Origin: Sulfolobus sp. A20 | GTDB taxonomy: Archaea > Thermoproteota > Thermoprotei_A > Sulfolobales > Sulfolobaceae | Assembly (NCBI RefSeq): GCF_001719125.1 | Contig: NZ_CP017006.1 | Coordinates: 1,488,001 to 1,552,000, forward strand | Reading direction: 5' to 3' | DNA length: 64,000 nucleotides | Part shown: piece after piece, positions 1 to 64,000 of the stretch | How positions within the stretch are numbered: the first letter of the stretch is position 1 | Layout: every line of letters begins with the position of its first letter | Notes under the pieces: model-generated | Seen by the model: the letters and a program-made list of their open reading frames with translations, nothing else | Databases searched by the model: none | What the model was told of the DNA's origin: nothing | Program-made: the position numbers and the translations under genes

Positions 1-1692
1 TTCATTAGGCAAAACCAACTTCATGTAGTTATATAATATTGACTTCCTATCAATCCTTAATGTACTTTTACTCTGTAGCAGTTTCCTACCAATATTTTTC
101 ATATAATCGTTACATAGTTTAACGTAACTTTCACCATAACCTACATTACAATAACTCGCAATAAACACTTTACTTAACGCCTCTCCTAACAATGCTGGCT
201 CGTAATAATATATTACTTTCCCGTCCCTTATAGCCCTCTCTACATATTCACTAACATGAGACTTAGGATTATCAGAAAAGAGATCTGGAAGAGTCTCATT
301 TTTCCCCTCAATACCACTTACTAAAACCTTACCCCCTGCTTTACTTACTATATCAACTACTCTTGCTACAGGTCCCTTATCCTCTCGCTTTTCAATTATA
401 TAACTTACATCTACTCCTTCAGCATATAGATTCCTTAGTGCATCGTCTAAGTTGTCGTATTCTGGAGTTTTTGGAGTTAAGGTTACAACTAAATACTTCA
501 AAACACTTGAATCGTTGGTATTACTCTCCTTTCCCCTAATTAGCCTTCCTAGCCTTTGATAGAATCTCAAGGGACTTTGAGGAACATCAGTCATAATTAA
601 GAGTTTAGCTTCTGGTATATCGATCCCTTCTTCTCCAACTAATGTAGATATTATAACATCTACATTTCCCTTCCTAGCATCTTGAACTAGCTTAAGCCTT
701 TCATATCTTGAGAGATCACCAGTTAGCACTTTAGCCTTAACGTTGAAACTAGATACTACCTTTTCAAATTCGTACGCAGTTGACTTTCTAGAGGTAAATA
801 TCAAAACTGGTTTAAATTCCTCAACCTTATATATGTTTAAAACGTCCTTCAAAGCTCTAGTCTTGTGACTTAATTCCCTCTGTTCACAAAGAGTTTCTAT
901 TATTGGAGTTTCTTCAACTTTCCCTAGTAACCTATTATAGCTTTCACAAAAAGCTTCTTTACCATAAGTATATAGTGTGATTTCGAGAAACTTTAAAGTA
1001 TTTTTATCGCCATTTATCTTACCTCTAAAAAAGTTTTCATATACGTTATCCTCTAAACTGTTAAATTCAGCGTCAAAAATGTCAGCTATAGCTTTAGGGA
1101 GTTTAAAGGTAGGGTCAATTCCAGATAACGCTTTGAAATCATAGGTGAGGAAAAGGGGATTACCTAAGTTTTCAACTAGCCTTGGATCTACCATATATTT
1201 TTTGTAGGAAGGTAATAATGCCGTAAAACCAACTAGGTATTTAGGCTCTAAGTCTGCCAAAGTTTGTTCATAACGAATATCTCCGAACGCGTGATGAACT
1301 TCATCTACTATCAAAGCTTCCGCATTACCTATACACTTAGAAGTTGTAAAAGGCGTTGAAACTATTACCCTTTTACCTTCCTCAAAGGACTTACAATCAC
1401 CCTCGTACTCTACACCGCTATCACTCTCAAATATCCTTTTCCAAAACCTATGATACATCTGATCACAAAGAAGTCTGGTTGGCTCCAATATGATCACATT
1501 ATGACCTTTCTTTATCAAATAATAGGCTATGAATACCTCTATCAGAGTCTTACCACTCCCGGTAGGCATTGAGACCACCACAAATCTGTTAGTATCCAAT
1601 GATTTCATAATCTCTTGACTTATACTCTTCTGGTAAGCATAAATTTCGAAACCAAGTTTCTTTCTAACAATCTCCTCAAATTCCTCAAGCAT
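1..1692 (-). CDS. SF2 DNA/RNA helicase, Hef/RIG-I-like (3' end beyond window)
   Basis: This reading frame starts at an ATG (complement of 1690-1692) and stays open to the left edge, so the C-terminus is missing; at least 564 codons are present. It is an ATP-dependent superfamily 2 translocase. Walker A reads PTGSGKT near residue 43, motif II is DEVHH, motif V reads VGEEGIDIPE and motif VI QRLGRLIRG. Motif V and the long helical insertion between the two RecA lobes resemble Hef/FANCM and RIG-I-type helicases more than DEAD-box proteins. No ERCC4 nuclease motif is visible in the part seen. XPB-like helicases are the main alternative, but the N-terminal damage-recognition domain of XPB is absent. 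The biological substrate is not evident. Confidence 0.75.
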   Translation of the reverse strand, partial: MLEEFEEIVRKKLGFEIYAYQKSISQEIMKSLDTNRFVVVSMPTGSGKTLIEVFIAYYLIKKGHNVIILEPTRLLCDQMYHRFWKRIFESDSGVEYEGDCKSFEEGKRVIVSTPFTTSKCIGNAEALIVDEVHHAFGDIRYEQTLADLEPKYLVGFTALLPSYKKYMVDPRLVENLGNPLFLTYDFKALSGIDPTFKLPKAIADIFDAEFNSLEDNVYENFFRGKINGDKNTLKFLEITLYTYGKEAFCESYNRLLGKVEETPIIETLCEQRELSHKTRALKDVLNIYKVEEFKPVLIFTSRKSTAYEFEKVVSSFNVKAKVLTGDLSRYERLKLVQDARKGNVDVIISTLVGEEGIDIPEAKLLIMTDVPQSPLRFYQRLGRLIRGKESNTNDSSVLKYLVVTLTPKTPEYDNLDDALRNLYAEGVDVSYIIEKREDKGPVARVVDIVSKAGGKVLVSGIEGKNETLPDLFSDNPKSHVSEYVERAIRDGKVIYYYEPALLGEALSKVFIASYCNVGYGESYVKLCNDYMKNIGRKLLQSKSTLRIDRKSILYNYMKLVLPNE

Positions 1693-1869
1693 GACAATAG
1701 ATAGTTTTAGGGGAAGGGGGATAAAAAATGATCTGTGGAACCCTTATTAGTATATATAATCCTTTTTGAAATCTTTAATTAAAATAATTCAAACTATAAA
1801 TATTTTTATAACTTTATAGTAGAAAAAGTTATTAATGATAAAACCAAATATATAAGTTGGTGAAGTGCT

Positions 1870-2412
1870 ATGGCCAAAGTTGTATTGAATGATGGGAATT
1901 CGACAAGGCTTGAATACTTATGGCCTTTAAGATTCGCTGTAGGATGGATGTTCCTAGACGGAGGACTAAGAAAAGCAGTACTAAAGCCAGCAAAATTAGA
2001 TCCTACTTCCCCATCCTTTGTTGGAGGAAAGCTGGTAAACTTCCTTCCTCATGCTGGTCCATTCAAGCAGTTTTTATTAATGGTATTAGAAAATCATTCC
2101 TTAAATGTAACCTTCCTAACTATATTTAGTTATGTAGAAATAATAGCGGGATTTTTAATCATTATAGGTTTATTTACTAGATTGGCTTCTTTTGGAGCTG
2201 CGGTAATGGCTTTTGGAATGGCTCCGGCATATTGGCTAGGTTCGACATGTGAAGATGAGTGGCAAATTGGATCCTTACTTACGGCAGGGGCAATAGTTCT
2301 AATGCTAACAGCATCTGGTAGAGTTTGGGGATTAGATTACTTCTTATTTAAGAAGTTTGGTGATAGACCTATTGCGAATTTACCTATATTGAGGTGGATT
2401 AAGCTATGGTGA
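1870..2412 (+). CDS. doxD: Thiosulfate:quinone oxidoreductase large subunit DoxD
   Basis: A 180-residue membrane protein with about four hydrophobic segments, matching the DoxD family. In Acidianus ambivalens DoxD and DoxA form thiosulfate:quinone oxidoreductase, which oxidises thiosulfate to tetrathionate and reduces caldariella quinone. The next gene is doxA and overlaps by 7 bases, as expected for translational coupling. The ATG is preceded by a GGTGAAG ribosome site (about 1859-1865), and AT-rich TATA-like sequence lies upstream in 1790-1855. Function is assigned from family and context; the sequence alone does not exclude another quinone-linked DoxX/DoxD protein. Confidence 0.85.
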
Positions 2413-2909
2413 ACAAGGTTACAATAGTTGGAATAATCTTTAGCTTAATTGTAGTAGGATGGATTTTAGGAACTGGTCAGTGGGCTTACGGTAACGTAGT
2501 TGGACCTCTAGTCAATAACTCTAAGCTACCAAAACTAGAAATAACCTATGCTAACGCCTTTCCGGTTTCCAATGGGACTAAGATAATATTAAATATAACT
2601 GATGTTGATGGTCCTGACGCTTATCCTGCCTCTGGTACAATGATGATGATTAGCAATTCGACGTGGTCTCTAACATTAAACTCAACAGAAATAGCTAAAT
2701 ATACAGTGAACGTGATACAAGCTCCGTGGAATGCTAACAAGAAGGACTACGTAAACTACTATTCTGGCTTCGTAGTAATATTAGGCAGTGAAGCACAGTT
2801 CCAACTTATAATTCCAATTCACCTATCGCCCGGGACATATAAAATAACTATAGTAACACCAGCTATAAATCCAAACAGATGGGCAACTACAACAATTACA
2901 GTAAGTTAG
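2406..2909 (+). CDS. doxA: Thiosulfate:quinone oxidoreductase small subunit DoxA
   Basis: A 167-residue protein with one N-terminal transmembrane anchor (about residues 5-25) followed by an extracytoplasmic beta-rich domain with several N-glycosylation sequons (NIT, NST). Length, topology and position straight after doxD with a 7-base overlap fit DoxA, the small subunit of the membrane thiosulfate:quinone oxidoreductase. It should face the pseudo-periplasm, where thiosulfate would be met. A T-run follows the stop codon. Confidence 0.82.
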
Positions 2910-2925
2910 CCTTTTTTTACACAAC
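2909..2925 (+). terminator. T-rich terminator after doxDA
   Basis: A run of seven T directly follows the doxA stop codon. Archaeal RNA polymerase commonly stops at such T-runs; no hairpin is needed or seen. Confidence 0.4.
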
Positions 2926-2976
2926 GTTGACTATTTTTGATTTTAATTTATTAAGGTATAATCTACATTCATTTTG

Positions 2977-3360
2977 ATGGTAAGTATTAATCTATTATCT
3001 GCTTCAGATGTTTTAATTGAGGAAGCTGATAGGTTATTGGAGAAGGGAGATGTTGTACAAGCTTCAGAGAAATACTACAAAGCAGCTGAAGAAGCAATAA
3101 AACTACTAGTAAAAACACTAAACCTAAAAGACGTAATGGAAAAGGTAAAGGAGGAAGGTTATTGGAGTTTAGGAGTTTTACACGATGCTGTAATCGAGAT
3201 AGCTAAGAGACTGCATGATGAGGAAATCATTGATCTATGGAAATCAGCCATAGTAATTTTAACTGTAAATTTACCTAAAGATATTCTAGTCATAGAAGCT
3301 GAAAAAGTGAAAAAACTTGTTGAACTCTCAGATAAAATCGCTAATCTTAGAGTGGATTAA
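2977..3360 (+). CDS. PaREP1-like (HEPN-type fold) protein, copy 1
   Basis: About 127 residues, mostly helical. The core, KYYKAAEEAIKLL preceded by an ADRLLEKGD segment, is characteristic of the PaREP1 family of crenarchaeal proteins, which I place near HEPN-type helical bundles by fold (inference). The function is unknown; HEPN proteins often act with a nucleotidyltransferase partner, but none is adjacent. I chose the ATG at 2977 over a TTG three bases upstream. Bases 3021-3137 recur exactly at 3361-3477 in the next gene. Its stop codon lies at the very start of that second repeat copy. Confidence 0.65.
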   Translation: MVSINLLSASDVLIEEADRLLEKGDVVQASEKYYKAAEEAIKLLVKTLNLKDVMEKVKEEGYWSLGVLHDAVIEIAKRLHDEEIIDLWKSAIVILTVNLPKDILVIEAEKVKKLVELSDKIANLRVD

Positions 3361-3477
3361 GGAAGCTGATAGGTTATTGGAGAAGGGAGATGTTGTACAA
3401 GCTTCAGAGAAATACTACAAAGCAGCTGAAGAAGCAATAAAACTACTAGTAAAAACACTAAACCTAAAAGACGTAAT
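3021..3477 (+). repeat. 117-bp exact direct repeat in the PaREP1-like pair
   Basis: Bases 3021-3137 and 3361-3477 are identical over 117 positions with an offset of 340. The first differences are single G-to-A changes at 3138/3478 and 3144/3484, after which the sequences diverge. The second copy begins right at the TAA stop of the first gene. Confidence 0.9.
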
Positions 3478-3688
3478 AGAAAAAGTAAAGGCTAATAGAA
3501 GATGGACCTCTTCCTTATTATTCGAAGCTTCAAGAAGGATTTCTCCAGATATATATCTAATATCGGTAGATGCATGGTACTTACACGTTTATGGATTTCA
3601 TGAAATGAGACTTAACTACGACGAAGTGAAGAAATTATCCAATAATATTCACAAAATAATAGACATATTAAACAAATATCTAACCTAA
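3317..3688 (+). CDS. PaREP1-like protein, copy 2 (overlaps copy 1)
   Basis: About 123 residues read in a different frame from copy 1, overlapping it by 44 bases from a TTG start. Residues 16-54 are encoded by the duplicated DNA and match copy 1; the C-terminal half differs completely. The best start is uncertain: there is no ATG before the repeat and no clear ribosome site, so translation may depend on coupling to copy 1. The pair could be the product of unequal recombination between two family members. Function unknown. Confidence 0.55.
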   Translation: MLNSQIKSLILEWIKEADRLLEKGDVVQASEKYYKAAEEAIKLLVKTLNLKDVIEKVKANRRWTSSLLFEASRRISPDIYLISVDAWYLHVYGFHEMRLNYDEVKKLSNNIHKIIDILNKYLT

Positions 3689-3940
3689 CGTCTAATGAAA
3701 TTCTAAAAGGTCCGATAAAGAGACCCCTCTCTTCCTTTTCATAATAATTTCGTAAATAGCCTTGAATTTCTAAGGGTAATAAGATTCTTTCCCAATCACT
3801 CTAGAACAAAATAAAATCTCATAACGTTGAGTGAGTAAAGGGAAAACATAAGGCTAATTAGAATCGCAACCAGCTAACTCATAGTTTAAAGTAGGAAATT
3901 CTTTAATTCTTGCCTTAAAGAGCAAGTTTTCATCACTTAC

Positions 3941-4729
3941 CTAGAACTTGAGAAACTTTGCCGAAAAAGAGTAGTTGACTTCCTCATTAGGCTCAACTAT
4001 CCTTAACCCTAAGCCATTGTGATAAGCGTCTGGAGCACCGCTCATAGGTTCGATTGCCAAAGCTCCTCTTACACCTGTATATAATTGTATAAATGGCATA
4101 TTTCTTCTCACAATTTTAACTATAGAATAAGATGATTTCAATAGTATGGTATCATTTACGAAAAAACAATCATCATATTCTCCATGTTCTATTTTAGTTT
4201 TAACTAACTCTCCAGTTGGTATCTTGTTAAAAGTTACGCATCTCTTAACATTATTTTTTACTTCAATATTCCAATCCTCAGATACTATGAAGTAAGGATG
4301 TAGTCCAACTGTTAATGGACCTCTATTGTTTCCTACATTCTTAACGCTTATCTTTACTCTAAAGCCATTTCTGAATAATTTATAAATTAGTACGCAAGCT
4401 AACTTAGTTGGATAACCTTCGTGTTCTAACTCATGCTTAAGAGAGACACCATCATTTTGGACTTCTAAGACTTCAAATTCTTTATCTAGAACTAAACCAT
4501 GTATCGCGTTTCCCTCATTATTTTTAGGTAAAACGTACCTTTTTCCCTCAAATATATACTCCCCTCCCTTTATTCTATTAGCGAATGGTATTAAAACAGC
4601 CATACCCCCTCGCGTAACTCTCTCTAAATTGCCTCTTAGAATGAGCTCTTTCCCATCTATTTTAAAGGAGTATAGATAAGCGCCTTTCGGCAAAATTTCT
4701 GCTTCCACGTTACCCTTCTTAATCTTCAT
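3941..4729 (-). CDS. Aldose 1-epimerase (galactose mutarotase-like)
   Basis: About 262 residues from the ATG at 4729. A longer frame to 4798 exists, but its 23 extra residues look unlike the family and lie over an AT-rich promoter region. The family pattern is visible: a FANRIKGG-like loop, an early His (AIHGLV), a central LHPYF histidine motif and an acidic YTG...AIEP region near the C-terminus. It would interconvert alpha and beta anomers of hexoses or a related sugar in the cytoplasm. It stands alone, facing away from the PaREP1 pair, so its exact sugar is unknown. Confidence 0.8.
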   Translation of the reverse strand: MKIKKGNVEAEILPKGAYLYSFKIDGKELILRGNLERVTRGGMAVLIPFANRIKGGEYIFEGKRYVLPKNNEGNAIHGLVLDKEFEVLEVQNDGVSLKHELEHEGYPTKLACVLIYKLFRNGFRVKISVKNVGNNRGPLTVGLHPYFIVSEDWNIEVKNNVKRCVTFNKIPTGELVKTKIEHGEYDDCFFVNDTILLKSSYSIVKIVRRNMPFIQLYTGVRGALAIEPMSGAPDAYHNGLGLRIVEPNEEVNYSFSAKFLKF

Positions 4730-4821
4730 ATAGTAAGAATATAAGAGATGTGAACTTATATACTTATCACTAATAGTAATTATTAAATAGGAAAACAAAG
4801 AAAGGAAGAAAAAAAGTTTAT

Positions 4822-5160
4822 TTAAATACCTGCTACTTCCCTTAGCGTCTTAAATATCTGGTTAAAGTCTGCCTCAGCTAACCTCACGAAAACTCCATAG
4901 TTACCCATTACACATACTGCATAATCCCCAGCTGCTACTGCCCATCCTAAGAATGGAGTCCACTTCATCCCAGATATTTTCGTGAAGGATTCAGCTTCAA
5001 CTGTACCCATTAATGTATTAGCTGCTACCATCTTAGCTACCATCTCAGCCATCTCTCTTGTTAAGTTACCCTTATACTCAACCAACCTACCGTCATTTGT
5101 ATACTGCCCAGCAGCTATAGCTCCTTTTAATTGCATTAGCTTGTCTAGTTTTTCACTCAT
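4822..5160 (-). CDS. DUF2173 family protein (roadblock/LC7-like)
   Basis: A 112-residue soluble protein matching DUF2173 (COG4831), a roadblock/LC7-like family common in sulfur-oxidising archaea and bacteria. Visible traits are the opening LDKLMQLKGAIAAGQY, a central WTPFLGWAVAAGDYAVCVMG stretch and a helical end. The family has no established biochemical role; co-occurrence with sulfur oxidation is the main hint, and doxDA lies 2 kb away. The start ATG is supported by a minus-strand AGAGGTAA-type sequence just upstream (complement of about 5166-5173). Confidence 0.75.
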   Translation of the reverse strand: MSEKLDKLMQLKGAIAAGQYTNDGRLVEYKGNLTREMAEMVAKMVAANTLMGTVEAESFTKISGMKWTPFLGWAVAAGDYAVCVMGNYGVFVRLAEADFNQIFKTLREVAGI

Positions 5161-5387
5161 TTTTATTACCTCTACTAAATATTAGTTTAATCATATTAAT
5201 AAATTTTATGATTAAACAATGTAAAAAATAAGCTTATTAATAATTTGAATCTTTATCTTTTCTCCTTTAATTTTGATAAAAGTTTTATATAAGAGAATGA
5301 TAACTTACGCGCTTTAAAATAAGAAAAAGCTTATATATTCATGATCATAATTAAATAAATAGTTAAATAAGACAATATTTAATTTAG

Positions 5388-6656
5388 TTATCCTTCTTCT
5401 AAATATTTAAATATCGAGGAGCTAATTAGTAAAAGTATACCTGCGACAATGAAATCTATACCATAGCTTATATAGTGAGTAATGTATCCAGAGATTAAGG
5501 AGCCTACAAACAATGCTATTCCTACAACAGTGCTATAAACTCCTAAACCAGTTCCTTGTCTCCTCTCTCCGACTACTTTGAATATCATTGTAGTTGATGA
5601 AGAGTAAAAGATTGAATAAGCTATTCCAGCAGCTAAAGGATAAAAGATTAACCCGGTTACTAAAATGGGTAAACCTAGAAATAGCTGAGCAAAAACACCT
5701 AATGCAATGTATGAAAATCCTCTAAGAATTAGAGCGATATGGGCTAAATGGCTCTCCTTAGACTTCTCTAATAAGTTAGAGCTTAACTTAAAACCTAATA
5801 TCTGGAAAATCATGCCAACACCTATTACCGCTAATACCTCAGCCTTATTCAGCCCTTTAACGTATAAACCTGCTGGATAAACCGTATTAAATATTCCGCT
5901 ACTTATATAAAATATTACTATGGCTATGTAAAGTAGTGGAATGTAATTTATTGGTTTCTTAGTTAATCTCTTTAAGGAGAACATCTTAAAATTATGTAAA
6001 TTAGGTAAATGTAGAAACATTAACGGCAAGTGCATCATTCTCGTAAAGAAGGATTCCTTATGATGAATAATAGCAGTTCTCTCGAAATTAACTATTGGTT
6101 TAGGAATTAATCTAACTCCAGCAAATAGTGTCAACAACATTAAAAATCCCAAGATCTCCTCGATGACATCTATCCTAAGAATCAATACAAGAAAGGTCGA
6201 TAAGAACAATCCTACTAATACTCCTATTGATGAGAGATAAGAGTATCTAGAAAAAAGTGAACCCCAATGCTTCTTCTCTGCAGATTCCATAATAAGTAAA
6301 TTAAAAGGGGTAGTCGATGCTGTACTCATAAAAGTAATAAGAGCGTAATCTAATGAAATTGCTGGAATTGACCTCATAAATGGCATAAATATTAGTGGTA
6401 TTGAAGTTCCGCCAAAACTGATAAGTATCTGCTTTTTCCTATCGAATTTATCTGCCATAAATCCCCAAATCATTGAGGCAGGAATTAAGATAGCATTACT
6501 TAGCGAAATAGCATAGGCTACGTTTATTGCATTCCCTCCCAAGGAGAGAATCTGCAAAGTTATTAGAGTTGATAAAGGTCCAGTCGCAGTGTTAAAGGGT
6601 ATTACCAAAAACATCCATCGTGTGTCCTTGTACTTTATCATTTTCATCTTTGGCAA
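5388..6656 (-). CDS. MFS transporter
   Basis: A 422-residue membrane protein with about 12 hydrophobic helices. The loop after helix 2 reads GFMADKFDRKKQI, the usual major facilitator motif A, and a hydrophilic central loop (about residues 190-235) separates the two halves. Substrate cannot be told. Three nearby Met codons (residues 1, 3 and 5) make the exact start uncertain. It is a single gene between AT-rich flanks, facing away from the helicase at 6866. Confidence 0.8.
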   Translation of the reverse strand: MPKMKMIKYKDTRWMFLVIPFNTATGPLSTLITLQILSLGGNAINVAYAISLSNAILIPASMIWGFMADKFDRKKQILISFGGTSIPLIFMPFMRSIPAISLDYALITFMSTASTTPFNLLIMESAEKKHWGSLFSRYSYLSSIGVLVGLFLSTFLVLILRIDVIEEILGFLMLLTLFAGVRLIPKPIVNFERTAIIHHKESFFTRMMHLPLMFLHLPNLHNFKMFSLKRLTKKPINYIPLLYIAIVIFYISSGIFNTVYPAGLYVKGLNKAEVLAVIGVGMIFQILGFKLSSNLLEKSKESHLAHIALILRGFSYIALGVFAQLFLGLPILVTGLIFYPLAAGIAYSIFYSSSTTMIFKVVGERRQGTGLGVYSTVVGIALFVGSLISGYITHYISYGIDFIVAGILLLISSSIFKYLEEG

Positions 6657-6865
6657 TATGGTTAGATTAAAAAAATTTACTGAAAAGTTTAGTTAGATAC
6701 TACCTTATACAAGTTTAAACTATTATAATCATATACATATAAGCTTCTAAAATAACCACAGATTTTTTCAAAACGTTTATTTTATACTTAAAATACTTCA
6801 TAATAAATCTACAACCTTTATAAAAATGACAGATTTATATTCTAGAGATACTCATTACCCTAATT

Positions 6866-7900
6866 ATGTTCGAAAATCTAAGTACAGAGCTCAAGAGTGC
6901 CTTAAAAGAGGCTCAATATAAGGAACCTACTAAAGTGCAACTAGAAGTCATACCTAGGATGTTAAATGGTAAAAGCGTTATAGTTCAAGCAAAGACTGGT
7001 TCTGGTAAAACTGCTTCGTATTTAATACCAATTCTTGAATTAAATTCTACTGCACTAATACTTTCACCCACTAGAGAATTAGCTTCTCAAATACTCGATG
7101 AACTCAGAAAGTTAGGTAAGTATAAACAAGTTAATGCAAGTCTAGTTATAGGGGGAATAAGTTATGATGGACAAAGGCAAGCTAATATCGTCATTGGAAC
7201 TCCAGGTAGACTACTAGACTTATGGAGTAAAGGAAGCATCGATTTTTCAGCCTTTCAGATCGTTGTAGTTGATGAGGCTGACAGAATGTTGGATATGGGG
7301 TTCATAGATGATATAAGAATGATATTAAATCATACTAATCCAAAAATCATAGGATTCTTTTCCGCAACAATACCAGATAAAATAATGGAATTAGCAAAGG
7401 AGTTTTCACCACAAATCGAAGAAATAATTCTTGACGATTATAAGCCAGTAGAAGAGGTTAACCACAAGTTCATTAAGGTAACAAATGATTGGAGTGATAA
7501 GCTATTTAAGTTAATTGAGGAAGTCAAAGGGGATGAGAAGGTAATAATATTCACTAGGACTAGAAGCAGGGCTAGAAAGTTACATTACGTTCTAAATAAC
7601 AAGGGTATGAGAACTGGTTTACTCAGTGGCGAAATGCCACAGCCAGTGAGATTAAGAAACTTCTATGGATTTAAAAACGGTAAGTATAATATCCTAATAG
7701 CTACGGATTTAGCGTCGAGGGGAATTGATGTAATTGATGTAAATAAAATAATAAATTTTGATATTCCTAGAGATATTGAGACATATATTCATAGGGTAGG
7801 AAGAACGGGAAGAATGGGAAGAAGCGGAGAGGCTATAACGTTTTACACTTATCAAGAGATTGAAATAGTGAAGAATATAAGAAAGGTAATTGATAGATAG
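6866..7900 (+). CDS. DEAD-box RNA helicase
   Basis: A compact 344-residue DEAD-box protein with only the two RecA cores. Motifs in order: AKTGSGKT (about residues 42-49), PTREL (68-72), GG and TPGR (112-115), DEAD (136-139), SAT (166-168), ATDLASRGID and HRVGRTGR (about 316). It would unwind short RNA duplexes with ATP in the cytoplasm. It lacks the basic C-terminal extension of many bacterial relatives. TATA-like sequence (CTTTATAAAA, about 6814-6823) lies about 45 bp upstream of the ATG. Monocistronic by layout. Confidence 0.92.
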   Translation: MFENLSTELKSALKEAQYKEPTKVQLEVIPRMLNGKSVIVQAKTGSGKTASYLIPILELNSTALILSPTRELASQILDELRKLGKYKQVNASLVIGGISYDGQRQANIVIGTPGRLLDLWSKGSIDFSAFQIVVVDEADRMLDMGFIDDIRMILNHTNPKIIGFFSATIPDKIMELAKEFSPQIEEIILDDYKPVEEVNHKFIKVTNDWSDKLFKLIEEVKGDEKVIIFTRTRSRARKLHYVLNNKGMRTGLLSGEMPQPVRLRNFYGFKNGKYNILIATDLASRGIDVIDVNKIINFDIPRDIETYIHRVGRTGRMGRSGEAITFYTYQEIEIVKNIRKVIDR

Positions 7901-8067
7901 ATGATTTCTCTAGTCCTCCTATGTGAAATTTTAAGATTGAATAGATCTAGGGAAGCCGTAACGTTTTATAACTCTACTTAGCCCTAAAGGATAAAGCTTT
8001 CCTAATTTAATATAGGATCGACTTTTCTTATGAAAAATATTATTTTTTGGTTAAGCTATCTGTTGAT

Positions 8068-9129
8068 ATGGTAAACTATTATCCCTACCTAAACATGAAT
8101 GAACAGCAAGTTCTTCAACAAGCAGTCCCAGAATTAAGACCGCTATATTTAGCGTTAGTTTCCTACAAGTCAGCTTGTAACGGAGATTACAATAATGCTC
8201 TATATTCTCTTCAATTTGCTAGGGACTCGCCCTTCATTAACCCCTACTCCTTAAAAGTTCACGGATTAACTAACGCAAACTGTTACGATCATATGCTCAA
8301 GTCCATCTCATTCATGCCTGATATGGATAGTTGGAAACACGCTTTAGCGTCAGTAATTTTGCTTACAAAGGACTACGTTAATATGAATGATAGGTTTATA
8401 TATGAAGGGAATGAGGACGCGTCTAAGGAGATAGATAAGGCATTACATGCTGGTATACCAGCTTACTATTTGTATAAAGCATTTGCCAATAGATCTTACG
8501 ATTATGAACATAAGAAATATTTACAGAGGTATTTTAAAGAAGTGGAGAAACAAATTACAATTTATTATCAGCCCTTGTACGATTACGCAAATTATCTCTT
8601 ATCAATGGTAAAGGGTGTAGTTAACCAAGACCTACCAATTTTAGGCGCGTTAACTACATTTTTCACTTTAGACGTAATGGAAATCCTTGAAGAAACTATT
8701 AAGAAGCTATCTGAACACGTTGTCTTCGGATTCGTACAAGCCTTAGATTTGTATTTTGCATCTAGGGAGATGACGAGAATAAGTGATGAGGTGAACGATT
8801 TAGATCTATTTAACATAGAACAAAGTGAAAGAGTTAAAGAGAAAGCAATGAAATCAATAGCTGAGGCTCAAAAATCTCTACAAAAACACGGGCAATATCA
8901 TTTAGCTAATGCATTAAGTATACAATTTGAGTACTTAAGAGGAGATAGAGGAAAAATAAATCAGCATGTCAAGACCTTTGCCCAATGGATTCCAATACAA
9001 GGGTTCGATGTCGCTTATAGGGATTACGCGTATTATTTACTTAAGATGGTAGATAATCCTATGGAGAGGAAGGTTATTTGTTCCTCTTTAAGGATAATTG
9101 ATAACGAGCTAAAAGTGCTGTGCGCTTAA
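8068..9129 (+). CDS. Conserved-looking hypothetical protein, alpha-helical
   Basis: About 353 residues with good coding character but no family I recognise. It is strongly helical, rich in Tyr, Leu and Ala with regularly spaced helix pairs, which suggests a TPR-like or other alpha-solenoid scaffold (inference). There is no signal peptide or membrane segment. Starts at TTG 8047, ATG 8068 and ATG 8095 are all in frame; 8068 is chosen as the first ATG. Cys residues occur near the start and the extreme C-terminus (VLCA). No operon partner. Confidence 0.6.
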   Translation: MVNYYPYLNMNEQQVLQQAVPELRPLYLALVSYKSACNGDYNNALYSLQFARDSPFINPYSLKVHGLTNANCYDHMLKSISFMPDMDSWKHALASVILLTKDYVNMNDRFIYEGNEDASKEIDKALHAGIPAYYLYKAFANRSYDYEHKKYLQRYFKEVEKQITIYYQPLYDYANYLLSMVKGVVNQDLPILGALTTFFTLDVMEILEETIKKLSEHVVFGFVQALDLYFASREMTRISDEVNDLDLFNIEQSERVKEKAMKSIAEAQKSLQKHGQYHLANALSIQFEYLRGDRGKINQHVKTFAQWIPIQGFDVAYRDYAYYLLKMVDNPMERKVICSSLRIIDNELKVLCA

Positions 9130-9455
9130 ACATTTACTTAGATATCTATATTTATATTTCATAAATTACAAAAAATTATAACAAATATACTATCCAGTTA
9201 GATTTAAAGAGACGTCTCTGCTACAGCTTTCATAATTTTATATTTAAATGCCAAATATCAATTTTCGGAGTATTGTAGTCTATCTTTTGTTTACAAAAAT
9301 GAAGCCTGACTAGCGGAAGGAAGTCAGTTATTTCGCACATTCTTGATTAAGCGGTTATACCTTTTTAATATATTTACCCCATATACTTAAAAACTTTTGA
9401 ATCAAAAATCTGAAATGCTTTTATAGTATTTTAACTAAAATTAAATAATGATATA
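9130..9455. other. Intergenic region with IS-like hairpin remnant and operon promoter
   Basis: No ORF of note. It holds a degraded IS200/IS605-type right-end motif at 9301-9327 and, near its end, a TATA-like TTTTATAGT (about 9419-9427) roughly 30 bp before the ATG of the ATP-grasp gene. A short GAGACGTCTC palindrome lies at about 9209-9218. Confidence 0.5.
9301..9327 (+). repeat. Degraded IS200/IS605-like right-end motif
   Basis: Reads GAAGCC...GGAAGGAAGTCAG, the decayed form of the hairpin-plus-AGTCAG ends seen elsewhere in this window. No transposase remains nearby. Confidence 0.45.
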
Positions 9456-10769
9456 ATGATTAAACCAAGAAAGATGTCTGAGGCTAGATCCTTCTTTGAG
9501 TATGATGAGCCTTATTACTCTAGTTTAATAGATAAAATAGGTAAAATTTCAAATTTTTTCGAGTATGTCGATTTAATAAATGAGTTAGCGTATAAAGAAG
9601 GATTTACGTTTTACACGCAAACCTATTTTAGATCAATAAAAATTGATCCAATTCCGAGAATATTACGATATCAAGAGTTTAGAGAAATATCAAATGGGTT
9701 GAAAAATCGAGCCCTTGCAATAAACAAGTTTCTTTACGCCACTTATCATGGTGAAGATACACCTGTTCCAAAAAGTATCATAACGTCTTCTCCTTATTTT
9801 AGACCAGAGATGATGGATTTTGATCCCCCAAAAGGGATATACGTGTATATTTTTGGAGAAGATATTGTGAAAGTTAATGGACTTCCTTTGATCCTAGAAG
9901 ATAATGTTAGAATACCATCTGGTATGAGTTACGCGATAAAGGCTTCTGAATTGGTCAATAGAATTTTAGGTAAAACAATATCAATACCTAAGCAAGAAGA
10001 TGATGGATTAATATTATTAAGAAAAACACTTAAGTACGCTTCAGATACGAGAGATCCAGTAATTGCTATACTAACGGATGGAACTTTAAATTCAGCCTAT
10101 TTTGAGCATAAGTTCTACTCTGACAATCTAGATCTTCTCCTCATAGAACCGTCTGATCTCGTAATAAAAGATGGAGAAGTAGTTGCTAAGACGTTAGATG
10201 GAGAAATTCACATAGATGTTATTTACAGAAGAATAGAAGATTTAGACGTTCTAACCCCAGGGTTGATGAAAGCATACCTTAGAGGTTGGGTGAACATAGT
10301 CAATGCACCCGGTACAGGTATTGCTGACGATAAGATAACCTTCTGTTACATGCCCCAGATCATGGATTATTTTGGAATAAAGGAAGGAGTAAGACAACCC
10401 TTCTCTATTCCCTTAGGTGCTTCAAAGGAAGATGTGATAAATAAAGTTGAAAACATGGTTTTGAAGAGAAGAGAAGGTTATGGTGGGTCTGGTACTTTCG
10501 TCATCAAAGATTTAAGGGAAGAGGATAAGATGAAGATTTTAAGAGAAGTTCTAAGCTATCCTGAGGAGTTCATGGCTCAAGAGCTATTAAACTTTGATAC
10601 TGTATTATCAGCCATAAATGATAATTTTTATGAAACCTATGCAGATTTAAGGTTCTTTGTCTTTATAGATGTAGCTTCCAATACTATTTTAAGTAGAGTT
10701 GCGCCTTTAGGAAGTAGGGTTACGAATAACTCATCTGGCGGGCTGGTGAAACCAGTATGGGTAGTTTAA
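9456..10769 (+). CDS. Circularly permuted ATP-grasp protein (COG2308 type)
   Basis: A 437-residue cytoplasmic enzyme of the circularly permuted ATP-grasp family, predicted to form amide or peptide bonds using ATP. Hallmarks in order: LEDNVRIPSG (about residue 147), DVIYRR, the NAPGTGIADDK loop, the lysine-containing LKRREGYGGSG phosphate loop, AQELL, DLRFF and a final SSGGLVKPVWV. It heads an operon with a transglutaminase (13-base overlap) and an alpha-E protein; this trio is a recurrent but uncharacterised association in prokaryotes (Iyer and Aravind's ATP-grasp surveys). The natural substrate is unknown. A shorter ATG at 9448 hits a stop at once, so 9456 is the start. Confidence 0.88.
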   Translation: MIKPRKMSEARSFFEYDEPYYSSLIDKIGKISNFFEYVDLINELAYKEGFTFYTQTYFRSIKIDPIPRILRYQEFREISNGLKNRALAINKFLYATYHGEDTPVPKSIITSSPYFRPEMMDFDPPKGIYVYIFGEDIVKVNGLPLILEDNVRIPSGMSYAIKASELVNRILGKTISIPKQEDDGLILLRKTLKYASDTRDPVIAILTDGTLNSAYFEHKFYSDNLDLLLIEPSDLVIKDGEVVAKTLDGEIHIDVIYRRIEDLDVLTPGLMKAYLRGWVNIVNAPGTGIADDKITFCYMPQIMDYFGIKEGVRQPFSIPLGASKEDVINKVENMVLKRREGYGGSGTFVIKDLREEDKMKILREVLSYPEEFMAQELLNFDTVLSAINDNFYETYADLRFFVFIDVASNTILSRVAPLGSRVTNNSSGGLVKPVWVV

Positions 10770-11554
10770 AATATAAGGTGTTTTATCAGGCAGAATATGA
10801 ATACGAGGACGTTGTTATACTTAACGATAATACATTGAGAATAGTTCCTTATGATGGGGATAATCAACGTGTAATTGAAGAGATTCTAGAGACTGAGCCT
10901 AAAGGTTATATTATAAGATTTAAGGACAACTTTGGAAATATAGTGTATAGAGAAAAGATTTTGGATCCACATAATAAGATGATAATTAGAAGCAAGAGTA
11001 TGGTGGAAGTGTATCCTAAGGTATTTAAGGATTGTAGAATTCCTTGCTCTGAGGACCTAGTTTTTACCTCTTCCTCTAGCTTAATAGATGTTGATTATTT
11101 TAAGAACATTGCGTCAGAATTACTAAAAAGTAATACGACTCTCGATGAATTCCTTAGAGCTACAGTTAACCTGGTTAAAGATAGGGTAAAATATAAGACA
11201 GGATTAACTGATGTCTCTACTAAGGCTCATGAGAGTTTCGAATTAGGTTATGGAGTTTGTCAAGATTTCGCCCAAATAACTATAGGTATATTAAGGGCTG
11301 CTGGAATTCCTGCAAGGTACGTAATGGGTTTAGTGAATGATACACCTAAGACTACACATGCATGGGTTGAGGTAAAATCAGAGGATGGATGGATACCTAT
11401 AGATCCTACTAGGAATAAGTTCTATGATTTACAATATGTTAAGTTTGCTATAGGTAGAGATTATAATGATGTAGCTCCAATAGTTGGTACGTTTATCTCG
11501 AAGGGTAGGGGATGGTTAAAGCAAATCATAGTAGAGGTGAAACAGATTGATTAA
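10757..11554 (+). CDS. Transglutaminase-like cysteine protease domain protein
   Basis: A 265-residue protein of the COG1305 class. The N-terminal third is the beta-rich domain usual in this family; the C-terminal half holds the catalytic triad: Cys in GYGVCQDFAQ, His in THAWVEV and Asp in WIPIDPT. There is no signal peptide, so it acts in the cytoplasm with the adjoining ATP-grasp enzyme. It may cleave, transfer or process the peptide made by that enzyme (inference). It overlaps the previous gene by 13 bases and the next by 8, so the three are translated together. Confidence 0.87.
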   Translation: MGSLKYKVFYQAEYEYEDVVILNDNTLRIVPYDGDNQRVIEEILETEPKGYIIRFKDNFGNIVYREKILDPHNKMIIRSKSMVEVYPKVFKDCRIPCSEDLVFTSSSSLIDVDYFKNIASELLKSNTTLDEFLRATVNLVKDRVKYKTGLTDVSTKAHESFELGYGVCQDFAQITIGILRAAGIPARYVMGLVNDTPKTTHAWVEVKSEDGWIPIDPTRNKFYDLQYVKFAIGRDYNDVAPIVGTFISKGRGWLKQIIVEVKQID

Positions 11555-11936
11555 GAGTACAGCATATAAAGTCTATTGGGCTGGGAGATATTTAGAGAGA
11601 ATAGAAAATATCGCAAGATTTGGCGTATATTTTGCTGAGAAGGGAATACCAATTGAAGATATGAATAAGATTCTAGGTATTGATGACGTTTTCTCATACC
11701 TTTTTAATGAGTTCAAAATATTAAGAGAGGACATTAGAGCATTTGGAGATGAGGCAAGTATTAACGCATTATCGGCATTAGAGGCTAGCATCTATGCCAA
11801 AAATAATGATCTGAAAAGTTATTTCATGAACGTCTTAAACTCCGCATTATATGTCTTAAACGTAATTGAGGAGAATCTTAAGCCTAAGTCTATTTCTATA
11901 ATGCCGAAAAAACAAGAGGAAATTCGTTCTCAATAA
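11547..11936 (+). CDS. Minimal alpha-E domain protein
   Basis: A 129-residue all-helical protein from a TTG start that overlaps the transglutaminase stop region. Its opening VYWAGRYLERIENIARF and the later LREDIRAFGDEAS match the alpha-E (DUF403, COG2307) signatures, whose usual form is about 300 residues. Here less than half the usual length is present, although both hallmark segments are kept, so it looks compact rather than broken. It ends in a basic, polar tail. Alpha-E proteins travel with permuted ATP-grasp and transglutaminase genes, but their molecular role is not established. Confidence 0.75.
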   Translation: MIKSTAYKVYWAGRYLERIENIARFGVYFAEKGIPIEDMNKILGIDDVFSYLFNEFKILREDIRAFGDEASINALSALEASIYAKNNDLKSYFMNVLNSALYVLNVIEENLKPKSISIMPKKQEEIRSQ

Positions 11937-12015
11937 ATTAAGTTCTAAAGTTGAAATCGTCTGCGCATCTATAATAGATAGCTAGAACAATTTATCTAAA
12001 CCGTTTCCTTAAACT

Positions 12016-12045
12016 AACCTCCTTCCCGCCTAAAGGGCGAGGTTT
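12016..12045 (-). repeat. IS200/IS605-like right-end hairpin remnant
   Basis: AACCTC and GAGGTT arms enclose a CGCC-TAAA-GGCG core. The layout matches the right-end hairpins of IS200/IS605 elements, in minus orientation. No transposase is present. Confidence 0.55.
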
Positions 12046-12151
12046 GTCGCTCTTTCCATCACTATAAAACTGAATTTAATGTTTAGTTTTAAGGCATAAT
12101 TTTTGGAAACGATTAGAACAAGCTATACTGATAGTGCACCCTATTCTGGAC

Positions 12152-12166
12152 GAAAACTTTATAAAG
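12152..12166 (+). promoter_or_regulatory. BRE/TATA promoter of the 12187 gene
   Basis: GAAAAC followed by TTTATAAA (12158-12165) is a strong purine-rich BRE plus TATA box. Its centre is about 26 bp upstream of the ATG at 12187, which predicts a leaderless mRNA and fixes the start codon. Confidence 0.75.
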
Positions 12167-12186
12167 TGACTTGTTATATTTGTTAT

Positions 12187-12834
12187 ATGACAAATATAAT
12201 ATCATTACTCTCTCCATTAGTGTCGATTATAATAGGAGTCCTACCCGTATTGGTCTTTAAAAAGAGTAAATCTCTTTTTGGAATAGCTGCAGCATCTTAT
12301 TTCACTGCAATAACAGCTAAGGAGATCACACAACTGTCCTTTCACAGCTTCTTCATAACGCCATCGATTCCCACATATTTAAGTTATGGCTTATTAACTG
12401 CAGTTCTAGAACCAGGTTTCGCCTATATTTATCTCGTAGTCTTCAAACCAAAATTAGACATTCAACTAGGACTATCGTATGGGGTTTACTTAGCCTTTTA
12501 CGAAAACGCTATTCTTTTAGGATTACTACTCTTCCCTGATTATTTAATTTTAAATATACCATTTTCTCTTACCCTCCTAATTTCTCACATTATGGACAGG
12601 TTATCTTCGCTAATCCTTCATTTGTTTTGGGGATTTTCATCTGTTTTAGCAATAATGAAAAAAGATATTAAATATCTCTTAATTTCTATGCCTTACGGTA
12701 TGGTTGACTCATTAACGGCATATATTGACCTAACTAGAGCCATCCCACCAGTGTTATTATCGAGTATACTACTCATAATAGCAATAAGCTGTCTACCAAT
12801 AATCATATACGAAAAGGGAAGGATTTCTAATTAA
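12187..12834 (+). CDS. Polytopic membrane protein, unknown function
   Basis: About 215 residues with roughly seven hydrophobic helices and few charged residues. The start is chosen at the ATG 26 bp after a strong TATA box; a longer in-frame extension to 12103 would run across that promoter and is rejected. Conserved-looking polar residues sit inside helices (an AKEIT patch, an Glu/Pro LEPGFAY patch, HIMDR), a little like membrane-embedded CAAX or PrsW-type peptidases, but the motifs are not good enough to name it. It is followed convergently by an APC permease. Confidence 0.65.
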   Translation: MTNIISLLSPLVSIIIGVLPVLVFKKSKSLFGIAAASYFTAITAKEITQLSFHSFFITPSIPTYLSYGLLTAVLEPGFAYIYLVVFKPKLDIQLGLSYGVYLAFYENAILLGLLLFPDYLILNIPFSLTLLISHIMDRLSSLILHLFWGFSSVLAIMKKDIKYLLISMPYGMVDSLTAYIDLTRAIPPVLLSSILLIIAISCLPIIIYEKGRISN

Positions 12835-12904
12835 TTTAATGATTTTAGATCGCCACACTATTCTTATCTACTACAATCCAGATTTTTATCTCATCATAGA
12901 TAGC

Positions 12905-14197
12905 TTATTTAAACCTTTCTAATCTTATCTGGTTGTGAACTACAGCTATAATTACTCCAGCCAAAATCGATAAGATACTTATGAGAAAGTAAGAAGTTAT
13001 CTCTTCATAGATCCCGTAACCCATTAATAGTACGGCTAGGATACCTAGGAGTATATCGTAAATCTTTAGCTTGTAATTCTTTTTAGCAAATAATGGATAA
13101 CCTCCAGAGACTATGATGTGAGAAGTATACAATGTAACTAAAGATATCGTGGTTGTTACATTATATAAATTATAAAATTGTCTAGTAACACTTCCTATTA
13201 AGTTAACCCCAAGGAAGAATGAAGCAACAATGATTATGGACAATAACATATCTTTCTTTACCAAAGTATATGTTAGTCTAGATAACGCAACATAAGCCGC
13301 GGTAACTGAACCAATGAGACTATTAATAGTAAAAATGAAGAATATTAGAGCAAAAGTGTTTCCCATAACTTTTTGAGATATGTAGAAACCTGGGTATGAG
13401 GTAGCATTTAAAAGACTTGCCACACCGGTGTTTGTGAATCCAGCGAAAGCTATTTCGTAATATGAGGCAAATAGTACTGCAAAGCTAGCTACACAATAAG
13501 CTATAATGTAGGCAAGACCAACAGATCTCCCCTTTCCTACTGCCTCATATCCTAGAAAGAAAGAGGCTCCCCCTCCAGCTAATGTAAATCCGACACCTAG
13601 AGCACCAGCCATTAATGATGATAAGCCTACTGAGACGTGTAAGGGCTTAACCGATAGTCCGGTAATACTTAGTACCTTTATTCCTAGTACGACTATCAGT
13701 ATAACTTCTAAGGTCGAGGTAATTAGAGCGTAAAATAACGGGGGCTTTATTCCAGTGATCAATAGTAAAGTTAAAATTATTGGTATAGCTATTTCTAAAA
13801 TAGATAAGTATACTATGTTAAAACTAAACTCGGAGGGTATTACTATTCCTACTAAGTATGTAGTCGCTGAAGGTAAGTATATCGCATAACTTATCCAGTA
13901 CAACCAACCCGCTATCTTACCAAGCATTTCACCACTAGCTGATCTAGCAAAATCATATATACCTCCAGTAGTTGCAATTATCTTAGAGTATCTATAACCA
14001 ATTAAGACCCATATGAAGTAAATAAGAGAACCCAGAATTCCAGCAATAAACGTTGAGGCATATGAGCTGTAGAAGGCATAAGTGAGGTAAGCTGATGCTG
14101 ATCCTAATGGGGCTATTGAAGCTAAGGACTGAGCGTAAATTAGATATCTTGGTAAGGAGCCCTCCTTAGGTTCAAGCTTCTTGGATAAGCTATCCAT
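12905..14197 (-). CDS. APC-family amino acid permease
   Basis: A 430-residue integral membrane protein with about 12 helices. The N-terminal region has the APC pattern: helix 1 with LASIAPLGSASA, then GILGSLIYFIWVLIGYRYSK and a GGIYDFARSASGE stretch before helix 3. It would import amino acids or similar compounds with protons or sodium. The substrate is not predictable. It is transcribed alone, convergent with the 12187 gene. Confidence 0.8.
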   Translation of the reverse strand: MDSLSKKLEPKEGSLPRYLIYAQSLASIAPLGSASAYLTYAFYSSYASTFIAGILGSLIYFIWVLIGYRYSKIIATTGGIYDFARSASGEMLGKIAGWLYWISYAIYLPSATTYLVGIVIPSEFSFNIVYLSILEIAIPIILTLLLITGIKPPLFYALITSTLEVILIVVLGIKVLSITGLSVKPLHVSVGLSSLMAGALGVGFTLAGGGASFFLGYEAVGKGRSVGLAYIIAYCVASFAVLFASYYEIAFAGFTNTGVASLLNATSYPGFYISQKVMGNTFALIFFIFTINSLIGSVTAAYVALSRLTYTLVKKDMLLSIIIVASFFLGVNLIGSVTRQFYNLYNVTTTISLVTLYTSHIIVSGGYPLFAKKNYKLKIYDILLGILAVLLMGYGIYEEITSYFLISILSILAGVIIAVVHNQIRLERFK

Positions 14198-14524
14198 ATA
14201 GTTATCCTTGAGAGAATATTAATAAGTTTAATCTCTCGATATAGACGTAGCAATATAGAAACAAAAGAGTTTTATCTTAGGTCTTACATTAGATTAGAGT
14301 TAACGGTCGAAGCATGGGAGAAGGCATATTAGTTATGATAGAAAGAGCGATAAACCTCGCCTTTTAAGGCAAGAAGGGGTCAGTAACCTTAGTCAAAAAG
14401 TTCAATTAACCTATAGAATCTATGTTATTTGGTATTATTTATAACTTCTAAGCCCTTCCTCCCTCACTTTGTAAAAATCTAGGAAAAAATTTATACGCCA
14501 TAAAAAGCTAGAAGATTCTTAATA
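14198..14524. other. Divergent intergenic region with hairpin remnant
   Basis: It separates the APC permease from the ABC operon. It contains an IS200/IS605-like right-end motif at 14352-14383 and a TATA-like TTTATACG (about 14490-14497) about 30 bp before the ABC ATPase ATG. Nothing else is supported. Confidence 0.5.
14352..14383 (+). repeat. IS200/IS605-like right-end hairpin remnant
   Basis: AAACCTC, then the perfect small stem GCCTT-TT-AAGGC, then GAAGGGGTCAG. This is one of the better preserved copies in the window, in plus orientation. Confidence 0.6.
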
Positions 14525-15394
14525 ATGTCTTATATAATTGAAGTAAACAATTTGAGAAAAACTTACAGAAAAAGGGAGGTATTAAGAGGGATTACATTCA
14601 AGGTCAGAAAAGGCTCTATTACTGGTTTCATAGGACCTAATGGTAGTGGAAAAACTACTACGATAAAAATACTCGCTGGGTTAACAAAAGAGGACTCGGG
14701 AGAAGTAAAGGTGTTTGGTCAACGACCTTGGGATAACCCTAATGTAATGGAAAAATTATCAGTTATTTTCACCAACATAATAATACCTAGCGAAAATACT
14801 GTAGAAGAGTATCTAAAGGACTTAAGTAACATATATGGAAATGATTATCATGAATTGATAGACCTTCTGGATTTAAGAGATTATCTGAAGGTGAAGATAA
14901 AGCAGTTATCCTCTGGTCTAGCCCAAAGGGTCCAACTAGCATCATCTCTTCTTAAAGATAGCGAGTTAATAATTGCTGACGAGCCTACCGCGAACTTAGA
15001 TCCTACTTCTAGAATAAAATTTTATGAAATAGTTAAGAAGCTAAATAAGGAGGAGAGTATTACTTTCTTTATATCGTCTCATATATTGTCAGAGTTAGAG
15101 AAGGTATTGACGGACGTAGTATTCATTAATAACGGTTTAATAATATATAGCGGTAAAATGAATGAGGCTCTAGACCTATCAAAGGAGGAAGAAGTTTATG
15201 TTCTGGTTAATGATGTGGAGAAAGGGATAAAGGTTATTGGTGGTGTAATCGATGGTCCTTATATAAGAGTAAAAGGGGATATTAGAGAGATAGTTAATAA
15301 GCTGTATGACAATGGAGTCGAAATTCTGAGCGTTTGGAGGTCGTCATTAGATGAGACTTTCAAGAGATTTTCAGATTTTAAAGATGATATTTAA
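14525..15394 (+). CDS. ABC-2 type transporter ATP-binding protein
   Basis: A 289-residue ABC ATPase. Walker A is GPNGSGKTT (about residues 37-45), the signature is LSSGLAQRVQL (about 133), Walker B LIIADEP, with an H-loop in SSHIL. The C-terminal ~70 residues form the extra domain seen in drug/antibiotic ABC-2 exporters. It energises the permease encoded next, which overlaps its 3' end by 44 bases. Substrate unknown; lipids, drugs or peptides are all possible. Confidence 0.9.
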   Translation: MSYIIEVNNLRKTYRKREVLRGITFKVRKGSITGFIGPNGSGKTTTIKILAGLTKEDSGEVKVFGQRPWDNPNVMEKLSVIFTNIIIPSENTVEEYLKDLSNIYGNDYHELIDLLDLRDYLKVKIKQLSSGLAQRVQLASSLLKDSELIIADEPTANLDPTSRIKFYEIVKKLNKEESITFFISSHILSELEKVLTDVVFINNGLIIYSGKMNEALDLSKEEEVYVLVNDVEKGIKVIGGVIDGPYIRVKGDIREIVNKLYDNGVEILSVWRSSLDETFKRFSDFKDDI

Positions 15395-16091
15395 AGAGAG
15401 GTATAGGGAACCAACCTTAGAGGTAATTTTTTCTACGATGATAGTATCGAACGTCTTCATAACAGCCTTTTACGCTAGGGCTTTATTCTCTCTATATGGA
15501 ATAGTCCTAGCGTTTATTCCTTTGATAAGTGTATCTGAAACTATTGCCTTTGCAATAGGAATGAGGAACATAATTTTCGTTACTGGAGACCACATAGCCA
15601 GACAAACGATAGTCTCATTTCTAACCTTTCCCATAAGTAGAATTAAGCTCTTCTCCTTCATTTATATTACGGACTTGTTAGTTCCGTACTTATGTTGGTT
15701 AAGTTCAACGGAAATCTATATCCTACTTTCCGGTATTGATGTACCTCAAGGCTTAATATTATTATACAGTATTGGATACTTCTTCTCACTAAACCTCATA
15801 CTATTAATAACCTTGACTATGAGAAGTTCTGGTTTAGTTACACTATTTTCAGGTTTCGTATTAGGTGTTCTATTCGTATTCGGAGGGATTGCAGAGTATT
15901 ATGAAATAATAAGCAATAATCTTTCCTTAGCTAATATTATATCATTTGCTAACCCTTATGTAATATTACTGTATCAAGCTATACGAAATTCTAATATTAA
16001 CTATTTCAATTTCGGAGTGATCATTGAATTCATCACCTCATTAGTTCTTCTCGTGATTTCCATTATTAAGTTTAAGGAGTTAGAGGTGTAG
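15351..16091 (+). CDS. ABC-2 type transporter permease
   Basis: A 246-residue protein with about six membrane helices, the usual number for an ABC-2 permease. It overlaps the ATPase gene; the ATG at 15351 gives a short polar N-terminus, while an internal ATG at 15384 would reduce the overlap to 11 bases and is an equally good start. It should form the membrane channel of the exporter with the preceding ATPase. Confidence 0.8.
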   Translation: MRLSRDFQILKMIFKERYREPTLEVIFSTMIVSNVFITAFYARALFSLYGIVLAFIPLISVSETIAFAIGMRNIIFVTGDHIARQTIVSFLTFPISRIKLFSFIYITDLLVPYLCWLSSTEIYILLSGIDVPQGLILLYSIGYFFSLNLILLITLTMRSSGLVTLFSGFVLGVLFVFGGIAEYYEIISNNLSLANIISFANPYVILLYQAIRNSNINYFNFGVIIEFITSLVLLVISIIKFKELEV

Positions 16092-16095
16092 AGAG

Positions 16096-16641
16096 TTGAA
16101 AGGAAGTATTTTAGTTTCAATAGGTATAGCTTTACTAGCGTTATCTCTCTTTTCAATTAATGCCCCAATCCATCAAACTATATTTCTCACTAACCACTAC
16201 AGCATTTACATCCCGCCGATAGCCTATCCTACTCTGAATGCATATGAGAACGATAGTAACGTGACAGTTTACGTATTGATAACATATAATAATGGAAGCT
16301 CAGTAATTGAGAAAGTTCCATTCTATTTAACGTTATCAAGTGGGTATTGGCAATTTTCAATATATAATGAGACATATCCTAAGATCTTTACCAAGTTAGT
16401 AAACGTTACCGTAAACACAACTAAAGGTATCTTCATATATCAAAAAACAGTGAGCTATACTAGGATAATTACTACGAGAAATGGAAGTTATCCCGCTTTA
16501 CTTCAGATAGACATTAATAAGGTGAATCTAATACAATACGTCTTGCTAGATAGAGTACTAGGACTTTTCCTTACCTTAGTTGGTGCGATATCACTTATCT
16601 TTGATAGGTTTATTAAGATAAGAAGTTCTAAAATGTGTTAG
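16096..16641 (+). CDS. Membrane-anchored extracytoplasmic protein of the ABC operon
   Basis: A 181-residue protein with hydrophobic segments at both ends (about residues 4-20 and 150-170) and a beta-rich middle with several N-glycosylation sequons, so the middle faces outside. It starts at TTG four bases after the permease stop, with GAGGTG (16084-16089) as ribosome site. It is probably an accessory subunit of the ABC exporter (inference from position). No family recognised. Confidence 0.65.
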   Translation: MKGSILVSIGIALLALSLFSINAPIHQTIFLTNHYSIYIPPIAYPTLNAYENDSNVTVYVLITYNNGSSVIEKVPFYLTLSSGYWQFSIYNETYPKIFTKLVNVTVNTTKGIFIYQKTVSYTRIITTRNGSYPALLQIDINKVNLIQYVLLDRVLGLFLTLVGAISLIFDRFIKIRSSKMC

Positions 16642-16690
16642 TGTTTTTTAACTAAAAAAGGTTAAATACTTGATTCCATGAAAAATTATT

Positions 16691-18232
16691 ATGGCAAGTT
16701 TTAAGAAAGAGATAGGTCCAATATCTGCTTCCTTCTTAGCTTTAGGAGGGATATTAGGTTCAGCTGTCCCATTCATACCAGCTATAGTTTTCGCAGATGG
16801 AGGTCCAATAGGAATTCTGGGATGGATAATAGGACTAGTCATAATATCTTTATTAGGTCTAGTATTTGCTGAACTGGGCTCAACTTATCCTGAGACTGGA
16901 GGAGTTGTAAGGTATTTACATTTTTCGCATGGAGCGTTTGCCAGCTTCTTTAATGCTTGGGGTACTTTCATAGGTTACTTTATGGCAATAATTTCAGAAA
17001 CTGTTGCAATAGTTGAATATATCGCCTTCTTCTACCCTTCCCTTTACTTAAATGGTAGGTTAACAATACAAGGTGAATTAGTAACTTTAGGCTTTTTATT
17101 AGCCTTCTTCTTGATACAATACTTCGGGGTAAAACTGGTTGCGAGGACTAATGATATTATGACTTGGATTAAGGTGATTGGTTTAGTAGCTTTCATGATC
17201 ATTACACCTATCCTAGTGTTTCATCCAAATAACTTTTCTCCTCCCCCAAAGTATGGAGGAATAGCACCCTATGGGTTATCTGGTTCTCTTATAGCTTCTT
17301 CAATTACAGTTTATGCATATGCCGGTTTTAGGCAACCAATAGATTACGCTGAGGAAATGAAAAACCCCGGGAAAGATATTCCAAGAGCTGTAATATTGTC
17401 TATAATTTTATCCTTTATAATTTACTTAGGTTTATCAATAATATTTTTAGGAGCTCTAAACTGGAATGTCATTGGAACTGCTCCTTTTAATTGGACTTAT
17501 ATTTCAACGCTATCAGCACCAATACCTCAAGAATTTAGCGGAAAGTTAGCTACCTTAGGGGTATACTTCTTCGTGATTGCAGTAATAGCAACGATTTCCT
17601 CAACTTTAGTATACTTTGGCTCAGCTGCTAGAGTTCTCTACGCTAATGCTAAAAATGGATATATGCCCAAATCTTTCCTTAAGTTGAATAGTAGTGGTGT
17701 CCCATACGTATCTCTAATAGTCTCATTAGTTATTGGAGTAATCTACATGTTAGCTTTTCCTCAATTCTTAAGTGAAGCTGGAATATTCTCTGTGGCAAGT
17801 GTAGTGAGTTACGCCCCCGCTGCAGTCTCATTACTAGTGTTAAGAGTATTAGATCCCAGTAGAAATAGAGTTTATAGACTTAATTATGCCAATATTATTG
17901 CTCCAATAGCTTTCGCAGCAGGAGGTCTTATGATTTACTGGGCAACTTACCCCACTACACTTTATACTATAGGATCAGTTTTAGTTGGAATACCAATTTA
18001 TTTGCTCTACGAATTACGAAAAGGTAGGAAGGTAGTTTTTACAGAGCTTTCTAGAGGAGTATGGTATGTAGGATGGCTAATTTCAATACTATTGATTTCT
18101 GTACTCGGATCTTTTGGTGGGATAGATGTGATTCCTTATCCGTTTGACTTAGTAACTGTCATAATAATATCCTTGGCGTTTTTCTATTTAGGCTACATCT
18201 CAGGGATAAAACTAAAGCAAAAATTAGAGTGA
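16691..18232 (+). CDS. APC-family amino acid permease
   Basis: A 513-residue membrane protein with about 12-14 helices. Helix 1 carries the APC glycine-rich pattern GGILGSAVPF, followed by GGPIGILGWIIG and ELGSTYPETGG, the classic APC stretch after helix 2. A PIDYAEEMKNPGKDIPRA segment matches the conserved loop of the family. It would take up amino acids or polyamines. It has its own promoter (TTAAATACTT, about 16663-16672) rather than belonging to the ABC operon. Confidence 0.87.
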   Translation: MASFKKEIGPISASFLALGGILGSAVPFIPAIVFADGGPIGILGWIIGLVIISLLGLVFAELGSTYPETGGVVRYLHFSHGAFASFFNAWGTFIGYFMAIISETVAIVEYIAFFYPSLYLNGRLTIQGELVTLGFLLAFFLIQYFGVKLVARTNDIMTWIKVIGLVAFMIITPILVFHPNNFSPPPKYGGIAPYGLSGSLIASSITVYAYAGFRQPIDYAEEMKNPGKDIPRAVILSIILSFIIYLGLSIIFLGALNWNVIGTAPFNWTYISTLSAPIPQEFSGKLATLGVYFFVIAVIATISSTLVYFGSAARVLYANAKNGYMPKSFLKLNSSGVPYVSLIVSLVIGVIYMLAFPQFLSEAGIFSVASVVSYAPAAVSLLVLRVLDPSRNRVYRLNYANIIAPIAFAAGGLMIYWATYPTTLYTIGSVLVGIPIYLLYELRKGRKVVFTELSRGVWYVGWLISILLISVLGSFGGIDVIPYPFDLVTVIIISLAFFYLGYISGIKLKQKLE

Positions 18233-18251
18233 TAGACGATAAACCTGGAGG

Positions 18252-19043
18252 TCAGATTTTGGAGTCAGTTATCATAAAAACGTTTTCATTCTCAACTTGA
18301 TTGCTGTCCATGAAATGAGAGCATACTGATACTGGATTATTTCCGTCTATCTTACATATATATTCAGTTATAAGATTAGCTTGAGCATATATTTCCTTGT
18401 ATATTTGGCTATTTGGATTATTTAATTGAGAAATCACATAAGACCAATTCTTACCAGCTAAAAGTCCAGGATCTATAGTAGTGCCCACTTCATAGTAGTA
18501 ACCAATAATTATAAATGGTATTGACCCATTTCCATACTCAGTCCACATATCATAAATGTTTAGTGGTACTTTTTCAAGAGGTTGGTGTTCCCTATTCTCA
18601 TACTCTATAGGTACGAATGCTATATATTTACTAGTGTAAGTCGAGTTAACAAATGTAAAAGTTGGAGTGTTTGGATAAACGTCAGTGGAACTAGATAACA
18701 TATACTCTAAATTTGTAAAATTCCCAAATCTCAGTAATGCTATAATCAATGCCCATCTCTCGGCAGCACAATAAGGGCACCATTCCGCTCCAACAAAAAT
18801 CACAGCAGGTTTCCCATTTGATGAGAAATTATAAGGTAAAACTCCTAGGTGAATTGGAGACACAGTTACATTATATCCTTGCTGACTTAGGCTTATTAGA
18901 TTATCGTAAAGAGTATTAGGTATTTGTTGACCAATTATTGAAGACGATTGAGTACTTTTATATAAAGAGGATACAATTATTGCAAGAATAATTACGGCTA
19001 AAATTACTATAAAGCCTATGTTTCTAAACTTTCTATAACTCAT
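18252..19043 (-). CDS. DUF929 family thioredoxin-like membrane protein
   Basis: A 263-residue protein with an N-terminal membrane anchor (about residues 9-28) and an extracytoplasmic domain of the Sulfolobales DUF929 family. The motif [10 protein letters not shown] (Cys about 89 and 92) is a thioredoxin-type CPYC active site, placing it among disulfide exchange proteins on the cell surface. Several N-glycosylation sequons support the external location. It is divergent from the stalked secreted protein at 19135, which itself contains several cysteines and could be a client (inference). Confidence 0.78.
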
Positions 19044-19134
19044 GAATGATTATACTGAAAACGGTGGTATAATAGTTAACGTTAGAAAAATTTTGACAAA
19101 TCCTTAAAATGAGCTCTAACTATTGGATGATTAG

Positions 19135-20223
19135 GTGCTAAAAAAATTGAAAAATAAAAAAGTAAAGAGAGCTGTATCTAATATAGTATTTGCAGCAGTA
19201 GTAGTGGTGCTAATAATAATTGCAGCAGTGGGATTTGCCCTTTATGCCACTAAGCCTACTGCACCTCCGACTACCATGACCTCAACTGTTACTTCTACCG
19301 TAACATCTACATTACCACCCTCCACTGTTACTTCCACAGTTACATCTACTTCAACCTCAACATCCACTGTAACGACAACAACTACTCAAGTTGTTACTAG
19401 ACCAATTACTGTCAATTCTAGCGGTGCATTCTACAACGGAAAAGTTATAACGTTCATGTATACTGCACAATTCATGTGTACTCCTAATGCAACAGTGTTC
19501 TTCCCCAATGCAGTAAATCAGAGTAAGGTAGCTATGGGATGCGAGGTTGGAGCTGGTAACATTTCAGCTTTTCCAAAGGGTGCTGCTCCAGTATTTGTAT
19601 TAGTCCCAGCATTTGCAGGCTTATCAATATTTGGTGTTCCACAGTTAGGTGCTACTCCACAAGGTTTCCCCACATTCACATATAATAATCAGACCTACGT
19701 TATATTGACACAATGTGGTGCAGCATTAACCGAAACAGCCTGCCCAGACCACATGAGTTTAATATATTCTCCTGCTTTCACGGTAGTAGAACAATACCTA
19801 GGAATTAAGAACGGAGTGTTTGGATTGCCAGAGGGAGTATTGCCAACTCCGGCACACGAGCATTTAGTCACGTTTACCACTAACCAGTCCATCCCATGGT
19901 ACATTGTAGTCGTATTAGTTTTCGATCCCAATATATTCCCTAACCCTATAACTGGACAATGCCAAGCTATAGTACCTTCCAACTTGACTAACCCAACAGC
20001 TAACTGTTTGAATAATATAACAGCATTAGAGAATGCGATGACTACTTATGACAGTGCGGTTGCAGTAGCTAATGCGAAGAATCCAATATGGTTAGCTCTA
20101 GGCAAGCCAGGTTTAGAAGTAGTAGTTCCCGGTATTACCTCACCATCTGAACTGTTCAGTGCGACTAACTCTAACATGATACTATACTTCAGTGATCCTC
20201 CAGTATATCCATACCCAATTTAA
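19135..20223 (+). CDS. Secreted protein with class III-type signal and Thr/Ser stalk
   Basis: A 362-residue protein from a GTG start. The N-terminus is basic, then KRA followed by a hydrophobic helix, the pattern cut by the archaeal prepilin peptidase PibD. Residues about 40-85 are a Thr/Ser/Pro-rich stalk built on repeated TSTV units. The rest is a globular region with six or so cysteines and a PAHEHLVTF stretch whose histidines could bind metal. I recognise no family. The next gene starts 15 bases downstream and encodes a membrane iron-sulfur protein, so the two are probably an operon. Confidence 0.68.
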   Translation: MLKKLKNKKVKRAVSNIVFAAVVVVLIIIAAVGFALYATKPTAPPTTMTSTVTSTVTSTLPPSTVTSTVTSTSTSTSTVTTTTTQVVTRPITVNSSGAFYNGKVITFMYTAQFMCTPNATVFFPNAVNQSKVAMGCEVGAGNISAFPKGAAPVFVLVPAFAGLSIFGVPQLGATPQGFPTFTYNNQTYVILTQCGAALTETACPDHMSLIYSPAFTVVEQYLGIKNGVFGLPEGVLPTPAHEHLVTFTTNQSIPWYIVVVLVFDPNIFPNPITGQCQAIVPSNLTNPTANCLNNITALENAMTTYDSAVAVANAKNPIWLALGKPGLEVVVPGITSPSELFSATNSNMILYFSDPPVYPYPI

Positions 20224-20237
20224 TTCGGTGTAACAAC

Positions 20238-21707
20238 ATGAAAAGGCAAAATTATTATTTTTTTGTTAATAAATTTCAAAATTTTTTAGATTTAATCGTA
20301 AGGTACTCCTATTTGATCCTTTCAACTATAAGTATTACTTTATTCTTCTATCATGCGAATACTCTATTTTTATTCTTGACTATTATATTTTCTACAGTAA
20401 TAGTAGGTCTACTTTTCCAGGGAGTTTACATCAAGAGGAATATAGAAAATAACTATCCACTTATTGTGATAGAGTTTTTAACTATATTAAGTAGTATGTA
20501 TTTCATTATTCTCATTTTTCCTAATTTTAGTTACCTTGTTCTTTTATCAATTCCGCTATCTGCTTATAGGCTTAAAAGGGGAATAAGAGAAAAGGCGAAT
20601 TACCTCAGAAACCCTAAGATAGCCTTCATTATGTTAGCACTAGCATTTGTAGTGATTTGGCTAGGAAGTGCAGTAATAGATTATAAAATAATAGGCAATT
20701 TCAACTTCTTTAGTAATTTCGGCTTTTTAACACCAAATAGTCCTATTAATATAATAATCGATTTCTTATCTATCTTTGCTACAGTGACATCTAGTCCTTG
20801 GTTCATGATAAATATAGGTATTTGGTTGGGTATTCTAGGATTGTTTAGACTATTGGAGCTGAATAAACTAGAAAATAAAATAAGGTTTTTACTAATGATG
20901 TTTGCATATGCTTTTTATAGTATATGGCTTCCCTCGTTTTCTCCCATAGCAAATGAAGTGCAGTACGTCCCTTATATGTGGTTCAATGGATTAGGAACGT
21001 ATGGACCAGTAGAACCATCTTACCTATTGACAGGCATTATTGGCACTTTCGTGGTTACTGCAATAATATCGTTTATGTTTGGTAGTAGACAAATATGCTC
21101 TGTTACTTGCACAGCTCCTTATATGTTACAAGGAACCTTTTTAGATTCTCTCAAGAAGTTCAATAGAACTTCCAAAATAGGGAGGAAGTCTCTTACCTCA
21201 AGGGTTAATACGTGGTATAAGTGGATTATGCTAATAACGTGGACTTCATTAATAGTGTTTGCTATACTTTCCTATTTGAACTATGAGAAGATTCTTACTT
21301 TCTCGATATTTGGGAACGATCCAACAATGTTCTATGCCAGTTTATACTTTAACGTTTTATGGTATTTTCAGTTTATGCTGATGCCATTTTTAGGTAACTA
21401 TTCTTGTGTAAACACGGGTATTTGCGCATGGGGTAGCTTCAACCAATTCTTCGGATACTTAGGCTTCTTTAAACTAAAAGTAAAAGATCCTCAACTCTGT
21501 TTAAAGTGCAAAACTGTTGATTGTGCATTAGCCTGTCCAGTAGGTCTTACGGATATGAGAGCATCTTTTATAAAAAAGGGTGAGTTTAAGTCATTTAGAT
21601 GCATAGGTGTAGGAGATTGTGTTGAAGCATGCCCTCATGACAATATTCAATTTTATGATGTAAGGAGTTACATAAAAGGTAAAATTAAGAGCTTATCGCT
21701 CAAGTAA
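20238..21707 (+). CDS. Membrane-bound polyferredoxin (NapH/CcoG-like)
   Basis: A 489-residue protein with about 10 membrane helices and a C-terminal ferredoxin domain. Cysteines lie in a helix-loop pattern (ICSVTCTAPY; SCVNTGIC), as in NapH/CcoG-type membrane electron carriers. The ferredoxin part has one near-complete cluster site (CLKCKTVDCALACPVG) and a second (CIGVGDCVEACPH) lacking the usual second Cys of CxxC. It probably moves electrons between quinone and an outside partner, perhaps the stalked protein encoded upstream (inference). Its end overlaps the convergent 21693 gene by 15 bases. Confidence 0.78.
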   Translation: MKRQNYYFFVNKFQNFLDLIVRYSYLILSTISITLFFYHANTLFLFLTIIFSTVIVGLLFQGVYIKRNIENNYPLIVIEFLTILSSMYFIILIFPNFSYLVLLSIPLSAYRLKRGIREKANYLRNPKIAFIMLALAFVVIWLGSAVIDYKIIGNFNFFSNFGFLTPNSPINIIIDFLSIFATVTSSPWFMINIGIWLGILGLFRLLELNKLENKIRFLLMMFAYAFYSIWLPSFSPIANEVQYVPYMWFNGLGTYGPVEPSYLLTGIIGTFVVTAIISFMFGSRQICSVTCTAPYMLQGTFLDSLKKFNRTSKIGRKSLTSRVNTWYKWIMLITWTSLIVFAILSYLNYEKILTFSIFGNDPTMFYASLYFNVLWYFQFMLMPFLGNYSCVNTGICAWGSFNQFFGYLGFFKLKVKDPQLCLKCKTVDCALACPVGLTDMRASFIKKGEFKSFRCIGVGDCVEACPHDNIQFYDVRSYIKGKIKSLSLK

Positions 21708-22220
21708 ACTTATATTTTTTCCTATATACTCATTTACTAATATTTGAGGAGTTACCATCTTTTGTAACGTCTTTAATACATTATCTGGCATTAACCTACC
21801 CAGTAATCCTATGTTTACTGACATGGATGAAAGCACAATTAAATCAGAGTATTCCTCATTTATTCTCTTAATTCTAAATTCTATCTGATAAATTAGATTA
21901 TTAGTATTGAATTTATACTTTATACTTACAGGGTCATAAATAGGTCCCTCAAGATCGCCTACAATACTTCTTTTTAAAACCAGACCACTTTTCGGCTTTG
22001 AAAAAGGTAGATAAAGTATGCCTTTTCCCTGAGCGGGAAATATGAGGTTCGTAATTCCAAAAAGGAGTTTTTTATTCCCGATTATTTTTCTCAGTAAATC
22101 TTCACTTAATTTCAGTCTAAATGTGTTAGAGTAATTTAATTTATGCCAATTTCTACTCTTAATATGCTTTTTGAATTCATTTAAATTATTGAACTGCGTA
22201 TCACAACATTCATAAGCCAT
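21693..22220 (-). CDS. STK_08120-like protein with N-terminal zinc-finger-like motif
   Basis: A 175-residue soluble protein. The N-terminus has CCDTQ...FKKHIKSRNWH, a C2H2-like spacing that may bind zinc. The rest, with alternating strands and a long C-terminal helix, fits the START/SRPBCC-like proteins of Sulfolobales annotated as the STK_08120 family (recognition from memory, moderate). Function unknown; a lipid or quinone pocket is possible. It is convergent with the polyferredoxin gene. Confidence 0.55.
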   Translation of the reverse strand: MAYECCDTQFNNLNEFKKHIKSRNWHKLNYSNTFRLKLSEDLLRKIIGNKKLLFGITNLIFPAQGKGILYLPFSKPKSGLVLKRSIVGDLEGPIYDPVSIKYKFNTNNLIYQIEFRIKRINEEYSDLIVLSSMSVNIGLLGRLMPDNVLKTLQKMVTPQILVNEYIGKNISLLER

Positions 22221-22680
22221 GATACAACCTTAAATAGAACTTAGTAAAAATTTTTATGTCAAAATTCTTTTGATTATCAATTACGGGATAAGCTATATAT
22301 GGTAAGCTTACTTTATATAAAATAAATATCAACTATATTCTATATTATTTTAGGAGTAATTTTCAGTACTCTGGCATCCTCATTCCCTAAAGGGCGAGAG
22401 TTCCATCGAGGTCTAAAGCGTTACTCCCCTTTGGGGGAGTTTATTACGTTGGGGGAAAAAGCAAAGAGGTTTCTTCAACACGTAACTACATTATTCATTC
22501 CCAGTTTCACAATATTTGAAGCACGATTAATTCATAATGTAGCTTGTTACTATGAGGATAAGTGGTGACATGCCTAGGTTAGAAGAAATCCGAAATCTTC
22601 ATTTATCAAAATGACGAGGTTTGTTCGTCCTTTTTGTCTTATAGTTTTCTGAATAAATAAGAAGAAATTTTTATTCAGAA
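22221..22680. other. Intergenic region with IS-like remnants and a strong hairpin
   Basis: It contains a 55-bp segment (22370-22424) homologous in inverted orientation to 32343-32396, followed by a perfect 7-bp stem ACTCCCC/GGGGAGT with a four-base loop (22423-22440). No tRNA or protein gene is visible. The last 100 bases are AT-rich 3' flank of the regulator gene. Confidence 0.5.
22370..22424 (-). repeat. IS200/IS605-like end, long copy A
   Basis: A CCCTAAAGGG hairpin, then GCGAG-GTTCC and GGTCTAAAGC. Its reverse complement aligns with 32343-32396 across about 50 bases with few differences, so the two are copies of one element. Confidence 0.65.
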
Positions 22681-23451
22681 CTATTTAAAAAGATAGTCAT
22701 AAATTATCATAACATCGGCAGATTTATCTATTTGCCTAGCTGCAGCTATTATCTTTCTAGCTCTCTCCATGTTGTCAGAATAACAAACGGTAATCCCAGC
22801 GTAACCGTCAGTAAATTGCCATAATTTGCATTCTTGGAGAACAACTGTTATTTCATCTATATTTTTAGAGAACATAGAGAATATGACTATATCAGTTTTT
22901 CCTAGGTCTATGTCTGGAATTACTAATATCAAACCCTTATGTCTTAAATATCGTATATGTTTCTCGATAATCTTTGAGCTTATGTTCAAACTTTTAGCTA
23001 TTTCCGAAGAAGGTAATCTAGGGTCCTTCTTCAATACTTCTATTATCATTTTATCTATGTTGGATGGTCTAAATATAGATTGTACCGGAAAATATGATAG
23101 TACTGGCTCACCTAATTCCTTTGACATGAACGTGATTTTGTCCTTCAATTCGTCATGATTGGAGGCATATATTCCATAAACGTTTAACCACTCTAAACAC
23201 TTAAGCTTAAAAGAAATCCAGTCCGCGTCTATATCATTATAATTCTTAAACGCTATATAAAGATTATACTTTCCTAAAAAATTAGGATTTATATAAAGCT
23301 TGAAACCTCTTAAGATCCCACTATCCATCAATTTCTTAAATCTGTAATTTAAGCTGGCAGGTGTTAGATTAAGTAAAGAGGCTATTCTCCTTTGAGAAAT
23401 TCTTCCATCTTTCAGCAGGTAGTAGAGAATCCTCTTGTCAACAATATCCAT
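22681..23451 (-). CDS. Double-HTH Lrp/AsnC-type transcriptional regulator
   Basis: A 256-residue protein built from two winged-helix regions. The first, residues about 1-50 (DGRISQRRIASLLNLTPASL), and the second, about 130-180 (DPRLPSSEIAKSLNISSKII), both match the Lrp/AsnC type. No clear RAM ligand domain is seen; the segment after each HTH is short and beta-alpha rich. It likely binds DNA as a dimer and could control the sulfur genes or the DUF1059 genes alongside it, but no site was traced to it. The next gene upstream on the same strand (DUF1059, ending 7 bases before its start) may be co-transcribed. Confidence 0.78.
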   Translation of the reverse strand: MDIVDKRILYYLLKDGRISQRRIASLLNLTPASLNYRFKKLMDSGILRGFKLYINPNFLGKYNLYIAFKNYNDIDADWISFKLKCLEWLNVYGIYASNHDELKDKITFMSKELGEPVLSYFPVQSIFRPSNIDKMIIEVLKKDPRLPSSEIAKSLNISSKIIEKHIRYLRHKGLILVIPDIDLGKTDIVIFSMFSKNIDEITVVLQECKLWQFTDGYAGITVCYSDNMERARKIIAAARQIDKSADVMIIYDYLFK

Positions 23452-23458
23452 AACTTCT

Positions 23459-23662
23459 TCACACTTTCTTTATATTCTGTTTTATCTTATTTAAAACATC
23501 ATCCGGTATCTCACTCAGATTATGAACTGTTTTAGCATGAACCTTCAGAATTTCTAACAATTCTTGTTCTGAACTCGCTCCCCTTATTTCAAATCCACAG
23601 TTCATACCAACACTGCTACAACTGAAGTTGAACTTCTTTTTCTTACCTAAACCAAATACCAT
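23459..23662 (-). CDS. DUF1059 small metal-binding-type protein
   Basis: 67 residues. The core FSCSSVGMNCGFEI, then EQELLEILKVHAKTVH, is the DUF1059 pattern: two cysteines and a His in a predicted metal site. A basic GLGKKKKFN segment precedes it. It ends just upstream of the Lrp-type regulator and is divergent from a two-domain DUF1059 protein at 23749. The molecular role is not established. Confidence 0.8.
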   Translation of the reverse strand: MVFGLGKKKKFNFSCSSVGMNCGFEIRGASSEQELLEILKVHAKTVHNLSEIPDDVLNKIKQNIKKV

Positions 23663-23748
23663 GTATTAAAATTGTCTACCCGAGTATATATCTTATGATT
23701 AGAATTTTTCATACACCAACTTATATACTCAATAGAGAATATTCATAT

Positions 23749-24108
23749 ATGGCAAAGTACTCATTCAAATGTGCGGATGTAGGAATGGATTGCGGATTCG
23801 AAATACAAAACGCTGGGACTGAAGATGAGCTATTAGAGATGCTTAAAGTTCACGCTAAGGCTAGTCATGGACTAACTTCCATCCCTCCTGAACTCGTAAA
23901 TAAAATAAAGCAAAACATAAAGAAATCAGCTAAATACAGTTTTGCTTGTGCTAGTGTAGGAATGAACTGTGGATTTGAAATTGTTGGTGCATCATCAGAA
24001 CAAGAATTGCTAGAAGAACTTTCTCTTCACGCCAAGATGTCACATGGAATGACATCTATTCCACAAGATACCCTAAATAAGATAAAACAAAACATAAAGG
24101 CAATGTAA
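23749..24108 (+). CDS. Tandem DUF1059 protein
   Basis: 119 residues made of two DUF1059 units, residues about 1-58 and 62-119, each with the (F)xCxxVGMxCGFEI segment and a HAK...H helix. The internal duplication is clear at protein level. The ATG at 23749 is chosen because TTATATAC (about 23721-23728) lies about 25 bp upstream, giving a leaderless mRNA; an 18-residue upstream extension would cover that promoter. It is divergent from the single-domain paralogue. Confidence 0.82.
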   Translation: MAKYSFKCADVGMDCGFEIQNAGTEDELLEMLKVHAKASHGLTSIPPELVNKIKQNIKKSAKYSFACASVGMNCGFEIVGASSEQELLEELSLHAKMSHGMTSIPQDTLNKIKQNIKAM

Positions 24109-24193
24109 ACAAATTAAAAAAAGATACTAACTTTTTTATTTGCCGAATTTGTCAATTATATTTTTTGTTAAGGTCTAAGCTCTATCATTATTC
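24109..24193. terminator. Shared terminator between convergent genes
   Basis: An 85-bp gap between the converging DUF1059 and flavoprotein genes carries T-runs in plus direction (CTTTTTTATT, about 24131-24140) and A-runs that read as T-runs on the minus strand. Confidence 0.4.
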
Positions 24194-25303
24194 TCATTTA
24201 CCCCTTCCGATTGCAGAAATCATAGGCTTTAATAATACGTCAATGCTACCATTAAGACTCGACCAATATAAGTTAATGAACATCTCCTTCATATAACGAT
24301 AAATTGTACTTGGACCTAATACCTTACTTCTATCGTAATTTAGCCAAACTAATGCGCCTTCTCTTCTACTAGTATATAATGCGCACATAGCATCTCCACG
24401 ATAAAGTTCTTTACTTCTATTACCCTCAACTTCGGCTAAAATGTTATTTACAACTGTTTCAGCTTGTAGATGAGCTGCTGCTCCAGTTTTTGGTGTTGGT
24501 GTATTATTAGCGTCTCCGACAACGAAAACACCGTCACTATGAAGGAGTGTATGTTTGTCTACTGGTATTAGCCCAGAGTTATCGGCAAGATCAGGGAAAG
24601 TTGTCATTATAGGAGTATCTATTATTAAATTGTCAAAACTAGTCTTCTCTCCCTCCGTAGATATAATTGTCTTACTATCATAATTTACTTCACCTATGAC
24701 AAACCCTTTCAATATTTTTATACCTAAGGATGACGCTATCTTTGAAAATAAGGTAGATATTGGAAGCTGTATAGGTGGGGGCTGTTTAGCGGGAATTAAA
24801 ATTGTCACATTAGCTTCTGGATACTTAGACTTCAATAAAAATGATATCTCCCATGGAGCTGCAGGGCACTTTATTACACCGGGTAACGAGCCTATAACGA
24901 AATTTTTGCCTTTAGGACTATTTATTATCTCTCTAATATTGTCTCCTTCAGCTAATGTATGATATCCTCTTATATTAAATAATGCCTTATTCTCTCCACC
25001 AGTAGCTATAACTAAATAGTCAGCCTCATATTTCTTCTCATCTTCAGTAATTACAGCCCTATCCTCTGGTATTATCTTCCTCGCCCTTGCCTTGACTAAT
25101 CTTACCGAAGGTTTTAATAATACATTAATAGGCTTAATAATTTTTTCCCTGTTAACATATCCTATCATGTAGTCAACTAACCCTGGTTGATAAACGTGAT
25201 AATCATTAGGTTCTATTACGGTAACGTCAAGTTTTTCAGCTAGTAAATTAGCAATCACGCTTCCTGCATTACCTCCTCCTACAATAACTATTTTCTTTTT
25301 CAT
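24194..25303 (-). CDS. Sulfide:quinone oxidoreductase-like FAD protein
   Basis: A 369-residue flavoprotein of the SQR/FCSD family. The N-terminus has the FAD dinucleotide motif IVGGGNAGSVIA; a second FAD segment is VFVVGDANNTPTPKTG. One family cysteine lies in the GVIKCPAAPWE segment and another in DAMCALYTSRREG; the third cysteine found near residue 129 of the Acidianus enzyme is not evident here. It probably oxidises sulfide or a persulfide and feeds quinone, or is a related sulfur oxidoreductase. A rhodanese and a TusA-like gene lie directly upstream on the same strand, 66 bases away. Confidence 0.75.
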   Translation of the reverse strand: MKKKIVIVGGGNAGSVIANLLAEKLDVTVIEPNDYHVYQPGLVDYMIGYVNREKIIKPINVLLKPSVRLVKARARKIIPEDRAVITEDEKKYEADYLVIATGGENKALFNIRGYHTLAEGDNIREIINSPKGKNFVIGSLPGVIKCPAAPWEISFLLKSKYPEANVTILIPAKQPPPIQLPISTLFSKIASSLGIKILKGFVIGEVNYDSKTIISTEGEKTSFDNLIIDTPIMTTFPDLADNSGLIPVDKHTLLHSDGVFVVGDANNTPTPKTGAAAHLQAETVVNNILAEVEGNRSKELYRGDAMCALYTSRREGALVWLNYDRSKVLGPSTIYRYMKEMFINLYWSSLNGSIDVLLKPMISAIGRGK

Positions 25304-25369
25304 AATACCACATAATATCTTCTATAATTTAAACTTAATCTTAAATGAACTTAAAAAAGATATTACTTA

Positions 25370-25618
25370 CTAACAATCTTTGAATACATTGACTTTCACA
25401 AAATCTCCATCTCTTCCCTTCTCTTCGATCTTCATTTGCATATCGCTCATTTTCAATAAGTATTTCAACGTTAATAACCAATCGTAATCATTTAGCAATA
25501 TCTCTACTCCTTCCTCACATTCTTTTATTTTCCTTATTGCGTCCATCATAATACTGACTGGGCTCTTGGATCCACAAGATTCTATCTTATCTAACTTGAC
25601 CCTTTCTACTATTCTCAT
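25370..25618 (-). CDS. TusA-like small protein with displaced cysteine
   Basis: 82 residues with the TusA beta-alpha-beta pattern: IESCGSKSPVSIMMDAIRKI then EGVEILLNDYDW. TusA proteins carry sulfur on a Cys in a CPxPV motif; here that position reads SKSPV, and the nearest Cys sits two residues earlier. A second Cys ends the protein. It starts within the rhodanese stop region (ATGA overlap), so the two are translationally coupled. A sulfur-relay role with the rhodanese is likely but the altered motif makes direct transfer uncertain. Confidence 0.65.
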   Translation of the reverse strand: MRIVERVKLDKIESCGSKSPVSIMMDAIRKIKECEEGVEILLNDYDWLLTLKYLLKMSDMQMKIEEKGRDGDFVKVNVFKDC

Positions 25619-26484
25619 GGTTCAGTTCCTTTTTTCACTGGAGCCCCTACAACGTTACCCCATTCAGCCCAAGAACCATCATATACTCTAACTGCTGGAT
25701 AACCTAGTAGATATTTTAATACAAACCATGTATGTGCTGCCCTTTCACCAATTCTACAATATGTTATTATCTCTTTATCTGGGGATACTCCAGCGTTTTG
25801 GAATAGTCTCCTTAATTCATCTATAGGCTTAAACTCTCCGGTCTCTTGATTTACAGCTTGAGCCCAAGGAAAGCTTATTGCTCCAGGTATGTGACCTCCA
25901 ACTTGTGTTTGCTCATCTGCGTATTCTGGTGGCGCTCTTATCTCACCAGTATACTCTTTAGGTGATCTTACATCTACTAATATTACTGATTTTCCTACGT
26001 CTCCTTTAGTTAATCTTTGTAACACCTCCCAGAAAAACGCTCTATGACTACCCCAATCAATTTTATTAACCTTATAGGTAGTTTTAGGATATTGAGGCTC
26101 TTTAGGTCCTTGTTCAGCTGGTAAATTATCCTTTGCCCATTTTGTCCTTCCACCATTCATAATTCTAACGTCATTGTGACCATAAGCCTTAAATAGCCAA
26201 AAAGCATAGACGGCGAACCAGTTATTGTAATCACCATAAAGTACTACTGTAGTATAATTACTAATCCCCTTAGATTCCATCAGTTTTTCAAAATCGTTTG
26301 GACCTATAAAGTCTCTCAGTACTGGATGTCTCAAATCCTCTCTCCACCTTATTAATACTGCACTCGGTACATGCCAAACATAATATGAAGTGTTAGGATC
26401 GTAATCTACTTCCACTATTCTTACATTCTCGTCCTTTAGATGCTCCAAAACCCATTTAGTATCTACTACTACTTGTTGCTCCAT
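25615..26484 (-). CDS. Thiosulfate/3-mercaptopyruvate sulfurtransferase (tandem rhodanese)
   Basis: About 289 residues with two rhodanese domains. The N-terminal one is inactive (no Cys in the loop), and the C-terminal one has the active loop CRIGER with the persulfide-forming Cys, followed by HTWFVLKYLLG. DVRSPKEYTGE is the usual segment before the loop. It would transfer sulfane sulfur from thiosulfate to cyanide-like or protein acceptors, here probably the TusA-like protein encoded next. The ATG at 26484 is chosen; a GTG two codons earlier is possible. Its promoter carries two palindromes, one shared with the sulfate assimilation genes. Confidence 0.88.
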   Translation of the reverse strand: MEQQVVVDTKWVLEHLKDENVRIVEVDYDPNTSYYVWHVPSAVLIRWREDLRHPVLRDFIGPNDFEKLMESKGISNYTTVVLYGDYNNWFAVYAFWLFKAYGHNDVRIMNGGRTKWAKDNLPAEQGPKEPQYPKTTYKVNKIDWGSHRAFFWEVLQRLTKGDVGKSVILVDVRSPKEYTGEIRAPPEYADEQTQVGGHIPGAISFPWAQAVNQETGEFKPIDELRRLFQNAGVSPDKEIITYCRIGERAAHTWFVLKYLLGYPAVRVYDGSWAEWGNVVGAPVKKGTEP

Positions 26485-26495
26485 TATCACTACCT

Positions 26496-26516
26496 ATATC
26501 TTATTAAATAAGATAT
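26496..26516. promoter_or_regulatory. 21-bp perfect palindrome in the rhodanese leader
   Basis: Ten-base arms ATATCTTATT and AATAAGATAT flank a central A with no mismatch. The site lies between the TATA box (complement of about 26517-26526) and the start codon, near the expected transcription start, where a repressor could block initiation. Confidence 0.6.
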
Positions 26517-26536
26517 GTTTATATATCTATTGAATA

Positions 26537-26551
26537 GTGCAACTTTTGCAT
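26537..26551. promoter_or_regulatory. Sulfur-gene operator, rhodanese copy
   Basis: GTGCAACTTTTGCAT: arms GTGCAA and TTGCAT around CTT. It differs at two of 15 positions from the perfect palindrome at 30247-30261 and also lies just upstream of a TATA box, a position typical of activator sites. Confidence 0.65.
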
Positions 26552-26931
26552 GTAACATAAAAAAATATCTTTATGTATTTAATTTTTCCCTTAAATTTCA
26601 TGGTAGAAGAATTTGACTATAAGATGAATTAAAAAAAGTCATAATATTAGAATTAAAATTGAAATGCGAGATAGATCTGCATAAAATTAACTTGTCTTCT
26701 ATTTCTTTTTAAACTATGTCTGACCTCCTCCCCGCCTTAAAAGGCTAGGTTTTCTTTTTCGTGCATGACCTAAAAATTTGTGATGATGCTAAAGTGTATT
26801 TCAAATAGAAAAGATAGACTTCACCATTTGTGACAGAAGGGAGATCATACCTCCTTTCTTTGTATGCAAGGTTTACCGTTACATCGTAGTCTGTATACTT
26901 TTAATTATTTGGGGTGGAGAAGGTTTAACAA
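26552..26931. other. Intergenic region downstream of SUMT
   Basis: It holds an IS200/IS605-like end motif at 26720-26753 and a weak inverted repeat (GGGAGAT...ACCTCC type) about 26841-26866. No gene is supported. Confidence 0.4.
26720..26753 (-). repeat. IS200/IS605-like right-end hairpin remnant
   Basis: CTGACCTCCTCCCC, then the stem GCCTT-AA-AAGGC and TAGGTTTT. It matches the 14352-14383 motif in inverted orientation. Confidence 0.6.
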
Positions 26932-27618
26932 TCATGACAACTTCCACAAAAATTTCCGTAATTTGATTACCTCACCTAACACCAACATGGAAGGAGAGTT
27001 AGGCTTATACTCGTTTAAATCCTCAAGTCTAGTAATGTAAACTCGTTGATCATAGTAAGTTCCTCTTTCGATTATTGCTACCTCTTCAAGAGGAGACCTT
27101 TTACTCATCAAAGCTTTACCTACTTCCCCAAGTTTCTTCCCAGCCATTAAAACAACTAAAGTACCCGCATCGGGAATCTTTTCAAAGTTAAACATTTTCC
27201 CACCTTCGTCTGTTGCTGAGATAATTGTTATCATATTAGAATATCTTGGAGAAGTTAATGGTATACCAGCATAAGCAGGAACCGAATTAACTGCTGACAC
27301 ACCTGGGATAACTTCACACTCTACTATGCCGAATAATTCTTGGCATAATCTCGCACCTCTTCCAAATACATAAGGATCTCCATTCTTCAATCTAACAATT
27401 AACCTATTACCTTCCTTGATAAACCTAATTACAACATCAACTTCGTCTTCATCTGGAGATAAGAAATATTTTATACTATTAGGGTTAGCATATTCAACTA
27501 ATTCCTTTGTGAGTTTATCATATATCACGACATCTGCTACCCTTAAATATCTCAATCCCTTAAGTGTTATCAACTCTGGATCTCCCGGTCCTGCTCCTAT
27601 TACGATTACTCTACTCAC
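26932..27618 (-). CDS. cobA: Uroporphyrinogen-III C-methyltransferase (SUMT)
   Basis: 228 residues with the SAM-dependent precorrin methylase pattern: VIGAGPGDPELITLKG at the start, RLKNGDPYVFGRG (about residue 77) and VIPGVSAVNSVPAYAGIPLT (about 103). It makes precorrin-2 from uroporphyrinogen III, the branch point to siroheme and cobalamin. It overlaps the sulfite reductase gene by 8 bases, so here its job is most likely to supply siroheme for that enzyme. No CysG-type dehydrogenase/chelatase domain is fused. Confidence 0.9.
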   Translation of the reverse strand: MSRVIVIGAGPGDPELITLKGLRYLRVADVVIYDKLTKELVEYANPNSIKYFLSPDEDEVDVVIRFIKEGNRLIVRLKNGDPYVFGRGARLCQELFGIVECEVIPGVSAVNSVPAYAGIPLTSPRYSNMITIISATDEGGKMFNFEKIPDAGTLVVLMAGKKLGEVGKALMSKRSPLEEVAIIERGTYYDQRVYITRLEDLNEYKPNSPSMLVLGEVIKLRKFLWKLS

Positions 27619-29407
27619 TGAACTTCCTCACCTCCTCTAATCTTCTAATCAGTAAATCATGAAATTCCTTATATCCTTCAACTTTCCTATCAAATTTGTG
27701 AGGTCTCATTAAGTCTTTAGTTTTTTCATGAGATTTCAACCATTCTATTATTTTCTTATTGCCTAACCTTCTAAATACTTCACTTGGGGTCTTTCCCAAG
27801 TCCTTATTCTTCTCGTATAACTCTACTAAAGCTTCTGTTACATCAACTACTCTTCGTGATGGTACTTGATAGAGATATATCACGTTCTCGTCGTAGTCAA
27901 TTAATGGCTCGCCACAATGTTGATTATCTCCTCCTACCTTTAACATATATAACTCATACCCGCTTCCTATCCATCCTATTGGATGAAGAGATGGTCTGGA
28001 ACACTGGGCAACACATCCGGAGAGCCCTATTGATACTAATGAGTTTCCCCATCCTCTCTTCTCTAACTCATCAATAACCTTAGGTAAATATCTTTCAGAA
28101 TCGGTGAAGGAGAGCTTACATGTAGGAAAACCCACACATGCAGTTGAATATACTCTTAAGTTAGATTTTTTATTCAAATCGCCTATTATTTTGTCAATTC
28201 TCTCCTTCTCCTCATCGTAGATCTCAGCTATAATGAGATGCTGATTTGACGTCGTGTAGAATTTTACGTCTTCGAAATTATCAGCTATATATCTAATAAT
28301 AGATTTTATTTTGCCATTTCTGCCATCAATTACTCTCCCATTCTCTATAAACATGCCAAAAGCCCATTTATCGTTTAACGTATACCAGCCTAAGTGTAAA
28401 TCCTTCACTAAGTGAATATTTTTTATAGGACCTATTTCAACTCCGCTATATTCCTTGATTTTTCGTCTTATCCACTCGATTCCTTGCATGTAAACAACGT
28501 ACTTAAATCTAGCCCAATGTCTATTTTTCCTATCCCCCCATTCAGCCTGAATCTTAACTATTGCGTCCAAGGTCTTAATTAATTCACTTTCTTTTACAGT
28601 GCCTAAAGGAAGTGCTAACGCTGAAAAAGAGGGATTAGTATTATTCTCGCCTAAACTTCCCCCAACGTAGATCTGAAATTCCCCTACCTTTCCTTCCTCA
28701 GAGACTATTGGAACTATACCAACATCATTCGCTCTAACATCAATACAATCATCTACGTAATACTTATCACCTAGCTTAACTATTCCAGCTATTCCTATCT
28801 TGAACTTTCTGGGTAACAAATTATCTGGATAGTGGAAATGTCCTTCTACCGGTCTTTCATCCAATTTTTTTACTTGTTCAGGATCTATTTCAAATACTTG
28901 AATATACATTCCAGTTGGAAGCTTAAAGTAATTGGCAATTTTTCTAGCTAATCCGTTAGGGTCAAACACATTAAAATATCTCGTTATAGGACAGCTTACA
29001 GTGTTCCTAACGTTATCTCCACAACCATTTAACGTCAAAAATCCAGATTCGCCAATTTCTCTTATAACATTTACCAAATCCTTCTTTTTTATATGATGAA
29101 GCTGTATATCTTGTCTGGTCGTTATCTTAAGGCTAGGAGAGGGATAACCAGTATATGCATCACTTATAGTATATTTATTTGAAATATCATCTAAAATTCT
29201 CCATTGTTTAGGTAATATCGGTCCTCCACCGGGAATTGTAACTCTTACCATGTAAATCCAGTCCTTAACTTGATTAGCCCTAGCTTTATCTCTATTGAAT
29301 TCCATATATATTCCAAAACTCTTAGCTATCAATGAAACTTCTGACTCTAAATCATCTCTACCTAAGTCTTTTAATGCTCGTCTAGCGTTAACGTTATCCT
29401 CTGTCAA
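27611..29407 (-). CDS. Siroheme [4Fe-4S] sulfite reductase (nitrite/sulfite reductase family)
   Basis: A 598-residue single-chain enzyme with two ferredoxin-like half domains and two siroheme/cluster domains. The cluster-siroheme site is visible as CVGFPTC (about residue 425) and SGCVAQC (about 465), the C-x5-C...C-x3-C signature. It would reduce sulfite to sulfide with six electrons, probably from ferredoxin since no flavoprotein subunit is near. It lies between cysH (upstream) and SUMT (8-base overlap) in one operon. A nitrite reductase role is the alternative, but the neighbours favour sulfite. Confidence 0.87.
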   Translation of the reverse strand: MTEDNVNARRALKDLGRDDLESEVSLIAKSFGIYMEFNRDKARANQVKDWIYMVRVTIPGGGPILPKQWRILDDISNKYTISDAYTGYPSPSLKITTRQDIQLHHIKKKDLVNVIREIGESGFLTLNGCGDNVRNTVSCPITRYFNVFDPNGLARKIANYFKLPTGMYIQVFEIDPEQVKKLDERPVEGHFHYPDNLLPRKFKIGIAGIVKLGDKYYVDDCIDVRANDVGIVPIVSEEGKVGEFQIYVGGSLGENNTNPSFSALALPLGTVKESELIKTLDAIVKIQAEWGDRKNRHWARFKYVVYMQGIEWIRRKIKEYSGVEIGPIKNIHLVKDLHLGWYTLNDKWAFGMFIENGRVIDGRNGKIKSIIRYIADNFEDVKFYTTSNQHLIIAEIYDEEKERIDKIIGDLNKKSNLRVYSTACVGFPTCKLSFTDSERYLPKVIDELEKRGWGNSLVSIGLSGCVAQCSRPSLHPIGWIGSGYELYMLKVGGDNQHCGEPLIDYDENVIYLYQVPSRRVVDVTEALVELYEKNKDLGKTPSEVFRRLGNKKIIEWLKSHEKTKDLMRPHKFDRKVEGYKEFHDLLIRRLEEVRKFSE

Positions 29408-29491
29408 TCCCTTAGTCTTTAGCTTAACTCTCTCTTCTTCACTATAGTCTTTTTGATCAGTGTTAAAGATAGGTTTAATTGGGATAATTTT

Positions 29492-30202
29492 TCACCTCTT
29501 CTCTCTAAAATGTAAACCACATTCTCTGTCTCCGCTTTTCTCCCACCACCATCTTCCCGCTCTAGGATGTTCCCAAGGTTTTACGGGGCGAGTACATGGT
29601 TGGCAACCTATACTCTTGTACCCTCTATCATATAATTTATTATAAGGTAAATTATTTTCCTTCACATAACCCCAAACTTGGTCCCATGTCCAGTCAGCTA
29701 AGGGATTTAATTTTATTATACCTCCATTAATCTCATCAATCTCTACCCTATTTACCTTTTCCCTAGTGAAATTTTGCTCTTTTCTCAATCCAGTTATCCA
29801 AGCGCTAAGACCACTTAGAGCTCTCTTCAAAGGACTGACCTTTCTCAGATTACAACATAATTTTCTATATTCTACACCTTTATAGAATAAATTAATTCCG
29901 TAATTATTTACCATTTCTTCAATTTCATTATGATCCGGAAAATAGATCCTTAAGTCTAATACATATTTGTTCCTTACCTCTTCTAGCAGATCATAAGTCT
30001 CTTGATGTAGTCTTCCCGTGTCTATAACAAATACTTTAGGCACTTTCACTATTTTATTCAGCATATCGAGTATTACCACGTCCTCAGCTTGACCGCTGAA
30101 GGCTAGGGCAATATTGGGATGAAACCTCTCAATACCCCATTTTAAAACATCTAAAGGACCTCCATTTTCATTCAGATGCCTTATTTCGTCTTCTAAGATC
30201 AT
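29492..30202 (-). CDS. cysH: Adenylylsulfate/phosphoadenylylsulfate reductase CysH
   Basis: 236 residues of the PP-loop reductase family. AFSGQAEDVVILDM is the nucleotide loop; KLCCNLRKVSPL and SIGCQPCT provide the four cysteines of a [4Fe-4S] cluster, and the tail ECGLHF carries the catalytic cysteine. Cluster-bearing enzymes usually use APS directly, which agrees with the lack of an APS kinase nearby. It makes sulfite for the sulfite reductase encoded 85 bases downstream. It is divergent from sat with a palindromic operator between them. Confidence 0.9.
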   Translation of the reverse strand: MILEDEIRHLNENGGPLDVLKWGIERFHPNIALAFSGQAEDVVILDMLNKIVKVPKVFVIDTGRLHQETYDLLEEVRNKYVLDLRIYFPDHNEIEEMVNNYGINLFYKGVEYRKLCCNLRKVSPLKRALSGLSAWITGLRKEQNFTREKVNRVEIDEINGGIIKLNPLADWTWDQVWGYVKENNLPYNKLYDRGYKSIGCQPCTRPVKPWEHPRAGRWWWEKSGDRECGLHFREKR

Positions 30203-30246
30203 TTAGATAATATGTAAGGGCTATATATAATTTAATATTTCGATAG

Positions 30247-30261
30247 GTGCAATTTTTGCAC
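30247..30261. promoter_or_regulatory. Sulfur-gene operator between cysH and sat
   Basis: GTGCAATTTTTGCAC is a perfect inverted repeat (GTGCAA/TTGCAC around TTT). It lies about midway between the TATA-like boxes of cysH (about 30219-30229) and sat (about 30269-30277), so one bound dimer could control both. A close copy lies upstream of the rhodanese gene. Confidence 0.7.
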
Positions 30262-30306
30262 AAATAGCTATGAATATAAGTTACAGCTAGGTGTAATCAT
30301 CTTGTA

Positions 30307-31548
30307 ATGATCCAAGATATAGGTCATGGAAGAATAGAGATAAAAGAGAGGATCACGAGGGTTAACGACTTCAATGAGTTAAGTAAGATCAACGTAAGAA
30401 GGCAAATAGCTCATGAAATAATAAGTATTGCATATGGCTTTCTATCTCCTCTGAAAGGCTTCATGAACTATGAAGAAGTCTCTCATGTTATAAACGAAAT
30501 GAGGTTACCCAATGGCACACTTTGGCCTATACCTATACTATTTGATATAGGTGAAATTAATGGGATAAAAGAAGGGGACATTATAGGCATAACATATGAT
30601 AACAAACCTTTAGCCATAATGAAAGTTGAGCAGATATTCAAGTATGATAAAAAAGAAATTGCTGAAAAAGTGTATAAGACTACCGACCTTAAACATCCTG
30701 GAGTAAAGAGAACTTTAGAGTATGATAACTACTTCTTATCAGGTGAGATAAGCCTTATAGAGGAGCCAAAATTTAACGACCCTTATAATAAATTTTGGTT
30801 AACTCCAAGGAGACATAGAGAAATTTTTAGGAGTAAAGGTTGGAAGAATGTTGTTGCCTTTCAGACCAGAAATGTTCCTCATACTGGGCATGAATATTTA
30901 ATGAAATATGCTTGGTTTTCGGCAAATGATGGGTTAAGCGTTAACGACTCTCCTAAGACTGGAATCCTAGTTAACGTAGTAGTTGGAGAAAAGAGGATAG
31001 GGGATTACATTGATGAGGCTATACTCTTGACTCATGAAGCTATATCAAAGTATGGATACATTAGTAGTAAAGTCCATACAATTTCGTTTACACTTTGGGA
31101 TATGAGGTATGCAGGACCTAAAGAGGCTATATTACACGCCATAATAAGGAGTAATTTAGGGTGCACTCATCACGTATTCGGCAGGGATCACGCTGGTGTA
31201 GGAAACTATTATTCGCCTTATGAAGCCCATGAGATATTTGAGAAGATAAATGAAGACGATTTATTAATTAAACCAATTTTTATTAGAGAAAACTACTATT
31301 GTCCTAAGTGTGGGAGTATAGAGAACGATATATTGTGCGATCACAAAGGAGAAAAACAAGAGTTTAGTGGTAGCCTACTTCGGAGTATAATTATGGACGA
31401 GGTCAAACCGACAAAAATGGTTATGAGACCAGAGGTGTATAATGTCTTGATTGAGTCGTCAAGGGATTATGGTTTTGGAAGTCCATTCGTAACTAAGGAA
31501 TATCTACGTAGGAGGAGAAATATATTCGAATTAGGTGAGAAGAAATGA
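30307..31548 (+). CDS. sat: Sulfate adenylyltransferase (ATP sulfurylase)
   Basis: A 413-residue enzyme converting sulfate and ATP to APS and pyrophosphate. QTRNVPHTGHEYL (about residue 192) contains the HxGH nucleotide motif, GRDHAGVG (about 296) is the second active-site loop, and CPKCG...CDH (about 336-350) is the zinc-binding insertion of archaeal enzymes. SGSLLRS follows near the C-terminus. It is the first step of the sulfate assimilation set and is divergent from cysH. The start lies about 33 bp after a GAATATAAG box. Confidence 0.93.
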   Translation: MIQDIGHGRIEIKERITRVNDFNELSKINVRRQIAHEIISIAYGFLSPLKGFMNYEEVSHVINEMRLPNGTLWPIPILFDIGEINGIKEGDIIGITYDNKPLAIMKVEQIFKYDKKEIAEKVYKTTDLKHPGVKRTLEYDNYFLSGEISLIEEPKFNDPYNKFWLTPRRHREIFRSKGWKNVVAFQTRNVPHTGHEYLMKYAWFSANDGLSVNDSPKTGILVNVVVGEKRIGDYIDEAILLTHEAISKYGYISSKVHTISFTLWDMRYAGPKEAILHAIIRSNLGCTHHVFGRDHAGVGNYYSPYEAHEIFEKINEDDLLIKPIFIRENYYCPKCGSIENDILCDHKGEKQEFSGSLLRSIIMDEVKPTKMVMRPEVYNVLIESSRDYGFGSPFVTKEYLRRRRNIFELGEKK

Positions 31549-31850
31549 AAATTTATATTTGGCTAAGTGAGGAAAATGCAAAAAGGTTAGATGAGTTGGG
31601 ATTGAATTACGCTAAGGAGGTACTAGGTGGAATTAAGAGAATCGAAATAGAGGTCAATGAAAATATAATAAGGGAGTTACTCAAAATATTTCCTTACGCA
31701 AAAGTGGATACGTCAACAACTAACTCTATAGAATTATTACCAAAGTCCTTTAAAGATACTGTATTGAAAATCATAATAGAGGAAAGAGATGAGCCATTTA
31801 AAGCCTTGATTAAGGCTATCCAAATATTTAAAGATAATTCATCAACGTGA
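31545..31850 (+). CDS. Unknown protein coupled to sat
   Basis: A 101-residue soluble alpha/beta protein overlapping the sat stop by four bases (ATGA), hence translationally coupled. No cysteine, no membrane segment and no motif I recognise. Its place suggests a part in sulfate activation or its control, for example a small subunit or stabiliser of Sat, but that rests on position only. Confidence 0.6.
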   Translation: MKIYIWLSEENAKRLDELGLNYAKEVLGGIKRIEIEVNENIIRELLKIFPYAKVDTSTTNSIELLPKSFKDTVLKIIIEERDEPFKALIKAIQIFKDNSST

Positions 31851-32040
31851 AGTTTTTAAATATTTTGTGACATGTATAAAAATTATTTCTCCTAATATAT
31901 TTGAATTTAATTCTTGTCTGTTTAGTATTAAAATAAATCTTGTTGATAAACATTCTATAGCTCAGTTTTTATAGTACCCAAATGAGTCGAGAATTTTTTC
32001 GATGAATAACGCAATTTTCATAGTTTATTGATAAAAAGAG

Positions 32041-32070
32041 GACAAATCTCGCCTCTTAAGGGAATGTGAA
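32041..32070 (+). repeat. Degraded IS200/IS605-like end motif
   Basis: GACAAATCTCGCCTCTTAAG resembles the AACCTCGCC...AAGGC core of the other copies, with several changes. Confidence 0.35.
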
Positions 32071-32342
32071 CAACAATTTGGTTGTTTTTGATATAAATTA
32101 TGAGGTGGATGAAATTGCTGTCCATACACAAAAATGAGAATAATTCTTCTGAGATAAGAAAGTTAGTCTGAGAAGTATTGGAACAAGTACCATGAGAAGT
32201 GCTAGAAGAGTTGTAATTAATCACTCTTTAGGTCATAAGCTACACAGTCACTAGGTTTACTCGATACTAGGAATAAATTAAGGTGGTTAAGATATTCAAA
32301 GCATTTTTTATTTCTAACGGAGCGACCTCTGTAAAAAGGTCA

Positions 32343-32396
32343 TAATGCTTTAGACCTTAGCGGAACCCTCGCCCTTTAGGGCAGAGAGGAGGTCAT
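32343..32396 (+). repeat. IS200/IS605-like end, long copy B
   Basis: GCTTTAGACC, then GGAACCCTC, the stem GCCCT-TT-AGGGC, and GAGAGGAGGTCA. It pairs by homology with 22370-22424 in inverse orientation. Confidence 0.65.
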
Positions 32397-32716
32397 TACA
32401 CTATAAATATTCTCTAGTAGATTTTCTGACGAAGTTAATATCGTTCAGTAAGTATTATAATTTATAAAATACCAAGTTTCTTTAAATTAGATATATTCAA
32501 AGATTTTGAATAATCATACTACCCCGTTAGATGGAAAAACTACCATTATATGCTATTAGAACTTTATAGACGATTAATAAATTATTCTAAAAATATGTTA
32601 GATTCTTTATTACTAGGATAAGCATTTATTAGTAGAAACCCTTTAATAAACAAATAATTATTATGTATATAGATTATGGGAAAATTTTATATTTTAGAAA
32701 GGATATACTAATACAT

Positions 32717-33280
32717 ATGACCGAGCAAAAAAGAGCAAACCCAGCTCCGCTTGGTTTATCAGGTTTCGCCTTAACTACACTGGTCCTAAGTACTTTCAAT
32801 GCAGGACTACTATCCTCTTCTGGAGTTGGAGTGGTCTTAGGGTTAGCTGCGTTTTACGGCGGGTTAGCCCAATTATTAGCTGGGATCTTAGAGTGGAGAG
32901 CGGGTAATACATTCGGATATACAGCTTTCTTCACATATGGAGCGTTCTGGGAGTGGTATTTCCTTACGGCTATGGGAGTATTTGGAAATGTTACTGCAGC
33001 TGGAATTGGCCTAGTCTTAATAGCGTTTGGTATCTTCACGCTTATAATGTGGTTTGGCACATTCAAGAGTAATTTGGGATTATTTATGACGTTCCTATTA
33101 TTGTGGATAACCTTCTTCCTTCTAGGAGTAGGAGCTATGACTGGAAATGTAGGATTAACACATGCAGGAGGTTATGTAGGAATATTAACGGCAATAGCAG
33201 CATGGTATACTGGTTTAGCAATAGTAGTTTCGGAAAGCTTAGGAGCAAAGGCTCCATTAGGAAAAGCTCCAATGTCATAA
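32717..33280 (+). CDS. GPR1/FUN34/YaaH (SatP) family acetate transporter
   Basis: About 187 residues with six membrane helices. [14 protein letters not shown] at the N-terminus is the family signature, and [13 protein letters not shown] is the second conserved stretch. Members carry acetate or succinate with protons, or ammonium. The ATG at 32717 is chosen; 18 extra in-frame codons upstream look non-coding. It lies before fatty-acid and acetate activation genes, so acetate exchange is a sensible role. Confidence 0.87.
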
Positions 33281-33324
33281 AAGATAAAAATTTTTATATT
33301 TATTTTCTTAAAATATTGTTCTCT

Positions 33325-34170
33325 ATGTCGGCCAAAAGAGATTTATTAGAGAATTTACTATTTTTAGTTATGAGTTCTTGCGAGATATTTCCTTTAATTT
33401 CAAAACTTAGTGCAGAAGGAAAGCGATTTGCTGTAGTATCTATTTACAAGGAGAATAGGTTAGAAAGAACACTTGTGGTAGACGGTAAAGTTTTATTGGG
33501 AAGCCTTGATAGAGAAATATTGGATCTAGCTAATGAGGCTTTAGAAGAAGGAAAGGTGATTGAAAGAGAGTATAAGGGCGCTAAGATCTTCATTGAGCCA
33601 ATCGAACCTAGACCATCAATTATAATTGTTGGTTCTGGAATAATAGCTAAATTCTTAGCTAAAATAGGTTTTGATCTAGGCTATTACGTTGCTGTAGTTG
33701 GAAGTGGCGATATTAAAGAAGATGAATTTCCGCAAGTTTTCGCAATATCTAATGATCTAGCCGTTTTAGAGCAGATAATTCAAGAAGACTCTATCGTAAT
33801 CGTGGCTAATGAGGGAGGCAAACCATATGATATTGATGCATTGTATATAGCAATGAAGAAAAGAGCAAGATTTGTAGGGCTTTTAGCTAGTCAAAAGAGA
33901 GCCGCGTTAATGATGGCTTTGTTAATACAGAGAGGTATTCCATTAGATGAAATTAAGCAAAGGTTTCACTCCCCGTTAGGATTGGATATAGGGTCAAAGA
34001 CCGCTGAAGAAATAGCTTTAAGTATATTGGCTGAAGTAGTGAAGTTCATCAGAGGAGGAAGCGGAAAACACTTAATGGAGGTAAAGAATCCATATTTATT
34101 GTTAAAAGACGCTTTAGAGAGAAAAATAGAGGACAAATGTATGTTCGTTCCTAAATCATTAAGCCAATGA
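33325..34170 (+). CDS. XdhC/CoxI family protein
   Basis: About 281 residues from the ATG at 33325. The N-terminal part has the XdhC pattern ([10 protein letters not shown], a Cys near residue 19), and the C-terminal half is a Rossmann domain with [21 protein letters not shown] and [10 protein letters not shown]. XdhC proteins sulfurate the molybdenum cofactor for xanthine or aldehyde dehydrogenases and CO dehydrogenases, yet no molybdoenzyme is encoded in this window. The long frame back to 33103 overlaps the SatP gene and is not used. Confidence 0.82.
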
Positions 34171-34204
34171 TAATATTTTTATTTTCAACCAAGTTATATG
34201 TTTT

Positions 34205-35143
34205 GTGAGAGCAGCCTTACTTACTCAATTTAATTCACCACTAGTTATAACTAAAGATGCACAGCCTAAAGGAGAGGGTGTCAAAGTTGACGTAGTTTCT
34301 ACTGGAGTATGTGGGAGAGATTTAGTCATTTGGAAGGGAGGGTTTAGGAACGCTAAGCTTCCGCTAATCTTAGGTCATGAGATAGTTGGATATTATGACA
34401 ACAAACCTGTTGCAGTTTATCCTAACATATTTTGCGGTAATTGTGAATATTGTAAAAGCGGCAAGGAAAACTTGTGTGAAAATAGTATCATTTTAGGGGA
34501 GACTGAGAAATTTACTGGTGGGTATGCTGAACAAGTTATAGTGCCGGAGAGAAATCTAATTCCATTACCTGATGATAAGTTTGAGAAATATGCCTCTACT
34601 ATGGATCCCTTAGCCACTGCAATTCACGCTACGAAATTGGTTAAGCTAGAGAGAGACAGTAAAGTATTGGTAACGGGAGCTGGTGGAGGTGTTGGAATAC
34701 ATTTATCTCAGTATTTGAAATATATTGGAGTCAAAGAGGTTTATGGACTGAGTTCTAAGGGAAGAAAGCTTGAAGAATTAGGGATAAAAGCGATAAGTGA
34801 CTTGAGAAATGAGAAATTTGATGCCATATTTGAATTAGTTGGTTCAAAGACCATTAATGATTCCATAAGAGCCTTAAAGAAAGAGGGTACGTTAATTTTA
34901 ATAGGTAATATAGAAGGTGAGCCTATAACATTATTAAGACCGGCATTAACTATAATGAGACAGCAAAAGATAATAGGCTCAGCGTCTTATACTAAAGCTG
35001 AATATGAGGAAGCAATAAGGATCATTGGAGAAAATAAGATTAAGGCTATATACGAAACGTTTGAGTTAGAACAGATAAACGAGGCATACAAAAGAATGAT
35101 GAGTAGGCAGGTTTTTGGAAGGGCAGTGATAAAAGTCAGATGA
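34205..35143 (+). CDS. Zinc-dependent alcohol dehydrogenase (MDR family)
   Basis: 312 residues from a GTG start. GVCGRD with Cys and the GHE motif give the catalytic zinc ligands, and CGNCEYCKSGKENLC is the four-cysteine structural zinc lobe. GAGGGVG (about residue 156) starts the NAD(P)-binding Rossmann domain. It is shorter than the usual 340-350 residues. It oxidises an alcohol or reduces an aldehyde; the substrate is not predictable. It lies 34 bases after the XdhC-like gene, so they may share a transcript. Confidence 0.86.
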   Translation: MRAALLTQFNSPLVITKDAQPKGEGVKVDVVSTGVCGRDLVIWKGGFRNAKLPLILGHEIVGYYDNKPVAVYPNIFCGNCEYCKSGKENLCENSIILGETEKFTGGYAEQVIVPERNLIPLPDDKFEKYASTMDPLATAIHATKLVKLERDSKVLVTGAGGGVGIHLSQYLKYIGVKEVYGLSSKGRKLEELGIKAISDLRNEKFDAIFELVGSKTINDSIRALKKEGTLILIGNIEGEPITLLRPALTIMRQQKIIGSASYTKAEYEEAIRIIGENKIKAIYETFELEQINEAYKRMMSRQVFGRAVIKVR

Positions 35144-35332
35144 ATTACACCTCTCTTCTTCATCTATTTTTTCAGAGGTTTTTACCTAGATATAAATCTT
35201 TTTTCGTTAACTTTCATCTATAAAATATAATATATACAAGTATAAGCATTGTGAAATTGCTGTAAAATGTTAATGCTTATTTCATTTCATATGAAAAAGT
35301 AATATAACCAGTCTAGTAGATTAAAGTGACTT
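35144..35332. promoter_or_regulatory. Control region of the fatty-acid gene set
   Basis: Two symmetric features lie upstream of the acyl-CoA dehydrogenase TATA box (GTAATATAAC, about 35299-35308): a 9-bp inverted repeat ATAAGCATT/AATGCTTAT at 35242-35250 and 35272-35280 (centres 30 bp apart), and the perfect 12-bp palindrome TTTCATATGAAA at 35285-35296. They are candidate operators, possibly for a TetR-type FadR regulator as in Sulfolobus acidocaldarius. Confidence 0.5.
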
Positions 35333-36535
35333 ATGGTTTTACCTTTTAATAGTTCAGAAGTCTTTTCAGTAAATGTTTCTGAAAAGCACGAGTTATTCAG
35401 AAGAGCTGTAAGAGAGTTCATGGAAAAGACAGCTGCCCAATACGTTGAAAAAGGGGAAAGGGAAGGTACGATTCCTAAAGAGGTGTTAGAAAAGGCAAAA
35501 GAGATAGGACTTTATGGAGTAGGTGTGCCAGAAGAGTATGGGGGTCAAGGTGGAGACACGTTAATGACCGCTATCGCCCAAGAAGAGATTTCTAGAGTTT
35601 GGCCATCATTATCTACCAGAGTATCAGTAGGAGGATTGTTTATGACACCAATATTGTTATTTGGTAATGAGGAACAGAAGAAGAAATATGTAACACCTGT
35701 TGCAAGAGGAGATAAAGTTGCTGCTTTTGCAAATACAGAACCATCAGCTGGATCTGATGTAGCAGGAATAAAGACCATTGCTAAGAAAATAAACGGAAAG
35801 TACGTTATAAATGGAAGAAAGATCTTTATTACAAATGGAGGAATAGCAGATTATTACGTTGTGACAGCTAGAACTTCACCCCCAGATCCTAATGCAAGAT
35901 GGAAAGGAATATCGATGTTTATAGTCGAGAAGGATTGGAAGGGAGTTAAAGTTCTTAATAGAATTGAAACGATTGGGTTAAAAGCTTCTAATACTGCTGA
36001 ATTATCTTTTGAGGACGTTGAAGTTCCAGCCGAAAATCTGGTTGGAGAGGAAGGAATGGGTTTCAAGTACGCTATGGCTACTTTTGATAGGACTAGAGTA
36101 GGTGTAGCTGCACAAGGATTAGGTGTAGCACAAGCAGCATTAGAGAAAATGGTAACTTATGCTACTCAGAGATTTGCCTTTCAGAGTCCGCTTATAGGAT
36201 TTCAAATGGTTCAAGAGAAGATAGCTGAATCATTAGTTGAAGTTAATACAGCTAGGTTATTAACATACTGGGCAGCTAGCCTATTTGACAGAGGATTAGA
36301 AAACGAGGCGATAGTAGCTGCTTCAATGGCAAAACTATATACCACTGAAGTAGCTGAAAAAGTGGCTATAAGAGCTATTACAGTTCATGGAGGTTACGGA
36401 GTTGCAACATCTACTGGAGTTGAACGACTATTGAGAGATGTTGAGGTAATGAAGATATATGAAGGTGCTAATGACATACAGAAGCTCACTATACTAAAGG
36501 AAACTGCTCGTAGATTGCTAGGTTTAAGATTATGA
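35333..36535 (+). CDS. Acyl-CoA dehydrogenase
   Basis: A 400-residue FAD enzyme for the first oxidation of beta-oxidation. Visible motifs: TEPSAGSDVAGI (about residue 134), the FITNGG stretch, VGEEGMGFKYAMATFDRTR and the C-terminal HGGYGVATSTGVERLLRDVE with the YEGANDIQ substrate/FAD loop. The catalytic glutamate is presumably that of YEGA. The start ATG lies about 30 bp after a TATA box. The acyl-CoA ligase follows after 36 bases. Confidence 0.93.
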   Translation: MVLPFNSSEVFSVNVSEKHELFRRAVREFMEKTAAQYVEKGEREGTIPKEVLEKAKEIGLYGVGVPEEYGGQGGDTLMTAIAQEEISRVWPSLSTRVSVGGLFMTPILLFGNEEQKKKYVTPVARGDKVAAFANTEPSAGSDVAGIKTIAKKINGKYVINGRKIFITNGGIADYYVVTARTSPPDPNARWKGISMFIVEKDWKGVKVLNRIETIGLKASNTAELSFEDVEVPAENLVGEEGMGFKYAMATFDRTRVGVAAQGLGVAQAALEKMVTYATQRFAFQSPLIGFQMVQEKIAESLVEVNTARLLTYWAASLFDRGLENEAIVAASMAKLYTTEVAEKVAIRAITVHGGYGVATSTGVERLLRDVEVMKIYEGANDIQKLTILKETARRLLGLRL

Positions 36536-36571
36536 TAAACTTTATTTATGATTCTTTATAAGTATTATAAT

Positions 36572-38185
36572 ATGAGTAGCGAATATTACGAATATGAGTT
36601 AACTATCGATAAAATATTAGATTCTGGTTCTAGAAGCTTTCCAACTCGAGAAATAGTCTACAGAGATATAAGAAGATATAGTTTTTCTTCATTCTCTCAA
36701 TCGGTAAAAAGATTAGTCACAGGCTTAAGAAAGCTAGGCGTTAAAAAAGGAGATAGAATAGGAGTTATAGACTGGGATACAGATGTATACATGCACTTAT
36801 ATTATGCTATACCAATGGCTGGAGCAGTTATTCATACTGTAAACATTAGATATCCCCCAGAATTGATTATGAAAACCATACTACATGCAGAGGATAAGTT
36901 TCTAATTGTAAGGGACGAGTTCCTACCATTAGTCGAGAAAGCTAAAAACTTCATTCCGACTGGAATGAAAGTAATAACTTATAGCGATACTAAAGAAAAG
37001 GTAAAAAGTTCAATTTCGTCAGCCGATTTTTGGGAATTAACCGAAACTAATGAGCCCACTGAGGAGTTTGACGTCAAAGAGAACGATATGGCAACCATAT
37101 TCTATACCTCCGGCACCACAGGCGAACCTAAGGGAGTGTGGTTCACTCACAGAAAAATAGTTCTACACGCGTTAAGCGTATCATTAGTAGGTAGTAGACC
37201 GCCGTTAAGTCTAACTTCTAACGACGTTTATATGATCCTAGTCCCAATGTTTCATGTACACGCCTGGGGATATCCCTATGTAGCTATGCTAAACGGCGTT
37301 AAGTATGTCTTACCCGGTAAATATGATTATGGTCTAATTCTCAAATTAATGGAAAAGGAGAACGTGACTTACTCTGCCATGGTACCAACTATATTATACT
37401 TATTACTAACACATCAAGATGCTCCAAGATATTTAAACGTATTTAGAAGATGGAAAGTTACAATTGGCGGATCAGCACTACCAGAAGGTCTAGCAAAGAA
37501 AGCAAAAGAGCTAGGAATAACTGTTATTGCAGGCTATGGATTATCGGAGACTTGTCCAGTATTAACCACTGGATACTACAATTCCTTGGTAGAGAATCTG
37601 GACGAGGAGAAGAAATTTGTTGAACAAATTTCAACTGGTTCTCCGATACCATTAGTTCAAATAAGGGTTATTGATCCTACTACAGGAAAAGACAAGAAGG
37701 TAGGAGAAATAGGAGAAATAGTAGTTAGAGCCCCGTGGCTAACTCAAGAATATTATAAAAATCCAGAAAAGACTAAGGAGTTATGGAAGGGAGGATGGTT
37801 ACACACTGGAGACTTAGCGTATATTGATGAATACGGCTATTTACATATAGTAGATAGGGAGAAAGACGCTATAAAGAGCGGGGGAGAATTCATACCTTCT
37901 TTATTACTAGAAAATGCGATATCTCTCCATCCAAAAGTTTCACAAGTTGCCGTTGTTGGAATTAAAGATGAGAAATGGGGAGAGAGGCCTATAGCATTCA
38001 TAGTACCCAAGGAGAAAATGACTGAGGAGGAGATAAGGCAATTCCTACAGAACTTAGCTAATGAAGGAAAGATACAAAAGTGGTGGATTCCAGATAAGTT
38101 CATATTTGTCGATTCCATGCCCTTAACTTCTACCAATAAAATAGATAAAAAGGTACTTAGGGATATGGCACAGAAAACTAAATAA
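36572..38185 (+). CDS. Acyl-CoA ligase (long/medium-chain fatty acid type)
   Basis: About 537 residues of the AMP-forming adenylate superfamily. The P-loop FYTSGTTGEPKG, the GYGLSETCP (A5) motif, LHTGDLAYIDEYGY and the hinge VDREKDAIKSGGEFI are all present; the C-terminal lysine segment STNKIDKK completes the active site. It activates a fatty acid to its CoA ester for the dehydrogenase encoded upstream. The ATG at 36572 is chosen over one eight codons earlier. The gene order supports lipid or organic acid catabolism. Confidence 0.91.
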   Translation: MSSEYYEYELTIDKILDSGSRSFPTREIVYRDIRRYSFSSFSQSVKRLVTGLRKLGVKKGDRIGVIDWDTDVYMHLYYAIPMAGAVIHTVNIRYPPELIMKTILHAEDKFLIVRDEFLPLVEKAKNFIPTGMKVITYSDTKEKVKSSISSADFWELTETNEPTEEFDVKENDMATIFYTSGTTGEPKGVWFTHRKIVLHALSVSLVGSRPPLSLTSNDVYMILVPMFHVHAWGYPYVAMLNGVKYVLPGKYDYGLILKLMEKENVTYSAMVPTILYLLLTHQDAPRYLNVFRRWKVTIGGSALPEGLAKKAKELGITVIAGYGLSETCPVLTTGYYNSLVENLDEEKKFVEQISTGSPIPLVQIRVIDPTTGKDKKVGEIGEIVVRAPWLTQEYYKNPEKTKELWKGGWLHTGDLAYIDEYGYLHIVDREKDAIKSGGEFIPSLLLENAISLHPKVSQVAVVGIKDEKWGERPIAFIVPKEKMTEEEIRQFLQNLANEGKIQKWWIPDKFIFVDSMPLTSTNKIDKKVLRDMAQKTK

Positions 38186-38209
38186 GTAATCAAGTTAAAA
38201 ATATTTTTT

Positions 38210-39397
38210 ATGAGAAACGTAGCAATTATTGGAACCGGGCACACTAAATTTGGAGTTAGAACTGATGTAAATTTACAAGAACTTGCGTGGGAGGCTATTA
38301 AGCAAGCATTAGAAGAGGCTAATTTAGAACAAAAGGATATACAGTACTTTGTTGTAGGAAATGTAGGAAATTGGAGCTCTGAGGAACTACCCGCTGTGGT
38401 AGTAGGAGAATATTGCGATTTAACGCCCAAAGGTACTATGAGAGTTGAGGCTGCTTGTGCAACTGGTAGTGCTGCGTTAAGAGAGGCTTATCTTGCCATT
38501 AAGTCTGGTGAAGCTGATATTGCATTAGCTGTGGGAGTTGAACAAATGCATCAAGCACCAAATCCTCAAGTAGTTGAATTAATTGGAAGAGCTGGAGATT
38601 ACTTTTGGGAGTTTGAAAATTTTGGACTAACCTTTCCAGGATATTATGCATTACATGCGTCAGCTTACATGAGCAAGTACAACGCTAAAGAGGAGGACCT
38701 AGGTAAGATAGCGATTAAAAATCACTACTACGGGGCGAGGAATCCATATGCTCAATTTCAAAAAGAAATAACAATGGAGGAGTATTTGAAATCAAAACCT
38801 GTTGCTTATCCTTTGAAGTTATTAGATTCGTCCCCAATAACTGATGGAGCTGCTGCTATCATATTAGCCTCAGAGGAAATAGCTAAGAAAATTACAGATT
38901 CACCAGTCTGGATAGTAGCCCAAGGAGTAGCTAGTGGAACAGCGAACTTAAGCAGGAGGACTGATTACACCCATATTGAGGCAGCTTATTTAGCTGCACA
39001 GCAAGCTTATAAGAGGGCTAATGTTGAATTTGATAATGCTTGGAAGTATTTCGATGTAGCTGACGTTCACGATTGTTTCACAATTGCGGAAATAATGGCT
39101 TATGAAGACTTAGGATTCGCAAAGAGAGGGGAAGGGCACATACTAGCAAGGGAAGAACAGACATATATTGGAGGTAAAATACCAGTAAACGTTGACGGTG
39201 GGTTAAAGGCTAAAGGACACCCAATAGGGGCTACTGGTGTAAGCATGGCAGTATCAATAACAAGACAACTACTATATAGGGCTCATAAAGGAACACAAGT
39301 AGAAGTAAAGAACGGAATGGGAATAACACACAACGTAGGAGGAACAGGACATTACGCATACGTAACAATATACTCAACTAGGAGGCCCTCATCATGA
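38210..39397 (+). CDS. Thiolase (acetyl-CoA acyltransferase, archaeal SCP-x-like)
   Basis: A 395-residue thiolase. VEAACATGSAALREA holds the nucleophilic Cys (about residue 85); the GHPIGATG motif is near the C-terminus, with THNVGGTGH after it in place of the usual CxG. It belongs to the archaeal/SCP-x type that works with a DUF35 partner, here the next gene with a 4-base overlap. It would cleave 3-ketoacyl-CoA to acetyl-CoA. The last 150 bases are T-poor and read in A- or C-ending codons. Confidence 0.9.
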   Translation: MRNVAIIGTGHTKFGVRTDVNLQELAWEAIKQALEEANLEQKDIQYFVVGNVGNWSSEELPAVVVGEYCDLTPKGTMRVEAACATGSAALREAYLAIKSGEADIALAVGVEQMHQAPNPQVVELIGRAGDYFWEFENFGLTFPGYYALHASAYMSKYNAKEEDLGKIAIKNHYYGARNPYAQFQKEITMEEYLKSKPVAYPLKLLDSSPITDGAAAIILASEEIAKKITDSPVWIVAQGVASGTANLSRRTDYTHIEAAYLAAQQAYKRANVEFDNAWKYFDVADVHDCFTIAEIMAYEDLGFAKRGEGHILAREEQTYIGGKIPVNVDGGLKAKGHPIGATGVSMAVSITRQLLYRAHKGTQVEVKNGMGITHNVGGTGHYAYVTIYSTRRPSS

Positions 39398-39846
39398 GCT
39401 TACCCCTAGTGTATGATCCAAAGAGCAATAACCCTTTATGGATAGACGTTAGAGAACTAAACTTGAAATATCAAATTCCGGTAAAGAAGGTTCAAAAATT
39501 CTTTGAGGGATTAAAACAAGGTAAAGTGTTAGCCACTAGATGTCCAAAATGTAATACTATATATTTCCCTCCTCAAGATGATTGTCCTAAGTGCAAAATG
39601 TCTAATCTTGATTGGGTGGAGATGCCAGAAGAGGGAGAGATAATAGCATTTACTGTAATTAATGTTAAACCTCCGTCATTTTCTAAAAATCAAGATTACG
39701 TTGTAGGGATAGCCAAGATGAGGAATGGGGTTAACGTTCTTGCATGGGTTAATTCTAAAGAAGTTAAAGTTAGTATGAAAGTGAAGCTTAAGGTAGTTAA
39801 AAGAGAACCAGAAGGTTATCTAACTTACGAATTTTTCCCAGCGTGA
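39394..39846 (+). CDS. DUF35 zinc-ribbon/OB-fold protein
   Basis: 150 residues. CPKCNTIYFPPQDDCPKC is the rubredoxin-like zinc ribbon (about residues 49-66); the rest is an OB fold. Archaeal DUF35 proteins form complexes with thiolases and pass the CoA ester between active sites. The overlap (ATGA) with the thiolase gene makes that partnership likely here. Confidence 0.88.
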   Translation: MSLPLVYDPKSNNPLWIDVRELNLKYQIPVKKVQKFFEGLKQGKVLATRCPKCNTIYFPPQDDCPKCKMSNLDWVEMPEEGEIIAFTVINVKPPSFSKNQDYVVGIAKMRNGVNVLAWVNSKEVKVSMKVKLKVVKREPEGYLTYEFFPA

Positions 39847-39852
39847 TCTGTA

Positions 39853-40971
39853 ATGGTAAATAAAGTAGCAGTTATAGGCTCGGGCACAATGGGGCATGGA
39901 ATAGCTGAGATAGTTGCTATCTCTGGCTATCAAGTTTATTTAAGTGACGTTTCTAGTGAGATTTTAGATTCGGCTATTAAAAAAATTAAATGGAGTCTAG
40001 AAAAATTACATGAAAAAGGTCAAATAAAGGAAAGTGTAGATAATGTTCTATCAAGAATAAAAACGGTTGTTGGTTTAACTGAGGAGATAAATGATGCTGA
40101 TATGGCGATTGAGGCTGTTCCAGAGAGAATTGATTTAAAGAAGCAAGTGTTCTTGAAATTAGAAGAGTTATTACCTAAAGATGCTATTTTAGCTACTAAC
40201 ACTAGCAGTTTACCTATAACTGAAATATCAGAAGGTTTGAGAAATAAGGGAAGAATTATCGGAACTCATTTCTTTAATCCACCCGTAATAATGCAATTGG
40301 TTGAGATAATAAGGGGGAATTATACTACTGATGAAGTTGTGAAGGAAACTAGAAATTTCATTATAAAACTCAATAAAAAGCCTATTATGGTAAATAAAGA
40401 TGTGCCTGGTTTCGTTGTTAACAGAATACTGTTAAGAATTATTACGACTTGTTGTATGTTAGTAGAAAAGGGAATAACGGATTATAAAACGATAGATGCT
40501 ACAGCCAGATATAAATTAGGCTTTCCAATGGGAGTATTTGAGCTAGTGGATTATACTGGAGTGGACGTTAACTATTATGTTAGTAGTGCGATGATTGAAA
40601 GAGGCTTTAAAGCGTATTACTGTAAAACTCTTGAGGAGATGACAAAGCGTAATGAATTAGGTGTCAAAAGCGGAAAGGGATTTTATGAATATCCATCTAA
40701 GAAGTACGTTAAAGTTAGCCTTCCTGAAGAGTTAGGATCGAAATTAGATCCATTATATATAATTTCTCCAGCAATAAACGAGGCTTATTGGATGGTTAGA
40801 AATGGCGTAGCTAGTGAAGAAGATATTGATATAGGCGTTAAGTTAGGGCTTAACTTTCCTAAAGGAATAACGGATTATTTAAAGGAAATGGGAAGGGATA
40901 AGGTGATAAAGGCATTGGATTATCTTTACAGAATATCCGGTGGAAGAGAAGAGTATTCCCCTTCTTTTTGA
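39853..40971 (+). CDS. 3-hydroxyacyl-CoA dehydrogenase (without hydratase domain)
   Basis: 372 residues. The Rossmann opening VAVIGSGTMGHGIAEI binds NAD, VPERIDLKKQVF and ATNTSSLPITEI are conserved, GTHFFNPPVIM has the catalytic His, and two C-terminal HCDH domains follow (VPGFVVNRIL, GVKSGKGFYEYP). It oxidises 3-hydroxyacyl-CoA. Many archaeal versions carry a C-terminal enoyl-CoA hydratase domain (total about 650 residues); here the protein stops before it. It lies six bases after the DUF35 gene. Confidence 0.91.
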   Translation: MVNKVAVIGSGTMGHGIAEIVAISGYQVYLSDVSSEILDSAIKKIKWSLEKLHEKGQIKESVDNVLSRIKTVVGLTEEINDADMAIEAVPERIDLKKQVFLKLEELLPKDAILATNTSSLPITEISEGLRNKGRIIGTHFFNPPVIMQLVEIIRGNYTTDEVVKETRNFIIKLNKKPIMVNKDVPGFVVNRILLRIITTCCMLVEKGITDYKTIDATARYKLGFPMGVFELVDYTGVDVNYYVSSAMIERGFKAYYCKTLEEMTKRNELGVKSGKGFYEYPSKKYVKVSLPEELGSKLDPLYIISPAINEAYWMVRNGVASEEDIDIGVKLGLNFPKGITDYLKEMGRDKVIKALDYLYRISGGREEYSPSF

Positions 40972-41325
40972 TCACTTATATCTTTGCCCTACATCAAAGC
41001 CATATAATACTGAAAAGTTGGCTAGTACTCCTAAAGCTAATAGGAAATGTATAATCACTAAAATTGGGCTGGCTAAGGAGAAATACAAGTAACCTAAGAT
41101 TCCTACTATAACTACTAATACTATGTTGCCTATTAAGATTCTTTTCTCAATAGGAAGTTTAACTCTGGCGTAACCTAATATAGCTATTACTAGAAGAATT
41201 GCGGCTAAAAGAGCGTGAGCACCTATTAAAGCAGGAAGGACACCATAAAAAACAATTACATTTCCTATTACGAGTTGAATTACTGTTATTCCAGCACCTA
41301 AAAGCCATAGAAGGCTATTTTTCAA
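40972..41325 (-). CDS. Small membrane protein, unknown function
   Basis: 117 residues, four hydrophobic helices, little else. It overlaps the DsrE-like gene upstream by four bases (ATGA), so the two are made together. A conserved-looking GAHALLAAILL stretch with a buried His could bind heme or metal, but the evidence is weak. No family recognised. Confidence 0.6.
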   Translation of the reverse strand: MKNSLLWLLGAGITVIQLVIGNVIVFYGVLPALIGAHALLAAILLVIAILGYARVKLPIEKRILIGNIVLVVIVGILGYLYFSLASPILVIIHFLLALGVLANFSVLYGFDVGQRYK

Positions 41326-41654
41326 ATCGTTATAACCTCATAACCATTGTTAACGTAGTAAGAGACCCTCTCCCCAGCAGGCAGTAAACTTAATCCTAAA
41401 CTTTCTAGATGGGGCTTAATATTCATTGCTTGAGCTACTCCTATACACGCAGAATCTACTATCTTATTTTGAAGAAGCTCTTGGAACATATTCTTTAATT
41501 CTCCATCAAGCTGTGTGAGCCTTTTTTGGCTTGGACCAAAATAAATTACCTTAACGTCTTCATATCTTTTATTCTTAACTGAGTTATATGCCATTCTCAT
41601 ACCTAAGTCAAACTTTTCGTCTCCAGACATTATTAGGAAGAGAACTTTTGTCAT
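41322..41654 (-). CDS. DsrE/F-like protein
   Basis: A 110-residue alpha/beta protein with the DsrE pattern: VLFLIMSGDEKFDLGMRMAY, then VKVIYFGPSQKRL, and one cysteine (VDSACIGVAQAM) in the region where DsrE carries sulfur. It may take part in cytoplasmic sulfur or persulfide handling. It is coupled to the membrane protein gene that follows. Confidence 0.72.
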   Translation of the reverse strand: MTKVLFLIMSGDEKFDLGMRMAYNSVKNKRYEDVKVIYFGPSQKRLTQLDGELKNMFQELLQNKIVDSACIGVAQAMNIKPHLESLGLSLLPAGERVSYYVNNGYEVITI

Positions 41655-41684
41655 ATGTTAATCAATTCATACATGTTAAAAAAC

Positions 41685-42509
41685 TTATCCCTTAATTGAT
41701 CTCGCCCTAGATATAAGGATTCCCAAGAACATAAATGTGATTCCAACTAGCTGAATAGGATAGGGTGAAACGCGGTAAATTACGAACTCTAGGAATGTGG
41801 TCAAGATGGGAACTGAGAAACTAAGTACAGTTACTTTCGGAATCTTTTCCACTTTAACCATCATGTTCCAAAGGAAGAAGGATAAAGCTCCACCTAAAGT
41901 TGAAGTATATACTATGCCTTCTATGAAATCCGTACTAGGATCAATTTGTGGGTTTAGAGGTAATATTAAAGCTAATATCAAGCTACCAATTGAGAACTGA
42001 CTTGCATTAACTCTAATCGGATCATAATTTCTCAGTTTTCTATAGAAAACCGTAAATAGAGCCCAAAATACTGCATTTACTAAAGTCAATATTGCTCCAA
42101 TTAACGTAAATCCTCTGACTAACGGAAGACCATATAAAATTACGCCAGAAAATCCAACTACTAATCCGACTATTTCAATTAATGTAGGACTTTCAGAGAT
42201 TATATAAAACGCTATTGGTAAGGCAAATAGAGGCATAGAGTAGCTTAATACTGCAGACTCAGCTGGCGTAACATACTTTAATCCTAAAGCCCATAGTAAA
42301 GAGCTAAACGTAGTATATATACTGAGCTGAACTACGTCCTTATTCAAAATTATCTTGCCCTTACTTAAAGAAACGAATATAACTGAGGAAATCAAATATC
42401 TAATTAAGTTAAAGGTTATCGGCGAAGAAGAAAGTATAGCGTCCTTAGCGAAATAGTAATTGAAAGAGCTTATTAAAACATAAGGTAGTAGATATCTTAT
42501 TACTTTCAC
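41685..42509 (-). CDS. EamA/DMT superfamily transporter
   Basis: 274 residues, ten hydrophobic helices arranged as two five-helix EamA repeats (about residues 1-135 and 136-274). Proteins of this type usually export amino acids or other small metabolites. A single gene ending in Arg-rich tail SRARSIKG; substrate not predictable. Confidence 0.82.
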   Translation of the reverse strand: MKVIRYLLPYVLISSFNYYFAKDAILSSSPITFNLIRYLISSVIFVSLSKGKIILNKDVVQLSIYTTFSSLLWALGLKYVTPAESAVLSYSMPLFALPIAFYIISESPTLIEIVGLVVGFSGVILYGLPLVRGFTLIGAILTLVNAVFWALFTVFYRKLRNYDPIRVNASQFSIGSLILALILPLNPQIDPSTDFIEGIVYTSTLGGALSFFLWNMMVKVEKIPKVTVLSFSVPILTTFLEFVIYRVSPYPIQLVGITFMFLGILISRARSIKG

Positions 42510-42922
42510 ACTCTAACCGTTCAACACTGAACTTTTAAAGTTAGCTAATGAAAATTCTTGGTTTTTTATTTCATGAAAATCAAGTTTTTTCCTTAAATCT
42601 CTTCCGCTTTTTTATGCTCTGGATATATCAGCATATCTCTAGACTAGACTTCTTCTCAGCCATAAATGGTGAGGCTTCTCTCGTTTTATAAAGCTTTTAA
42701 AAATCTGGAGTTATTGTTTTTGTTCCCAATCAAGTTAAATAGCTAGCGAGTTAATACAACTAATAAAGGTTCCATAACGGATATTTTCAGCTATTAAAAT
42801 ACAGCTTACGTGATTTCCTCAACTTTTTAAAACTTTTTGGAAACATTGGGAAAAACATATTAGGGGATAAAATAAGATGTTAACGCATTTATTTATAAGT
42901 GTGTTATCATTATTTTTCTATT
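42510..42922. other. Intergenic region before malic enzyme
   Basis: It contains an IS200/IS605-like end motif at 42647-42683. The final 60 bases hold the promoter of malic enzyme (ATTTATAAGT, about 42890-42899, 24-33 bp before the ATG). No gene is supported. Confidence 0.5.
42647..42683 (-). repeat. Degraded IS200/IS605-like right-end motif
   Basis: GACTTCTTCTC, a GCCAT-AA-ATGG stem and TGAGGCTTC. It is the same layout as the copy at 60804-60838. Confidence 0.5.
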
Positions 42923-44206
42923 ATGCCAGATCCTATTGAACTTGCGAAGAAATATGAGGGTAAAATAGAAATTTACCCAAAAATTCCTATAACCTCTTAT
43001 AATGACTTCGCCCTTATATATACTCCCGGAGTTGCTGAAGTATCTAGGGCTATTTATAAGGATCCGGACAGAAGCTTCGAATTAACGAGTAGATGGAATA
43101 CGATAGCAATAGTTACAGATGGTACGAGAGTACTAGGCTTAGGCAATATTGGTCCCACAGCTGCGATGCCTGTTATGGAGGGAAAATCATTATTATTTAA
43201 GTATCTAGGGGGAGTTGATGCAGTACCCCTGCCAATAAACGTTAAAAATGCTGATGATTTTGTGAACGTTGTCGAAGCTATAGAACCATCATTCGGTGGA
43301 ATCAACTTAGAGGATATAGAATCCCCGAAATGTTTCTATATATTAGAGAAGCTACAATCAGTCTTAAATATACCCGTGTGGCATGACGATCAACAAGGTA
43401 CAGCTGGAGCTACATTAGCAGGGCTAATAAATGCTTTAATCTTAACTAATAGGGATCCTAAGGAAAGTAAGATAGTACTATATGGGGCCGGTGCATCAAA
43501 TATTGCTACTGCAAGAATATTAGCTAAATATGGTTTTAAGTATGAAAACATGATCATGATAGATAGTAAAGGTCCATTGTATCCTACTAGAGAAGATATA
43601 GACCATTTAATGTTATATCACAAGTGGAAGTATGAATTAGCAATAAAGACTAATAAATGGGAAGCAAAAGAAATAAAAGACGCATTTAAGGGGGCAGATA
43701 TAGTTGTCTCAGCTTCCACTCCTGGACCTAACGTAATAAAGAAGGAATGGATAAACTTAATGAATAAAGACGCTATAGTTTTTGCATTAGCTAATCCCGT
43801 TCCAGAGATATTGCCACAAGACGCTAAGGAAGCTGGGGCAAGAATTATAGCTACCGGAAGAAGTGATTTCCCTAATCAAGTTAATAATTCGCTAGTATTT
43901 CCTGCCATATTTAGAGGAGTTCTAGATAGTAGAGCTAAAGCGATTACTGATGAAATGATTATAACAGCATCAGAGACTATTGCTAAGTTTGCTAGGGATA
44001 AGGGTATAAACGATAATTACATTATTCCAAGAATGGATGAATGGGAAGTGTATTACGAAGTAGCTGCAGCTGTAGCGAGTAAGGCAGTAGAATTAGGCTT
44101 AGCTAGGGTTAAAAGAACTAGGGATGAGTTTAAGGAAATTGCTAAGCATAGAATATTAAGGGCTAGAAAAATAATGAATCTGGTGATAAACACATGGTCA
44201 CCATAA
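42923..44206 (+). CDS. Malic enzyme, NAD(P)-dependent
   Basis: About 427 residues. [13 protein letters not shown] (catalytic Tyr region), [29 protein letters not shown] (metal ligands) and [15 protein letters not shown] are the malic enzyme signatures, and [14 protein letters not shown] is the NAD(P) fold. It decarboxylates malate to pyruvate, linking the citric acid cycle to acetyl-CoA and gluconeogenesis. The ATG at 42923 is chosen on family length and the TATA box about 28 bp upstream. An acetyltransferase gene overlaps its end by 13 bases. Confidence 0.93.
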
Positions 44207-44661
44207 GAAGGGCAAAAAAAGAAGACATTGAAATGATAACAGACTTCTTCAGCAGGATGTATAGGCTTAACAGTGAGTTTGATCCGTTACTATCCACCCA
44301 GGAAGATTTAGAGGAGAGGGTAAGTAAAGTCATTGAAAAAAGTTTAGAAAGTCCTAACGAAATAATAGTAATAGCTGAGGATAATGGGAAAGTAGTGGGG
44401 GCAGCTAGAGTAATAGCATATGATAGGATATTCTATGTTCCAGAGAAGGAAGCTGTGATTGAAGAATTTTATGTCCACCCTTCATATAGAAGACAAGGTG
44501 TAGGGAAGGAAATAGTAAGTTTCATTCAAGGAGAATTAGAAAAGTTAGGAATACAGTTAATTGCAGCTAATTTTCCAGCTAGAAACTTAATAGCAGCGTC
44601 TTTCTACAAAAAAATGGGTTTTAGAGAGATATATTGTAAATTTATAAAGAAAATATATTAA
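44194..44661 (+). CDS. GNAT-family N-acetyltransferase
   Basis: 155 residues. The acetyl-CoA loop is [19 protein letters not shown] (motif A), preceded by [13 protein letters not shown]. It transfers an acetyl group to an amine of unknown identity. It overlaps malic enzyme by 13 bases and is likely co-translated with it, which is an unusual pairing. Confidence 0.86.
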
Positions 44662-44858
44662 TCATGTTACTTTTTTTCACTTTAACATATCATAATCTTA
44701 AAACTAGCCAATTTATTAGGTCATAGCTTTAAAAAGTTGAAATATGAATACTTTGTAAGATAACTAAATGTAATTTATACCTTACAATAAACATTTGTAT
44801 AAGAAGGAATGAGATTTATATAAAAAACCTTATATTCTTTAAGTAATTTATATATATT

Positions 44859-46859
44859 ATGTCAGTAACGTGGGCCCTACCATTCGAAACTAAGATAATC
44901 CCTAAGTTGAATTCAAATCGTATTGTTAGTATAAATACCTATAAGGAGATACATAGCCAAACAGTTAAGGATTATAAGAATTTTTGGGCTTCAGTAGCCT
45001 CAGAATTAGATTGGTATAAACCATGGGAAAAAGTACTAGACGATAGTAATCCTCCATTCTATAAGTGGTTTTCTGGAGGAGAAATCAACGCAGCTTACTT
45101 AGCAGTCGATAGGCACGCTAAATCTTGGAGAAAAAACAAAGTAGCCGTCTTATGGGAAGGAGAACCAGTTGACGAGAAAGGAAATCCAAAAGAAATAAGG
45201 AAATTAACGTATTATGATTTATATAGAGAGGTAAATAGAGTAGCCTATCTATTAAAGAATAAGTATGGGCTAAAGAAAGGAGACACAATAGCGATATACT
45301 TACCAATGATTCCAGAACTACCAATTTTCATGTTAGCTGCGGCAAGATTAGGAGTAGTATTTACAGTAGTATTCTCTGGATTTAGTGCAGATGCATTAGC
45401 TAACAGGATAAACGACGCAGAGGCCAAATTAGTAGTAACAGCTGATGGAGGATGGAGAAGAGGAAAGATAGTGGAGCTAAAGGCAATTGTGGATAAGGCA
45501 TTAGAAAAGACTCCTACAGTTAAGGATGTAATAGTTGTGAGGAGAATAGGACATAAAGTGAATATGGTCGAGGGAAGAGATAAGTATTTCGATGAAGTGA
45601 TGAAAGATATTCCTCAGAACGTATATGTAGAACCAGAGAGATTAAAGTCAGAAGATCCATTATACATACTATACACTTCCGGAACAACGGGTAAACCGAA
45701 GGGAATAGTACATGACATTGGAGGATATATGACATTATTACATGCGACTATGAGATGGGTCTTCGACATAAGGGATGATGACGTATATTGGTGTACAGCG
45801 GACATTGGTTGGGTTACCGGGCATTCATATATCGTATTTGGTCCATTAATGGAGGGAGCTACAACAGTTATGTATGAAGGGGCTTTAGATTATCCCCAGC
45901 CAGATAGATGGGTTTCAATAATTGAAAGACATGGAGTAAATATCTTATATACCTCGCCAACTGCTATAAGGACTTTTATGAAATATGGAGATAATTGGAT
46001 TAAAGCCCATGATACCTCAACAATCAGGCTAATTCATTCAGTAGGAGAACCAATAAATCCAGAAGCCCAAGAGTGGTTATGGAAATTAGTTGGAAGAGAA
46101 GAAGTGCCGTTTGGAAGTACTTGGTGGATGACTGAGACTGGCGGAATACTGATATCCCATTTACCAGGTTTATACATGATACCGATGAAGCCAGGAACTA
46201 ATGGTATGCCGATATTGGGTGTAGAAGCGGATGTAGTAAATGAAGATGGAAAACCGGCTAATCCAGAGGAAAGAGGTTACCTAGTAATAAAGAATCCATG
46301 GCCCGGTATGCCTTTAACAATTTATAAAGATCCAGAGAGATATGTGAAAGTTTATTGGAGCAGATTTCCCGGAATGTTTTATGTCGGAGATTACGCAGTT
46401 AAGGATAGGGATGGATACTTCTGGATATTAGGAAGAGCTGATGAGGTGATAAAGGTTGCTGGGCATAGATTAGGAACTTACGAATTAGAGTCAGCATTAA
46501 TTGAACACCCAGCAGTTGCTGAGGCAGCAGTAATAGGGGTCCCAGACCCTGTTAAAGGGGAAGTACCTTACGCCTTCGTGATACTGAGACAAGGATACTC
46601 TCCTTCTTCTCAGTTAACGCAGGAAATAATGAAAACGGTTAGGGATAAAGTGGGACCAATAGCTACTATTGATAAAATCTTCTTCGTAGGAAAACTGCCC
46701 AAGACTAGAAGTGGTAAGATAATGAGGAGAGTTGTGAGAGCTGTAGCTACTAAAGCCGAAGTAGGTGATATAACTACATTAGAAGATGAAGCTTCTGTAG
46801 ATGAGATTAGAAAAGCATTAGAAGAATTCAAGGCTGAGTTTGAGAAAGTTAATAAGTAG
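44859..46859 (+). CDS. acs: Acetyl-CoA synthetase (AMP-forming)
   Basis: A 666-residue enzyme activating acetate with ATP and CoA. Motifs: the P-loop YTSGTTGKPKG (about residue 269), STWWMTETG (A5, about 422), GDYAVKDRDGYFWILGRADEVIKVAGHRLG and the C-terminal PKTRSGKIMRR with the acetylatable lysine. The N-terminal extension (about 25 residues) is longer than usual. A TATA-like ATTTATATA box lies about 30 bp upstream. It may work with the SatP-like transporter. Confidence 0.95.
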   Translation: MSVTWALPFETKIIPKLNSNRIVSINTYKEIHSQTVKDYKNFWASVASELDWYKPWEKVLDDSNPPFYKWFSGGEINAAYLAVDRHAKSWRKNKVAVLWEGEPVDEKGNPKEIRKLTYYDLYREVNRVAYLLKNKYGLKKGDTIAIYLPMIPELPIFMLAAARLGVVFTVVFSGFSADALANRINDAEAKLVVTADGGWRRGKIVELKAIVDKALEKTPTVKDVIVVRRIGHKVNMVEGRDKYFDEVMKDIPQNVYVEPERLKSEDPLYILYTSGTTGKPKGIVHDIGGYMTLLHATMRWVFDIRDDDVYWCTADIGWVTGHSYIVFGPLMEGATTVMYEGALDYPQPDRWVSIIERHGVNILYTSPTAIRTFMKYGDNWIKAHDTSTIRLIHSVGEPINPEAQEWLWKLVGREEVPFGSTWWMTETGGILISHLPGLYMIPMKPGTNGMPILGVEADVVNEDGKPANPEERGYLVIKNPWPGMPLTIYKDPERYVKVYWSRFPGMFYVGDYAVKDRDGYFWILGRADEVIKVAGHRLGTYELESALIEHPAVAEAAVIGVPDPVKGEVPYAFVILRQGYSPSSQLTQEIMKTVRDKVGPIATIDKIFFVGKLPKTRSGKIMRRVVRAVATKAEVGDITTLEDEASVDEIRKALEEFKAEFEKVNK

Positions 46860-46895
46860 TTTTTTGATAAGTTTTTTCCCTATATTCCTTTTTTC
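46858..46895 (+). terminator. T-rich terminator after acs
   Basis: Three T-runs (about 46860-46865, 46871-46877 and 46889-46894) follow the stop codon within 40 bases. Confidence 0.45.
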
Positions 46896-46934
46896 ATAAT
46901 AAAATCTTAAAAAGCACTTTAGCTTAGTCAACTT

Positions 46935-47360
46935 ATGGACATTCAAAAGTTATTAGAAGAGGGAGACCCTGTATTTAAGTATATAGGAGTAAAAGTATTG
47001 GAATTGAAGGAAGGATATTCTAAAATTGAAATACCTTATAGAAAAGAGTTATGTAGGAGAGGTAATGTAATGAACGGAGGTGTGATAATGACCTCAATGG
47101 ACTTCGCAGGAGGTTTAGCTACCATGACAGTCAATGATGGGGTAGATCAAGTCACACAAGAACTAAAGGTTAATTTTTTAGAACCGATGTACAAGGGTCC
47201 TTTTATTGTGGAAGGCAAAGTAGTAAGAAAAGGGAAAACTACGGTAGTAGTAGAGATAACATTTAAAGATAATGAAGGTAGAGTAGGAGCAATAGGATTA
47301 GGTACGTGGTATATAATTAGGGATAGAAAAGTTGGAGTTAATGATAATTTGCACAAGTAA
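46935..47360 (+). CDS. PaaI-type hotdog thioesterase
   Basis: 141 residues of hotdog fold. [16 protein letters not shown] is the conserved helix with the catalytic acidic residue, followed by long strands ([30 protein letters not shown]). It would hydrolyse an acyl-CoA, plausibly one made by the neighbouring ligases. It has its own AT-rich promoter. Confidence 0.86.
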
Positions 47361-47395
47361 TAAAACTTTAAAATCTTTAGATAGAAAATTATATA

Positions 47396-48790
47396 ATGGC
47401 ATCAATATTCGCACCATTTAAGAGGGATCCAACTTTTTACCCTAGTCCAAAAATGGCTATGAGCTCACCACCAGAGGATTTAGCTTACGTGGCTTGCCTT
47501 TACACCGGTACTGGAATAAATAGACCAGACTTTATAGCTGTGGTTGACGTTAATCCGAGCTCAGAGACTTATTCCAAGATAATACATCGAGTAGAATTAC
47601 CTTATACTAATGATGAACTCCATCACTTTGGCTGGAACGCTTGCAGTTCATCCTTATGCCCTAACGGTAGACCTAACGCAGAAAGAAGATTCTTAATAGT
47701 CCCGGGACTGAGATCGTCAAGAATTTACATAATAGATACTAAGCTTAATCCCAGAGAACCTAACATAATAAAAGTAATAGAGCCTAATGAAGTTAAGAAG
47801 GTTAGTGGTTACAGCAGACTGCATACTGTACACTGTGGACCAGATGCAATTTACATAAGTGCTTTAGGTAATGAGCAGGGAGAAGGTCCAGGAGGTATAT
47901 TAATGCTTGATCATTACAGCTTTGAACCATTAGGAAGATGGGAGATAGATAGAGGAGACCAGTACTTAGCCTATGACTTCTGGTGGAACTTACCTAATGA
48001 AGTATTGGTTAGTAGTGAATGGGCAGTTCCCAACACCATTGAAGATGGATTAAAACTAGAACATCTCAAGGATAAATATGGTAATAAAATTCACTTCTGG
48101 GACTTGAGAAAGAGAAAGAAGATAAATACTCTTACACTAGGAGAAGAGAATAGAATGGCTCTGGAGCTTAGACCACTTCATGATCCAACAAAGATAATGG
48201 GATTCATAAATATGGTAGTTAGCTTAAAGGATTTAAGTAGTTCAATATGGCTATGGTTTTATGAAGATGGTAAATGGAACGCTGAGAAAGTTATAGAGAT
48301 ACCTGCTGAGCCAGCAGAGGGTAGTTTACCAGAAATATTAAAACCATTTAAGGCTGTACCACCTTTGGTAACTGATATAGACCTAAGCCTTGATGATAAA
48401 TTCCTTTACGTTAGTCTGTGGGGAATAGGCGAGGTAAGGCAATATAATGTTACAAATCCATTTAAGCCAGTTTTAACGGGGAAGGCTAAACTAGGAGGAA
48501 TATTCCATAGAGCTGATCATCCTTCTGGGCATAGGTTAACTGGAGCACCTCAAATGATCGAGATAAGTAGAGATGGTAGAAGAGTTTACGTTACTAACTC
48601 GTTATATAGTACATGGGATAATCAGTTTTACCCAGAAGGACTAAAGGGATGGATGGTTAAGTTAAACGCTAATCCAGAAGGAGGTTTGGATATAGATAAG
48701 GAATTCTTTGTTGATTTTAGAGAGGCTAGGTCTCATCAAGTTAGGCTAAGGGGAGGAGATGCTTCTTCCGATTCTTATTGCTATCCTTAG
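47396..48790 (+). CDS. Selenium-binding protein SBP56 / methanethiol oxidase family
   Basis: A 464-residue beta-propeller protein. The GPDAIYISALGNEQGEGPGG and YLAYDFWWNLPNEVLVSSEW segments and the HHFGWNACSS cysteine motif match SBP56. Bacterial and human members oxidise methanethiol to formaldehyde, H2S and peroxide, with copper; whether archaeal ones do so is not known. The C-terminal end overlaps the next gene by 32 bases. Confidence 0.9.
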   Translation: MASIFAPFKRDPTFYPSPKMAMSSPPEDLAYVACLYTGTGINRPDFIAVVDVNPSSETYSKIIHRVELPYTNDELHHFGWNACSSSLCPNGRPNAERRFLIVPGLRSSRIYIIDTKLNPREPNIIKVIEPNEVKKVSGYSRLHTVHCGPDAIYISALGNEQGEGPGGILMLDHYSFEPLGRWEIDRGDQYLAYDFWWNLPNEVLVSSEWAVPNTIEDGLKLEHLKDKYGNKIHFWDLRKRKKINTLTLGEENRMALELRPLHDPTKIMGFINMVVSLKDLSSSIWLWFYEDGKWNAEKVIEIPAEPAEGSLPEILKPFKAVPPLVTDIDLSLDDKFLYVSLWGIGEVRQYNVTNPFKPVLTGKAKLGGIFHRADHPSGHRLTGAPQMIEISRDGRRVYVTNSLYSTWDNQFYPEGLKGWMVKLNANPEGGLDIDKEFFVDFREARSHQVRLRGGDASSDSYCYP

Positions 48791-49322
48791 CGTAATTGAA
48801 GGTTTGGATCCTTATAAAGGATTACTTTTTTCTTACTATTTTTATAAATTTAATAAGGTGAGAGAATCATACTTAGTCCCAGTTGTTTCATCCCTGTCCT
48901 ACTATGCCTTGGGGATACTTATAACACTAATGCTACTAAACGCTTTAATAGTTTATAATATTAGTATTTTAAAGATAATAATTTTTTACTTGTTAATAAC
49001 GCATGCTATTATTAAAGTTCTAATGGGAAAAGTATTACACTACACCGGGAGTATGAAGCCATTCCTCATTAACGTAGTCAAGTGGGCTATCGTAAACTCC
49101 ATAATTCAAATGAACTTAATATTGATTCTTTCTCTTTCGATCTTTTTTAAGCTAGCTTTTATCATCCTCGTTTCAATAACTACTATAACTAGAGAACTGA
49201 TCTTTCTTCTAACTTCAAAAATTAATCATAGCATTCTAATAAATTTAACAAAATTTAACTTCGATTATATATACTCATTTTTGGTTGTATTATTAGCAAT
49301 CGTGATCATAGTACTTCGATAA
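48759..49322 (+). CDS. Polytopic membrane protein, unknown function
   Basis: 187 residues with five or six hydrophobic helices. It starts inside the SBP56 gene (32-base overlap) in another frame, so the two are probably co-translated. No family recognised. Its 3' end overlaps the antisense small gene at 49306 by 17 bases. Confidence 0.55.
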   Translation: MLLPILIAILSVIEGLDPYKGLLFSYYFYKFNKVRESYLVPVVSSLSYYALGILITLMLLNALIVYNISILKIIIFYLLITHAIIKVLMGKVLHYTGSMKPFLINVVKWAIVNSIIQMNLILILSLSIFFKLAFIILVSITTITRELIFLLTSKINHSILINLTKFNFDYIYSFLVVLLAIVIIVLR

Positions 49323-49497
49323 TAACCTTATCCATATCCTTGAACATTTCATGGAGTGATATCCATATTTTAGCTTTATCACAATATTTATTATAACTTC
49401 TCACCTTAATTTCGATATAACCATCTTTCCTATTAATAATTTCAACTGAAGCCTCATTATCGTACTTATTTACCACTTCTTTCACAGCATTTAACAT
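49306..49497 (-). CDS. Small acidic/beta protein, unknown
   Basis: 63 residues (VEIINRKDGYIEIKV core), no membrane segment. A TATA-like TTTATATAAG (complement of 49517-49526) lies about 25 bp before its ATG, which supports a leaderless gene. The same box may serve the divergent gene. No family recognised. Confidence 0.5.
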   Translation of the reverse strand: MLNAVKEVVNKYDNEASVEIINRKDGYIEIKVRSYNKYCDKAKIWISLHEMFKDMDKVIIEVL

Positions 49498-49516
49498 AAT
49501 TTTTAATTCGTTGACG

Positions 49517-49527
49517 GACTTATATAA
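49517..49527. promoter_or_regulatory. Possible shared bidirectional TATA box
   Basis: CTTATATAAAC is near-palindromic. It is 25 bp from the minus-strand ATG at 49497 and about 35 bp from the plus-strand ATG at 49559. Confidence 0.45.
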
Positions 49528-49558
49528 ACTTATGATAAATAAAAGAGGGATAATAATA

Positions 49559-49945
49559 ATGACGATCTTCGCAATAATATATAGTATATTAGAACTAGGG
49601 ATGAGATGGGATCCCTCAGCTATACCAAATTCCCCATATTGGATGAAAAGTATTTTTACACCTACTGTATCTCTCTATTTCTACAGAGTCCTATACATCC
49701 TATTGTTCTCCTTCCCTTCCTATCTAGCTTCTCAGAAGCTTATATCATTAGAGACAATATGGTACTTAATTTATGGCTCGACAATAGAAGATATAGTTTA
49801 TTGGATATTAGACTTCCATTTACCTTATTCTTGGTCGTGGTTTTATCCGGTGTACTATAACGTTCCTATAGATGACGTAATAGGTATATTAATTCTTGTT
49901 ATAATGTTACTGAGAAAGAACTTGGGAAAATTAAAGAGTGTATAA
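49559..49945 (+). CDS. Small membrane protein, unknown function
   Basis: About 129 residues, four hydrophobic helices, rich in Trp and Tyr (WMKSIFTP, YSWSWFYPVYY). Several starts are in frame (TTG 49511, ATG 49532, ATG 49559); 49559 is chosen because GAGGG (about 49547-49551) and the TATA box at 49517 fit it best. No family recognised, though the IEDIVYWILDF stretch hints at acidic residues inside a helix. Confidence 0.5.
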   Translation: MTIFAIIYSILELGMRWDPSAIPNSPYWMKSIFTPTVSLYFYRVLYILLFSFPSYLASQKLISLETIWYLIYGSTIEDIVYWILDFHLPYSWSWFYPVYYNVPIDDVIGILILVIMLLRKNLGKLKSV

Positions 49946-49969
49946 TATTAAAAACCATAAATAACATGT

Positions 49970-51106
49970 TCACATGAGATTCTTCATTTTCCTCAAGAAA
50001 AAGTAATAAAGAATTGCTGACACAAACCCAAATGATGATATAACCCCCCATAAAGTTACTGGATAATATAAATAATAGTTCAATAACTCACTAGATACTG
50101 ATGATCCAATTATTCTTCCTAATCCAGTTACCATGCTATATAATCCAACCTGCCTACCTCTCGTCTCTCTTTTAGCCATCAAATTAACTAAGGCTTGTGA
50201 AATAGGAGAAACTATCATCTCAGCTATAGTTATAAACACTATATCTATTGATGCTAGATAAATATTAGTCACAAAAGCTATCGCAAAATACGCAAAACCA
50301 TAGATTATCATTCCTAAAACTATTAGTCTAATCTTACTTTCTATTAGCCTTCCCATCAAATCTTGGAAGGCAACAATTAACAATCCGTTTATAGCAAATA
50401 ATATACCGACTTCAAATTCTGTGAAATGCAGGAGTGAGTTATAATACGTAAGTATAGAAAAGCCTAACTGACCCATTATTGCAAACGTTAAAAATGTAGG
50501 TATCAGAAAAATTATGAAGTCCTTTGTCACATTAAAATCTAGGATACTCTTCCCTAGACCTTTAAAATCTGGCAACAATCTAACAAGTGGTATAACTAGC
50601 AACACTATCAACGCGGATATTAGTAACAAGGTTCTAAAGCCATAAAAGGTAAAGATATAACCACCAATTAAAGGTCCTAAAGCCCATCCCGCATTTATAC
50701 CGACTCTTTGCCTACTATATGCCTTAACTAGATTACTAGTTCCTTTATATAAATCTCCTACTATCGTCGTGGACGACACGTTATAAACTGTATTGAAGAA
50801 GGTTTGAATTAATACCAATGATACGACATAAATGGATTTGTTTATTAAGTATGCTAGAAATAAAGATAAAGAGGAGAGTATTATAGAAATAGTCATACTA
50901 TTTCTTCTTCCTACATAATCTACTATAATACCTCCAGAGATTGAGGCAATTACGTTTACTAACGCTTGCAATAAGTAAAATGCCGAAACGAAGGATAATG
51001 AGAATCCATACACTTTAAACAAGGCGAAACCTACGAACGGCCAAATTATTGATCCACCTAAAGCTCTAAAGCCACCAATCAAGGCTACCTTATTTATATC
51101 ATGCAT
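49970..51106 (-). CDS. MFS transporter
   Basis: 378 residues, about 12 helices. GGIIVDYVGRRNSMT after helix 2 is motif A. The central loop is short and the C-terminus basic. The transported compound is unknown; drug or sugar efflux are both possible. It is divergent from the MFS transporter at 51264, with about 160 bp between. Confidence 0.8.
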   Translation of the reverse strand: MHDINKVALIGGFRALGGSIIWPFVGFALFKVYGFSLSFVSAFYLLQALVNVIASISGGIIVDYVGRRNSMTISIILSSLSLFLAYLINKSIYVVSLVLIQTFFNTVYNVSSTTIVGDLYKGTSNLVKAYSRQRVGINAGWALGPLIGGYIFTFYGFRTLLLISALIVLLVIPLVRLLPDFKGLGKSILDFNVTKDFIIFLIPTFLTFAIMGQLGFSILTYYNSLLHFTEFEVGILFAINGLLIVAFQDLMGRLIESKIRLIVLGMIIYGFAYFAIAFVTNIYLASIDIVFITIAEMIVSPISQALVNLMAKRETRGRQVGLYSMVTGLGRIIGSSVSSELLNYYLYYPVTLWGVISSFGFVSAILYYFFLRKMKNLM

Positions 51107-51263
51107 TTCACGTCCATTTTCAGAAAGAATATTAAATAATAAAATTACTTCTCCACTCTTAATGAAGTTTCAAATAGTCCTTAAATTAGAGATTCCAGAA
51201 ATAAATTCGATTCTTTCATATTTAGTATAAAGATTTTTATTAAGCAGAATCATTTTTATAATT

Positions 51264-52607
51264 ATGGAGCCACAAGGATTTAATTCGGATTCAGTCAAGG
51301 CGGTTGTATCTCAATTCATAGGTTTCCTCTTAGACTCCTACGATCTAACTATGATATTAACTATAGCTCCGACCTTAGCCAAAGTACTGTTACCTCCAGA
51401 GTCTCCCCTCCTGGCAACGTTTAATGTGATCTTAGCATACTCTCTTACAATAATATTCAGACCATTAGGTTCAGCAATATTTGGAAATTTGGGAGATAAG
51501 ATAGGAAGGAGAGCTGATCTGATAATTACTGTCATAGGATTGGGCTTAGCTAGTGCCATAACATCTGCTTTGCCAACATATGCGGAAGCAGGAATACTAT
51601 CATTTATATTATTTGTAATAATTAGAATAGCAGTAGGAATATTTGCCGGTGGTGAATATTCTGCTGGACACCCATTTGCGATGGAATGGACTCCATTTAA
51701 ATGGAGAGGTCTAGTTAGCGGTATAGTTCAAGGCGGTTTCTCATTCGGTGCTGCATTAGCTGCAGTTGTAGAGGGTATATTCCTAGCCATTTATGGTACT
51801 ACTGGAGTACAAGAATTTGCTTGGAGATATATTTTCTTAACTGCATTAGTACCAGCGTTTCTGGCCTTAGCTATTAGGCTAGCAATGAAGGAAACACCAG
51901 TATTTGAAGACGTTAAGAAGAAAAATTTAGTGAGGAGGACTCCATTCCTCGACTTGTTTAGAAAACCTTATAGAAGAGACTTTTTCCAAGTGATGCTCTA
52001 CATGACTGGTATGTTTTTCTTCGCCTATAGCCTATTTGCATTTGTACCAGCCATTTTAGAACACGCTCCTTCTAAATTGCCTTACGTTACAGCAGTTAAT
52101 GTATATACTTATGGAACCTATGCAGCCTTTATAGGTGCTATTCTTTTCGGTGCTTTATCTCAGTACGTAGGAAGAAGGAGACTAACAATTATTTGGGCTA
52201 TCATGACGTTCATAGTTTCAATTCCAGTGTATTACCTTTTGATTACCTCAGCTTCCTCTGGTAACTTAATTTTAGCTTCAATTGCATCTATCCTCATAGG
52301 AATAATAACTCAAGGTCCTTGGGGAATAATACCAATTTATTTATCAGAAAGGTTTAAGGCTTCTATGAGGGCTTCTGGAGTAGGATTTGGATACTCCTCA
52401 GGGATATTTATCGGAGGTTGGTTTAGTATCTACGTACCTTTAATGCACAACTATCTCTTTAAAGGTATCGACACTCCGACAAATGTGTGGTTCTCTACTG
52501 CAATACTATTAATGATAGGTGCAGTTCTAGTAGGCATAGGACAGTATTTAGGACCAGAGACATTAGGAACCAAACTGGCAGAAGAGGTTAGCGCGACAAA
52601 ACAATAA
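51264..52607 (+). CDS. MFS transporter, metabolite:H+ symporter type
   Basis: 447 residues and 12 helices. [11 protein letters not shown] in helix 1, [13 protein letters not shown] (motif A) and [13 protein letters not shown] are features of the metabolite:proton symporters (sugar, organic acid and aromatic acid carriers). It is convergent with glcV, leaving six bases between the stops. A second transporter of the same type starts at 63346. Confidence 0.85.
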
Positions 52608-52613
52608 AAAATT

Positions 52614-53675
52614 TTATTTGAATATTTTTATTGAATTTTTCCTAACATATATTAAAACTTCTTCATCACTCCTCAAAGGATGATCAACATAAGTAACAAT
52701 CTCATCACTACCCTCAATAGGCATGACAGTAATCCTAAACATACCACCTTGATAACCAACAACCTTAACCCTACCCTTACCAACCAAAACCCAATCATCC
52801 AAACTCAAAACATCCTTAGCCAACTTAACATCCTCTGGCCTAACACCAACAACAACCCTATCCCCACTATAACCACCAACAAAAGGAAACTTCAAACTAC
52901 CAACAACAACACCCTCATCAGTAACCTTACCCTCCAACTCATTAATCTCACCAATCAAACTAGCAACCTCAACAGAGACAGGATTATTATAAACATCCTC
53001 AGGCTTACCAACTTGAACAAGCCTACCCTTAACCAAAACTCCAACACTATCAGCAATAGAAAAAATATCAGCAGGATCATGACTAACAATAAGCAAAGTA
53101 ACCCCCAACCTCCCTTGAACATCCTTAACCAAAGCCCTAGCACTATCCCTCATCCTAGCATCCAAATTACTAAAAGGCTCATCCAACAAAAGCAAAGAAG
53201 GATTCTTAACCAAAGCCCTAGCCAAAGCAACCCTCTGCTGCTGACCACCAGACAACTCCCTAGGATAATGACCCAAAACATGAGAAATATCCAAAATCTC
53301 AGCAACCTCCTCAACCCTCCTCCTAATCTCACCCCTACTAAGCCTCATATTAGTCAAAGGAAAAGCAATATTCTCAAAAGCAGTAAGATTAGGATACAAA
53401 GCCCAAGTCTGAAAAACCATACCAATCCTCCTATCCTCAGGGGGAACAACAAGCCTACCATTAGAAGCAACAACCCTATCATCAAACAAAAGCTCACCAC
53501 TAGAAGGAACATCCAAACCAGCAACAATCCTCATAAAAGTAGTCTTACCAGCACCACTAGGACCCAAAACACCAAACCTAGAACCACTCTCAACAACCAA
53601 ACTAACATTATCCAAAGCAACAACAGAACCCCTCTTAAAAACCTTACTAATACTCCTAGCAACAATCCTAACCAA
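52614..53675 (-). CDS. glcV: Glucose ABC transporter ATP-binding protein GlcV
   Basis: A 353-residue ATPase, the length I recall for Saccharolobus solfataricus GlcV. Walker A is GPSGAGKTT (about residue 36), the signature LSGGQQQR (about 140), Walker B LLLLDEPFSNLD, the switch His in SHDPAD, and the C-terminal third is the MalK-like regulatory OB domain. It powers sugar uptake with GlcT and GlcU. The coding strand is very rich in G and T and poor in C, unlike the adjacent glcU; many positions that I recall as Lys, Ile or Asn in S. solfataricus are Arg, Val or Ser here. Confidence 0.92.
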   Translation of the reverse strand: MVRIVARSISKVFKRGSVVALDNVSLVVESGSRFGVLGPSGAGKTTFMRIVAGLDVPSSGELLFDDRVVASNGRLVVPPEDRRIGMVFQTWALYPNLTAFENIAFPLTNMRLSRGEIRRRVEEVAEILDISHVLGHYPRELSGGQQQRVALARALVKNPSLLLLDEPFSNLDARMRDSARALVKDVQGRLGVTLLIVSHDPADIFSIADSVGVLVKGRLVQVGKPEDVYNNPVSVEVASLIGEINELEGKVTDEGVVVGSLKFPFVGGYSGDRVVVGVRPEDVKLAKDVLSLDDWVLVGKGRVKVVGYQGGMFRITVMPIEGSDEIVTYVDHPLRSDEEVLIYVRKNSIKIFK

Positions 53676-53690
53676 ACATCACACCCCCTT
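52690..53690. other. Strand-asymmetric composition patch over glcV
   Basis: On the + strand three sample lines (52801-52860, 53101-53160, 53581-53640) total A 69, C 69, T 32, G 10 in 180 bases. A line inside glcU (53881-53940) has A 24, T 22, G 9, C 5 in 60. The change is abrupt at both ends of glcV. Confidence 0.85.
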
Positions 53691-54542
53691 ACCTCCTCCT
53701 CCTAGGGCAATTAACCCTCTTATAAAGTATCTTCCAAGGAATATAAATATTGCTAGTGGTATTATACTCGCTAACATAGCAGCAGCGAATGTGTCATTAT
53801 ATAACGTGCCATATCCTCCAGTATACGATTCTACGGCTACAGAGATTAACCTCATACCCGGAGTTGTAACCAAAATTAGAGGTATGAAGAAATTATTCCA
53901 TGATTGTATTATAATGAATATTAACGTTGATATAAAACCTGGCAAAGAGAGAGGAAACACTATCCTCATGAATATCTTTAAATCTCCAGTTCCGTCCATT
54001 TTAGCAGCTTCTATTAAACTTCTGGGTATCACGGAAATAAACATTGACATTAACAATGCTCCAGTAGGGATGTAAAATATTAGCATGGCAAAAATTATGC
54101 CTATATAACTATCTAAAATACCCATACTTACTATTAACCTTGTTAGGGGTATTAAGGTAGCTTGATAAGGTATGAAAGTCGCTAATGCTATTAAGGAAAA
54201 TAATACATCGCTTATTGTTGAGGAAAACCTACTAAAGGAGTAAGAGAGAGTGTAGAAGAAATATGCACCCATAGCACCTAGAAACGCTGACACTAATGAA
54301 GTTGGAATTACGACTATTAGACTGTTAAGTAACGGTTTCGATAATGCACTGATAACTGTAATATAAGCACTTATTGAAAATTTAGTCGGAGGCGCTAATA
54401 CTGGACTAGATAATACCTCTAAATTACTCTTAAATCCGTTTATGAGCATTGCATAGACTGGTATTAACCATATCACACTTATTATTGCTAATGCTAGGTA
54501 ATGTAATGTGGCCTTTACGACTGGCCTCATCTCCTTATCCAC
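53679..54542 (-). CDS. glcU: Glucose ABC transporter permease GlcU
   Basis: A 287-residue inner subunit with six helices. EAAKMDGTGDLKIFMRIVFPLSLPG (about residues 175-199) is the EAA loop that docks on the ATPase. Gene order glcT-glcU-glcV, with a 16-base overlap to glcT, fits the glucose/galactose transporter of Sulfolobales. Base composition is normal, in contrast to glcV three bases downstream. Confidence 0.88.
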   Translation of the reverse strand: MDKEMRPVVKATLHYLALAIISVIWLIPVYAMLINGFKSNLEVLSSPVLAPPTKFSISAYITVISALSKPLLNSLIVVIPTSLVSAFLGAMGAYFFYTLSYSFSRFSSTISDVLFSLIALATFIPYQATLIPLTRLIVSMGILDSYIGIIFAMLIFYIPTGALLMSMFISVIPRSLIEAAKMDGTGDLKIFMRIVFPLSLPGFISTLIFIIIQSWNNFFIPLILVTTPGMRLISVAVESYTGGYGTLYNDTFAAAMLASIIPLAIFIFLGRYFIRGLIALGGGGKGV

Positions 54543-55384
54543 CTCCTAATTATGATTAAAGCGTACGGTATTATAATGATCGAAGCTATCACTGTTATTA
54601 TTGTGGCAACTGCTGTAGCTTGAGAGAAGAATTCTACAGTGAATAAGTAATACATATAGACTACTAAAGTTTGGAGGAAAACATTAGTAGGTCCTCCAGA
54701 TAATATGTAAGGCAGACTAAATATTCTAAATGAAAATAAGAACAATAGGGCAGTCGATATGATAAATGAGTTTGTAGAATTAGGAATTAAGAACTTATAT
54801 AAAATCTTAAAAGAATTAGCGCCATCCAACCTGGCTGCCTCCACTATCGTCTTATCAATATTCATGAAACCGGCTAAGTAGAATAACGCCGCAATTCCAG
54901 TATAAGCCCATATTGACACGATAATTAAGCTTGGAAACATTGTAGAAGTTGATGATAACCAGGGGAATTGTGGCAAACCTATTTTGACGAATAACCAATC
55001 TATACCTATGTTAATATTATACAGCCATAGCCAAATTAATGCATTTACAGCCATTGATATGGCAAGAGGATATATTATGATTGAAAGAAATACTGATCTA
55101 GCTTTATTTGATGTCAAAAAGTATAACAAACCTGCTAATAATATACCCAGAGCATTACCTACTAAGACTAAAATAGCTGACAATTCTAAGGAATGGATTA
55201 AAGAATTCTTGAACTCAAATGAACTCGCAACCGTTATAAATGTCTTCAATCCTACTAGTGTGGGCTTAGGATTTAAGAGAGACCAATTCATAAATGACAT
55301 CGCTGCGTTCCATAAAACTAGATATAATAATATTGCAGAAAATATTGCAGTAGGAAGAACTAAAATTACAGTACCCCTCTTCAT
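54527..55384 (-). CDS. glcT: Glucose ABC transporter permease GlcT
   Basis: A 285-residue permease with six helices; VEAARLDGANSFKILYKFLIPNS (about residues 180-202) is the EAA loop. First gene of the glcTUV operon. A TATA-like TTTATACC (complement of about 55409-55416) lies about 30 bp upstream. Its partner binding protein GlcS is transcribed the other way from the same intergenic region. Confidence 0.88.
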   Translation of the reverse strand: MKRGTVILVLPTAIFSAILLYLVLWNAAMSFMNWSLLNPKPTLVGLKTFITVASSFEFKNSLIHSLELSAILVLVGNALGILLAGLLYFLTSNKARSVFLSIIIYPLAISMAVNALIWLWLYNINIGIDWLFVKIGLPQFPWLSSTSTMFPSLIIVSIWAYTGIAALFYLAGFMNIDKTIVEAARLDGANSFKILYKFLIPNSTNSFIISTALLFLFSFRIFSLPYILSGGPTNVFLQTLVVYMYYLFTVEFFSQATAVATIITVIASIIIIPYALIIIRRWIRR

Positions 55385-55711
55385 AATTATAATTTTTATT
55401 TTTTAGGGGTATAAATGTATTTTCTAAGTGTACGGATAGTAGGAAAAACTTCAACAAGACTGAAACATAAACATTAAGAGGTCTGTAAATGATCTAATGC
55501 CATCGTAAAAATTTTTTGGAATCTAAAAGAGTATGATAAATCAGATCTCAAGAATAGAACTAATTCAACTATACTTTTAATACAGATATTAGCATATGCA
55601 ATTACATACTAGATTATTATAATTAATTTCATTTGCCTCAATAGTTAAACATTGATGCTTTAATAGTTAAACATAAGTTTTATTAATCTTTTTTTCATAC
55701 GTTATCTTACC
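55385..55711. promoter_or_regulatory. Divergent glcT/glcS control region
   Basis: A 13-bp direct repeat AATAGTTAAACAT occurs at 55640-55652 and 55662-55674, spaced 22 bp (two helical turns). The second copy ends at the glcS TATA-like TTTTATTAA (about 55678-55686), a position fitting an activator site. The AT-rich rest shows no gene. Confidence 0.55.
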
Positions 55712-57406
55712 ATGAAATATAATTATAGTTTAGTTAAGGGTTTATCATCAACACAAATAGCTATAATTGTTGCTGTAGTAGTAATAATTGTAGTTATTGG
55801 GGCAGTAGCAGGAGTACTACTAACAAGAAAACCAACAACAACAATAGTAACAACAACAGTAACAAGCACAATAACAACAAGCACAACAACACCAGTAGTG
55901 ACAACAAGCACAACAGGACCAATAGTATTCTACACATGGTGGGCAACAGAAGGAAAAATAGCCCTACAACACTTAGTACCAGCATTCCAAAGCGCTACTG
56001 GATTACAAATGCAACCCTATATTGTGCCTGGAGCTGGTGGGACAAACGCTAAATACGCAATATTAGCTCTAATAGAAGCTGGAAAACCACCAGCAGCGTT
56101 TCAGGTACATTTTGGTCCGGAAATGATTAGTTATGTTGAGGCTGCGCCTAATGGTGTAAATTCATTTGTTAACGTTACACCCTATGCCCAACAATGGGGA
56201 CTATTCAACAATGCAGTATACGAAGTATTACAAGCAGGAGCGTTTAATGGAACATTGTTATCTATTCCAGTAAATGTTCATAGAGGAGCATTATTATATG
56301 TTAATGCTCAGTTATTAAGGGAGTATAATTTACCATTCCCCTACAATTTGAGTACACTAATTTATGATACAGTACAGTTGGCAAACCACGGAATTCACCC
56401 ATGGATAATACCCGGTGGAGACGGGGGATGGGACCAATTCAACCTATGGGAAGACATATTCCTATCCCTAGCTGGACCACAACTATATGACGAAATGATA
56501 TATGGAACCATAAACTTAAACAACGCTACAGTCCAAAAACTAATAAACGAGACCAACTACTGGTTCCTAAACTTCACATCCTACGATTACCCAGGCTGGC
56601 AATCAATGACGTGGACACAAGGACTAACACTACTCGTACAAGGAAAAGTAGCATTCCAAGCAAATGGAAACTGGCTAACAAACTACGCATATGACTTCCT
56701 AAACACATCAGCATACCCACCACTACCACAATACATAAACAACACAAGCATAACACTAATAGAATCCCCATTCCCAGGAACACAAAACTACTATGCACTA
56801 GTAATTGACTCCATAGGCATACCAGTAGGTCCTCAAGAACAACAAGCTCTACAACTAGCCCACTTCTGGTCATCATACCAAGGGCAGGAAATATGGACTA
56901 AGTGGAAGGCTGTAACATATTATAAGAACGCCACTGATTACTTCAACACTCCTGCTCAATGGTATGATTATCAACAGTTGATAAATGATTCTAAGAATCC
57001 TCAAGACTTCGTATATCAATTATCTGATGGTGGAGTATTTGATGATGTCTTCGCACAAATAGACTCTGGATTACTAACACTACAACAAGTCGGTAATGCA
57101 GGTTTATCAGCTTGGAACTCAACACTAGTCTCAGCAATGCATGAAGAGGAGAGTGAATGGCTAGCAGCAGCAAAACTAGGCTTAGGATACTTAGGATTTC
57201 CAAACCATCCATTCGCAAACTATTATCCACCATGGGTAATGAACCCAATGGCATATGGGTTAAAGAGTAGTAAAAGCGTAAATAGTGATACATCAAGCTT
57301 ACCACTAATACTAATACTATTAGGCTCAACAATATTGGCAACTGAAGTATTAATAAACAAAAAATTCATAAGCAAGGAAATGATTGTAAGATTAATCAAA
57401 TTATAA
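55712..57406 (+). CDS. glcS: Glucose ABC transporter substrate-binding protein GlcS
   Basis: A 564-residue secreted binding protein. The N-terminus LVKGLSSTQ followed by a hydrophobic helix is a class III signal peptide cut after Gly10 by PibD. A Thr/Ser/Pro linker (about residues 40-67) follows, then a large family 1 binding domain rich in Trp and Tyr, and a C-terminal hydrophobic helix (about residues 533-550) that may anchor it. It captures glucose or related sugars at the cell surface. Two parts (55808-55990 and about 56395-56880) use almost only A- or C-ending codons, unlike the rest. Confidence 0.9.
   Translation: MKYNYSLVKGLSSTQIAIIVAVVVIIVVIGAVAGVLLTRKPTTTIVTTTVTSTITTSTTTPVVTTSTTGPIVFYTWWATEGKIALQHLVPAFQSATGLQMQPYIVPGAGGTNAKYAILALIEAGKPPAAFQVHFGPEMISYVEAAPNGVNSFVNVTPYAQQWGLFNNAVYEVLQAGAFNGTLLSIPVNVHRGALLYVNAQLLREYNLPFPYNLSTLIYDTVQLANHGIHPWIIPGGDGGWDQFNLWEDIFLSLAGPQLYDEMIYGTINLNNATVQKLINETNYWFLNFTSYDYPGWQSMTWTQGLTLLVQGKVAFQANGNWLTNYAYDFLNTSAYPPLPQYINNTSITLIESPFPGTQNYYALVIDSIGIPVGPQEQQALQLAHFWSSYQGQEIWTKWKAVTYYKNATDYFNTPAQWYDYQQLINDSKNPQDFVYQLSDGGVFDDVFAQIDSGLLTLQQVGNAGLSAWNSTLVSAMHEEESEWLAAAKLGLGYLGFPNHPFANYYPPWVMNPMAYGLKSSKSVNSDTSSLPLILILLGSTILATEVLINKKFISKEMIVRLIKL
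56395..56880. other. A/C-rich composition patch in glcS
   Basis: Sample 56521-56580 counts A 24, C 18, T 12, G 6. Codons end mostly in A or C (AAC, TAC, ATA, CTA, ACA), then change back to mixed use after about 56880. A shorter similar patch covers 55808-55990. Confidence 0.8.
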
Positions 57407-57628
57407 ATAAGATTTTTTTCTATTTATGTTTTGTTTATACTTTTCTAACTCAGTATGGAATTCTTCTAATTCAATTTAAACTGATGCCAACCGCTTCTAA
57501 ATAATTATATAATTACTATCCTCAATAAATTTACTGAAATTGAATATAATATATACGTTAAGTCATGGCGAGGTAGTATAAAAAAGATTTGAAGTGTATT
57601 TAACTAAAACTTAATTCATTAATAAGGA

Positions 57629-57640
57629 ATATTTATAAGT
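57629..57640 (+). promoter_or_regulatory. TATA box of the 28-codon ORF
   Basis: ATATTTATAAGT, with the TATA core about 26 bp before the ATG at 57662, is close to the Sulfolobus leaderless promoter pattern. Confidence 0.6.
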
Positions 57641-57661
57641 TATCAAGACAAACAATTAACT

Positions 57662-57748
57662 ATGTGTTATGAAAAATATGAGAAAACTATGATACAACAG
57701 AGAAAAGCTAGAAAACAGAAGGTTGTAGCACCTTTACCTACCAGCTAA
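57662..57748 (+). CDS. Candidate 28-residue basic small protein
   Basis: ATG to TAA gives MCYEKYEKTM, then a basic IQQRKARKQK run and a VVAPLPTS tail. It is short, but the promoter 26 bp upstream is strong and the composition (many Lys, Arg, Gln) is protein-like. It ends two bases before the convergent metallopeptidase gene. Function unknown; it could bind nucleic acid. Confidence 0.45.
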   Translation: MCYEKYEKTMIQQRKARKQKVVAPLPTS

Positions 57749-57749
57749 G

Positions 57750-58136
57750 TTAAGAAGAGTTTTTTGCCTTTAATTTAAAATATTTTTTATATAATTTATT
57801 AACTTCTCTAGAGTTAACTTTCCTTCCATGACTTCTAAGCCCACCGGTGAAATTATAAGGGATGTGAAGAATTTCGTGTATCAAGACTCTAATTTTATCT
57901 TCGTAACTTAATTTTAAGAATCTCTCAGATATTAGCTCTATTACATAGACTGGTTTCATTTCAAATGCGTTTATGATAACCTTAGGAATACTCCAGATTC
58001 TAGCTATTGCTCTACTTTTACTACCAGTTGAGTACACAACTCTAACTCTATCAACATCGATATAGTTCAGATTTAACGTGATGATAATATCCCTAACTAG
58101 TTCCTCTTCTTGTATAGCCCTATTATAACTTATCAT
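57750..58136 (-). CDS. Predicted zinc metallopeptidase
   Basis: 128 residues. LIHEILHIPYNFTGGLRSHG contains HEILH (the HExxH zinc motif) and a downstream His as possible third ligand. It is a small minigluzincin-like predicted peptidase of the archaeal COG4900 type (recognition moderate). It overlaps the creatininase-type gene by four bases and may process the same metabolite or act as maturation factor; neither is proven. Confidence 0.7.
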   Translation of the reverse strand: MISYNRAIQEEELVRDIIITLNLNYIDVDRVRVVYSTGSKSRAIARIWSIPKVIINAFEMKPVYVIELISERFLKLSYEDKIRVLIHEILHIPYNFTGGLRSHGRKVNSREVNKLYKKYFKLKAKNSS

Positions 58137-58843
58137 ATCTTATCACTAGAAAAGGATAGAATTACATTCACTAACTCTCTTATTTTCTGTCTTAATACAT
58201 TTTCTCCTAGTTGCTCATCAATAATGATCGGCTTTCCATCATTTAACACACCATATATGTTTCCCTCTTTTGAAGGATATAAGGTGAAAACTCCAGTTTT
58301 AACGTTATAATCCTTTATCTCCTTTATCTTATCTATTTTAACTAAACTTTTGTTAATTACATATATCCTTGATGTCTCAATACTGCCTGCATGAAGATCA
58401 TTAACCTTGAAGACTTCCTTATCCTTATCGTCAAATACGTTAAAGATTAGCACCTTAGCTTTATCATTATTCATGTTAAATTCCCTCTGAACTAACGGTA
58501 AAAAATAATTATTACCTCCGTGACCGTTAACTATAACAAATCTTGTTAAACCTAAGTTATCTTTCGCACTATACAAAATGTCTTTTACTAGGGAAATTGC
58601 TGTTGCAAAACTCAGCGTAACGAAAGGAAATCCCTTATGCTCGATGGAAACTCCATAGAATATTGTGGGAAATAAAAGTACCCTATCCTTTAACTCCTCT
58701 TCTACTTTGACAGAAATATATTCTGCAATAATTCCGTCAGTGCCTAGAGGTAGATGAGGACCATGTTGCTCGATGCTTCCTATCGGAATAATTCCTACCG
58801 AATCACTCCTTATGTCATCTTTTGTTATTTCCACTAACTTCAT
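58133..58843 (-). CDS. Creatininase/MftE-family amidohydrolase
   Basis: 236 residues. IPIGSIEQHGPHLPLGTDG (about residue 20) has the metal-binding Glu, His and Asp, VNGHGGN is the central motif and HAGSIETS the last. Members hydrolyse creatinine, formamidopyrimidines or peptide tails such as mycofactocin. The substrate cannot be told here. It is coupled to the metallopeptidase gene downstream. Confidence 0.85.
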   Translation of the reverse strand: MKLVEITKDDIRSDSVGIIPIGSIEQHGPHLPLGTDGIIAEYISVKVEEELKDRVLLFPTIFYGVSIEHKGFPFVTLSFATAISLVKDILYSAKDNLGLTRFVIVNGHGGNNYFLPLVQREFNMNNDKAKVLIFNVFDDKDKEVFKVNDLHAGSIETSRIYVINKSLVKIDKIKEIKDYNVKTGVFTLYPSKEGNIYGVLNDGKPIIIDEQLGENVLRQKIRELVNVILSFSSDKI

Positions 58844-58885
58844 TGATATGTATACATTATAGGACGTTTTTATTTGTTGCTTTTT

Positions 58886-58926
58886 CCAACTTTCTCTCTG
58901 GCATGAATGGTCAAGCTTTCCTCATC
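58886..58926 (-). repeat. Degraded IS200/IS605-like end motif
   Basis: TTTCTCTCTGGCATGAATGG then CAAGCTTTCC: a weakened version of the GCCAT...ATGG copy at 42647. Confidence 0.4.
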
Positions 58927-59083
58927 TTGTAACACTAAGGATCTCAATTAACTTGAACAGAATAACGTAAATTGTTAAAGCAATTTTCCATCTAAATCTT
59001 TAAAGATTTAGGAAAATTATTCAAGGACATGTAGATTAAATTTAGAGTCTAATAAAAATATATTTAAATAATTTAATAAAAGA

Positions 59084-60040
59084 TTACAATATTTCGATTT
59101 CCTTATTGAATATATCCTTAGGTAAATACGCTGTTACTATCCAGTTAGGTACGTCAACTACTTCACTAACCCTTAAGTTCACAGCTACGCTCGCTAGCAT
59201 ATAAGCCTCCACTGGAGTCATATATTTACTTAAGATCGAAATTATACCTTTTATAGCCTTTTTCGATGCTATCCATAAATTGTTATCGATACCTGGATAG
59301 GCTATGTATTCATTATACTCAGTTTCTTTAACCTTTTTAGTTACGAACACGGGTTGTGATAATCCTACATTTTTCAGTAATTTAATCTTCATAGTTACTT
59401 CCATTGGAGCCTCTATTGCTGTACCACAAACTTCTCCATCGCCTTGTGCTAAATGCGTATCCCCCACTGATAATAAAGCTCCTTTTACGAAAACTGGTAA
59501 ATACAATTTAGTCCCAACCGTTAGATGCTTAATATCCATATTACCTCCATTTTCTCTAGGCGGAATAGTACTAAGCTTCCCTCTAGTTTGTAAAGCCGTG
59601 CCTATAACTCCAGGGAATGGATTCAACGGTATTTTAACCTCTAGATCACCAAATTTAGCGTAAGCATAATTATCATCAGCCTTCCATATTTTTAAGGCAG
59701 GCCCTAAAACATCTATTGGTGAAGTATATTGCTCATCGGCGAGGAATCCAAATCCTGGCAAAACTCCGGTCCATCCCCAACCTTTATTCTTAAACTCTAG
59801 GAACTCTATTTCTAAAGCGTCTCCAGGCTCAGCGTTCTTTACTTCTATAGGTCCAGTTAGTGGATGGATTCTGGAGAAATCAAGCTTTAGTAAATCTTTT
59901 TCTATAGATGATGGAGTTACTTGACCATCAGACGCCTCTTTAGTCTCTACTGTTATAATGTCCCCATCACTTATACTCATTATAGGTTGTAATGAGTTAT
60001 CCCACTTATTGTGGGTTATAGCATGTATAGTGTATTGCAT
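59084..60040 (-). CDS. Acetamidase/formamidase
   Basis: 318 residues of the FmdA/AmdA family. SVGDTHLAQGDGEVCGTAIE (about residues 193-212) is the family active site; HPLTGPIEVKNAEPGDALE and the GFG...F stretch near residue 77 are also conserved. It releases ammonia from short amides such as formamide. Single gene. Confidence 0.9.
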   Translation of the reverse strand: MQYTIHAITHNKWDNSLQPIMSISDGDIITVETKEASDGQVTPSSIEKDLLKLDFSRIHPLTGPIEVKNAEPGDALEIEFLEFKNKGWGWTGVLPGFGFLADEQYTSPIDVLGPALKIWKADDNYAYAKFGDLEVKIPLNPFPGVIGTALQTRGKLSTIPPRENGGNMDIKHLTVGTKLYLPVFVKGALLSVGDTHLAQGDGEVCGTAIEAPMEVTMKIKLLKNVGLSQPVFVTKKVKETEYNEYIAYPGIDNNLWIASKKAIKGIISILSKYMTPVEAYMLASVAVNLRVSEVVDVPNWIVTAYLPKDIFNKEIEIL

Positions 60041-60199
60041 CGATATTCATTACCTTTTCAACCTTATAAGTTTGGAAGTTTTCGAATACTTTAATACTGA
60101 CCTCCTTCCTAAATGGCTTGCCTTTGCCAGTTCATGCTCCCTAGATTATGTAATATTTTTCGAAAAAATTTAAATAACAATAAAGGATTAGTAAGAGAC

Positions 60200-60736
60200 A
60201 TGGAAGATAGAAAAATTAGCCCATTCTTATTATCCCTACCGATAAGGAAAATATTTGATAACGTTAATGAGGTATTAAAATACATTAAGAGTGGGATGAC
60301 CGTTCTAGATCATGGATGTGGCCCTGGATTTTACACTATTCCTATCGCTAGAAAAGTTGGAGATAAAGGATTCGTTTATGCTGTTGACTCTGATGAAAAG
60401 CAGATAAAGGTGTTGCAGAGAAAATTAGAAAGGTTAAATATCAATAATGTGAAGACAATAGTTTCTAGGGATTTATCGCAGATACCATCTAACACTATTG
60501 ATTTTTTGTTATCAAAGGACGTTTTATGTTGCACAGTTCTACATAAAGAGTTAGCAGAGGAAATAAAAAGGGTTCTTAAACCTAACGGCTTAGCCTTTAT
60601 TACCATAAGAAAGGGCTTTGGTTCTGATCCTAGAAATATTACATCAAAAGAATTATTCTCCTTATTTCCAGACAGTTTAATTAAAAGGGATGGAGTGTTT
60701 ACGGCACTAGTATTATATATGAAAAGAACTGACTAA
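60200..60736 (+). CDS. Class I SAM-dependent methyltransferase
   Basis: About 178 residues. VLDHGCGPGFYT (about residue 38) is the SAM-binding motif I, VYAVDSDEKQ motif II, and RVLKPNGLAFITIR the later strand. The ATG at 60200 is chosen; 29 in-frame codons upstream run through AT-rich leader. It methylates an unknown small molecule or protein. Confidence 0.83.
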   Translation: MEDRKISPFLLSLPIRKIFDNVNEVLKYIKSGMTVLDHGCGPGFYTIPIARKVGDKGFVYAVDSDEKQIKVLQRKLERLNINNVKTIVSRDLSQIPSNTIDFLLSKDVLCCTVLHKELAEEIKRVLKPNGLAFITIRKGFGSDPRNITSKELFSLFPDSLIKRDGVFTALVLYMKRTD

Positions 60737-60803
60737 TATTCGATAGTTGATTATAGTATATAATAGAGTAAATTATGAGACGCTTGTATTAGACTCTAGT
60801 TTT

Positions 60804-60838
60804 CTGACTTCTTCCCCGCTATAGAGGCTTTCCTCAAC
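60804..60838 (-). repeat. IS200/IS605-like right-end motif
   Basis: CTGACTTCTTCCCCGC, a short AT loop, GAGGCTTTCC. Relatively well kept; another possible fragment follows near 60886-60905. Confidence 0.5.
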
Positions 60839-60939
60839 TTTGAAATACCTTTAAGTTTTTTAGCTCGAATCGTCACAATTAAACGTGGTGAGGAGAACTC
60901 CCCAGACTGAACGATTGATGAATCCTTTAAGTGCTGACC

Positions 60940-61716
60940 TTATATTACCTTTAGCCCTCTTAGATTAACCTCAATTTGTTTCCTAAGTATTTCCCCTGCT
61001 GTACCCCCTATGTCTATTTCTCCTATACTAAAATCTTTGTTAATCATTTGTTCCAGATGACGGCTTAACACGTTGGGACTAACAATGCCACCATGAGCTA
61101 ATCCTACCATATTAGGCTTCAAGTTTATTTGGAATTTAAGGCTATTGACATATTCATCATAATCTAATGGGGGAGGTGTAGTTGGTATTACCACACCATT
61201 AAAGAAAGCTCCTGCGCTATCTCCGGTGAATAATACATCGTTAACCATTACTGAAATGTGATGCTTAGCATGACCTGGAGTATGATAAATTTGCAAAATT
61301 CTCCCTTCTCCCAGATCAAAATTTTCTCCTCCATCAACCTCTATGACTTTATCTTGTTCTATCTTAGTGAACTCTCCATAAACATAATATAGATCTCCTA
61401 AGACATTTCTTGCTGATTCGTTAAGTCTCTTAACGCCCTCATCAGAGGTTAAATATTTCTTAAAACCGCTTTTCACCAAGATTTTAACGTTCTTATACAT
61501 ATTAATTATCTCTTGCAGTAGTCCTATGTGATCTATGTGAATGTGCGTCAAAATAACTAAGTCCAGCTTGTCGAGAAAAGATGAATCCATGATTGAGTTT
61601 GAAACTCCAGCATCTATCATTACGTTCATTTTATCCCCACAAACTACATAAACTGTAACAATCTCTGGAAATTCTGGAGGACCAGCTGGGACTGCGTGAA
61701 GACCTCTACAAGGCAT
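60940..61716 (-). CDS. MBL-fold metallo-hydrolase
   Basis: 258 residues. THIHIDHIG (about residue 57) is the HxHxDH zinc motif; TPGHAKHH, FTGDSAG and LAHGG are the further ligands. The N-terminal MPCRGLHAVPAGPPEFPE is short and polar. Such enzymes hydrolyse thioesters, lactones or phosphodiesters; the GLX2-like order suggests a thioester, but the substrate is open. Confidence 0.86.
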   Translation of the reverse strand: MPCRGLHAVPAGPPEFPEIVTVYVVCGDKMNVMIDAGVSNSIMDSSFLDKLDLVILTHIHIDHIGLLQEIINMYKNVKILVKSGFKKYLTSDEGVKRLNESARNVLGDLYYVYGEFTKIEQDKVIEVDGGENFDLGEGRILQIYHTPGHAKHHISVMVNDVLFTGDSAGAFFNGVVIPTTPPPLDYDEYVNSLKFQINLKPNMVGLAHGGIVSPNVLSRHLEQMINKDFSIGEIDIGGTAGEILRKQIEVNLRGLKVI

Positions 61717-62279
61717 AAGTATTAAGAATTATTTACCAATAAAAAAGATTATGTTAAAAGTCACATTTCGGTCCTAGAATTTACAAAATGTGGAAAAGCC
61801 TCGCCGTTTATGGCAGGAATGATAAAATCGTTGAAGCCAACTCTATATGCAGATGGGTGGGGCTCTCCTACACTCTTGACTGTCATATGACAATCGTTAA
61901 GGGAGACCTATAAGGGGAGGAAGTCAGAATACTTAGGTTTTTTGTAAGTATGACGCAGTAAGTAATATGGGAGTTGATACTCTAATTATGGAGAGACAAG
62001 TTGGTTTCAACCCAGAATTTACTTATGGTCTACTAGCAACCATGAAGGAGAAATCCTCCATAGCATTAAAAAGTTCATCAAGTGCTTTTAGGTGGTATTT
62101 AACTCTTAATTAACGGATACAAGATACATGCTCTCGAAAAGATTTTATTTATATTAAAATAACAAAGAACTTAGGGATATAATTTATTGAATTAGACTCA
62201 TAAAATCGATTTAATTTATTCAGTGACCTTTATGTGTGCTAACAATGAATTTATTATACTCAAGAACATAGATTAAATA
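61717..62279. other. Gene-free region with decayed mobile DNA
   Basis: IS200/IS605-like fragments occur at 61795-61822 and 61913-61928, with a perfect 12-bp palindrome TGTCATATGACA between (61881-61892). A short broken frame (about 61970-62110) might be a transposase remnant. The end is AT-rich promoter DNA for the 62280 gene. Confidence 0.45.
61795..61822 (+). repeat. Degraded IS200/IS605-like end motif
   Basis: GAAAAGCCTCGCC, GCCGTTTATGGC stem and AGGAATG. With the GGGGAGGAAGTCAG fragment at 61913 it may be one element split by about 90 bp. Confidence 0.45.
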
Positions 62280-63074
62280 ATGAAGTATCAAATAATTATT
62301 GCAATAATAGCTGTTGTATTAATTGTAGTTGGCATATTATTTTTGGAAAGGAATCTTTTAATAACTCAGCAAGGAAATATATCAAAGGTTGTCTTTCCAA
62401 CTCAAGATCAAATTACCCCTGCTCTGGGAAGTGGTTGGAATGTAACTGGTATTCTAGAAGAGAACTTTAGCAACGCAGTATATAGTCAATATCCTGGTGC
62501 TATAACGTTATACCAAGAATACATTCAGAATGGTAATCAAACCATAACTCTCACTGTATTACTCCTTAACTCTACTACTAATATCCAAGGAATTAAGGTA
62601 GGGAAGTACTTGATTACAGCAAATATCACTGGTAATTCAACGCCAATAAATCTTAAGAGTATAGAAAATTTGGAACTGAGCTCGCTGAGGAGTGGCAAAG
62701 GTTTATCTCCTACGCTTAACCCTCTGCTAATCCCAGTCAAGGAAAACATCACACTATTGGAGTTTGGAAATGCAACAACGAGAAATTATACGCTTTATTT
62801 TGAATCAATAGAATATAACAAAACTTTCACATATATTGATTTAGCTGTATCTTCAAATATTAGTAACCTATTTAATCAATTATTATCGTCTGCCGGTAAG
62901 AATGTAACCATTTCCACTTTTGACAATGCAAAGTATTTCAATATAAGCTTCACGAGCTTCTATGGTTCAGTTTATTATACTGTGGGAATTAAGGATAATT
63001 ATTTAGTCTTCATACAATCCGAGACTCCTCAATCATTCACGTTCTTTACTTATATAATAAACGAGTTACCTTGA
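62280..63074 (+). CDS. Secreted or membrane-anchored glycoprotein, unknown
   Basis: 264 residues with an N-terminal hydrophobic helix (about residues 4-24) and a beta-rich external part with more than ten N-glycosylation sequons (NIS, NVT, NGT type). No cysteine, no motif recognised. AT-rich promoter immediately upstream with the ATG probably near the 5' end of the mRNA. Function unknown. Confidence 0.65.
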   Translation: MKYQIIIAIIAVVLIVVGILFLERNLLITQQGNISKVVFPTQDQITPALGSGWNVTGILEENFSNAVYSQYPGAITLYQEYIQNGNQTITLTVLLLNSTTNIQGIKVGKYLITANITGNSTPINLKSIENLELSSLRSGKGLSPTLNPLLIPVKENITLLEFGNATTRNYTLYFESIEYNKTFTYIDLAVSSNISNLFNQLLSSAGKNVTISTFDNAKYFNISFTSFYGSVYYTVGIKDNYLVFIQSETPQSFTFFTYIINELP

Positions 63075-63345
63075 GAGATTTAAGCGAATGCAGTATGTTG
63101 TCTAATTTTTACGTTAAAATAGCTTTTAGATATTAAGATTTTTTGCTAACAGATGTTTAATATACATAAATTTTGTCCAACCAATCTAAATAATTTATGT
63201 TATTAACAATCTTAATGAATCCTCGTTTCATGAAAAAAGTACAACACTAACAAGTTATAAAGTACCAGAATCTGGAAAATAGATTAAAAAGTTTTAATGA
63301 TCACCCAATTAATGAATATAAATGAGAAACACTTAAGACGATTGC

Positions 63346-64000
63346 ATGAAAGAAGAGGTAAAAGTTTCAATAGCATCAAGTATAGGGATTGCTTTTGAAT
63401 TTTATGATTTTTTAATATTTGGATTCGTAGCAAGTATATTAGCTCAACTATTCTTTCCATCATCTAATAAGATAGCATCACTCTTAGCTACTTTCGCTGC
63501 ATTTGCTACAGGTTTTGCTGGCAGACCTCTAGGAGCTATAGTTTTTGGACATTTAGGTGATAAGATAGGCAGGAAATATACTCTGATCCTCACAATGAGT
63601 ATAATGGGACTTTCATCTCTTTTCACCGGTCTATTACCAGGCTATGCTATTTTGGGCATTCTTGCCCCAACCCTATTAGTGTTGCTGAGGTTCCTTCAAG
63701 GGTTTTCACTAGGCGGGGAATTCGGAGGAGGGATAACCTTAACTGCTGAGTTCGCTAAACCATCAGAAAGAGCTACTTATGTAGGAATAGCTCAGATGGC
63801 CCAAGGTATAGGTCCGCTCATGGCTACTGGGCTTATATTTATATTCTCGTCATTAATGTCTCCACCATCATTTTCCTCAATAGGTTGGAGAATTCTATTT
63901 GTAATAGGAGCTTTCATAGCAATTATAGGTATCATTATTAGACTAAAGATTAACGAATCACCGGTATTCAAGAGAATACGAGATACTAATGAGGTATCTA
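63346..64000 (+). CDS. MFS transporter, metabolite:H+ symporter type (3' end beyond window)
   Basis: The frame is open from the ATG at 63346 to the right edge, at least 218 codons. FEFYDFLIFGF in helix 1, GRPLGAIVFGHLGDKIGRKYTL (motif A, written in parts: GHLGDKIGRK) and GGEFGGG mark the same symporter class as the gene at 51264. About six helices are seen. Substrate unknown. Confidence 0.85.
   Translation, partial: MKEEVKVSIASSIGIAFEFYDFLIFGFVASILAQLFFPSSNKIASLLATFAAFATGFAGRPLGAIVFGHLGDKIGRKYTLILTMSIMGLSSLFTGLLPGYAILGILAPTLLVLLRFLQGFSLGGEFGGGITLTAEFAKPSERATYVGIAQMAQGIGPLMATGLIFIFSSLMSPPSFSSIGWRILFVIGAFIAIIGIIIRLKINESPVFKRIRDTNEVS

Follow-up and report, generated by a model that had tools for sequence, protein, structure and literature searches.

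In a 64,000-nucleotide stretch of the genome of Sulfolobus sp. A20 (Sulfolobaceae), referred to below as the window, we find an operon of three plus-strand genes for an ATP-grasp ligase, a transglutaminase-like protein and a small alpha-E protein (Table 1). Judged by sequence comparison, the trio is genuine, intact and functional-looking, co-conserved among relatives and under purifying selection, and its alpha-E is a single copy of a helical unit that full-length alpha-E carries twice in tandem. With confidence and doubt in about equal measure, we propose that the operon represents a functional archaeal branch of the predicted amide-bond system ATP-grasp/alpha-E/transglutaminase, known mainly from bacteria, in which a homodimer of the mini alpha-E would rebuild the scaffold and hold both enzymes.

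Table 1. Features of the three-gene operon in window coordinates.
Feature	Position	Strand	Basis or remark
Candidate archaeal TATA box, tttatagta	9419..9428	+	~28 nt upstream of first ATG; read from sequence
Circularly permuted ATP-grasp amide-bond ligase (predicted), 437 aa	9456..10769	+	PF14403, PDB 3n6x, 16/60 relatives
ATP-grasp catalytic segment EDNVRIPSG, residues 148-156	9897..9923	+	Invariance in archaeal set
ATP-grasp nucleotide segment, K337 R339 GYGG	10464..10487	+	Invariant 17/17
Transglutaminase-like protein, 265 aa	10757..11554	+	Begins 13 nt inside ligase gene; PF01841, PF08379, PDB 3isr
Catalytic Cys168 codon (GVCQD)	11258..11260	+	Invariant 17/17; C177 in open-frame numbering
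Catalytic His201 codon	11357..11359	+	Invariant 17/17; H210 in open-frame numbering
Catalytic Asp216 codon (IDPT)	11402..11404	+	Read from sequence; past frameshift in 1/17 archaeal trios
Mini alpha-E, 129 aa, TTG start	11547..11936	+	8-nt overlap with transglutaminase gene; PF04168, alignments, model
Hallmark segment 1, YWAGRYLERIENIAR, residues 10-24	11574..11618	+	Invariant residues in relatives
Hallmark segment 2, LREDIRAF, residues 59-66	11721..11744	+	Aligns to ARENxRxxR, bacterial repeat 1
Tail motif KKQEE, residues 121-125	11907..11921	+	Low-confidence C-terminus, pLDDT 60-70

Successive genes overlap by 13 nt (ligase/transglutaminase) and 8 nt (transglutaminase/alpha-E), the three frames are intact, and the catalytic residues are in place (EDN-R-PSG and K337/GYGG in the ATP-grasp protein; C168, H201 and D216 in the transglutaminase), as the preliminary description had it. 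The candidate TATA box would drive a single leaderless tricistronic transcript. The same trio occurs in the same gene order in 16 of 60 relatives, which is beyond chance. Ka/Ks, calculated for two of the three genes, lies at 0.05-0.06 (ligase) and 0.04-0.09 (alpha-E) in the three pairs with usable Ks (for each gene, two of five pairs had infinite Ks and were left out). PADLOC returned no match for the operon, and its classification as a defence system was rejected on this ground.

The ligase matches Pfam CP_ATPgrasp_2 (PF14403) with an E-value of 1.1e-75, and its residues 59-436 align to the circularly permuted ATP-grasp protein PDB 3n6x (E 2.5e-55). Seven residues of the catalytic segment (E148, D149, N150, R152, P154, S155 and G156) are invariant in 17/17 archaeal ATP-grasps. 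These matches assign the protein to the circularly permuted ATP-grasps with intact EDN and K motifs. In a phylogenetic tree the archaeal ligases group together, apart from the bacterial ones (support 100/100), if L051 and L052, Sulfolobaceae loci known by name but unlabelled in the tree, are counted in. The second protein matches Transglut_core (PF01841; E 3.9e-22) and Bact_transglu_N (PF08379; E 3e-13) and resembles the transglutaminase-like protein PDB 3isr (E 2.5e-11) in its Cys-His-Asp core, which places it among the transglutaminase-like proteins. In one relative (G002; L112, near 10316-10337), a frameshift, either genuine or due to a sequencing error, breaks the transglutaminase frame, with the flanking ligase and alpha-E genes otherwise intact.

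The third protein scores 24.2 bits against Pfam Alpha-E (PF04168; cut-off 20.8), with the match confined to residues 5-25 and to 21 of the 294 profile positions; the alpha-E of G168, an archaeon outside Sulfolobaceae, covers positions 9-92. It shares with this family the N-terminal ER-motif helix and, over this short match, a score above the cut-off, and differs from it by the absence of the second repeat. Both hallmark segments had been described as kept. The first, YWAGRYLERIENIAR, is certain, and W11, G13, R14, Y15, L16, E17, R18, E20 and R24 are invariant in 16/16 Sulfolobaceae sequences. R60, E61 and R64 of the second are likewise invariant (16/16), but LREDIRAF can be equated with the ARENxRxxR helix only via alignments or a 12-sequence profile.

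The length difference pointed out earlier, 129 residues against about 300 usually, is real. Samples of three bacterial phyla gave 75 alpha-E matches in 47/80 genomes, 27 in 26/80 and 13 in 10/80. All 115 lie in frames of at least 310 amino acids, and 114 span almost the whole profile, the exception covering positions 2-237. When lengths are compared across archaea of this phylum, in line with the preliminary description's suggestion, alpha-E is short in 16/16 intact Sulfolobaceae (129-143 amino acids) and has 169 amino acids in G168. The case that the same description had set against itself, full-length alpha-E in relatives and a frameshifted or truncated copy in the window, is rejected because all 16 intact relatives are short and purifying selection acts on the frame.

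Profile comparison identifies full-length alpha-E as a tandem duplication of a helical unit. HHalign aligns repeat 1 with repeat 2 at a probability of 99.3% (E 7.9e-21, 128 columns) in 30 alpha-E found with the family profile, the best-scoring 30 of 75 matches. A set of 41 bacterial alpha-E fetched via the pattern WAGRYLER gave 98.5% (E 1.7e-15), and the best of 40 shuffled-column controls on this set scored 17.2 against the real 90.7; since selection by WAGRYLER biases helix 1 toward the query, the test was redone on the 30 profile-found sequences. By the same comparison the archaeal protein is one unit and closest to repeat 1: the E-value is 9.3e-11 over 25 columns against the unselected repeat 1 (6.7e-11 over 66 columns with G168 added) and a weaker 2.1e-5 against repeat 2. 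Its half size is explained by the copy number of the unit, one here against two in bacteria. Aligned to repeat 1, the mini alpha-E lacks a middle segment, part of which is retained in G168, and the graded series of about 310, 169 and 129 amino acids suggests that repeat 2 was lost first and the loop later, rather than that the single unit is ancestral. A separate repeat-2 gene was rejected, as PF04168 matches one place only in the genome, though a very diverged repeat 2 could escape this search. An alpha-E that is one of two tandem repeats, and short in 16/16, supports the earlier suggestion of a simplified archaeal version of the system.

In AlphaFold2 models, full-length alpha-E shows a repeated helix order (pLDDT 94.5), and the mini alpha-E is predicted to be a helical bundle (pLDDT 91.1) with a C-terminus that is probably disordered (tail pLDDT 60-70). 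The mini model resembles ordinary four-helix bundles. Foldseek gave no PDB match for the alpha-E models at an E-value of 0.001, and the best VIA Z scores (9.8 for full-length, 11.4 for mini) both lie within the helical-bundle background. Neither search assigns alpha-E to a known fold, but this negative result is no evidence of a new one.

How might one such unit work? Of the closed alpha-E frames from bacteria or loci, 130 in all, 104 were scored as stand-alone, 8 as N-extended, 11 as fused to a ligase and 7 as fused to a transglutaminase; the ligase/alpha-E and alpha-E/transglutaminase fusions were confirmed with Pfam in 4/4 scanned (two of each). Because the bacterial fusions join alpha-E to each enzyme, it most likely sits between the two. 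The mini alpha-E probably pairs with itself to rebuild a two-fold scaffold. In the reading that we prefer, this homodimer would restore the pseudo-two-fold scaffold that bacteria fuse to ligase or transglutaminase, and would hold the two enzymes together. The ATP-grasp enzyme would activate a carboxylate as acyl phosphate and join the acyl group to an amine, and the transglutaminase-like Cys enzyme would transfer, edit or hydrolyse the amide, with no dedicated Anbu peptidase involved. A tandem duplication together with a natural single unit offers a direct structural hypothesis, homodimer versus pseudo-dimer.

Alternatively, ligase and transglutaminase might form a synthetase/amidase pair acting on a small molecule, for which the bifunctional glutathionylspermidine synthetase/amidase is a model, with alpha-E as a regulator and not a scaffold. 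The sole PDB relative of the ligase, 3n6x, was indeed deposited as a putative glutathionylspermidine synthase. We nevertheless consider this unlikely, since the ligase reaches no NCBIfam model of such synthetases and the direct fusions point to alpha-E as a structural component. Also in favour of the pair, the B. cenocepacia cluster (ligase, alpha-E, two transglutaminase proteins) depends on NtrC and is down 6- to 9.4-fold in an ntrC mutant according to an excerpt of PMC5491218, which fits nitrogen metabolism.

The C-terminal tail brings up a different role for alpha-E. Q123 and E125 are invariant in 16/16 Sulfolobaceae sequences, within a stretch of ~18 residues that is otherwise variable, and Gln accounts for 35 of the 315 residues in the tails but 29 of the 1802 core residues. 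The tail of G168 ends TRQNQTRHQQQ. Exposed Gln tends to be avoided in the proteins of thermophiles. Pup with PafA/Dop and the amino-group carrier LysW are models for a reading in which the mini alpha-E is itself the substrate or carrier, that is, the tag: the ligase would load the Glu carboxylate of its flexible tail, [KR]xQ[EQ]E, or the tail Gln would serve as acyl donor for the transglutaminase. Gln-rich tails recur in several bacterial phyla (e.g., QIPQQQQ, SQSQQQQQQ, TQTQSQSQSQS), and 39 non-redundant bacterial tails of at least 10 amino acids contain 10.6% Gln against a mean of 4.7% (maximum 8.9% in 2000 draws) for a control of 711 mechanical ORFs of at least 250 amino acids, some of them spurious; the count of six bacterial tails with QQQQ was equalled in the most extreme control draws. 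However, among the 81 non-redundant bacterial alpha-E, 37 lack a 10-residue tail and another 5 are C-terminal fusions, and many of the tail-less ones adjoin a transglutaminase gene. A universal transglutaminase-substrate tail was therefore rejected as a general rule. Tail conservation alone is not exceptional, because 2 invariant positions of 18 resemble the 18 of 111 in the core; it is the Gln enrichment that stands out from the sequences as exceptional. Pup- and LysW-like carriers differ in having a conserved C-terminal carboxylate residue, whereas the final residue of the 16 Sulfolobaceae alpha-E varies (Q, E, K, R, D, L or F) and an internal Gln/Glu is conserved instead. The fusions, moreover, give alpha-E the look of an enzyme part. 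For these reasons we hold the carrier role to be rather improbable. It would be a long shot that the 129-residue protein is a self-contained tag or carrier whose dimer docks both enzymes and whose tail, [KR]xQ[EQ]E, receives an isopeptide-linked group built there by the ligase and transferred by the transglutaminase. If true, a tag or carrier would mean that archaea conjugate proteins by a system with no relation to ubiquitin-like or Pup modifiers, and the conserved tail Gln/Glu makes a residue-level test possible.

Other patterns were seen in bacterial alpha-E tails. L070, L082 and similar loci have two alpha-E each: one stands alone and has a Gln-rich tail, the other is fused to the ligase and lacks such a tail. 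In the sample of the third bacterial phylum (L178-L194), tails have the form LPFTGIGGGRANWSQSQQQQQQ, and the C-termini at L154, L158, L160, L164 and L167 end RPPVTTPFTGGTSA. The two have PFTG in common, which is perhaps a linear motif.

The ATP-grasp/alpha-E/transglutaminase system was reportedly described by Iyer in 2009, with a predicted role in peptide synthesis or protein tagging. Since the system is known and its sparse archaeal presence is in print, we regard the trio as a new variant and not a new system. According to Fuchs 2017 (PMC5666114), Anbu often shares an operon with genes for transglutaminase, ATP-grasp and Alpha-E, whose products are sparse in archaea. Excerpts of PMC6376114 report that a bacterial ATP-grasp relative releases orthophosphate from ATP, and that pull-downs of Y. 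bercovieri operon proteins with Anbu as bait gave no specific complex, which counts against our preferred reading; a role in peptide synthesis or modification is cited in an excerpt of PMC3597751. The portions seen of PMC12239564, PMC12096838, PMC8407117, PMC11237513 and PMC8665760 contain nothing on the trio in archaea. No internal alpha-E duplication, short archaeal alpha-E or Gln tails were found in the literature listings searched. The tandem duplication and the archaeal single unit, which we take from sequence as new here, may, like the Gln tails, already be in Iyer 2009, the likeliest place.

The trio resembles the bacterial ATP-grasp/alpha-E/transglutaminase(/Anbu) operon in that the three families are adjacent and co-oriented with intact catalytic motifs, and the alpha-E gene adjoins the other two in overlapping genes (conserved 16/16). 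In contrast to the bacterial alpha-E of two units and ~310 amino acids, archaeal alpha-E has one unit and 129-169 amino acids, is without Anbu and accompanies a ligase of a separate archaeal clade. We class the trio as a variant because it lacks the two-repeat full-length alpha-E of all bacteria sampled. An Anbu operon proper requires an Anbu gene, which is absent from the window operon and from the genome. The earlier remark that no Anbu lies nearby can be extended accordingly: the whole genome has three proteasome-family genes, more than 600 kb from the operon, and as their best matches are the archaeal 20S alpha, beta and beta models, i.e., ordinary 20S subunits, there is no Anbu among them. 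The 20S alpha match is above the subfamily cut-off and below the equivalog cut-off because the stretches scanned were partial. Biochemical reconstitution should be simple with this core-only version, which has a single alpha-E unit and three small overlapping genes, does without Anbu and occurs in thermophiles open to genetics.

The window ligase has matches in 16 of the 60 relatives and alpha-E in 18 at an E-value of 0.01, of which 16 are intact. Each intact alpha-E sits behind ligase and then transglutaminase, and the order ligase-transglutaminase-alpha-E holds in 16/16 Sulfolobaceae trios. Neither ligase nor alpha-E has a match in the 29 genomes that belong to other families of the order. 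The two non-intact alpha-E matches are a 74-amino acid fragment without ligase (G019) and a weak, unsure match with five stops (G005; E 9.5e-4); tblastn at E 1 in G005 gave a single weak stretch of alpha-E and nothing convincing as a remnant of ligase or transglutaminase. The G019 relic (L113, 8550-8768, minus strand) has only the C-terminal 73 residues of alpha-E, 93% identical to G010, and its ligase and transglutaminase are gone. Among 31 Sulfolobaceae genomes (G000-G030, own genome included), 16 have the intact trio and 15 do not. Also against our preferred reading, the operon is dispensable, since it is absent from these 15, the G002 transglutaminase is frameshifted and G019 keeps an alpha-E fragment alone. 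That the operon is decaying, with the short alpha-E a functionless truncation product, is scarcely credible: its patchy occurrence in the family, the relics in G019, the relic-like match in G005 and the frameshift in G002 would fit, but the 16/16 intact relatives are equally short, Ka/Ks is 0.04-0.09 and the catalytic residues are invariant.

Of 398 genomes of the phylum, 12 have a PF14403 match over the cut-off and 13 a PF04168 match at an E-value of 0.001; 12 genomes have both (11 Sulfolobaceae and G168). The thirteenth alpha-E match, in G408, is below the cut-off and located in a coiled-coil protein region. G168 is an ammonia-oxidising archaeon with archaeal AmoA (PF12942 matched, PF02461 did not), and its gene order is transglutaminase, 169-amino acid alpha-E, ligase. 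Two plasmid searches of 117 records each had no archaeal name among the matches listed (30 and 60). Two operon copies were never seen in one genome. The window ligase is 71% identical to that of G010, which belongs to another genus, and 52% identical to those of four members of its own genus; the ligase tree groups it with G010 (support 98/93). These patterns point to horizontal transfer as a likely event, or else to an ancient duplication whose copies were lost differentially. Set beside G001-G006, the window operon is closer to other genera (71%, 67% and 61% in the ligase) than to its own (52%).
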